DNA from: Ignavibacteria bacterium
GTDB taxonomy: Bacteria; Bacteroidota; Ignavibacteria; Tepidaquicellales; OLB5
Assembly (NCBI GenBank): GCA_030835085.1
Contig: JAUQWQ010000167.1
Span: forward strand, 1-34,074
Direction: 5' to 3'
Length of the DNA: 34,074 nucleotides
Part shown: positions 1 to 34,074 of the stretch, one piece after another
Position numbering within the stretch: the stretch's first letter is position 1
Layout of the letters: every line of letters begins with the position of its first letter
Position numbers and translations under genes: made by a program
The notes under the pieces: generated by a model
Told to the model about the DNA's origin: nothing
Databases searched by the model: none
The model's input: the letters and a program-made list of their open reading frames with translations, nothing else

Positions 1-1453
1 CATCAATATCAGCTGCATATTTATCAGTGCGTTCAATTACAGTTTTATCACCGCTTCCGTTTATTACCTTAAGTTTTATATCACTCGCAAAACTGCCTTT
101 TAGTACCAGGGTATCTATGCCGCCCTGCAGGTATAATCTAATCTCCCCGGTTTCACTTTCATCAAATACCCTGCTGAAGTACGGCAATGTATTACCGCTT
201 TCGAAAATTTTCAGTTCAAGTTTATTTTCTTCATTTGAACTTATTTCGGCAATTTCGTTCTTATCAGTCGCCCAGATTTCCGGTTCACGGGATATCAAAT
301 AGTAATATTCCTCAGAAACTTCTTTTAGCCCGTTCCTTCTTGCTTTCAGAATATGTTCAAGTTCTTTACCTGAGAGCCTGTACCACTCACCCGGCAATGA
401 ACTTACTGCACTATGGATAACGGAATCAGTAAGTGTGTTTCTAAGTGAGGAAGTAACGGAATCCCATTGATGTTTAGTAACCGAAGGAAGGAATTTTCTA
501 TCAAGATATCTGCCTTCCCATGTAAGGAACTCAACATTAGGATAGTTTTCACTTATTCCCTCAAAACGGGGAACTGCTTCAGCAAAAAGCCATGGTATGA
601 GCCCATCGTACCTGCAAAATGCTTCATCCCTATCCTGTGATACGGGTTTCCATAAGACATTATTTTCTTCTCCTGATCCTGCCCAGAGCCAGTGTTTATG
701 GTGTCGGTCCCAGTCAGATATATAAATATCCATAAGCCTTGCCTTTAGGAATTCAACAGCATCAACTCTGTTACCGGGCTCTTTATCGATCTTCTTCAGC
801 AGTTTTGTTGTTTTGATCACTTCTTCAAATCCAAGATATGGTTTCTTTTTTACGGGAATTTCCTGAAGCGTTCCGAGGAGTCCATTAAAATCTCTGTTAG
901 CATCAAATTTTCGGTCATGCGGCAGCACATACATTATTGGTTCGGGCATAAGAACACCGGCGCTTTTTAACAATCTGAATGCTATAACAGGAGCGAAGGG
1001 ATGTTTGATACTTACCTGGTCCTGCACAATATATTCGGCAATTGTACCTTTAAGCTCCGGATCGATTGCGAACTTTGCGAATTTGAGTGTGGAACGGAAT
1101 TTAAATATTTTTCCATCTTTTGAGCTGAATTTTAAGACCTTGCTCTGTTTACCGCCGGAGTTATCTGATGGGAGAACATTGAGTCCCCCGCTGTAATTAT
1201 CAAGATCAAGTACGGGCACTTTTACGGGAGTCGTCCACAGGTCCCGCCAGTGTTTGCCGAAGAGCATACAATGCAGCCAGCCTGCACGGAAATCTTCTTC
1301 AGGTGTAACGTATATGTTCTCCTGAAGAGTATCTGCTTCAGGAACATTATGAGGCGCAGTATTATTAATTTGCTGAGAGTAAGTGAGACAGGATATGCAA
1401 ATGAAAAGAAATACAGCAGCCGTGAAAAATAATTTTAGTAAATTTTTTTTCAG
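1..1453 (-). CDS. Large exported envelope protein with kinase-like DRH motif, partial (3' end outside window)
   Basis: About 484 codons are open without a stop from 1453 to the left edge. The protein starts with a lysine-rich n-region and a hydrophobic signal segment ending near CLTYSQ, so it is exported. The conserved block (AGWLHCMLFGKHWRDLWTTP, then a GGL segment) resembles, from memory, large Bacteroidota proteins of about 1200 residues that end in a BamA/TamA-type barrel; the barrel would lie outside the window. SDWDRHHKHW (D247, D249, R250, H251) followed by DRDEAF (D274, D276) resembles the catalytic and metal-binding motifs of Fam20/HipA/CotH-like kinase folds; this is inference. No ATG, GTG or TTG lies in frame between the upstream stop and the signal peptide. 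CTG at 1453 gives an ideal signal sequence beginning MKKNLLKLFF and is my choice; ATA at 1456 or ATT at 1465 are alternatives. It follows the propeller gene by about 30 bp, so it is probably its operon partner. Confidence 0.7.
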   Translation of the reverse strand, partial: MKKNLLKLFFTAAVFLFICISCLTYSQQINNTAPHNVPEADTLQENIYVTPEEDFRAGWLHCMLFGKHWRDLWTTPVKVPVLDLDNYSGGLNVLPSDNSGGKQSKVLKFSSKDGKIFKFRSTLKFAKFAIDPELKGTIAEYIVQDQVSIKHPFAPVIAFRLLKSAGVLMPEPIMYVLPHDRKFDANRDFNGLLGTLQEIPVKKKPYLGFEEVIKTTKLLKKIDKEPGNRVDAVEFLKARLMDIYISDWDRHHKHWLWAGSGEENNVLWKPVSQDRDEAFCRYDGLIPWLFAEAVPRFEGISENYPNVEFLTWEGRYLDRKFLPSVTKHQWDSVTSSLRNTLTDSVIHSAVSSLPGEWYRLSGKELEHILKARRNGLKEVSEEYYYLISREPEIWATDKNEIAEISSNEENKLELKIFESGNTLPYFSRVFDESETGEIRLYLQGGIDTLVLKGSFASDIKLKVINGSGDKTVIERTDKYAADID

Positions 1454-1485
1454 TATTGCTAAAATCAGAAATTTTTAAAAAATAA

Positions 1486-3939
1486 TTATTTCAATATAAT
1501 CATTTTTCTTGTTTCAGAATACTCACCGGCTGATAATTTATAAAAATAAAGCCCGCTGGGATAGCTTGAAGCGTTCCATTCGACTTCATAAGTACCGGGA
1601 GAGAGTTGTTGGTTGACAAGGGTAGTTACTTCTCTGCCTAATGCATCGTAAACTTTAAGTGATACGACTTGCCGGTTTCTATCTGCAGATGGTAGGCTGA
1701 AATTAATTTTTGTTGTTGGATTGAACGGGTTGGGATAATTTTGGTAGAGTGAATATTCCTTTGGGATATTGGTTTGTATTTGCGTTACGGGAATAATATT
1801 CCCGTTATATTCCCAAATGCCGCGTCCGTGTGTTGCTACACGAAGTTTATTCTGCTGCAAGTTATAATCCAGATGAATTGAAACAGTATTAGGTAGTCCC
1901 GCGGCAAGTTCACTCCACGAACTGCCAAAATTATGGGAAATAAACACACCAATATCAGTTGCAGCAAGCATGGTATTTGTGCTGTAACCGGGCCAATAAA
2001 AAAGTCCGTCGTTTACGGGAATATCCGGAAGGTTACCTGATACATCAAACCAGTTTATTCCGTAATTTGTCGTTTTGTAAATATGACCTCCGCCGAACCC
2101 GCTGAAAGTTACTAAAGCAGCCGCCGAAGAATCAGGGTGAAAATTAATACTTGTGATGCTCCTGACAGGCAGCCCGTCAATCCTGTATTCAAATGTTGAG
2201 CCGCCATCACCTGATAAGAAGACTACATTGTTCGAAACAGTATAAATATATTCAGGTTCACTTTTGGAAATTGCAAGCTGCGAAAGTATCCCTGCCGTTC
2301 CGGTTGAATATGCAAACCAGTTGTCGCCGTTATCGGTTGATTTAAATACTTTTTCGCGGGCAGTGTAAAATAATCCCGCTGAATCAGGGTGACTTATTAT
2401 TGGCGCAATCCACGCAGCCCTGCCGAAAAGACCAGCTGTATCAACTGCCCAGTTGAGTCCGTTATCGGTCGAACGTTTAATCCTGTTAAACTGGTTTTCA
2501 GCAAGAATAAAATTTGTATTTACATTCTGGAAACAGGCATCACCGCCATCACCGCCAAAAATAAGTACATCCCAAATTTGCGAGCCGGTTGTTTGCTGAA
2601 TACCGTTATCCTGAGTGCCGCCAACCATGTGGAAACCGTTTGCGGGATTTGAAGCAACCCTGTAAAACTGCGTTAAGTTGAGATCTGTGTTAATGTTTAC
2701 CCAGTTATTACCGGCGTTGGATGATGAGTAAACCCCGCCATCTGTTGCGACGATTATTTGTGCGGGATTGAGCGGATTAAAATCCATGTTATGATGATCA
2801 ACATGCACGGGTCCGGCAGAAGTATTGGTAAGTTTAGTGAATGTTGTGCCATTTGTTGTTCTCCACAAGTCGATCAACCCCAAGTAAGCTATGTTTGGAT
2901 TGACAGGATTTACGTGAATATACAGATCATACCAACCCTGGTTAGCACCTGTAAAATTATTTTGCAGTAAAGTATAATTCATGCCCCCGTTAGTTGACTT
3001 ATAAACGCTTGCCGTTGTGCCCTGGTATGATACTGCATACATAATTTCGGGTAATGCATTACATACTGCAATATGATTGCGCGTTCCAAGTGTGAAAGGA
3101 GTGTATGCATTGAATGTATTTCCGCTATCGAGCGATATTTTATATCCGCTCCCCTGACCTATGCAATAGACTTTTGCGCCATCGGGAGAATAAAGCACAT
3201 CGTCGCATCTCGCGGTAATAAACTGAATCCATGAAACACCTGAATTGGTGCTCTTATACAATCCGCCTGTACCCATAGCCGCGAAAAGAATATTGCTGTG
3301 ATTTGGGTCAATTACCAATCTTGAAAAATATGTGTCAGCCGGCAGCCCTGATGTATAGTTTGTCCAGTTGTTCCCGCCGTCTGTTGATTTAAGCAAACCG
3401 CTTCCGGAATATGAATAGGTGAAATATGTAGCTTCGCCGGTTCCGTAATAGATAATTTCAGGGTTGGTTTTATCAATGGCAAGTGCGCCTGATGAAAGAG
3501 TTACCTCGAAATCAGTTTTAGGCAGCCAGTTGAGTCCGCCGTTTGTTGATTTCCACACTCCCCCATAAGCCGCCGCAATGTATATTATATCAGGATTTGA
3601 AGGGTGAAACTTTACTGAAACAATACGTGATGATACATTGCCGTAATAAATATTTACAGCAGGTGTTGGACCTATACTCACCCACTCCTCTTCCCTGTCA
3701 TAGTATCCCGCTGTATTGAGCATGTTCATTTTTTGGGTTAGAGCGTTATGATAAACATTCGCAGGGAACTTTGAATTGGGGAAAATTCTTTGTTCATAGA
3801 ACCATTTTTCACGCTCAAATGAATTCCGGTATTTTATTTCATCAGGAACATTTTTATATATATCAATTCCCGGAACATTGATTTGTGAATTAACTGCAGA
3901 TGCAAGAAACAATAATATTACAGTAATTATTCTGAACAT
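1486..3939 (-). CDS. Secreted Asp-box (BNR) beta-propeller protein with T9SS sorting domain
   Basis: 817 residues. A signal peptide (about 1-19, ending VNSQ) is followed by about twelve BNR/Asp-box motifs of the S-T-x-x-G-x-x-W type, for example KSTNGGLNW, KSTDGGNNW and KSTNSGVSW. This is the architecture of sortilin/GH74-like multi-blade propellers. Residues from about 735 on form the T9SS type A sorting domain, with NYPNPFNP, YDALGREV, YPSGLYFY and the terminal KMIILK. T9SS clients are moved across the outer membrane and then released or anchored. No catalytic residues can be assigned, so substrate binding, adhesion or hydrolysis all remain possible. It lies 35 bp downstream of the next T9SS gene on the same strand. 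A TATATTTG sequence (3950-3943) sits just upstream of the ATG. Confidence 0.93.
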   Translation of the reverse strand: MFRIITVILLFLASAVNSQINVPGIDIYKNVPDEIKYRNSFEREKWFYEQRIFPNSKFPANVYHNALTQKMNMLNTAGYYDREEEWVSIGPTPAVNIYYGNVSSRIVSVKFHPSNPDIIYIAAAYGGVWKSTNGGLNWLPKTDFEVTLSSGALAIDKTNPEIIYYGTGEATYFTYSYSGSGLLKSTDGGNNWTNYTSGLPADTYFSRLVIDPNHSNILFAAMGTGGLYKSTNSGVSWIQFITARCDDVLYSPDGAKVYCIGQGSGYKISLDSGNTFNAYTPFTLGTRNHIAVCNALPEIMYAVSYQGTTASVYKSTNGGMNYTLLQNNFTGANQGWYDLYIHVNPVNPNIAYLGLIDLWRTTNGTTFTKLTNTSAGPVHVDHHNMDFNPLNPAQIIVATDGGVYSSSNAGNNWVNINTDLNLTQFYRVASNPANGFHMVGGTQDNGIQQTTGSQIWDVLIFGGDGGDACFQNVNTNFILAENQFNRIKRSTDNGLNWAVDTAGLFGRAAWIAPIISHPDSAGLFYTAREKVFKSTDNGDNWFAYSTGTAGILSQLAISKSEPEYIYTVSNNVVFLSGDGGSTFEYRIDGLPVRSITSINFHPDSSAAALVTFSGFGGGHIYKTTNYGINWFDVSGNLPDIPVNDGLFYWPGYSTNTMLAATDIGVFISHNFGSSWSELAAGLPNTVSIHLDYNLQQNKLRVATHGRGIWEYNGNIIPVTQIQTNIPKEYSLYQNYPNPFNPTTKINFSLPSADRNRQVVSLKVYDALGREVTTLVNQQLSPGTYEVEWNASSYPSGLYFYKLSAGEYSETRKMIILK

Positions 3940-3974
3940 TTACAAATATAGTTAAATCACGTGAAGTGTTTTGA

Positions 3975-5591
3975 TCATTTTATTAAGATCATTTTTTTTG
4001 TTTCGGTAAAATCTCCTGATGTTAATGTGTAAAAATACAGCCCGCTGGGATAGCTTGAAGCGTTCCATTCGACTTCGTAAGTGCCGGGGGAGAGCTGCTC
4101 ATTGACAAGGGTAGTTATTTCTCTGCCGAGCATATCATACACATTGAGGAATGTATGCGCCACTTTTGAAGTGTTTGGAATAGAGAAGACGATTTTTGTT
4201 GATGGATTGAAAGGGTTTGGATAATTTTGAGAGAGGGAAATTAATTCGGGAATTTCTGAAGAAATGGGCTGAATGCCTATTGGCTGTGAATATTTAATTG
4301 TAGCTATGTAGTAACCGGTATTTGGATTACAACTTGAGCCGGTCACATAAATATTACCTGATAGATCATTTAATAATTTCAGCGGATTATCAGATTCTAT
4401 CGGCGTACATGGACCATCATATTTTATACTCCATTGAAAAATTCCGGAGTTATTAAATTTTAATGTTAAATAATCAAAATCATAATTCGAGGTCTGTCCG
4501 AAACAAAGCAAATAAATGTTATCTGAGCTATCCAGCGATAATTTGAATGCATCTTCATTAAATCCTTCGTCATAAAATTTACTCCAGATCAATTCACCTG
4601 CAGGGTTATATTTAAGTATTACAGCATCAATTAATGAATTTGTTAAACATTGTCCGGCAACAACAATATTGCCTGTTCTATCAATTCTAATATCCAAGCC
4701 TAATGCTATTTCATTGATTGTACCATTAAAAAGTCTGTACCATTCCAAATTTCCCCCGGGTGTATATTTTAAAGTAATACAATCTGAATGTATATAGTTT
4801 GTATATTCCCCTGTTAAATAAATATTATTATCATCATCAACAGTACAGGAATATGGATATTCATTCCAATTTTGATTTAATCCAAAACTTTTGGACCAAA
4901 TAAGCATTCCGTCAGAAGAATATTTTAAAAGTAAAATATCCTGCCAGCCTGAAACATCTGTTGTATTTCCGGTTACAATAATATTACCATTATGATCAAG
5001 TTTCAGATAATTCACATCATCATATCCGTATATAATACTATTAAATGTCCTTTCCCAGAGCAAAGTACCGAATTGATCGTATTTGAGCAGTATAAGATCC
5101 CCGGAACCGGTACCGCATACAAAAAATTCGTTAGAATGATTTTCAACAATAAAAATCCCGGCTTCTGTAGTATTACCCGACCCATTTGAGAAAATTCTAT
5201 TCCAGGACAATGTCCCGCTACTATCTATCATCATTGTTATTATATCATACCCTGTTCCAATTCCAAAACTCTTACCTGTGACAAATAAATTACCCGAAGA
5301 ATCCAGTACACATGAATTTGCAACATCATCTGCGTTTCCGTTACCATTATATACAAAATCCCATAACAGAACGCCGCTGCTGTTATATTTTAGAACAATA
5401 ATATCATGTTCGTCATATCCTGTTACAGTTTTAGTACCTGCAACATATATATTTCCTGAAGCGTCAATTACCATGTCCTTAGATTCACAAGTTACATTTG
5501 TATTTTCGCCATATCTTGAAACCCACTCTTCAGAAACCTGAGATAAAAGATTTAGGGTATGGAAAATTAACAAAGTTATTATTAGTTTCAT
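3975..5591 (-). CDS. Secreted SBBP-repeat beta-propeller protein with T9SS sorting domain
   Basis: I place the start at the ATG at 5591, giving 538 residues. It begins a clean signal peptide (MKLIITLLIFHTLNLLSQ) and overlaps the stop of the upstream gene as ATGA. A longer frame to 5681 only adds a basic, non-signal N-terminus inside the upstream gene. The body has seven or eight repeats of about 50 residues with the pattern D-x-I-x-L-K-Y-x-x-x-G-x-L-x-W followed by D-x-x-G-N-x-x-V-T-G, which is the SBBP (seven-bladed propeller) repeat. The C-terminus is a T9SS type A domain (NYPNPFNPSTKI to KKMILIK). The ligand is unknown. It is translationally coupled to the upstream propeller gene, which suggests the two are made together. 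Confidence 0.92.
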   Translation of the reverse strand: MKLIITLLIFHTLNLLSQVSEEWVSRYGENTNVTCESKDMVIDASGNIYVAGTKTVTGYDEHDIIVLKYNSSGVLLWDFVYNGNGNADDVANSCVLDSSGNLFVTGKSFGIGTGYDIITMMIDSSGTLSWNRIFSNGSGNTTEAGIFIVENHSNEFFVCGTGSGDLILLKYDQFGTLLWERTFNSIIYGYDDVNYLKLDHNGNIIVTGNTTDVSGWQDILLLKYSSDGMLIWSKSFGLNQNWNEYPYSCTVDDDNNIYLTGEYTNYIHSDCITLKYTPGGNLEWYRLFNGTINEIALGLDIRIDRTGNIVVAGQCLTNSLIDAVILKYNPAGELIWSKFYDEGFNEDAFKLSLDSSDNIYLLCFGQTSNYDFDYLTLKFNNSGIFQWSIKYDGPCTPIESDNPLKLLNDLSGNIYVTGSSCNPNTGYYIATIKYSQPIGIQPISSEIPELISLSQNYPNPFNPSTKIVFSIPNTSKVAHTFLNVYDMLGREITTLVNEQLSPGTYEVEWNASSYPSGLYFYTLTSGDFTETKKMILIK

Positions 5592-6886
5592 TTCAGTAAG
5601 ATCATTTTTTTTGTTTCGGTAAAATCTCCTGATGTTAATGTGTAAAAATACAGCCCGCTGGGATAGTTTGAAGCGTTCCATTCGGTTTGGTAAGTACCGG
5701 GGGTGAGTTGCTGGTTGATGAGGGTCGTGACTTCTCTACCGAGAGCATCGTAAATTCTTAACAAGACCCCCTCTTTGTCTCCCCCTTTCAGGGGGAGATG
5801 AAGTTCAGATATTGCAAATGTAATTTTTGTTGTTGGATTGAATGGGTTGGGATAATTTTGGTAGAGTGAATATGATTCGGGAACTTCATTGGAAATTATT
5901 TGAATTCCGATCTCACCGGTGTATTTCGAAATACCGCCATTATCACGGACAGCCCAAACGTTTGAGTTACCGGTAATCTGCGCATGCATATGTTTATAAT
6001 TTCCGGAAGGAGATGTATATTGATAACTGAAATTATCAGCATTAGCACCTGCGTATATTTTATTCCCTTTGGTGTACCAATAAGATGCAGACATACCGTG
6101 TCCGCAAGCTGCTGCAGTTATGAATCCTGAACCGGGAGTAACAACCTGCAGCCAATTTGAGCCGGAATTAGAAGACTTAAGTACATTCGTCCCGCCGGTC
6201 AGCCCGTACCCGATAGCATCAGTCAATATAAAGGAAAATACCACAGTTCTTGATTCTGTCTCGGGTAAAATTGACTGCGTATTCCAGGTTACTCCCCCGG
6301 ATGGGCTGCTGTATATTCTAGAGTTATTGGTGCCAACCCAGATCATATTATCAACCGACCACACTGAATTAATGAAACCGGTTTCATTGCCGGATTGAAA
6401 AAGCCGTAAACCGGTTGAATCCCAGTTAGTGCCAAAATTCGTGGATCTCCATATCTGCCACCTTCCGTTGAGAGGTGAGCCGATCAAAAGCAAAAAACCC
6501 TGGTTAACAAACCCATAGTATTGTACTAAATCCTGTGAAAAAACCAAAACCCAGTTCAGGCCGCCATTAGTAGATCTGTACACAAGTGAACTGCCCCCGG
6601 AATTTCTGCCTGTTATCAAAACATTCTGATTTCCTGTTTCAATAATAGAAGTAAAATTATAAATGACCGGTAAGTTACCCGATACATTTATCCAGTTTGT
6701 TCCGCTGTTGGTTGTCCTAAGCACAACGCCGTTGTCACCGCAGATCCATGCACTGTTACTGCTATTGACAGTTGCATATACGGCATTCAATGATGTTGTA
6801 ACCCCGGATTGCTGCTCTATCCATTGTGAAGAAATACCATTTGTAAAAACTATGACTACAATAAGAAAGGAAAAAGTGAGTTTCAT
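5588..6886 (-). CDS. Secreted YCF48/BNR-like propeller protein with T9SS sorting domain
   Basis: 432 residues with a signal peptide ending about residue 21 (NGISSQ). Five Asp-box-like motifs (RTTNSGTNW, RSTNGGLNW, RSTNFGTNW, SSPSGGVTW, KSSNSGSNW) indicate a propeller of the YCF48/BNR type. The T9SS type A domain starts near NYPNPFNPTTKI and ends KKMILLK. Inside this domain, between the first strand and YDALGREV, an extra stretch reads about HLPLKGGDKEGVLL. It is encoded by a palindromic repeat (see 5765-5798) that the sister genes lack. Stop and start overlap as ATGA with the next gene. It is likely the first gene of the minus-strand run, with a TATATTTG element 37 bp upstream of the start codon. 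Confidence 0.92.
   Translation of the reverse strand: MKLTFSFLIVVIVFTNGISSQWIEQQSGVTTSLNAVYATVNSSNSAWICGDNGVVLRTTNSGTNWINVSGNLPVIYNFTSIIETGNQNVLITGRNSGGSSLVYRSTNGGLNWVLVFSQDLVQYYGFVNQGFLLLIGSPLNGRWQIWRSTNFGTNWDSTGLRLFQSGNETGFINSVWSVDNMIWVGTNNSRIYSSPSGGVTWNTQSILPETESRTVVFSFILTDAIGYGLTGGTNVLKSSNSGSNWLQVVTPGSGFITAAACGHGMSASYWYTKGNKIYAGANADNFSYQYTSPSGNYKHMHAQITGNSNVWAVRDNGGISKYTGEIGIQIISNEVPESYSLYQNYPNPFNPTTKITFAISELHLPLKGGDKEGVLLRIYDALGREVTTLINQQLTPGTYQTEWNASNYPSGLYFYTLTSGDFTETKKMILLK
5765..5798. repeat. Palindromic mini-repeat inside a T9SS sorting-domain coding sequence
   Basis: CTCCCCCT (5779-5786) and AGGGGGAG (5790-5797) form an 8-bp perfect stem with a 3-nt loop, preceded by a C-rich arm (5765-5778). 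It lies in frame in the minus-strand gene and encodes about residues 363-374 (LPLKGGDKEGVL). The paralogous sorting domains at 1486-1780 and 3975-4260 have unrelated sequence at this loop, so this copy looks like an insertion. It resembles the elements at 30703-30746 and 31167-31224, which encode similar peptides (PLLKGEGGV, VLLKGDGG). Confidence 0.7.
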
Positions 6887-6922
6887 TGTAATTAGATCAG
6901 GATTTTAGAATGAAATCTTATA

Positions 6923-6930
6923 CAAATATA
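6923..6930 (-). promoter_or_regulatory. Candidate -7 promoter element (TATATTTG) for the T9SS propeller operon
   Basis: Read on the minus strand, TATATTTG matches the Bacteroidota -7 consensus TAnnTTTG and lies 36 nt upstream of the ATG at 6886. The best upstream TTG (6958-6956) is 25 bp away, longer than the usual 17-23 bp spacing, so only the -7 element is proposed. Confidence 0.35.
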
Positions 6931-6970
6931 ATCAATAAAAACCCGTATTTATATTCAATTAACCGGACTT

Positions 6971-7444
6971 TCAGTTCGCGTAAAAATATACGGCTTTATC
7001 GTTTACGCCATCATTTATTTCACCGTAAAATGTTTCATCCATTTTCACCTCCAGTTTATCTATCGTCAGATACCTAGCGGTAATTTCGACTTTGTTATCT
7101 TCGTAAACCCGGAGTTTAACATAGTTATAGAGATATCCACCGAATCCTTTCAAATATATCATCACAGTTTCAGATGATGAAATGAACGCGATATTTTTGC
7201 CGATAACACCTGCTGCTAAATATTCATATGGCAGAATATCCATCCCCCCGATCGCATCGGGAGCTTTCGCTGTATCACCTTCGGAAACAAGCAGGCAATC
7301 CTTATAATGAATGACAGCATTCACCCTGTACCCGCTGTTGAGAGCTTCCAGGATTTGGATAAAATTAGTTAATTGTTTTGGTTCGGAATGAACACCTGAA
7401 ATGAGCAGAAATAAAAACGGTAATATTTTTAGTGATTTGAGCAT
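6971..7444 (-). CDS. VirK-like exported protein
   Basis: 157 residues with a signal peptide (about 1-20, ISGVHS). The mature part starts with an ALNSGYRVNAVIHYKDC segment, followed by GDTAKAPDAIGGMDILPYEY and then ARYLTIDKLEVKMDE near the C-terminus. This order matches my memory of the VirK family (first described in Agrobacterium) and its Bacteroidota relatives. Molecular function is unknown even in the family. One cysteine (in HYKDC) is conserved in that motif. It is codirectional with the T9SS genes, about 84 bp upstream of the next start, but a candidate promoter lies in that gap, so co-transcription is uncertain. The family call is by eye only. Confidence 0.7.
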   Translation of the reverse strand: MLKSLKILPFLFLLISGVHSEPKQLTNFIQILEALNSGYRVNAVIHYKDCLLVSEGDTAKAPDAIGGMDILPYEYLAAGVIGKNIAFISSSETVMIYLKGFGGYLYNYVKLRVYEDNKVEITARYLTIDKLEVKMDETFYGEINDGVNDKAVYFYAN

Positions 7445-7538
7445 AAAATCCGCAGTTAATATTCATCAATTGTTTCCAAATTGCCATTAGTTTTAACAAA
7501 ATTCAATGTCATATTTTGTTTAAAAAGCCGGTAATCTA

Positions 7539-7569
7539 TTTGATTTAACGCGCGGAAATTGTATTTTTG
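7539..7569 (+). promoter_or_regulatory. Bacteroidota-type promoter upstream of 7605
   Basis: TTTG (7539-7542) and TATTTTTG (7562-7569) fit the -33 TTTG and -7 TAnnTTTG consensus with a 19-bp spacer. The start codon of the next gene is 35 nt downstream, so a short leader is predicted. It lies in the divergent gap between 7444 (minus) and 7605 (plus). Confidence 0.55.
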
Positions 7570-7604
7570 TTCATTAATAAATTAATAAATCAACAAATAA
7601 TACA

Positions 7605-8132
7605 ATGACAGACCTAAATTCACAGCTGAATGCTGTAAAATCAAAAGAGAACTTCCTTGAGAAGATAACAAGGATAATCCCGGGATATGACGGGTATGTA
7701 AACAGGGATAACTCCCGTGAGCTTGATACAATATTAAGGAATACACTGGCAACCAGGCTTGACGCAAACCATGCGAAGCTGAAAAACGTTGTATTGAATC
7801 TATCACAGCACGGAAAGTTGTTCGAATCAGATGGTATTGATAAACTCGATAAAAAGCTGCAACTTTGCGTGGGCAAGTTCAAAGCAGCCGCCCGCGGCTA
7901 CAGCGGTGCTTTTGATGTTGTTAAAGTTAAGGAAGATAAGCTTAACCAGCTTTACCAGTTTGATGCAAGCCTGCTTAATAATGTTGATGTTATTTCAGCG
8001 GCATGCACAGATATGGATAACAATTCAAAAGCAAACACTGATATTAAAGCTGATATGGAAAAAGCCGGGCTGCTGATGGATGAACTTATTAAAATGTTTG
8101 ACCAGCGTGAACAAATACTAAATACAGTATAA
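7605..8132 (+). CDS. Helical protein of unknown function
   Basis: 175 residues with no signal peptide or membrane segment. The sequence is largely helical and charged, with likely coiled-coil stretches (LDKKLQLCVGKFKAAARGYS, MEKAGLLMDELIKMFDQREQ). The N-terminal motif LEKITRIIPGYDGYVNRDNS, followed by RELDTILRNTLATRLD, looks like a conserved signature; I have an impression of similar IPGY-x-GY proteins in other phyla but cannot name a family. It has a good promoter just upstream and a strong terminator-like hairpin 45 nt after its stop, so it could be a single-gene transcript. The next small membrane gene begins only 9 nt after its stop. Confidence 0.8.
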   Translation: MTDLNSQLNAVKSKENFLEKITRIIPGYDGYVNRDNSRELDTILRNTLATRLDANHAKLKNVVLNLSQHGKLFESDGIDKLDKKLQLCVGKFKAAARGYSGAFDVVKVKEDKLNQLYQFDASLLNNVDVISAACTDMDNNSKANTDIKADMEKAGLLMDELIKMFDQREQILNTV

Positions 8133-8141
8133 AATCATTTA

Positions 8142-8474
8142 TTGATAATCAGAAAAAATAAAAACAGGAAATTCAGGGTATTGCCTTCAGTATTAGAAGG
8201 CAATACCTTTTCTATTAACGCTTTCCTCTTTCTGTGTGTGCTCGGGTTCATTATTGCAGGCATTGATCTTAGTACAGAACTTGCCCGTGAAAAGAATGAA
8301 ATAAATTTTGTTCTTGATAATCTTGAAGACAGCTGTAATATTCCGCAGCTCTCGCCCAAAGGGCTCGATAATATTTCACTTCCTTTTGAACTAACAAATC
8401 CTGAAGTACACAATTTTAATTATTCACACATCTACAAAACCTCTGATACCGACAGGGGTCCCCCCGCAGCTTAA
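8142..8474 (+). CDS. Small one-helix membrane protein (family with 14161-14499)
   Basis: 110 residues from a TTG start. A basic N-terminus (residues 4-12) is followed by one membrane helix (about 25-41, then IDLSTE), then an extracytoplasmic or cytoplasmic tail ending TDRGPPAA. It aligns without gaps from residue 1 with the protein at 14161-14499: N21, A27, L29, L31, F36, G40, D42, L43, E46 and A48 are the same in both. The tails both end in an RG...PP motif. This supports the TTG start and a real gene family. No known family was recognised. A 12-bp stem-loop lies in codons 12-22. The gene is 95 bp upstream of a barrel gene. Confidence 0.65.
   Translation: MIIRKNKNRKFRVLPSVLEGNTFSINAFLFLCVLGFIIAGIDLSTELAREKNEINFVLDNLEDSCNIPQLSPKGLDNISLPFELTNPEVHNFNYSHIYKTSDTDRGPPAA
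8177..8213 (+). terminator. Strong terminator-like stem-loop inside the start of the small membrane gene
   Basis: GGTATTGCCTTC (8177-8188) and GAAGGCAATACC (8196-8207) form a perfect 12-bp stem with a 7-nt loop, followed by TTTTCT. This is a standard intrinsic terminator shape for the 7605-8132 transcript, yet it lies within codons 12-22 of the next open frame. It could be a terminator, an attenuator or a palindromic insertion that the protein tolerates. Confidence 0.7.
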
Positions 8475-8569
8475 TTTAACTCAATTTATTTTTATTCATT
8501 TTTAAACTCTCAGCACAACTATGCGTTGCTGCAGTGCTGTATTCATTAATTTAATTAAAAAGAAAAGAA

Positions 8570-9376
8570 ATGAGAAAATTAGGCGTTTTACTCTGTGCAA
8601 TTGTATTATTTTCAGCGTCAGCGGCTTATACACAGCCAAAGTTAACACTTCACTTAACCGGCGGGTATGGCGTACCGCTCGGTGATTTCAAAACCGACCT
8701 TCCGCCTACCAGCCCGGTAACTGAAGATAACAGGGCTGATGCGGATTACTTTCCTTACTTCACAAAGCAGCTAATAAATTTCGGGATTGACGGAAAGCTT
8801 GCTTTCGGAAAACAGGGTAATGCAAGGGTCACGATGGGACTTACTTATAATATGTTCAGCAATAATGCGGATGCAATATTCAGGATAAATCCGAACAATG
8901 ATCTTGCAGTAACTACATTCAAGCCAAAGGTGAATGTACTTTCAATTTCACTTGGCGGCGAGTGGGCATTTGCACCTAAGAAAAAGGTTAACCCGTTTCT
9001 GGGGGCAGGTGTTGCAGCAAACTTTTTCAGCGGAGAGTTTGAATTTGGCAGAGAAGTACGTGTTAAGGGTGCACAGAGAACCGGCCCGATGGATATGAAA
9101 TCAGAAACAAGGATTGGAATAATTTTTGATGCAGGTATAGATTTTCATCTTGCTCCGCAAATTGGTATCATTGCAGGAGTAAAATACCACATGATAAACC
9201 CGCTTGGTAAAGGCGCAGATGACCCGAGTGAAGTTGGTGAAAATGAAATAGATCTCGGCGACCAGGAACACACAGAAGACGGTAAAACATTTGCAAACAG
9301 GAACATAAGCTCAATAAACGGATATTTAGGAGTTTCATTCTACTTTGGTATGCCAAAGACAAAAATGAAAAAATAA
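8570..9376 (+). CDS. Outer-membrane beta-barrel protein (OmpA/OprF-like fold, porin family)
   Basis: 268 residues. The signal peptide (1 to about 21, SASAAYTQ) is followed by alternating amphipathic strands typical of small outer-membrane barrels: LHLTGGYGVPLGDF, ARVTMGLTYNMF, VLSISLGGEWAF, PFLGAGVAANFF, RIGIIFDAGIDF, IGIIAGVKYHM and the final INGYLGVSFYFGM. There is no OmpA peptidoglycan-binding domain and the length fits a stand-alone barrel of about 8 strands. The ATG follows AAAAGAAA. A clear terminator closes the gene, so it may form its own transcript before the receptor genes. Substrate or role is unknown. Confidence 0.85.
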   Translation: MRKLGVLLCAIVLFSASAAYTQPKLTLHLTGGYGVPLGDFKTDLPPTSPVTEDNRADADYFPYFTKQLINFGIDGKLAFGKQGNARVTMGLTYNMFSNNADAIFRINPNNDLAVTTFKPKVNVLSISLGGEWAFAPKKKVNPFLGAGVAANFFSGEFEFGREVRVKGAQRTGPMDMKSETRIGIIFDAGIDFHLAPQIGIIAGVKYHMINPLGKGADDPSEVGENEIDLGDQEHTEDGKTFANRNISSINGYLGVSFYFGMPKTKMKK

Positions 9377-9391
9377 TATTCTGTTATTTAT

Positions 9392-9418
9392 AAGGGAGCC
9401 CATTATGGCTCCCTTAAA
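9392..9418 (+). terminator. Rho-independent terminator after the barrel gene
   Basis: AAGGGAGCC (9392-9400) and GGCTCCCTT (9407-9415) make a 9-bp perfect stem with a CATTAT loop, followed by AAATTT. It lies 16 nt after the stop at 9376 and only about 20 nt before the next start, so the downstream receptor must use a promoter overlapping this region or depend on read-through. Confidence 0.8.
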
Positions 9419-9436
9419 TTTATACAAGATGTGTTA

Positions 9437-11737
9437 ATGAGAGCATTTTTATTATCCATAATTTTACTTTCTGTATTTTTCCTGTTATTTCAAAACCCTG
9501 CATTTTCACAAATAACGATCAAAGGAAATGTTTCTGATCTTGTCTCAGGTGATTCACTGGATGGTGTAACTGTTTATATAAGTGATATTCAGAAAGTACT
9601 AACTACGGAGGCGAATGGTGATTTCCGGATATCCGGACTTCCCCGCGGTTTTCTGCAGTTCCAGTTTTCTTTTCCGGGATATAAAACCTACACCCTGCAA
9701 ATAGAAACTGATAAGATATCAGAGCCGGTGTATGTTAAGCTGATACCTGATGATATAAAAACAGATGAAATTGTGGTGATTGAAACAGGTGTGGAAAAAT
9801 CTTACCAGACAGAAAAGATAAAATTTAAAGAGCTTATGCGTTACGGCTCAATGAATATAAGCGAAGCTGTTACAAAAATTCCGGGGGTATGGCAGCTTTC
9901 AACAGGAACAGGAATTTCAAAACCTGTAATACGCGGGCTTTACGGCAACAGGATAGGTATAATGGTAAACGGAATTAGGTTTGATAACCAGCAATGGCAG
10001 GATGAACACGGGCTTGTAATGAGCAGTGACGGTATTGATAATATAGAGGTAATTAAGGGTCCGCGCAGTTTGTTATACGGACCCGAAGCAATTGGCGGAG
10101 TTGTAAGCATCACAGATGAGCACCCTGCCCCAATAGGAGAAGAGAACGCCGATTTAAACGTGAAATTCTATACTAATACGCTTGGCATACTTGCCGATGT
10201 TGGCATGAAAGGCGCAAAGAAAAATTTTAACTGGCTTATTAGATTTGGCGGCGAAACTCACGCAGACTATCTGGACGGGAATGAAGACCGTATACCGCAA
10301 ACCAGGTTTGGCGGTTATACTGTAAAATCAAACACAGGCTTCAATAAAGGTTCATGGGTGGGCAAGCTTAATTACAGCTATACGAATTATACTTACGGAA
10401 TTCTGGAAGGCAGGGAGTTTGAAAAAGAAATTGCTTCCAATGAAACGAGATTTGACAGAAGCTTTAACGGACCGCACCACCAGCTGAAAGTGCATAATGT
10501 TGTGCTTTCAAATACATTCATAAAGGAAAGATCAAAGTTCAGGATAAATGTGGGTCATACTTACAACCGCAGGCAGGAGCGCGAAGGCAATGATGAAAGA
10601 TTCCTTCCCGATAGCCTGCAGTTCGGTAATCTGGATATGGTGCTGAACACAACGTCTCTTGATGCAGGCTGGATATACACATTAAGCAAATATACAGAGT
10701 TTACTTTTGGCATACAGGGATTTATCCAATCTAATATTAACCACGGCGCAAGAAGGCTTATTCCTGACTCTGATGTGAAGTCATTTTCAGCAACGGGAAT
10801 TATTAACTTCAGAAATGATAAATTTACATTTGAAGGCGGTGCAAGATTTGATATTTTTAATGTTAAAACAGTTGAGTACGGGGTTGAAGATTCACTTTAT
10901 CACTACCCGGCAATTGATCCGGTATACAGGTCAGTTAACGGCTCAGGGGGTATAACATATAAATTATTCAAGCCGTTGTTAATCAAAGCGAATGTATCAA
11001 CGGGATTCCGGGCGCCGAATCTGGCTGAGCTGACTTCAAACGGCCTGCATGAAGGTGTTTTCCAGTATGAGCTTGGCAACAAAGATTTTAACAGCGAACA
11101 AAGCGTTGAAGGCGACCTTGGATTAGTATTTGAGAGCAGATATTTTTCCGCAGAAATATCAGCATACAATAACAGAATAAACAATTACATTTACCTGGGG
11201 CAGACAAAAGATACACTTCGCGGTTATCCCGTGTTCAGATATATACAAAGTGATGCGGCTCTGAGAGGTTTGGAAGCTGACATGACAGTAAAACCAACTG
11301 AATGGTTAAGCCTGAGGACAACATTCTCAACAGTAATTGCCAAAAGAAGTGATGACGTGAACCTTCCGTTAATTCCTGCTGATAAAGTTACCACTGCTCT
11401 GCATTTTGAGCTGAACAACTGGAAATTCTTCCATTCACCTTATTTTGAGCTTTCAACGTACACTGCTCTAGCCAAAACAAGGCTGGGTGAAAATGAAACG
11501 GGTCTGCCTGCATATACTATACTTAATGCGGGATTTGGCTGCGACCTGAGATTTGAAAAACAGCTTATAAATATCACAATAAGCTGTAACAATCTGCTGA
11601 ATAAAGTTTACACAGATTTCATGTCAAGAATTAAACTGTTAAATGCCAATTATAACGGCAAAACATTTTACGGCAATAATATGGGCAGGAATATAGTACT
11701 TGCCGTAAAGATACCATTTAGATTATCATATAATTAA
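9437..11737 (+). CDS. TonB-dependent receptor with N-terminal carboxypeptidase-regulatory-like domain
   Basis: I prefer ATG 9437 (MRAFLLSIILLSVFFLL...NPAFSQ, a clean signal peptide) over GTG 9431. A CarboxypepD_reg-like beta-sandwich occupies about residues 24-110 (ITIKGNVSDLVSGDSLDGV to VYVKLIPD). A TonB-box-like segment follows (TDEIVVIETGVEKS), then the plug, with IRGLYGNRIGIMVNGIR, WQDEHGL and IEVIKGPRSLLYGPEAIGGV, and the barrel, ending in an alternating strand (NIVLAVKIPF). The DEHG segment in the plug is reminiscent of metal-related receptors such as ZnuD, a weak hint only. It is the first of three receptors in the locus and is followed after 45 bp by the next, so co-transcription is likely. 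Confidence 0.92.
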   Translation: MRAFLLSIILLSVFFLLFQNPAFSQITIKGNVSDLVSGDSLDGVTVYISDIQKVLTTEANGDFRISGLPRGFLQFQFSFPGYKTYTLQIETDKISEPVYVKLIPDDIKTDEIVVIETGVEKSYQTEKIKFKELMRYGSMNISEAVTKIPGVWQLSTGTGISKPVIRGLYGNRIGIMVNGIRFDNQQWQDEHGLVMSSDGIDNIEVIKGPRSLLYGPEAIGGVVSITDEHPAPIGEENADLNVKFYTNTLGILADVGMKGAKKNFNWLIRFGGETHADYLDGNEDRIPQTRFGGYTVKSNTGFNKGSWVGKLNYSYTNYTYGILEGREFEKEIASNETRFDRSFNGPHHQLKVHNVVLSNTFIKERSKFRINVGHTYNRRQEREGNDERFLPDSLQFGNLDMVLNTTSLDAGWIYTLSKYTEFTFGIQGFIQSNINHGARRLIPDSDVKSFSATGIINFRNDKFTFEGGARFDIFNVKTVEYGVEDSLYHYPAIDPVYRSVNGSGGITYKLFKPLLIKANVSTGFRAPNLAELTSNGLHEGVFQYELGNKDFNSEQSVEGDLGLVFESRYFSAEISAYNNRINNYIYLGQTKDTLRGYPVFRYIQSDAALRGLEADMTVKPTEWLSLRTTFSTVIAKRSDDVNLPLIPADKVTTALHFELNNWKFFHSPYFELSTYTALAKTRLGENETGLPAYTILNAGFGCDLRFEKQLINITISCNNLLNKVYTDFMSRIKLLNANYNGKTFYGNNMGRNIVLAVKIPFRLSYN

Positions 11738-11782
11738 GACTTAAAGGAAAAACAATTTTTAATAACTTTCTAATCACAAAAA

Positions 11783-13951
11783 TTGAAATATTTAATATTA
11801 TTACTTTTTTGCCTGTTCATTAATTCAGTTCCTGTATTTTGCCAGGATGAAGACGATGAGGAAGAATATGAATCAAAAAAAGAAATAACGGACACCACTC
11901 ACAAAAAAGTCACAGCGCTGGATGAAATAGTAGTTACGGGAACCCGTTCAGAAAAGAAAATAATCGATATCCCCTTTTCTGTTTTCAGGGTGAATAAAAA
12001 AGAGTTTATTTTCGGAAGAGATCTTAATGCAAAAGATATTCTTCAGGATGTACCGGGATTATTTATCCAGACGCGCTATGGGAGTGAAGTAAGGATATCA
12101 ATCCGGGGATTCGGTACAAGGTCAAACTCCGGCGTACGCGGTATCAGGATACTTCAGGACGGCATACCGGAATCAGAACCTGACGGTGAAACCACAATGG
12201 ATGCAATCGATTATACATCTCTTGGCGGTGTGGAAGTTGTAAAAGGAAATCTCTCATCTTTATATCCAAACTCACCGGGCGGTGTTGTGAATTTTCTTAG
12301 TGACCTGAATTTTACAAAGAACTTTGTTAAGCTTGTCAGTATTTCCGGAGAGTATAATTTATTCCAGGGCGGGCTAAGAGCAGGTTTAACCGGCAGGAAT
12401 TCTAAATTTTTTATATCTCATACATACAAAAGCTACACCGGATTCAGGCCTCATGGCGCGGAATTTATGCACCTGCTGAATATTAACTATATTAATTACC
12501 CTGATAAAAGAACTTCAGTCGCTGTTCTGGGCAATTACATCCGGGGACTGATAAGATTTCCCGGAGCGTTAACCCGGGAGGAATACAATACAGATCCGTT
12601 CCAGGCTTATTTCCAGGCAGTTGCCAGCGATATCAGAAGGATAACACAGAAAGGCAGAATAGGACTGAAATACAAAACAACATGGGGTGCACTGAATAAA
12701 AATGAATTTGAATTAAACGGTTATGGCTCAGTAAAAGATCTGCAATATACCACAAATACCCTGTATTACATTAAATATAAATATACAGCAGGTACAACTA
12801 TCAGGTATACGGGAAGGCATCCGCTGTTTGGAGCTGATAATGAATTTACTGCAGGGATTGATTATAATTTTGTCACGGGTCCGCTAACATCATACAGTAA
12901 TTATGCAGGGAATAAAGAGGATGAACTTCAGTCCCAAAATACCGAAACTCAGTATAACGCAGGAGTATTTTTTGAGAACCGGTATAACATTATAAAAGGA
13001 AAGTTATATCTACATCTCTCAGGCAGGTATGATAAACTGAGTATCAGCAATAATGATGACCTCTTCGGGGCAAGGAATTCCGAAAGAAGCTTCAGCATGT
13101 TCACTCCAAAAGCAGCATTAAATTATAAGCTTACTTCAACTGTATCGGCATATACATCATACGGTTTCGGGTTTGATACACCTTCTGCCGCAGAACTTGA
13201 AAACTATCCTCTCAGTTCAAACGCCGGGTTTACTACATTGAACCCGGATATAAATCCGCAAACATCAAACAATTTTGAAATCGGAATTAAGGGGAACATA
13301 ATAAACAGGGGCAGCCGTATCTTTAAAAAAGCATTATTTGAGTTTACCTTTTTCAGCACAATTGTAAAAGATGAAATAGTACCTTTTATAATAAGTGACA
13401 GGGTTTATTACAGAAATGCTGCCCAAACAAACCGATTGGGGCTTGAGTGCGGTGTGAAAATAGAACCTGTAGAACGTGTTGACCTGATATGCAATTATAC
13501 ATTCACAGATTTTAAATACGATAAATACCTTGCGCAGACATTTGATTCCACAGGAAACCTCGTAGAAATTAATTATCAAAACAACCGTGTACCCGCGGTT
13601 CCGCAGCATTTGTTCAATTTTATACTTGAAGGCGAACCGGAAATTGTCCGGAATTTAGAAGGGCTATTGATATTTGATTGTGACTATGCGACACGGATGT
13701 TTGCAGATGATAAAAATACCGAATCAACCAGTCCGTATTTTTTTGCAAACGTAATGGCAGGCTTGCAGTTCTCAAAAGAACATTTTAATATTCAGCTTTC
13801 TGCTGGTTTAAAAAATATATTTGATAAACGGTATATAGGTTTTATAAACGTAAATGCCAACCCTGAATTACCTGTTGGCAGCAGGCGGTATTATGAACCC
13901 GGGGAACCCAGAAATTACTACTTAACGCTGAATATGAGCTATAAATTCTGA
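11783..13951 (+). CDS. TonB-dependent receptor, YncD/PqqU- or siderophore-like plug
   Basis: 722 residues from a TTG start (TTGAAATATTTA), which begins a good signal peptide (MKYLILLLFCLFINSVPVFC). An unusual acidic stretch (DEDDEEEYESKKE) follows before the TonB box (ALDEIVVTGTRSEKK). The plug has ILQDVPGLFIQ, IRGFGTRSNSGVRGIRIL, DGIPESEPDG and LYPNSPGGVVNF. This arrangement is like YncD (PqqU) and some ferric-siderophore receptors. The barrel ends NYYLTLNMSYKF with a terminal aromatic residue, as expected for BAM recognition. It is a close paralogue of 14782-16932. The substrate cannot be told from sequence; iron chelate or a small cofactor are candidates. Confidence 0.92.
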   Translation: MKYLILLLFCLFINSVPVFCQDEDDEEEYESKKEITDTTHKKVTALDEIVVTGTRSEKKIIDIPFSVFRVNKKEFIFGRDLNAKDILQDVPGLFIQTRYGSEVRISIRGFGTRSNSGVRGIRILQDGIPESEPDGETTMDAIDYTSLGGVEVVKGNLSSLYPNSPGGVVNFLSDLNFTKNFVKLVSISGEYNLFQGGLRAGLTGRNSKFFISHTYKSYTGFRPHGAEFMHLLNINYINYPDKRTSVAVLGNYIRGLIRFPGALTREEYNTDPFQAYFQAVASDIRRITQKGRIGLKYKTTWGALNKNEFELNGYGSVKDLQYTTNTLYYIKYKYTAGTTIRYTGRHPLFGADNEFTAGIDYNFVTGPLTSYSNYAGNKEDELQSQNTETQYNAGVFFENRYNIIKGKLYLHLSGRYDKLSISNNDDLFGARNSERSFSMFTPKAALNYKLTSTVSAYTSYGFGFDTPSAAELENYPLSSNAGFTTLNPDINPQTSNNFEIGIKGNIINRGSRIFKKALFEFTFFSTIVKDEIVPFIISDRVYYRNAAQTNRLGLECGVKIEPVERVDLICNYTFTDFKYDKYLAQTFDSTGNLVEINYQNNRVPAVPQHLFNFILEGEPEIVRNLEGLLIFDCDYATRMFADDKNTESTSPYFFANVMAGLQFSKEHFNIQLSAGLKNIFDKRYIGFINVNANPELPVGSRRYYEPGEPRNYYLTLNMSYKF

Positions 13952-14160
13952 AATTTTTGAATAAAAGAGAAAAAATTACAGTGTTAAAAGGTCAATAATT
14001 AATTTTGAAAGTAACTAAATATAGTAGTTTATCCCCATAAATATTCCTTTGAAATACGCAAAGATTACATTATTTTAGTTCATAAAAGGAATGTTGAGCA
14101 TGAAGTATTTCATTTCACAATGATATACACTGATTCTAATTAAACCATTTACACTGATAA
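13952..14160. other. AT-rich intergenic region between receptor and small membrane gene
   Basis: No open frame of interest is visible in these 209 bases. An imperfect inverted pair ATTCCTTT (14042-14049) and AAAGGAAT (14086-14093) and a direct repeat TACACTGAT just before the TTG start at 14161 may belong to a promoter or regulator site. No convincing TAnnTTTG promoter was found. Confidence 0.4.
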
Positions 14161-14499
14161 TTGTTACGAAAAATTGGCAATATTAAAAGAAGAATAAAAT
14201 CAACTCCCCTGTTCCGGGAAAATTCAGGAATAGTTGATGCCATATTGATATTGCTCTTCATTTCATTTTTCGTAGTTGGTGCGGATCTTACCAAAGAGAT
14301 GGCAAAAGGCGAATTCATTTTCTTCGCCTGTATCCTGACCGAATCTCAAACCGCAGATGCTGCCGCAATAATAGATTCTTTAAAGATAGATCCGCCGGTT
14401 ATAGGCGTGATCAACTTTGTTAACTTTATTCCTCCAAAGAGTGACGTCTCTGAAATTTACCGGGGAAGAGCTCCTCCTGAATTACCCCCACATATATAA
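14161..14499 (+). CDS. Small one-helix membrane protein (paralogue of 8142-8474)
   Basis: 112 residues from a TTG start. The basic N-terminus (LRKIGNIKRRIK) is followed by one membrane helix (about 25-41), a DLTKEMAKGE motif and a tail ending EIYRGRAPPELPPHI. The ungapped match from residue 1 with 8142-8474 in the helix region (N21, A27, L29, L31, F36, G40, D42, L43, E46, A48) supports the start and a shared family. Codons 13-26 form an imperfect stem-loop (14199-14238), in the same place as the stem-loop in the paralogue. It stands alone between two receptor genes. Function is unknown; a small regulator, lipid-facing accessory subunit or processed secreted peptide are possibilities. Confidence 0.6.
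   Translation: MLRKIGNIKRRIKSTPLFRENSGIVDAILILLFISFFVVGADLTKEMAKGEFIFFACILTESQTADAAAIIDSLKIDPPVIGVINFVNFIPPKSDVSEIYRGRAPPELPPHI
14199..14238 (+). other. Imperfect stem-loop in early codons of the small membrane gene
   Basis: ATCAACT (14199-14205) pairs with AGTTGAT (14232-14238), and CCTG (14208-14211) with CAGG (14225-14228), leaving small internal mismatches. It overlaps the codon positions that carry the perfect 12-bp stem in the paralogue at 8142. A role in translation or attenuation is a hypothesis. Confidence 0.4.
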
Positions 14500-14538
14500 T
14501 TTCATCGTTTCAATTGCTTTGGTATGTAATATTTCATT

Positions 14539-14664
14539 ATGACTGATTTAGGGTGCTGGTTTCAAATTGACAGGCATCCTCCGCATGATCATTTTGATAC
14601 GGCATTTTTGCAGCTGATGCAATACATATATCAACGCAATGATTTTGGTTCATTTCATTTGTGA
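14539..14664 (+). CDS. Possible 41-residue His/Asp-rich peptide
   Basis: ATG 14539 to TGA 14662-14664 encodes a peptide with C6, H13, H16 and H18 clustered (CWFQIDRHPPHDHFD), a pattern that could bind a metal. It fills part of the gap between the small membrane gene and the third TonB receptor, 7 nt before the flanking stem-loop. No clear ribosome site precedes it. An open frame of this size can arise by chance, so it is listed with low confidence. Confidence 0.25.
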   Translation: MTDLGCWFQIDRHPPHDHFDTAFLQLMQYIYQRNDFGSFHL

Positions 14665-14670
14665 TTAGAT

Positions 14671-14740
14671 GAAGGCAGGTATTGACCGAATTTCGCTTTA
14701 AAAGCGTTATGGATAAAATTCCACCCTGCCTTCAGTTTAT
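14671..14740 (+). promoter_or_regulatory. Stem-loop upstream of the third TonB receptor
   Basis: GAAGGCAGG (14671-14679) pairs perfectly with CCTGCCTTC (14725-14733). Inside is a second hairpin, CGCTTT with AAAGCG (about 14694-14706). A T-rich run follows (TTTATTTTTT). The element ends about 40 nt before the receptor start. It could terminate the upstream transcript, act as an attenuator or structured leader, or be a repeat. The same AGGCAGG/CCTGCCT closing stem occurs after the receptor gene at 16957-17011. Confidence 0.5.
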
Positions 14741-14781
14741 TTTTTAACAAAACTAATAAAAAACTAATACAGGAGCATATA

Positions 14782-16932
14782 ATGTTCAAGAATTATAGAT
14801 TTCTTGTTCTGCTATGCCTGTCAGGAATTTTCTCAATATCCCTGTTTGCGCAGGATGACCCGGCTGATACTTTAGAGTATAAGACCGACGAGATAATTAT
14901 TACAGGTACAAGAGTAGAACAAAAGATCATTGATATTCCATACCCGGTTTTACGAATAAACCAGACCAGCTGGCTTACCAGCAGGAAGGTTGGAGTTCAG
15001 GATGTACTTTTTACGGTACCGGGACTTTTCCTCCAGCCCAGGTACGGAAATCACGATACTAGAATAACTATACGCGGATACGGAAGCCGTTCAAACACCG
15101 GAATCAGAGGTGTAAGGATAATGCTGGACGGAATACCTGAATCAGAACCGGACGGGCAGACCCGGATAGAAGCAATTGACTTTGACGCTATCGGGAGAAT
15201 TGAACTTGTAAGAGGTTATTCATCATCATTATACACTAATGCACCGGGTGGTGTAATTAACTTTCTGACAGATAAATACTTCCCTGTTTCATTTTTCCAG
15301 CTTAACAATGAATTCGGTTCGTATGACCTGAGGAAGAACGGGTTTAAAATGGGTATCAACTCAAAGAACTCAAGATTCATGACTTCATACAGCTACCAGA
15401 ACTATAACGGTTACAGGCAGCACAGCCAGGAATACCAGACCAGACTGAACAGCTTGTTTGAAACTGATTTCACACCGGATTCAAAACTTTCTGTTTACGG
15501 TTATTATGTAAACGGAATAATTAAACTGCCGGGAGCTTTAACACTTGCGCAGTATAATGAAAACGATACACTTGCCAATTCGAGGTCACTTAGCCGTGAT
15601 GAAAAAAGAGACAGCAGAAAAGGACGCGTAGGAGTTACATTGCTTACCAGTCTTGAAAAAGGGAACATGAAACATACATTTGAAGCAACCGGTTACGGTA
15701 CTGTAAAAATATTCGACAGGGTAGCAAGAACCTACCGTTTATTTACAAGGTACGGAATAGGCGGTTCATTCAGGTATGTTAATAAATATACATTTGGCGG
15801 CAAAGTAAAATCCAAACAGCGTACAAATGAATTCACAGTTGGCACAGACCTGTTCTACCAGGATGGACCGATAAGGGAATTCAACAACATAGGCGGTACC
15901 AAAGGAGATGACCTTATAGGAGTATCCAACGAGGTTATTGCAAATGTTGGCGCTTATGCACTTAACCAGTTCGAACTGGTTCCCCAGAGACTTTCGCTGC
16001 TTGTGAGCGGAAGATACGACAGGGTGATTTATGATTTCAAGGATGAGCTTGCAGGATTCAGGGATACCAGCAGGATATTTGCAGAATTCACACCTAAGGC
16101 AGCATTAAACTTTAAACTTTCACCACACATCGCATTTTATACATCATTTGGCCTGGGTTTTGATTCACCTGCAGGGAATGAACTTGATAACTATGTTTAC
16201 TCATCAGACCAGGGTCAGCATACAATTAACCCGGATCTGAAACCTCAGAAATCAACCAGTTTTGAAGCCGGTATAAAAGGTGAAGTATTAAGCTTCAAAA
16301 AGGATTATTTTAAGAATACTTTCTTTGAAGTATCTTTCTACAACACAAAGATAGAAGATGTTATAGTTCCATTTGTTGTTGATGGTGATGTTTACTTCAG
16401 GAATGCGGCTGTATCAAAAAGAACAGGTATTGAAGTAGGAGTTAATTCTGAAGTTGTAAAAGGGCTTACACTGAAGGGCGCATTTACATACCAGAATTTC
16501 AAATACGATAAATACGAAGCAGGCACTATTGATTCAACCGGAACATTGACTAATGTTGATTACAGCGGAAACCTGGAGCCTTCGAACCCTGAAATGTTCA
16601 TTTCAGGAGAAGCAATGTACCAGTATACTTTTGCAAAAAAATATACTGTGTATATAAAATCCACGTTTCAGCACATTGGAGAGATGTTTGTTAACGATGC
16701 TAATACAGACAGCCTGAAAACTGCTTCATATTCTTTGGTGAATGCCCAGTTAGGCGTTGATCTGAACTTCGATAAATTCAGACTTGTTGCATACGGCGGT
16801 TTGAACAATATAGCGGACCAGAAGTATGTTGCATTTATAAATATCAATTCAGATGCAAACAAGGATTATTATGAATCAGGACCCAGGAGAAACTTCTTTG
16901 GCGGGCTGACACTGGCTTATATGTTCAGGTAA
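14782..16932 (+). CDS. TonB-dependent receptor, paralogue of 11783-13951
   Basis: 716 residues. ATG 14782 is preceded by AGGAG about 8 nt upstream, one of the better ribosome sites in the window. The signal peptide (to about residue 23, SLFAQ) is followed by a short acidic stretch, the TonB box (YKTDEIIITGTRVEQK) and a plug with VPGLFLQPRYG, IRGYGSRSNTGIRGVRIM, DGIPESEPDG and LYTNAPGGVINF. The barrel ends GGLTLAYMFR. Plug and barrel motifs match the 11783 receptor nearly position by position (for example TPKAALNFKLS and YFRNAA), so the two come from duplication. It is flanked by matching stem-loops. It is followed by a PepSY protein, which favours an iron or chelate role. Confidence 0.93.
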   Translation: MFKNYRFLVLLCLSGIFSISLFAQDDPADTLEYKTDEIIITGTRVEQKIIDIPYPVLRINQTSWLTSRKVGVQDVLFTVPGLFLQPRYGNHDTRITIRGYGSRSNTGIRGVRIMLDGIPESEPDGQTRIEAIDFDAIGRIELVRGYSSSLYTNAPGGVINFLTDKYFPVSFFQLNNEFGSYDLRKNGFKMGINSKNSRFMTSYSYQNYNGYRQHSQEYQTRLNSLFETDFTPDSKLSVYGYYVNGIIKLPGALTLAQYNENDTLANSRSLSRDEKRDSRKGRVGVTLLTSLEKGNMKHTFEATGYGTVKIFDRVARTYRLFTRYGIGGSFRYVNKYTFGGKVKSKQRTNEFTVGTDLFYQDGPIREFNNIGGTKGDDLIGVSNEVIANVGAYALNQFELVPQRLSLLVSGRYDRVIYDFKDELAGFRDTSRIFAEFTPKAALNFKLSPHIAFYTSFGLGFDSPAGNELDNYVYSSDQGQHTINPDLKPQKSTSFEAGIKGEVLSFKKDYFKNTFFEVSFYNTKIEDVIVPFVVDGDVYFRNAAVSKRTGIEVGVNSEVVKGLTLKGAFTYQNFKYDKYEAGTIDSTGTLTNVDYSGNLEPSNPEMFISGEAMYQYTFAKKYTVYIKSTFQHIGEMFVNDANTDSLKTASYSLVNAQLGVDLNFDKFRLVAYGGLNNIADQKYVAFININSDANKDYYESGPRRNFFGGLTLAYMFR

Positions 16933-16956
16933 TAATCAGTAAAATAAACATTCAGG

Positions 16957-17018
16957 AGGCAGGGTTACCCGGAGAATTATACTTTTTCCGGAGTTATTCA
17001 ATACCCTGCCTTTTTTTA
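16957..17018 (+). terminator. Terminator-like stem-loop after the third TonB receptor
   Basis: AGGCAGGGT (16957-16965) pairs with ACCCTGCCT (17003-17011), enclosing a weaker CCGGA/TCCGG hairpin. The 3' arm runs straight into TTTTTTT. This is consistent with an intrinsic terminator, though its loop is long. It shares the closing stem and a GTTAT segment with the element at 14671-14733. The next gene starts 20 nt later. Confidence 0.65.
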
Positions 17019-17037
17019 TTAAATACCGGCAGAACAA

Positions 17038-17616
17038 ATGAAGAAAGAAACGGACAGAAGGAAACAACAGGCATCATTAATACGCTTATTCAGAAAACTA
17101 CACAGAACAACCGGTGCTATACTGTTCGTATTCTTTTTTTTGACAGCAATAACAGGTTTAACTTTGGGGTGGAAAAAGAACAGCGGGGGGTATATTTTAC
17201 CTGAGTCATTTCAAGGAAGTTCAGCTGACCTTAAAGACTGGAAGAGCATTGAGAGTCTACATGCAATTGCATGCCGTATCGCAAAAGACTCCATATCGCC
17301 TGAAATATCTATGGAGCTTGAAAGAATTGATGCAAGACCCGATAAAGGAATGGTGAAATTTGTTTTCATTGACGGCTATTGGGGCATTCAGCTTGACGGA
17401 GCTACAGGCAACCTGCTGCAAATAGAAAGAAGAAGATCTGATTTTATTGAAAACATCCATGATGGTTCTGTGCTGGATCATATTTTTAAAACCAATACTG
17501 AAATTTTAAAACTTATATATACAACTATTATGGGTTTATCTCTGTTATTGTTTACAATAACAGGTTTTTGGCTTTGGTTCGGACCTAAAATGATGAGAAG
17601 AAGATCTTCAGAATAA
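17038..17616 (+). CDS. PepSY-type iron-regulated membrane protein (PiuB-like, short form)
   Basis: 192 residues. RLFRKLHRTTGAILFVFFFL is the typical start of PepSY_TM proteins, with the first helix at about residues 24-45. A PepSY-like extracytoplasmic region follows (YWGIQLDGATGNLLQIERR, NIHDGSVL), and a second helix (about 160-182, TITGFWLWFG) precedes a basic end. PepSY_TM proteins often sit next to TonB receptors and are iron regulated; some act as inner-membrane reductases for ferric chelates. This one is the short two-helix form. Its position directly after the receptor supports a role in the same uptake system, possibly as a separate transcript because a terminator lies between them. 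Confidence 0.85.
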   Translation: MKKETDRRKQQASLIRLFRKLHRTTGAILFVFFFLTAITGLTLGWKKNSGGYILPESFQGSSADLKDWKSIESLHAIACRIAKDSISPEISMELERIDARPDKGMVKFVFIDGYWGIQLDGATGNLLQIERRRSDFIENIHDGSVLDHIFKTNTEILKLIYTTIMGLSLLLFTITGFWLWFGPKMMRRRSSE

Positions 17617-17748
17617 AAAAGTATAAGATAATATAATTGAACAGATAACATGCACTGTGATGTTATAAAAGACTTTTAATATTTTACCATATTGGTTAAA
17701 TTAACAAATGATACTAAGCAAAATTTTAGAAATATTAATACAAATCTG

Positions 17749-19350
17749 ATGAATATTGCAATCACAATTATTATATTTATGTTCAGTCTGCCATTGATAG
17801 ATTCGCAGATATTTTCACAATGGGCTAATTTCAGGATATTCCCTTCGGTTTATAATCAAATTGAACCAACCATTACAAGACATCAGAGCAACCAGCAAAT
17901 TCTGTTTGCAAGCGCATATACAATAAATCTGAATTCCAGAAGTGAAGGTACCTATTTTTCGACCAATGGAGGTGTTACATGGACAGGTTCAGATGTCTGC
18001 ACAGGCTCTCCTGTACAGAATCACGGGGGTGACCCGGGTACAATTATTGATAAAGACGGAGTGTTTATTTTAACTCATCTCGGCAATATTCAGAATGGTA
18101 TGTTTGCAAATACGACCACAAATTACGGTGTAAACTGGTCAGCAAATGTTCCAATTCAGTCTAATGTTGATGTTGACAAAGGTTCACCGGGAACTGATGA
18201 TGCGCCTGCAAGTCCGTTTTACGGCAGAAGCTACCTTGCATGGACTTATTTTGTGCCGCCATTCAGAATTGTAATGGCTTACACTACAAGTAACGGCTCA
18301 AGCTGGTCTTCAATAATTAACGTAAATAACGGTTTCGGCGGTAACAGATCTTACGGACCTGCTATTTGCGTAAATTCAGCCGGTACTCTTTATATAGTCT
18401 GGGCATCAGCAAATCCAAACTCGCCATTTACTGAAGATTATATTGGGGTATCTCGCTCTACAAACGGCGGAGTAAACTATACTATAAACGAAAACGCGAT
18501 AGATATAAACGGGATCCGGACATCGCAGCTGGAACCTTGGACCATCAGGGCAAACAGTTTTCCAGTAATAGATATAGATAAAACCGGCGGCAGCAGGAAT
18601 GGCTGGATATACATTGCAACTACCAGTAAAAATCTTGCCCCGGCGGGCAGCGACCCGGATATAGTAATGTTCAGGTCAACAGATAACGGAAATTCCTGGA
18701 ACTCCGGAGTAAGGGTTAACCAGGACCCGATAAATAACGGCCGTAACCAGTTCTTCCCTGCACTCAGGGTTGATGAAAACGGCGGGTTGAACATAATATA
18801 TTATGACAGCCGAAATTCTGCTGATTCCGTTGATGTGTATCTCTCGAGATCAGGTGATGGCGGAAATTCATGGAGTGATTACAGGGTAACAACCCAAAGG
18901 TTCAGGCCAAGATCGGTAGCAGGAGCTGGCGGCGGCAATATGGGTGATAACCTGGGGCTAACTTCAGGAAACGGTAAACTCTATCCTGTATGGATGAGCA
19001 ACCAGCCGGATGATGTTTTTCAGATATGGAGTGCGATAATAGATTATACAACAATCGGCATCCAGCAGATCAGCACAGAGATCCCCAATTCTTTCAGGCT
19101 GGAACAGAACTATCCAAACCCCTTCAATCCCGAAACGAAAATTAAGTTCAGCATTCTGAAAGATGGTTTTGTAACATTAAAAATTTACAATACTGCAGGT
19201 AAGCTTGTTAAAAGCCTAGCAGAGCAAAATCTGAGAGCCGGAGAATATTCAGTTAACTGGAATGCAGCCGAAGAGCCGAGCGGTGTATATTTTTACACTA
19301 TAGAAACAGCAGGATTCAAAGAAAGTAAAAAGATGATACTTGTGAAGTAG
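17749..19350 (+). CDS. Secreted sialidase-like BNR protein with T9SS sorting domain
   Basis: I choose ATG 17749 (533 residues), which starts a signal peptide (MNIAITIIIFMFSLPLIDSQ). A TTG at 17692 would add 19 polar residues before it. Asp-box motifs STNGGVTW, TSNGSSW, STNGGVNY, STDNGNSW and SGDGGNSW, with RVDENGGLNIIYYDSRN between, give the sialidase-superfamily (exo-alpha-sialidase-like) propeller pattern. The sialidase arginine triad cannot be assigned, so enzyme activity is not claimed. The sorting domain runs from about NYPNPFNPETKI to KKMILVK. It converges on the minus-strand gene at 19438, with a terminator between. Confidence 0.9.
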   Translation: MNIAITIIIFMFSLPLIDSQIFSQWANFRIFPSVYNQIEPTITRHQSNQQILFASAYTINLNSRSEGTYFSTNGGVTWTGSDVCTGSPVQNHGGDPGTIIDKDGVFILTHLGNIQNGMFANTTTNYGVNWSANVPIQSNVDVDKGSPGTDDAPASPFYGRSYLAWTYFVPPFRIVMAYTTSNGSSWSSIINVNNGFGGNRSYGPAICVNSAGTLYIVWASANPNSPFTEDYIGVSRSTNGGVNYTINENAIDINGIRTSQLEPWTIRANSFPVIDIDKTGGSRNGWIYIATTSKNLAPAGSDPDIVMFRSTDNGNSWNSGVRVNQDPINNGRNQFFPALRVDENGGLNIIYYDSRNSADSVDVYLSRSGDGGNSWSDYRVTTQRFRPRSVAGAGGGNMGDNLGLTSGNGKLYPVWMSNQPDDVFQIWSAIIDYTTIGIQQISTEIPNSFRLEQNYPNPFNPETKIKFSILKDGFVTLKIYNTAGKLVKSLAEQNLRAGEYSVNWNAAEEPSGVYFYTIETAGFKESKKMILVK

Positions 19351-19384
19351 TTGATAATTGATAGTTGGCAGTTGATAGTTTGAA
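19350..19384. repeat. Seven-nucleotide-period tandem repeat at a stop codon
   Basis: Five 7-nt units (GTTGATA, ATTGATA, GTTGGCA, GTTGATA, GTTTGAA) begin at the last base of the TAG stop of the preceding gene. The period is clear though units are diverged. A second array with the same period starts at another stop codon at 32132-32180. Confidence 0.65.
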
Positions 19385-19412
19385 AAGTAATGAAAATTTT
19401 AGAATTATTAAG

Positions 19413-19440
19413 ATCCGTTAAGAAATTAACGGATTTTTTA
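19413..19440 (+). terminator. Rho-independent terminator of the sialidase-like gene
   Basis: ATCCGTTAA (19413-19421) and TTAACGGAT (19426-19434) form a 9-bp perfect stem with a GAAA tetraloop, then TTTTTT. Its tail overlaps the stop codon (19438-19440) of the convergent minus-strand gene. The minus-strand side has no strong T-run, so it works mainly for the plus strand. Confidence 0.85.
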
Positions 19441-20742
19441 TTTAACTATGACCATTCTTTTGGATTCCGTAAAAGAGCCTGCTTCGATCTTATAAATATA
19501 GACACCTGATGCAAGTCCGGGATTTACAAATTTCATCCTGTTAAAACCTGCCGGACGCATACCTTCAATAAATACTTTTACCTGTTTTCCAAGCAGGTCA
19601 TAGAGTGTTATTCTTACATTTTCTGCTTTTGCAAGCTTATATACTATATTAGTGGAAGGATTAAACGGGTTTGGATAATTCTGCCCAAGGGAGTAATCCC
19701 TGGAAATTATACTGCTTCCGGGGGTTAATCCTATAACAGCTGTATTATATTTCATAATAGCACCGTAGGAACCGAATGCAAAACCGAAAGTTGGAGATTT
19801 AAAAACAGCGGCATATACTGCAGTAGTATCCGGAGCGGGAACACCTATCCACGGAATATTAATATTACCGGAATCAAGATGTACGGCCCATGCCTGTGCA
19901 AATGCCAGCGGCATCCAAATTTCTTTATCAGTTCTGAAAGCAAGATCCCTGCCTATACCAAACAGACCGATATTAAAATAATTCCAGTTTGCTGCACTAT
20001 TAAATGATGTTGTGGTAATTGCGCCAAACTCAAAATCACCCCCGGAGGCAACTATTTTATTTTCATTAATTACTTTAACATCAAACAACGGCTCAGGGGT
20101 TACGCAAAATGTGCTCCAGGAAACTCCGGAATTAGTAGTCCTCCAAACAGCCCCTATAATATCATATTTACCCCCGCATACATAACCAGTTGTTGAATTG
20201 ATAAATTTAACTCTGTGTTTAGGGAAACCATACAAGTAAGGGCATCCTGCGGTATCTATTTGACATAAGTTCCAGGAATTTCCCCCGTTTGAGGTCCTGA
20301 ATATGTGTCCGCTGATACCTGCTGCATATCCATGCAAAGAATCGGTAAACTGAATAGTTGTGATAAGCACTGAAGTATCAGGAAAATTTGTAATACTCCA
20401 GTTCACCCCGCCGTTAGTGGTTTTAAGCATAAAAGTACCGTTAAAGAAATAATCATTTGATAATGCCCAGCCAAGATTGCGGTTCAGAAAAAAAACATCA
20501 TCTATATTATAATTGAATATTCCGGTATTCTGTAAACCCCAGGTTGCACCGCCGTTTGTAGTATTTATTATAGTACCGGAGTCACCTGCTGCCCAACCGT
20601 AGACTGTATCAACAAACCAGCATTTAGTTAAGATCCTATCTGTTGGCGAAGGAACCCGAAGCCAATAATCCTGGGCTGTAAGCTCTGTAAAAGATAACAG
20701 GATTATTAAAGTAAAAAAGAAATTCAGATATTTAATTTTCAT
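19438..20742 (-). CDS. Secreted YCF48-like propeller protein with T9SS sorting domain
   Basis: 434 residues with a signal peptide (to about residue 23, LTAQ). Repeats such as CWFVDTVYGWAAGDSGTIIN, NTTNGGATW, FLNRNLGWALSNDYF, KTTNGGVNW, TDSLHGYAAGISGHIF, RTSNGGNSW and RTTNSGVSW are those of YCF48/photosynthesis-stability-factor-type propellers (V-G-W-A-x-G-x-x-G-T-I). In this phylum these are general extracellular propellers, not photosynthesis genes. The sorting domain runs from NYPNPFNPSTNI to SKRMVIVK. It is a paralogue of 20779-22071, 36 bp upstream, and the two very likely form an operon. Ligand unknown. Confidence 0.92.
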   Translation of the reverse strand: MKIKYLNFFFTLIILLSFTELTAQDYWLRVPSPTDRILTKCWFVDTVYGWAAGDSGTIINTTNGGATWGLQNTGIFNYNIDDVFFLNRNLGWALSNDYFFNGTFMLKTTNGGVNWSITNFPDTSVLITTIQFTDSLHGYAAGISGHIFRTSNGGNSWNLCQIDTAGCPYLYGFPKHRVKFINSTTGYVCGGKYDIIGAVWRTTNSGVSWSTFCVTPEPLFDVKVINENKIVASGGDFEFGAITTTSFNSAANWNYFNIGLFGIGRDLAFRTDKEIWMPLAFAQAWAVHLDSGNINIPWIGVPAPDTTAVYAAVFKSPTFGFAFGSYGAIMKYNTAVIGLTPGSSIISRDYSLGQNYPNPFNPSTNIVYKLAKAENVRITLYDLLGKQVKVFIEGMRPAGFNRMKFVNPGLASGVYIYKIEAGSFTESKRMVIVK

Positions 20743-20778
20743 TGGTATTATTAAGAACCGTAAATATTATCAACTGTA

Positions 20779-22071
20779 TTATTTCACAAGCAGCATTTTT
20801 ATTGTTTTCCGGTTGCTGCCTGCAGAAAGTGTGCAGAAATATATTCCGCTTGATTTTCCGGATGCATTCCAGTTAATATTGTGATATCCCGGTGGCTGGT
20901 AACTGTTCAGCAGAATTTCGGTAAGCTGCCCGGTAATATTATATACAGAAATATTTACAAGACCTCCTCTTTTCAATTCATATCCTATTGTAGTAACTGG
21001 ATTAAATGGATTAGGATAATTTTGCTCTAAAATAAAATCGCCGGGAATATTTTCCTGTTCATTACCATTAATTCCGATAATTGATGAATTATATTTAAAA
21101 ATTGTACCTCCTGTACCAAAAGACCATCCGAAAGTAGGAGACATAAATACAACCGAGTTAACAGTCTCAACACCTTCAGCGGGAACCATCGTCCAGTCAG
21201 AGCTTAAGTTTCCGGAATCCAGGTTCACACCGTATGCAGGAACAAAATTGAGCGGAACCCATAGTTCGGAAGGAGTTCTGAATCCCAGGGTGAGTCCCCT
21301 GCCCGGCAATGGCGTAACCCTGTAGTTCCACGATAACCCGGCATCTGTGGATATAGCCATACTCAGCCCGTATTCCAGGTCTCCGCCGGTGGCAATAATC
21401 TTTGATGAAGAAACAGCCTTGATATCATAAAGCGGCTCGGCTGTCACACAGTAAGTATACCAGTGTGAACCGCCGTTTGTTGTGCGCCACACCATTCCCT
21501 GAATATCTATCTGCCCACCGCAAGCATAGCCTACCATTGAGTTCACAAAATAGAAATTTTTTTTAGGCATCAGGTAAAGAAATGCGCAGTATGATGAATC
21601 AATATAACAATTGAACCAGTTATTGCCGGCATTGGTAGTTTTATAGATGAGGCCGCTTGCGCCGCTCATAAAGCCGGTAGATGAATCGAGGAAATATATT
21701 GTATTAAATACAAGGGTCGTATCCGGGTACCTGGAATCTATCCAGTTTACGCCGCCATTGGTGGTCCTTAGCAAAATAGTACCCTGGAAAAAGAAGTCAT
21801 TTGAAATAGCCCAGCCAAGATTCCTGTTAATAAAGAAAATGTCATCTATGGGGAATTCATTTGTCCAGTTCTCCTGAAGTACCCAGTTAGCGCCGCTGTT
21901 GGAAGTGTGCACGATAGTGCCTGAATCACCGCATGCCCAGCCGTAAACTGTATCAAGGAACTGCGCCTTCATAATTTTATGTGATGCCGGTGAATTAACA
22001 GGCAGCCAGTATTGCTGAGCATTAATACTGATGCAGCTTATTAAAACAAATATTATTAGAAAAATCCTCAT
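20779..22071 (-). CDS. Secreted YCF48-like propeller protein with T9SS sorting domain, paralogue of next gene
   Basis: I choose ATG 22071 (430 residues), which starts a good signal peptide (MRIFLIIFVLISCISINAQ); the frame extends to 22143 but adds only a second hydrophobic stretch. QFLDTVYGWACGDSGTIVH, NTSNSGANW-type motifs, FINRNLGWAISNDFFFQG, STGFMSGASGLIYK and RTTNGGSHW match the neighbour at 19438 throughout, showing tandem duplication. The sorting domain (NYPNPFNPVTTIGYEL to TIKMLLVK) is more diverged than the propeller. The gap to the divergent gene at 22239 is AT-rich and must hold both promoters. Confidence 0.9.
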   Translation of the reverse strand: MRIFLIIFVLISCISINAQQYWLPVNSPASHKIMKAQFLDTVYGWACGDSGTIVHTSNSGANWVLQENWTNEFPIDDIFFINRNLGWAISNDFFFQGTILLRTTNGGVNWIDSRYPDTTLVFNTIYFLDSSTGFMSGASGLIYKTTNAGNNWFNCYIDSSYCAFLYLMPKKNFYFVNSMVGYACGGQIDIQGMVWRTTNGGSHWYTYCVTAEPLYDIKAVSSSKIIATGGDLEYGLSMAISTDAGLSWNYRVTPLPGRGLTLGFRTPSELWVPLNFVPAYGVNLDSGNLSSDWTMVPAEGVETVNSVVFMSPTFGWSFGTGGTIFKYNSSIIGINGNEQENIPGDFILEQNYPNPFNPVTTIGYELKRGGLVNISVYNITGQLTEILLNSYQPPGYHNINWNASGKSSGIYFCTLSAGSNRKTIKMLLVK

Positions 22072-22238
22072 ATATGTGTTAAAATATAATACATTAATAA
22101 AAATAAGGTTAGTCAATAAGTACCTCACTATTTGTAAGTGCATTTAATACTTTAAGTTAACCAATTTGTTTTCATTGCAATAGAAAATGCTTATTAGTAA
22201 TTTAGTATAAATAAAATCTGCATTTACCAACATCCATC

Positions 22239-23594
22239 ATGCTAGATATAGAATATATCAGGGAAGAATTCCCTATTACCAAAAAACGCTTCCAGGTTTA
22301 TGGCAGCACTGACCCGAAGAACTTAATTTATCTCGATCACGGCGCATCCACACACCCGTGCAGTACCGTACTAAATAAGTATATCGATTTCATAAAAAAT
22401 TACTATTCAAATGTTCATCGCGGCAAACATTACCTTAGTATGATATCCACTGAACTGTTTGACAGAGTTTACGAAACTATTTTCAAATACATAAATGCAA
22501 GCAAACCGGATAATGCAATAGTACTTACCGCCAATACAACCAGCGCTCTTGATATGACTGCCTGGCTAATGAAGGATTACGAAGGCATTACACTCGTTTC
22601 TATGATGGAGCATCATTCTAACGACCTGCCGCACAGGCACAGGGGTGAAGTCCTGCATTTTGGTGTGAATAAAGACGGCACTCTAGATATGCACGACCTT
22701 GAACACAAACTTGCCAAACATAAAGTTAAACTTGTTGCCGTTACCGGAGCATCAAACGTAACCGGCACAATTAATGATATACATAAAATTGCGGAGCTTG
22801 CGCATAAACACGGCGCGCGGATACTTGTTGACGCGGCGCAGATACTGGCGCATAAACAAATTGATGTAAAACCGAACAACGACCCTCAGCATATTGATTT
22901 TCTTGCTGCGGCGGGACATAAAGCATATGCCCCGTTTGGTTCGGCATTTTTATTCGGACCCCGTGAAGTGCTAGACAGGGTTCAGCCATACACGCCCGGC
23001 GGCGGAACGGTACTATTTGTAAGCGAGCATGATTATATATACGCAAGCTCTCCTGATAGACACCAGGGCGGGACACCAAACATAGCCGGCGCAATAGCGC
23101 TTGCGGAGTCACTTAACTTTTTAAGCAAAGCAGGACTCGATAACGTAAGGCAGCATGAAATTGAACTTACTGAATACGCTCTGAACAGATTAAAGGAAGT
23201 TCCAGAAATAAATATTCTGGGTGATATTTCCGCTGATAAAAGACTTGGTGTAATTACATTTAATATTGGTGAGCTGAGTAACGGTCTTGTGGCTGATATA
23301 TTGAACCACGAAGCAGCTATCGCAACTAGGAACGGCAGATTCTGCGCGCACCCCTATTTGAGCTTTCTGCTCGGGCGCAGTGATTCCGAAGAAATAATTG
23401 AGCGCTTAAGGCGCGGAGAGAAGTTCGATATCGGCGGAGCGGTGAGGATATCCTTTGGAATCTTCAATACAGAAAGCGAAGTAGATGTTGTTGTCGAAAA
23501 CCTGAAAATGATAGCAAACAGGAAATGGAAAGCTAAGTATGATGATGATTCCGCTTATTTTGATTGCAAGGGAGTGCAGCTGAGCGCATCGTAA
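22239..23594 (+). CDS. Class V aminotransferase / cysteine desulfurase-like PLP enzyme
   Basis: 451 residues, cytoplasmic. NLIYLDHGASTHP begins the fold; MMEHHSNDLP (H125, H126, N128) and ILVDAAQ (D198, Q201) contact PLP. The Schiff-base lysine is K228 in FLAAAGHKAYAPFG. A cysteine at 369 in ATRNGRFCAHP matches the catalytic-cysteine site of group II (SufS/CsdA) desulfurases (RTG-x-HCA-x-P). Family activity is cysteine to alanine with sulfur transfer, but related proteins act on other substrates. It is longer than SufS (about 400-410 residues), with a C-terminal extension (KWKAKYDDDSAYF). No SUF genes lie nearby and it is monocistronic with its own terminator, so the physiological role is open. 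Confidence 0.88.
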   Translation: MLDIEYIREEFPITKKRFQVYGSTDPKNLIYLDHGASTHPCSTVLNKYIDFIKNYYSNVHRGKHYLSMISTELFDRVYETIFKYINASKPDNAIVLTANTTSALDMTAWLMKDYEGITLVSMMEHHSNDLPHRHRGEVLHFGVNKDGTLDMHDLEHKLAKHKVKLVAVTGASNVTGTINDIHKIAELAHKHGARILVDAAQILAHKQIDVKPNNDPQHIDFLAAAGHKAYAPFGSAFLFGPREVLDRVQPYTPGGGTVLFVSEHDYIYASSPDRHQGGTPNIAGAIALAESLNFLSKAGLDNVRQHEIELTEYALNRLKEVPEINILGDISADKRLGVITFNIGELSNGLVADILNHEAAIATRNGRFCAHPYLSFLLGRSDSEEIIERLRRGEKFDIGGAVRISFGIFNTESEVDVVVENLKMIANRKWKAKYDDDSAYFDCKGVQLSAS

Positions 23595-23629
23595 GGTGTA
23601 AAAGGCAATCCCAAAGTTACGATTTGTTG

Positions 23630-23659
23630 AGACGACCTAAAGGGTCGTCTTTTTTTTTG
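23630..23659 (+). terminator. Rho-independent terminator after the PLP enzyme gene
   Basis: AGACGACC (23630-23637) pairs with GGTCGTCT (23643-23650), loop TAAAG, followed by at least eight T. A textbook terminator 35 nt after the stop. Confidence 0.92.
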
Positions 23660-24023
23660 CTGGGCTTTTTTTATTGCGCCACGTTTAGGCTTTCATTTTT
23701 ATAGTTACACCTACTTCAAACACAACTCCGTTGTGTTCTCTTCTCCCCCTGTAAGGCCGCAGGACTGCCCGCGGCATGTGGAAGATTGAGAGGGGGTATA
23801 TTTTCAATTTCTGCTGTTATCATCAATCACATCAGGGCTAAAGCCCTTTTTATTTTATCTCCATCCACTGTCTAAAGACCGTGGCTAAAAATAAATAAAA
23901 CTTGTTCCCGGGAATCCCGATTGGTAACATTGGTTTATAGTGACAACTTAAACTGTTCTCAAGCATTCAATCATAAAAAATCATTGCTAAATCCTTATTT
24001 TTTAATTATATTACTTTTTTGAC
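23660..24023. other. Intergenic region rich in small palindromes
   Basis: No gene was seen. Besides the composite palindrome at 23738-23799, it holds CACAA/TTGTG (23721-23735), AGGGCT/AGCCCT (23834-23847, then a T-rich run) and CCAC-GTC/GAC-GTGG (23865-23884). The last two have the GGGCTAAAGCCC-type look of short dispersed palindromes. The promoter of the DHH gene should lie in the last 100 bases, but no consensus was found. Confidence 0.5.
23738..23799. repeat. Composite palindromic mini-repeat (intergenic copy)
   Basis: The outer arms CCCCCT (23745-23750) and AGGGGG (23791-23796) enclose an inner palindrome GCCGC (23756-23760) / GCGGC (23771-23775). The outer C-rich/G-rich arms resemble the coding-region copies at 5765, 30703 and 31167, so this looks like the same repeat class carrying another palindrome inside it. 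Confidence 0.55.
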
Positions 24024-25022
24024 ATGATGAATAGGGATATTGTTAGTTTAATTAATAATAATCAAGAGTTTATATTAACAAGCCACGTAAACCCCGATGG
24101 GGATTCAATAGGCAGTGAAATTGCTCTTCATTTATATTTAAAGTCACTTGGCAAAAACGCCGGAATTTTAAACTACTCCCCTACGCCTGATAATTACACA
24201 TTCCTTGATAAGGAGCGCGTGATTGAGCAATTTGATGAGGCGAAGCATAAGGATAGAATCTTAAATGCCGACGTGATATTTATACTTGATACCAATGAAT
24301 TCCAGCGTGTAAGAACACTGGCTCCTTACATACAGGCAAGTAAAGCTAAAAAAATACTGATAGATCATCACCTGGGTTTTAACCCTGAGCTGTTTGATGA
24401 ATATATAGTTGATACAGATTCCCCCGCTACGGGAGAAATGCTGTACAGGTTCTTTAAAGAAATAGAAGCATCTGAAGGCGGTAAGAAAGTGATAACCCGT
24501 GATATGGCACTGGCATTATATACAGCCATAATGACGGATACCGGCTCCTTCAAGTTCAACCGCACCGATGAGGAAACTCATACTATCATAGCTGACCTGC
24601 TTACGTATGGATTGCATCCATATGATATTTATTCAGAAGTATACAACAATGCAACATTGGGCAGGCTTCACCTGCTTGGCAGGTTTCTGAATAACATCAC
24701 ATTAATGTATGAGGGTAAGCTGGCGTACTCTGTGTTACTGCAGAAAGATTTTGAAGAAACATCAACTGATGAATATGCCATTGAAGGATTCAGCTCACAT
24801 TTAATGAGCCTTGAAACTGCCGAACTGGGTATAGTTATGACCCAGACAAAACGGGGAGTAAAACTGAGCTTCCGCTCAAAAGATAAAGTTTTTTCTAATG
24901 AGCTTGCCAAAGAATTTGAGGGCGGCGGTCATAAAAACGCTTCAGGGGCATTTGTTGTTGGCGGGGATATTTTAAAGCTTGAAAAGGAAGTAACAGAGAA
25001 AGCGGAAAAGTACCTTAAGTAA
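24024..25022 (+). CDS. nrnA: DHH-family phosphoesterase, NrnA-type (nanoRNase / pAp phosphatase)
   Basis: 332 residues, cytoplasmic. The Mn-binding motifs are complete: TSHVNPDGDSIGSE (H21, D25, D27), FILDTNEF (D89), LIDHHLGF (D114, H115, H116) and MTDTGSFKF. The DHHA1 substrate-binding motif GGGHKNASGA lies near the C-terminus. Family members degrade 2-5 nt RNA and/or dephosphorylate pAp; some act on cyclic dinucleotide products, so the exact substrate is not certain. Length fits NrnA (about 310-340 residues). Two adjacent ATGs (24024, 24027) are possible starts. It reads in the same direction as pepA 167 bp later but the two are probably separate units. Confidence 0.92.
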   Translation: MMNRDIVSLINNNQEFILTSHVNPDGDSIGSEIALHLYLKSLGKNAGILNYSPTPDNYTFLDKERVIEQFDEAKHKDRILNADVIFILDTNEFQRVRTLAPYIQASKAKKILIDHHLGFNPELFDEYIVDTDSPATGEMLYRFFKEIEASEGGKKVITRDMALALYTAIMTDTGSFKFNRTDEETHTIIADLLTYGLHPYDIYSEVYNNATLGRLHLLGRFLNNITLMYEGKLAYSVLLQKDFEETSTDEYAIEGFSSHLMSLETAELGIVMTQTKRGVKLSFRSKDKVFSNELAKEFEGGGHKNASGAFVVGGDILKLEKEVTEKAEKYLK

Positions 25023-25078
25023 AAAAGCAAACTTCCTCAGCAAATGCAGAGTAAGTCAAGAAGTGAAAAAGCAAAAAT

Positions 25079-25089
25079 GTCATGCTGAA
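25079..25089. repeat. Fragment of the CATGCTGAA repeat end
   Basis: GTCATGCTGAA matches the left end of the repeats at 29493 and 30145. The rest of the element is absent, so this is a remnant or a chance match. Confidence 0.35.
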
Positions 25090-25189
25090 TTATAATCTTC
25101 TGAAAAGTATTGCAGAGCAATAAAAAACAGAAAAACTAAAAATTAATTAAATTAAAAAAATATAAAACTTATTTTACGCGGAGATATAA

Positions 25190-26704
25190 ATGAAAATCAA
25201 ATATGAGGTAAAGAAGATCAAGGATATAAAAGCCGATGTAGTTTCATCGGTAACCTTTGAAGACCAGGTTTCAACAAAAATGCACTGGTTAAATACGCTT
25301 TTCAAAGGTACACTTGATACGTTAATTGAGACCAATGACTTTAAAGCAAAAGCCGGCTCATCTGTTTTAACTTACCTTGGTCCTGATAACAGGAGCAAAA
25401 GGTTAATGGTGATAGGGCTTGGCAATTCAAAAGAGATAACACTGGAAGGCATCAGAAAATCATACGCTACTGCGGCCAAAAAGCTTAATGCAATGAAGCT
25501 TACTTCAGTTGGATTCGAAGTACCAGATCTTGCGTACATAAAAAGCATAACAAACGCTTCGCATTATGATATAATGCAGGCTATCTGCGAAGGCGTGTTT
25601 TTAACACAATACTCACCAAAAAAATATTACGCAAAAAATGATTTTGTACCGTTCAATGAAGTAATATTCTTCACTGATTCACCCAAGTATACCCGTGAAG
25701 CTCAGGAAGCATTAAAAGACGCGAAAATAATCTGCGATGCGGCAATAGTTGCAAGGGAACTTGAAAATGAGCCTTCGAACTTTTTAACTCCCGATAAATT
25801 TGCCGAGTATGTTAAAAAATCATCCGTAAAAGCAGGTTACCAGGTAACAGTTTTTGATGAAAAGAAAATTGCACAGCTTAGCATGGGCGGCGTTATAAAT
25901 GTGGGAAAAGGCAGTGTAAATCCACCGAGATTTTTAATACTCCAGTATTTCGGCGCTAATAAATCAGAAAAGCCGGTTGTACTTGTTGGTAAAGGAGTAA
26001 CATTCGATTCAGGCGGTATTTCAATTAAACCGGCTGCGGGAATGGACGCAATGAAGATGGATATGGGCGGCGCAGCCGCTGTTGTTGGTGCATTTGAAGC
26101 TGTTGCAAGATTAAAATATAAAATGAACCTGATAGGTTTAATTCCTTCAGTGGAAAATATGCCAGATGCAGGCGCTTACAAGCCGGGCGATGTTATAAAA
26201 AGCTACGGCGGTATTACAATTGAAATTGATAACACTGACGCTGAAGGCCGCCTGATACTTGCAGACGCGCTTGAATACGCAGGTAACTACAAGCCTAAAG
26301 CAGTAATTGATCTCTGCACATTGACGGGTGCTGCAATAATCTGTTTCGGTCATTTACTTGCAGGATTAATGGGCAATGATAAAGAGCTCAACAAAAAAAT
26401 ATTCGCAGCCGGAGAAAAAACATACGAACGCGTGTGGGAAATGCCGCTTTATGATGAATATGATAAGTTAATGAAGAGCGAAATTGCCGATATAAAAAAT
26501 GCCGGACCCGCAAGACAGGCCGGTACAATTATGGGCGGAATATTCCTGAAGAAATTCGTGCAGGATAAATATCCATGGGCACATTTAGATATCGCTAGCG
26601 TAGCAATGGGTCTTGGTGAATCAGCTGAAGATTACCATACACCGGGCGCAACAGGTTACGGCGTTAGATTGCTTACAGAGCTACTTAAACAATATTCTCA
26701 TTAA
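25190..26704 (+). CDS. pepA: Leucyl aminopeptidase (peptidase M17)
   Basis: 504 residues, cytosolic. The M17 signature NTDAEGRL is at 348-355. Metal and catalytic residues are all present: K268 and D273 in GKGVTFDSGG, K280 in SIKP, D291, D350, E352 and R354; these are E. coli PepA positions shifted by two. The enzyme removes N-terminal residues from peptides as a two-metal hexamer; some homologues also bind DNA. GGAG lies 9 nt before the ATG, supporting the start. The MFS transporter gene follows after 37 bp, so co-transcription is plausible. Length is normal (about 500). Confidence 0.97.
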   Translation: MKIKYEVKKIKDIKADVVSSVTFEDQVSTKMHWLNTLFKGTLDTLIETNDFKAKAGSSVLTYLGPDNRSKRLMVIGLGNSKEITLEGIRKSYATAAKKLNAMKLTSVGFEVPDLAYIKSITNASHYDIMQAICEGVFLTQYSPKKYYAKNDFVPFNEVIFFTDSPKYTREAQEALKDAKIICDAAIVARELENEPSNFLTPDKFAEYVKKSSVKAGYQVTVFDEKKIAQLSMGGVINVGKGSVNPPRFLILQYFGANKSEKPVVLVGKGVTFDSGGISIKPAAGMDAMKMDMGGAAAVVGAFEAVARLKYKMNLIGLIPSVENMPDAGAYKPGDVIKSYGGITIEIDNTDAEGRLILADALEYAGNYKPKAVIDLCTLTGAAIICFGHLLAGLMGNDKELNKKIFAAGEKTYERVWEMPLYDEYDKLMKSEIADIKNAGPARQAGTIMGGIFLKKFVQDKYPWAHLDIASVAMGLGESAEDYHTPGATGYGVRLLTELLKQYSH

Positions 26705-26741
26705 TAAGATATTAAAAAGGTAAAGAGGATAAGTTAGCGGC

Positions 26742-27959
26742 TTGAAAAAAATCGAGTCTCCCTCGAAGATATTACTTGTACTTACATTAATTGAGTTCAT
26801 CAATTATTTTGACAGGCAGGTAGTATTTCCTTTGTTCAGTTTCCTGAAAGCTGATTTCGGCCTGAGTGATTTTGAGCTGGGGTTAATAGGAACAGTGTTC
26901 ATGATAATCCATGCCTCATTTTCGGTTCCCCTCGGGATACTGGCAGATAAATGGGTGCGGAAGAATATTATAGCAATGGGTGTTGCAATTTGGTCTATAG
27001 CAACCTTTATAACCGGATTAGTACAGAATTTCACGCAGCTTTTGTTTACCCGCGCGGCTGTGGGTATCGGCGAAGCGTCATACGCTCCCGCTGCCACATC
27101 GCTTATAGCGGATAACTTCCCTTTGGAAAAACGCGCGCGCGCAAGCTCGATCTTTCACCTTGGAATGTTCTTTGGCGGCACACTTGGTATGATACTTGCC
27201 GGTGTGCTTGGTTCAAAACTTGGATGGAGAGCCTGCTTTTTTATAGTTGCCATTCCGGGCATTATTCTTGCTCTAACTTCATTAAGGATCAAAGAAACCA
27301 AACACGAACATAAGAATACAGCGGAAGTCAACAGGAAGAATATTTTTCAGCTTTTCAAAACTCCCGCTTATGTTTTAACACTGCTATCGGGAATAATGCT
27401 TACCTTCACATCATCTGCAATCATAAGCTGGATGACACAGTTCTTCATACGTTTTCATAACTATTCCGTTGACCAGGCTTCAATAACTATCGGGCTTGCG
27501 GTCATAATAGGCGGACCGATAGGGATTTATTCCGGCGGTTACTTCAGCGATCTGTTGTATAATAAATATAAAAAGCCCAGATCGCTTGCGATGGCAATTG
27601 CTTTTATTCTTGCTACTCCGCTGATGTATATAACATTAACTACACACAATGAAATCCTGCTCTTGATAACCCTTGTACTTGCAACATATTTAATGACCTT
27701 TTACTACGGACCCATGGTTGCGTTAATACAGGATATCGTTCCGGGTTCTCTAAAAGCTACAGCTTTCGCATTCTATTTATTTACAGTGCATTTGATCGGT
27801 TCAACACCCGCCCCTGCTTTGATAGGTGTTGTATCAGATGCAAGCGATCTGCAAAAAGCGATGTTCCTTGTGGTAGCATCAAATTTAATCGGCGGAATAA
27901 TGCTGCTTGTAACCAGCAGATATTTGATTAAAGAGCGCTTAAAAACACAAAATATGTAA
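26742..27959 (+). CDS. MFS transporter, spinster-like
   Basis: 405 residues with 12 predicted membrane helices. NYFDRQVVFPLFSFLKADFG at the first helix and VGIGEASYAPAATSLIADNF after the fourth are hallmarks of spinster-type MFS proteins. The cytoplasmic loop 2-3 motif is present as GILADKWVRKN. The start is TTG (TTGAAAAAAATC) with AAAGAGG upstream. Substrates of bacterial spinster-like proteins are mostly unknown (lipids, organic acids and drugs have been suggested), so none is assigned. It is 37 bp downstream of pepA, which hints at a peptide or amino-acid link without proving it. Confidence 0.88.
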   Translation: MKKIESPSKILLVLTLIEFINYFDRQVVFPLFSFLKADFGLSDFELGLIGTVFMIIHASFSVPLGILADKWVRKNIIAMGVAIWSIATFITGLVQNFTQLLFTRAAVGIGEASYAPAATSLIADNFPLEKRARASSIFHLGMFFGGTLGMILAGVLGSKLGWRACFFIVAIPGIILALTSLRIKETKHEHKNTAEVNRKNIFQLFKTPAYVLTLLSGIMLTFTSSAIISWMTQFFIRFHNYSVDQASITIGLAVIIGGPIGIYSGGYFSDLLYNKYKKPRSLAMAIAFILATPLMYITLTTHNEILLLITLVLATYLMTFYYGPMVALIQDIVPGSLKATAFAFYLFTVHLIGSTPAPALIGVVSDASDLQKAMFLVVASNLIGGIMLLVTSRYLIKERLKTQNM

Positions 27960-28097
27960 ATTCATTACTTTAGGCTATTTGAAATTACGCGAAATTTTGA
28001 CTAAATTATTAATATTGAATAAGATAAATTTGTATGATGGCTTGTGTTTTTGAAACATAAATAAGCTTTTTATGATTTAATTAGTAAACAGGTTTTA

Positions 28098-29480
28098 TTG
28101 AAAGATAACGAAATTACACATAATACTGAAAAAGGCGATAAATCGCACCAAAACGGCAAGTTTTTAAGATGTATCAATATTGACTGTATCTTTAACAGCT
28201 CAAATGAACAGGGTGCAAAACGCAATACATGCTCACACCCAAATGTTATTGTGGAAAGCCGCTTTGCCGATATTACTATTGCAATTTGCTCGGAGTTCAG
28301 AAGTAAAAAAGATTATACTTTTGAAAAGCCTGCAACAATTGTTGAAGTTAAGACCGGTGAAAAAACGGAGATAAAAGGCAGACCGGACCTTGGAATTGAA
28401 ACAATCGAAAAGGTCACAACCAAAGAGCTTGAAGACGATGTAAATAAGGTTCAGGATAAACCTGCTGTTGTAACCAAAGAACCTGAGAGCATTAATGTAC
28501 AGGATCATATTAAACCATTTGTGATTGATTCCGGTACAACAGAACCGCATGAGCTTACCGTTGATGAAATATATAACCTGACTACCAAACCCGGTACGGG
28601 TTTTTTAACACTGAAAGGTCTATACCAGCCAAATACACGCAAAGGTCTTATTGGCTCTATATTATTCCATTTCTTCCTGCTGTTTGTTATGTACCAGACC
28701 CTGGTGCCTAAGGAAGAAAAACCAAACGGCGAAAATAACCAGCGCATAGTAGTTGTCGAAGACCTCGAAATGCCTAAGTTCGATCCGCCGGATATTGACA
28801 AAATAAAAGAAGATGAACAAAAACTGCTTGAAGAGCAGGAAATTAAGGATAACACTAAAGATGTAAGGCCAAAAATACAGAAGAAAACAATTACTCCGAA
28901 TATTAAGCGGCCTATAGATAATACAAAAGATACAAATCTGAGCAAGCTCAACGATACGAACAAGGTTAAAAACGATTCTAATTTAACCAAGAATCCGAGA
29001 GATACAAACAGGATACAGATTCCTGATTCGCTTAAAGCTACATATGATAAGAACGAGATCGGTCTGATTGTGAATTTCCCCAAAGGCTGGAAACTGCTTG
29101 ATAACAGGGATGTTAATCTGAACCAGAAGGAATTTAACGGGGTAATTCTCGCTACGGATTCTTCGAGTGAAGACCCGGGAGCAGTAAATATGTTCCTGCT
29201 GGTAGATGACCCGCAGCACAGCGCATATAATAAGGCTACATATAAGAATCCGTTCCAGATGGATGATTCACTGGTTGTTGGTTATGTAACCGACCCGATA
29301 AAATCCAGCGGCAAGAAATTTTCCACGAAGTATTACCTGTTCACAGATCCAACCGGGGCAAAGAATATCCAGGTGAATGTTGATTACGCCTCGCAGGCAA
29401 TGATGGAAAAATACCAGTTAATGGTTGATGCTGTTGTACGCTCCATAAAGATCGCTCCCCCGCCGAAGAAGGATCCGTAA
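28098..29480 (+). CDS. Membrane-anchored TonB-like protein with N-terminal cysteine cluster and PsbP/Mog1-like C-terminus
   Basis: 460 residues from TTG. Residues 22-67 hold C25, C30, C45 and C64 with C-x4-C and a CSHP motif, resembling small zinc-binding cysteine domains (DUF1540-like by eye). An acidic linker follows, then one membrane helix (about 183-202, GLIGSILFHFFLLFVMYQTL), the way TonB proteins begin. A charged K/E/P-rich linker (about 203-315) would span the periplasm. The C-terminal part (IGLIVNFPKGWKLLDN to VVRSIKIAPP) resembles the PsbP/Mog1 fold rather than the TonB C-terminal domain. So it is TonB-like in layout but probably not a classical TonB. Function unknown. Confidence 0.7.
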   Translation: MKDNEITHNTEKGDKSHQNGKFLRCINIDCIFNSSNEQGAKRNTCSHPNVIVESRFADITIAICSEFRSKKDYTFEKPATIVEVKTGEKTEIKGRPDLGIETIEKVTTKELEDDVNKVQDKPAVVTKEPESINVQDHIKPFVIDSGTTEPHELTVDEIYNLTTKPGTGFLTLKGLYQPNTRKGLIGSILFHFFLLFVMYQTLVPKEEKPNGENNQRIVVVEDLEMPKFDPPDIDKIKEDEQKLLEEQEIKDNTKDVRPKIQKKTITPNIKRPIDNTKDTNLSKLNDTNKVKNDSNLTKNPRDTNRIQIPDSLKATYDKNEIGLIVNFPKGWKLLDNRDVNLNQKEFNGVILATDSSSEDPGAVNMFLLVDDPQHSAYNKATYKNPFQMDDSLVVGYVTDPIKSSGKKFSTKYYLFTDPTGAKNIQVNVDYASQAMMEKYQLMVDAVVRSIKIAPPPKKDP

Positions 29481-29492
29481 GAACACTTTCCA

Positions 29493-29523
29493 TGTCATGC
29501 TGAACTTGTTTCAGCATCTACCT
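29493..29523. repeat. Dispersed palindromic repeat, left-end copy
   Basis: ATGCTGAA and TTCAGCAT (29497-29517) form an 8-bp stem with loop CTTGT. The sequence matches the left end of the larger elements at 29991 and 30145. Confidence 0.7.
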
Positions 29524-29640
29524 GCATACTTTGGAATTAACAAGCAAGACAACTGACTATGAAACTCGTTCACAGTTACTTAAATCAATCTAGCTTTTTT
29601 CTAATCTTGAATTATCCCTTTACATATATTATTTTAATCC

Positions 29641-29976
29641 ATGGCCAATAATGATTATTACGTGTATATAATGACAAATATTTCAAAGACATTATATACA
29701 GGCGTTACCAATAACATTCATTTAAGAGTTCTGCAGCATAAATATGGAGTTAATAAAGGATTCACCAGCAAATACAAAATTGATAAGCTGGTCTATTTTG
29801 AATGGACTGACTCTATTGAGGCTGCAATCAAAAGAGAAAAACAACTCAAGAACTGGCACAGAGGCTGGAAAATTAATCTAATAGAAAGCGCAAACAGAAA
29901 TTGGGATGATCTTTCTGCCGGGTGGTACGATGGAATTGATCCTTGTGAAGTATTGAAGGATTATACGGGAGAGTAA
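29641..29976 (+). CDS. GIY-YIG domain protein (UPF0213/YhbQ-like)
   Basis: 111 residues. YYVYIMTNISKTLYTGVTNN is the GIY-YIG core, with the arginine at LRVLQHK and the conserved glutamate in IEAAIKREKQLKNWHRGWKI. Such single-domain proteins are often named after UvrC but lack its other domains; structure-specific nuclease activity is known for some members, and the cellular role is mostly unknown. It stands alone, with dispersed repeats on both sides, an arrangement sometimes seen for small genes that move or are duplicated. There is no strong Shine-Dalgarno site. Confidence 0.9.
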   Translation: MANNDYYVYIMTNISKTLYTGVTNNIHLRVLQHKYGVNKGFTSKYKIDKLVYFEWTDSIEAAIKREKQLKNWHRGWKINLIESANRNWDDLSAGWYDGIDPCEVLKDYTGE

Positions 29977-29990
29977 TTTCTTACAATATT

Positions 29991-30133
29991 ATGCTAAACT
30001 TGGTTCAGCGTCCCGGTGCTTTTCCGGTCCCGTTTCAAGGGATGTTTGCTTGCCTTAAGATTAAAGAGTTTGATAGCAGACCTTGAAACGCCTGCCTGCC
30101 GTAACGGCAGTTCAGGCAGGAGTTCAGGGTGAC
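29991..30133. repeat. MITE-like element, copy with nested palindrome
   Basis: About 143 bp. The left end (ATGCTAAACTTGGTTCAGCG) and right end (GTTCAGGGTGAC) correspond to the ends of the copy at 30145-30260. The bodies align through CCCGGTGC, CTTTTCCGGTC, TTTGCTTGCCTT and AGCAGACC. Near the right end it holds an extra 30-bp palindrome (30091-30120: CCTGC, CTGCCG, loop TAA, CGGCAG, TTCAG, GCAGG) that the other copy lacks, which marks a secondary insertion. Confidence 0.75.
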
Positions 30134-30144
30134 AAATGAAACTA

Positions 30145-30260
30145 TCATGTTGAACTTGTTTCAGCATCCCGGCGTTTTTCTGGTCCTGCTTCAGCGGAAT
30201 GTCTGCTTACCTTGAGATCATGGAGTAGGACAGCAGACCCTGAAACAAGTTCAGGGTGAC
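30145..30260. repeat. MITE-like element, simple copy
   Basis: About 116 bp. The left end TGTTGAACTTGTTTCAG is nearly the inverse complement of the right end CTGAAACAAGTTCAGGGTGA, so the element has terminal inverted repeats of about 18-20 bp. No coding sequence. It is in direct orientation relative to the copy at 29991. Confidence 0.75.
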
Positions 30261-30292
30261 ATAGTTGCAGAATAATGGAATTTGTTTTCTCT

Positions 30293-30319
30293 GTCATATT
30301 GAAAAGGATTCAGGGTGAC
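30293..30319. repeat. Short internally deleted copy of the MITE-like element
   Basis: GTCATATTGAA joined to GGATTCAGGGTGAC retains only the two ends. It sits 23 nt before the queG start. Confidence 0.6.
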
Positions 30320-30342
30320 AAGATTCTGGTAAAACCGATTAA

Positions 30343-31383
30343 ATGAACATAACAGACCAATCATTTAAAAATTCGATAACATCAAAAGCAAAAGAACTTG
30401 GCTTTTTTGCATGCGGTTTTGCGAAGTACGAAGTGCTTGAAGATGAGTCCCATAAGCTGCGCAAGTGGCTGGATGAAGGCAAGCAGGCTGATATGGCATG
30501 GATAGAACGCGGATTTGATAAACGAAAAGACATCCGGCAGATAATGCCAGAAGCAAAGAGTGTAATTTCGCTTGCTTTCAATTATTACGCTCCGTTTGAA
30601 CATGATGAAAGCAAGCCAAAGATATCACGGTATGCATGGGGTAAGGATTATCACAAAATTTTAAAGAAGAAGCTGAAGGAGTTGTGTGAGTTTATAAGCG
30701 TAACCTCACCCCCATCCCCTCTCCTAAAAGGAGAGGGGGGAGTTCTATTGAAGAGTTATGTTGATGACGGTCCCGTGATGGATAAAGTATGGGCTCAAAA
30801 AGCGGGAATTGGCTGGATGGGAAAACATTCCAACATCATTAATCCCGATTACGGCTCATGGTTTTTCCTGAGTGAAATCATCACAAATATTGATTTTGGT
30901 AACTACGATACACCAATTGAAGATATGTGCGGTAGCTGTACAATTTGCATATCCGCATGTCCAACGGGAGCTATTGAAAGCGAATATGTTGTTAATGCAA
31001 ATAAATGCATATCATATCAAACCATTGAGAACCGGGGTGAGATTCCCCTTGAAATTAACTTAGACGGCTGGATATTTGGCTGTGATGTGTGCCAGGATGT
31101 ATGTCCGTTTAACTCGCCAAAGTATAATCATGTGACTGAGGAAAAGGGCTTCTGGCCGAAGTTGATAACCTCACCCCCGTCCCACCTGACTGCTGGTGCA
31201 GTTCTCCTGAAAGGAGATGGGGGCAATAGTTACAAAAACATAGAGCTACATCTAAACGAAATAGATAAAGAGACATTATTAACTCTTACAGAAGAGCAGT
31301 TTGCTGAAACATTCGCGGACTCCCCCATTAAGCGCACAAAATATACGGGATGGAAGCGGAATCTGGAAAGGTTCAAAAAGTAA
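30343..31383 (+). CDS. queG: Epoxyqueuosine reductase
   Basis: 346 residues, cytoplasmic, the cobalamin-dependent enzyme that reduces epoxyqueuosine to queuosine in tRNA. Visible hallmarks are SYVDDGPVMDKVWAQKAGIG with GWMGKHSN, the first 4Fe-4S site CGSCTICISACPTGAI (C196, C199, C202, C206), the QueG signature NKCISYQTIENRGEIP and the second cluster site GCDVCQDVCPFN. Two in-frame insertions interrupt the normal sequence: about residues 121-135 (TSPPSPLLKGEGGV) and 275-294 (TSPPSHLTAGAVLLKGDGG). Both are encoded by palindromic DNA repeats and lie away from the catalytic motifs. The enzyme is probably still active, since all cysteines and the active-site region are intact. Confidence 0.95.
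   Translation: MNITDQSFKNSITSKAKELGFFACGFAKYEVLEDESHKLRKWLDEGKQADMAWIERGFDKRKDIRQIMPEAKSVISLAFNYYAPFEHDESKPKISRYAWGKDYHKILKKKLKELCEFISVTSPPSPLLKGEGGVLLKSYVDDGPVMDKVWAQKAGIGWMGKHSNIINPDYGSWFFLSEIITNIDFGNYDTPIEDMCGSCTICISACPTGAIESEYVVNANKCISYQTIENRGEIPLEINLDGWIFGCDVCQDVCPFNSPKYNHVTEEKGFWPKLITSPPSHLTAGAVLLKGDGGNSYKNIELHLNEIDKETLLTLTEEQFAETFADSPIKRTKYTGWKRNLERFKK
30703..30746. repeat. In-frame palindromic repeat in queG, copy 1
   Basis: ACCTCACCCCC leads into CCCCTCTCCT (30716-30725), loop AAA and AGGAGAGGGG (30729-30738), a perfect 10-bp stem, then GGAGTTCT. It encodes TSPPSPLLKGEGGVL and keeps the frame. Confidence 0.85.
31167..31224. repeat. In-frame palindromic repeat in queG, copy 2 with internal extra segment
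   Basis: It starts with ACCTCACCCCCGTCCC, nearly identical to copy 1, and ends CTCCTGAAAGGAGATGGGGG. Between the arms is an extra segment (CACCTGACTGCTGGTGCAG) absent from copy 1. It encodes TSPPSHLTAGAVLLKGDGG and keeps the frame. Confidence 0.8.
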
Positions 31384-31404
31384 AATTTTTAATTATCTTT
31401 GTGT

Positions 31405-31629
31405 ATGCCTAAATCAAAATTTCTGAAAATATTCGCGCTGCTGGAGATGCTTTCTGCAACAATTTTCCTTGCGCTTGCGCTGATATTTTTCATTTCACGA
31501 GAGAGTATGGGCGGAGATGTGATAATTCCGTCGATATTCGGATTCATCGGGATATGCTCATTTATTGCGGCACCAATCCTTATGAAATTTGCAAAAAAAG
31601 CAGAGCTTGCTGAAAAATCGAACAAGTAA
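31405..31629 (+). CDS. Small two-helix membrane protein
   Basis: 74 residues from ATG 31405 (MPKSKFLKIF); a TTG six bases upstream is less likely. Two hydrophobic helices (about 10-30 and 42-62) are joined by a short loop (SRESMGGDVI), with a charged end (KKAELAEKSNK). No family recognised. It lies 16 bp upstream of the DUF3592-like gene and is probably co-transcribed with it; both are small membrane proteins. Confidence 0.7.
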   Translation: MPKSKFLKIFALLEMLSATIFLALALIFFISRESMGGDVIIPSIFGFIGICSFIAAPILMKFAKKAELAEKSNK

Positions 31630-31645
31630 TTAAAACCAATATTTT

Positions 31646-32140
31646 ATGGCAACTTCACCCCAAAACGCACCCAACATTTTAAAGTACATTGCATTCGGTA
31701 TGCTTTCAGTATCCGTTGTGCTGGTTATACTGGGAGTTTACTTTTACCAGAAGGAAGATGCTTTTTTAAAAGAATGCAATCTGATTACGTGCAAAATTAC
31801 CAAAATTGAAGAAAAAAGACTGGGCAAAGCGTATGTGACTTTTTCAGAAGTAAACGGTAATTATAAACCATTTGTGTATTATGTAGAATACGACGCCTCA
31901 GAAAGTGACCTTAGTTACAATGAAGGCGAAGTGCATGAAGTCTATTACTATTCCAAAGATCCCGCTCAATCACAGGTTAAAGGATTTTTCGAAAATCACC
32001 TGACATCATTCATATTACTTATCGTGGGTTTTGCGTTCATGCTCGATTTTCCGATACTGCTGATGGTTGTTTCTAAAACCAAAAAGCAAAGAATGGCTAA
32101 GCAGCAGTATGGGATAAAAGATGAAGTTATCAGTGAATAG
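31646..32140 (+). CDS. DUF3592-like membrane protein
   Basis: 164 residues. Helix 1 (about 14-34) and helix 2 (about 114-140) flank an extracytoplasmic beta-rich region. TCKITKIEEKRL, YYVEYDASESDLSYNEGEVH and VYYYSKDPAQSQV match the layout of DUF3592 proteins (V-x-Y-x-V-x-G then YxPxxP-like segments). No function is known for the family. The stop codon lies inside a 7-nt-period repeat array. Confidence 0.75.
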   Translation: MATSPQNAPNILKYIAFGMLSVSVVLVILGVYFYQKEDAFLKECNLITCKITKIEEKRLGKAYVTFSEVNGNYKPFVYYVEYDASESDLSYNEGEVHEVYYYSKDPAQSQVKGFFENHLTSFILLIVGFAFMLDFPILLMVVSKTKKQRMAKQQYGIKDEVISE

Positions 32141-32180
32141 TGAAATGTGAAATGTCAAACGTGAAATGCGAAAGTCATAA
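32132..32180. repeat. Seven-nucleotide-period tandem repeat over a stop codon
   Basis: Units AGTGAAT, AGTGAAA, TGTGAAA, TGTCAAA, CGTGAAA, TGCGAAA and GTCATAA follow one another with a strict 7-nt period. The first unit includes the final codons and the TAG stop (32138-32140) of the preceding gene. Confidence 0.75.
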
Positions 32181-32339
32181 CGGAATATTTGCAAATTAAC
32201 ATTTCAAAGATGTGTTTCGTAATTTCTATTTCCTAAAGCTTAATATCCAACCTGAAACCTTTAACATGTAACTTTTCCCCAACTTATTGTCACACTCCCC
32301 TGCTTCCTATTGTCTAATAATACAAATAACCATAAAACC

Positions 32340-32792
32340 ATGATAAAATTCTTAATTTTATTGCCTTCAATTATTTGTATGAATATACTTGCGCAGGGTA
32401 ACATTGCTGATGCTTTGAAAAAAGCGGATATTGAATTTTCAAATTTATCAAAAGAAAAAGGAGTAAAGGAAGCTTTTATTGCATACACAGCTGATAACGG
32501 TGTACTGCTAAGACCTTTTATGATGCCTGTTGTGGGTTTTGATGCAGTCAAAAAGTTTATGGAAGAAGGCGACAGTAATTTCCAGTTAACCTGGGAACCT
32601 GTTTATGCAGATGTCTGTACTTCAGGAGAAATGGGATATACTTACGGTCTGTATACTGCCGTGTATAAGGATGAAAAAGGAGTTGAGCAATCATCCCGTG
32701 GGACGTATGTATCGATATGGAAGAAAGATAAGGATGGGAACTGGAAATTTGTTCTGGATACGGGAAATCCGGGCCTGGAACCGAAGAAGTGA
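32340..32792 (+). CDS. Secreted NTF2-like / DUF4440 protein
   Basis: I choose ATG 32340 (150 residues), which starts a signal peptide (MIKFLILLPSIICMNILAQ); a TTG at 32310 adds ten polar residues. The mature part (ALKKADIEFSNLSKEKGVKE, AFIAYTADNGVLLRP, GFDAVKKFM, EMGYTYGLYTAVYKDEKG, YVSIWKKDKDGNWKFVLD) is the SnoaL/DUF4440 pattern of a cone-shaped NTF2-like fold. Catalytic role unknown; many are small-molecule binders in the periplasm. It stands alone and converges on arsR. Confidence 0.85.
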   Translation: MIKFLILLPSIICMNILAQGNIADALKKADIEFSNLSKEKGVKEAFIAYTADNGVLLRPFMMPVVGFDAVKKFMEEGDSNFQLTWEPVYADVCTSGEMGYTYGLYTAVYKDEKGVEQSSRGTYVSIWKKDKDGNWKFVLDTGNPGLEPKK

Positions 32793-32803
32793 AGAAGAAC
32801 TTT

Positions 32804-32829
32804 GAACAAGGGGCTGAAACCCCTTGTTC
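32804..32829. terminator. Stem-loop between convergent genes
   Basis: GAACAAGGGG (32804-32813) and CCCCTTGTTC (32820-32829) form a perfect 10-bp stem with loop CTGAAA. There is no long T-run on either strand. Its place between two convergent genes suggests a two-way terminator. Confidence 0.65.
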
Positions 32830-32848
32830 ATTACTTTGATCACCTTCT

Positions 32849-33160
32849 CTATTTTTCTTCAATAAACTTTTTCAATGAATTGAGCTTTTTGTCCCAGAAC
32901 TTATCATAGAATTTGAGCCAGTTAAAAACCACATCCAGTCTACCGGGGTTAAAGCTGAAAAATCTCTCTCTTCCCTTTTTGACCTGCTTAACTAGTTTTG
33001 AATTTTCGAGAATCCGCAGGTGTTTTGATATTGCCGGACGTGAGATAGTGAAGTTATCTGCTATTGCATTTACATTCATTCTCTCACGTGAGAGCATTAC
33101 AATTATCTTTCTTCTGTTCTCATCGGCAAGAGCAGAAAATACACTGTTTGTATTATTCAT
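32849..33160 (-). CDS. ArsR-family transcriptional regulator
   Basis: 103 residues. The winged helix is complete: FSALADENRRKIIVMLS, the recognition region NVNAIADNFTISRPAISKHL and the wing LVKQVKKGRERFFSF. The metal-binding CVC motif of ArsR/SmtB sensors is absent; this fits the metal-independent group found with AHSA1/SRPBCC genes. It is the second gene of a minus-strand pair, 41 bp after the AHSA1 gene, and probably represses both by binding the palindromes at 33659-33699 (inference). Confidence 0.9.
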   Translation of the reverse strand: MNNTNSVFSALADENRRKIIVMLSRERMNVNAIADNFTISRPAISKHLRILENSKLVKQVKKGRERFFSFNPGRLDVVFNWLKFYDKFWDKKLNSLKKFIEEK

Positions 33161-33201
33161 ATATTAAGTGTTTAATGCGTTTTTTTTGAAATCAGAAATG
33201 T

Positions 33202-33636
33202 TTACTCAACCCGGGTCTCTAAATATTTCACTAATGAACTTCCAATAATCTCATTCCATCCATGCTCAAAGTTCTTTATAGCAAGATCAGGATTGGATTC
33301 AGGGAATGACTCAAGGCCAGTGTGAGTCAGCACCAGCTTTGTTTTGCCGCCTTCATCAAACAATTCCCATGATACAAATGAATTGCCTTCGTAGCCATCA
33401 TATCGCCAGCTGTAAGTCAACTTTTTGCCTTCAATGACCTCTGTGACTTTGCATAAATGAAGATAGGACCTGTTTTCATCTCCGCCTTCAAACCGGAATT
33501 CAAAGCCAACTTCCGGGGTGAATTCAGCGAGATCAAAATACCACTTTTTCATTTGCTCTTTATCCGTAATTGCTTTCCATACTTTTGAAACCGGCGCGTT
33601 TAATGTAATTTCTTTAACTAACGGTTTTGCATTCAT
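33202..33636 (-). CDS. SRPBCC / AHSA1-family protein
   Basis: 144 residues. APVSKVWKAITDKEQMKKWY, the central DENRSYLHLCKVTEVIEGKK and LTYSWRYDGYEG, and the C-terminal helix (NFEHGWNEIIGSSLVKYLE) are the START-like hydrophobic-cavity fold of AHSA1 relatives. In bacteria these are commonly paired with ArsR regulators and are thought to bind small lipophilic molecules; the ligand here is unknown. It is the first gene of the pair, and its start lies 23 bp from the nearest operator palindrome. Confidence 0.9.
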   Translation of the reverse strand: MNAKPLVKEITLNAPVSKVWKAITDKEQMKKWYFDLAEFTPEVGFEFRFEGGDENRSYLHLCKVTEVIEGKKLTYSWRYDGYEGNSFVSWELFDEGGKTKLVLTHTGLESFPESNPDLAIKNFEHGWNEIIGSSLVKYLETRVE

Positions 33637-33658
33637 AATATAACAAGTTTAGTTTATA

Positions 33659-33706
33659 TGTAACTGTTTGGTTACAAATATACGTAACCGAATGGTTACA
33701 TGTCAA
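33659..33706 (-). promoter_or_regulatory. Promoter with two palindromic operators for AHSA1-arsR
   Basis: Read on the minus strand, TTG (33706-33704), a 21-bp spacer and TATATTTG (33682-33675) form a consensus promoter. Two copies of an 18-bp palindrome surround the -7 box: 33659-33676 (TGTAACTGTTTGGTTACA) overlaps and follows it, and 33682-33699 (core GTAACC, GAAT, GGTTAC) fills the spacer. Their centres are 24 bp apart and 14 of 18 bases agree. A repressor bound here would block polymerase. Confidence 0.75.
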
Positions 33707-33739
33707 GGGAAAAATTTACAAATAAATATCAACAATTTA

Positions 33740-34074
33740 TTAATTTTCCGTTAATACAACTTCAACTTTGAATCTGTCAGGATCTTCAAAAAAAACCGCA
33801 TAATAATCTTCACCTCCCGCATATGGATGTTTATCCGGATAGAGGATGTTGACTCCCTTACCCTTCAATTCAAGTGTAAGATCATCAATAAATTCCTTAG
33901 AGTCTGAGTGAAACGCCAAATGATTTAATCCTGTATTTTTTCTGTTAAAGGACTGTTTGAGATACTTTTCTTCGGTCTGCACAAATACCAGGTAAGTATC
34001 ACCGAGTGAAAAACTGATGCCGAAATCCCATTTCTGGGATATTACATAAGAAAACTTTTCAGTAAGCAGCCATT
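33740..34074 (-). CDS. VOC (glyoxalase/dioxygenase) family protein, partial (5' end outside window)
   Basis: The frame is open from the stop at 33740 to the right edge (about 111 codons); a GTG at 33982 is not the true start, because matching sequence continues before it (WDFGISFSLGDTYLVFV). The NHLAFHSDSKEFIDDL and DYYAVFFEDPDRFKVEVVL segments give the beta-alpha-beta-beta-beta VOC fold with a metal histidine and a glutamate near the end. Substrate is unknown; lyase-like or resistance proteins are possible. It is codirectional with the AHSA1-arsR pair but separated by their promoter. Confidence 0.85.
   Translation of the reverse strand, partial: WLLTEKFSYVISQKWDFGISFSLGDTYLVFVQTEEKYLKQSFNRKNTGLNHLAFHSDSKEFIDDLTLELKGKGVNILYPDKHPYAGGEDYYAVFFEDPDRFKVEVVLTEN

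Follow-up and report, generated by a model that had tools for sequence, protein, structure and literature searches.

The gene queG of an Ignavibacteria genome carries two copies of one REP-like palindrome, both in frame and translated, and across the genus the same two loops are occupied by palindromes of different families. The queG finding is a further case of intragenic in-frame REPs, in a new lineage. The explanation that probably holds is one in which mobile palindromes landed in tolerant loops of QueG, with a palindrome-bracketed DUF559 unit as the candidate mobiliser. The window, that is, the whole stretch of DNA that was analysed, is a 34-kb contig (34,074 nucleotides) from a 4.05-Mb Ignavibacteria MAG (here denoted G000), whose genus includes 'Chlorobi bacterium OLB5'.

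queG (30343..31383, forward strand) encodes an epoxyqueuosine reductase of 346 aa (Pfam QueG_DUF1730, E 8e-22, and Fer4_16, a double 4Fe-4S domain). The domains, the Fe-S cysteines and the catalytic Asp are all present in the window protein, and the cysteines and Asp141 are invariant in the alignment. An earlier note, made from the letters of the window, had described two palindromic repeats inserted in frame in this gene and forming stem-loops, and both repeats are present. Copy 1 (30703..30740, forward strand, residues 121-133) matches the query of its family, denoted family A, at 39/39 positions and is translated in the queG frame into the 13 residues TSPPSPLLKGEGG. It forms a perfect hairpin of 10 bp (30716..30738, forward strand, with arms at 30716-30725 and 30729-30738; DNA z -2.5). 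Copy 2 (31168..31226, forward strand, residues 276-295) also matches the family query, retains the element and is translated in the queG frame into the 20 residues TSPPSHLTAGAVLLKGDGGN. The extra internal segment that had been proposed for copy 2 was recovered as a nested stretch (31184..31203, forward strand) that adds a net 18 nt and has a 5-bp hairpin of its own, ACTGC-TGGT-GCAGT. Genome-wide, no second close copy of this nested 20-mer was found, the next best match having 3 mismatches.

An AlphaFold2 model of QueG built from 57 sequences (pLDDT 88.8, pTM 0.88) superseded a first model from 15 sequences, which was poor (pLDDT 53). The best PDB matches of the model are the solved QueG structures 5d0b, 5d08, 5t8y and 5d6s. 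In the model, insert 1 lies in the loop that joins helix 103-121 to strand 136-140; at insert 2 the pLDDT drops below 50 (residues 282-290). In B. subtilis QueG, the catalytic-loop residue to which the title of 5t8y refers is Asp134; Asp141 aligns with it and is probably its counterpart. The strand leading to Asp141 begins a few residues after site 1, which is thus near the catalytic residue in sequence, though a loop in the model. The claim that the repeats sit at non-catalytic sites with all motifs intact held for the motifs and needs this qualification for site 1. Both sites are apparently tolerated as exposed, low-constraint, permissive surface loops, and the host enzymes, QueG included, are predicted to stay active.

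BLAST detected about 39 copies of family A in G000, mostly intergenic, of a REP-like element of about 38 bp. The core pattern matched 37 times on one strand of the palindrome and 33 times on the other, whereas a reversed-pattern control gave 0 matches. Across 44 aligned copies the stem is paired in 98.6% of cells, and 11 of the 44 carry a compensatory swap of the loop-closing pair, from T-A to C-G on both sides, just two stem pairs varying on both sides among these copies. The copy number, the empty control and the kept stem pairing indicate that the repeat did not arise by chance. Many copies elsewhere in the genome are paired in inverted orientation, one start lying about 65 bp from the other, as in BIMEs and REPINs; the queG copies are singlets. 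Four of the six reading frames of the element are free of stops, and family A also lies in frame in UvrC (several copies), UvrA, RimO and homoserine dehydrogenase of G000, in at least three reading frames. The further genomic copies expected from the earlier note are thus both coding and intergenic and use several frames. A palindromic family with coding and non-coding copies and an in-frame insertion missing from orthologues are two marks of RPEs, and family A shows both.

The stem foot of the aligned family A copies is ACCTCACCC, not a GTAG tag; in none of the 44 copies does CGTC adjoin the stem, and the CCA-type tail is absent from them too. Plasmids searched with the palindrome DNA alone gave 2 weak matches. 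In G000 itself, a contig break within its palindromes divides uvrC between two loci (L015 and L031, at the ends of contigs C127 and C12). Another C-tract palindrome of the window lies in frame, as LHLPLKGGDKEGVL, in a secreted protein with a T9SS tail (5762..5803, reverse strand), and is of the same type as the palindromes flanking the DUF559 loci L273 and L278, described below.

The loops of queG are filled by palindromes in 12/12 genus genomes from which the gene was recovered, and at least six families are involved; in G004, site 2 is cut by the contig end. At site 1 we found family A in G000, G006, G012 and G002, family B in G009, families B and C together in G005 and G007, family D in G008, G003 and G004, family E in G010 and family H in G011. 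Site 2 is occupied by family A in G000, G008, G003 and G010, family C in G006, family E in G007, B-type palindromes in G005 and G012, family F in G011, and a G-type in G009; the G-type is also present, in addition to family A, in G010 and, weakly, in G002. The consensus of each of families B to H was read from the queG insert of one species, independent matches being those in other species only, and families F and H had no independent match in another species. The stretch from DYHK to YVDDGP or YVDTGP, which spans site 1, measures 24 residues (22-26) in essentially all outgroup loci, about 45 of which were parsed, versus 33 to 156 in the genus. Both segments are missing from QueG proteins outside the family, which was the check suggested in the earlier note. 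The sister species G000 and G005 have QueG proteins that are about 90% identical, and their site 1 families differ. Because both loops are palindrome-filled throughout the genus by different families and the length of site 1 is fixed outside it, the queG case is one in which two permissive surface loops have been invaded recurrently, much as RPEs and intragenic REPs invade their hosts' genes.

Every fully read insert of the genus keeps the frame and lacks stops. At site 1, the queG of G002 (L056) contains a tandem array of about five palindrome units, with repeated TSPPSPLLIGEGGNDSEIIEKAKSLN, and the encoded QueG has 462 aa. In the sister-genus genome G013, queG (L059, about 1340-1600) has a frameshift at site 1 within palindromes, which marks either a pseudogene or a sequencing error. 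The loops of UvrA and RimO, compared across species, hold family A, hold other palindromes or are empty. Hairpins nested in earlier palindromes recur in UvrA of G010, in RimO of G007 and in queG of G007 and G012, a pattern that fits palindromes attracting palindromes.

Whole genes are found between palindromes as well. In UvrC of G005, G008 and G010, the same loop contains a complete DUF559 domain (PF04480, E 1.6e-36) between family A palindromes, all in frame. LeuRS of G007 (L256, contig C3, ORF from 604) carries a D-DUF559-D unit in frame at the start of the editing domain, and a palindrome-DUF559-palindrome unit lies in frame in the BREX gene pglX on the complete plasmid pPg_02 of Pseudanabaena galeata (L302/L310). 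For each locus we looked for repeats common to its left and right flanks of 300 bp, using scores of at least 34 and at least 40. Matched flanks were present at 22/28 DUF559 loci of the genus at the lower score and at 20/28 at the higher, versus 1/40 other genes (Fisher 2e-11). Flanks of different DUF559 loci, paired as a control, matched in 12.6% and 8.3%, respectively, and RAYT loci, the positive control, did so in 21/28 cases at the score of 34. As a baseline, about 2 Mb of G009, a near-complete genome, was scanned, and a score of 40 was reached by 1.3% of the other genes (23 of 1815). Against it, the 20/28 has a p of about 3e-32, an indicative value, since loci and baseline were taken from different genomes. 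The part of G009 that was sampled has 4 DUF559 genes, of which only 2 had matched flanks.

The association extends to plasmids of Cyanobacteria, Deinococcota and Alphaproteobacteria, on which 14/20 DUF559 loci reached 40, with none in shuffles. The 9 DUF559 loci in viral contigs were mostly without matched C-tract palindromes, and no flanking repeat was found at the E. coli locus L305, so some DUF559 genes lie outside such elements. Nearly all of the repeats flanking DUF559 loci are C-tract palindromes, each locus having its own matched family, and the queG-insert families A, B, C, D and E each adjoin some DUF559 gene in the genus. Family A itself was seen to flank DUF559 genes in G005, G008 and G010 only, and none among the G000 genes examined. 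RAYT, considered as the partner of family A, was rejected on the evidence of the flanks, as no RAYT locus is bracketed by family A and 2/30 have a copy nearby. A limited literature search found no relevant earlier report of C-tract palindromes flanking DUF559 genes, and we provisionally regard the association as new. The DUF559 protein VsrA of Caulobacter, assigned to the PD-(D/E)XK superfamily, was reported to be responsible for the SOS response in methylation-deficient cells (PMC12907096); its Vsr likeness and its SOS role make nuclease activity of DUF559 plausible.

A second small nuclease gene lies just upstream of queG in the window. This single-domain GIY-YIG gene (29641..29976, forward strand; Pfam GIY-YIG, E 1.5e-14) has the palindromic repeat TCATGCTGAACTTGTTTCAGCATC upstream (29495..29518) and the matching repeat TCATGTTGAACTTGTTTCAGCATC downstream (30145..30168, with an inverted partner at 30240-30253). 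These flanks are TCATG(C/T)TGAACTTGTTTCAGCATC palindromes, of another type than those in queG. On plasmids, strong matched flanks accompany 6/8 single-domain GIY-YIG genes, mostly as CGTCATCC...GGAT palindromes of CGTC type. The GIY-YIG-flanking repeats fit the CGTC REP pattern, for example CGTC-ATCCTCGGG-CTTG-ACCCGAGGAT-CCA, and the flanked plasmid loci include those of S. meliloti and A. lipoferum, both listed as CGTC-bearing (PMC3733652). According to that paper, CGTC REPs appear to have no dedicated transposase (Di Nocera et al. 2013, PMC3733652). In an unbiased scan of G009, genes of the PDDEXK_3, 23S_rRNA_IVP and IS200 types also had repeats common to both flanks, so the matched-flank pattern may be a general one for small single-gene elements. 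The PDDEXK_3 and 23S_rRNA_IVP loci of G009 with repeat-matched flanks are L383, L368, L353, L382 and L352.

We propose that the queG segments are mobile palindromes of a REP-like, non-autonomous kind, which inserted into two loops and are translated as linkers of 13 and 20 residues. Such inserts would persist because the frame was kept at insertion, the element is open in four of its six frames and the loops are tolerant. Over time the loops would be re-invaded, emptied and overlaid by other palindromes, which would leave different palindromes at the same place among the species of the genus. Our best guess for the autonomous unit is palindrome-DUF559-palindrome, in which DUF559, a Vsr-like PD-(D/E)XK endonuclease, would cut at or copy the C-tract palindromes and so mobilise them. 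RAYT transposases are thought to act likewise on GTAG REPs. More broadly, and tentatively, small non-HUH nucleases may be the dedicated partners of the partnerless REP classes, DUF559 of the C-tract palindromes and single-domain GIY-YIG of the CGTC type; together they might constitute widespread minimal mobile elements able to sit in frame in essential genes and to seed translated palindromes such as those of queG.

Alternatively, RAYT or IS200-type HUH transposases acting in trans might move the palindromes, with the DUF559 genes between them as cargo or defence. RAYT-like genes occur in 12/13 genus genomes, G000 has IS200-type TnpA genes, and RAYT loci have matched flanks at the same rate as DUF559 loci do. 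The repeats that flank RAYT genes are a different set, however, with a C tract in 2/21; family A lies within 1.5 kb of only 2/30 RAYT loci, and the DUF559 loci have mutually matched palindromes of several families in four phyla, so we consider this unlikely. A further possibility is that DUF559 is a homing endonuclease that cuts insert-free alleles and spreads by repair copying, in which case the shared sites would result from homing and vertical descent and the solo palindromes would be decayed remnants. The occupation of one UvrC loop in three species, the conserved nature of the host genes and a weak PADLOC match of DUF559 to a homing endonuclease profile (E 5e-4) are in its favour; the presence of palindromes of different families in the same loops and the intergenic position of the majority of copies make it distinctly improbable.

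Selection for the inserts, whose peptide or mRNA hairpin would tune the folding, localisation or translation of QueG, could account for both loops being filled in every genus member examined, but family, length and sequence vary among species and the outgroups do without inserts, and we think it very unlikely. Still harder to credit is that the insert is skipped in translation, or removed from the mRNA or protein in the manner of a bypass or an intein: mRNA hairpins are bypassable in principle and the sister-genus QueG of G013 has its frameshift at site 1, yet an open frame throughout the fully read inserts would be needless if they were skipped, and no splicing (Hint) domain was found in queG or in the DUF559-bearing LeuRS. 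That the segments are an ordinary QueG loop or an assembly artefact has a negligible probability; the source is a draft MAG, but the reading is refuted by the agreement of 12 independent assemblies, by the multi-copy nature of the repeat and by the fixed length of site 1 in the outgroups. We retain mobile palindromes in tolerant loops, with DUF559 as their candidate mobiliser, as the preferred explanation.

These results extend protein-embedded palindromes to a phylum other than that of Rickettsia, and they present certain protein loops as standing targets that are repeatedly filled by different repeats. They also offer a candidate answer to the question raised in 2013 of which enzyme moves those REP classes for which there is no RAYT. 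The pairings of DUF559 with C-tract palindromes and of GIY-YIG with the CGTC type are readily testable in culturable hosts such as Deinococcus, Sinorhizobium or cyanobacteria, and would, if true, provide a function for what is a very common 'domain of unknown function'.

Among known systems, RPE-1, RPE-4 and RPE-6 of Rickettsia resemble the queG case in being translated multi-copy palindromes in frame in many unrelated genes, including those of DNA repair and tRNA modification (PMC3733652). The analogy with RPEs drawn in the earlier note stands as one of how the elements work; as to the lineage, intragenic in-frame REPs had already been described in several bacteria beyond Rickettsia, particularly in repair genes such as uvrA (Di Nocera et al. 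2013, PMC3733652). Family A belongs to a different lineage, appears to differ in sequence and, in its 44 aligned copies, lacks the CGTC tag of RPE-4 and RPE-6; moreover, several palindrome families compete here for one loop, and a nuclease gene is associated. The intragenic GTAG and CGTC REPs are alike in their inverted dimers, in same-site REPs in recB of two Xanthomonas and in the neutral loop insertion proposed for them (PMC3733652), whereas family A has neither tag, shows genus-wide turnover that includes empty sites and has a DUF559 partner. Inteins and homing endonucleases of housekeeping genes likewise place a nuclease in frame within a conserved gene; unlike them, the unit described here has no splicing domain that we could find, reads as part of the host protein and is flanked by palindromes. 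REPs and REPINs with their RAYT (TnpA-REP) share with our elements the short non-autonomous palindromes, the occurrence as singlets and inverted pairs and the flanking of a small nuclease gene, but their repeat sequences differ, and the partner in our case is a Vsr-like PD-(D/E)XK protein rather than an HUH transposase.
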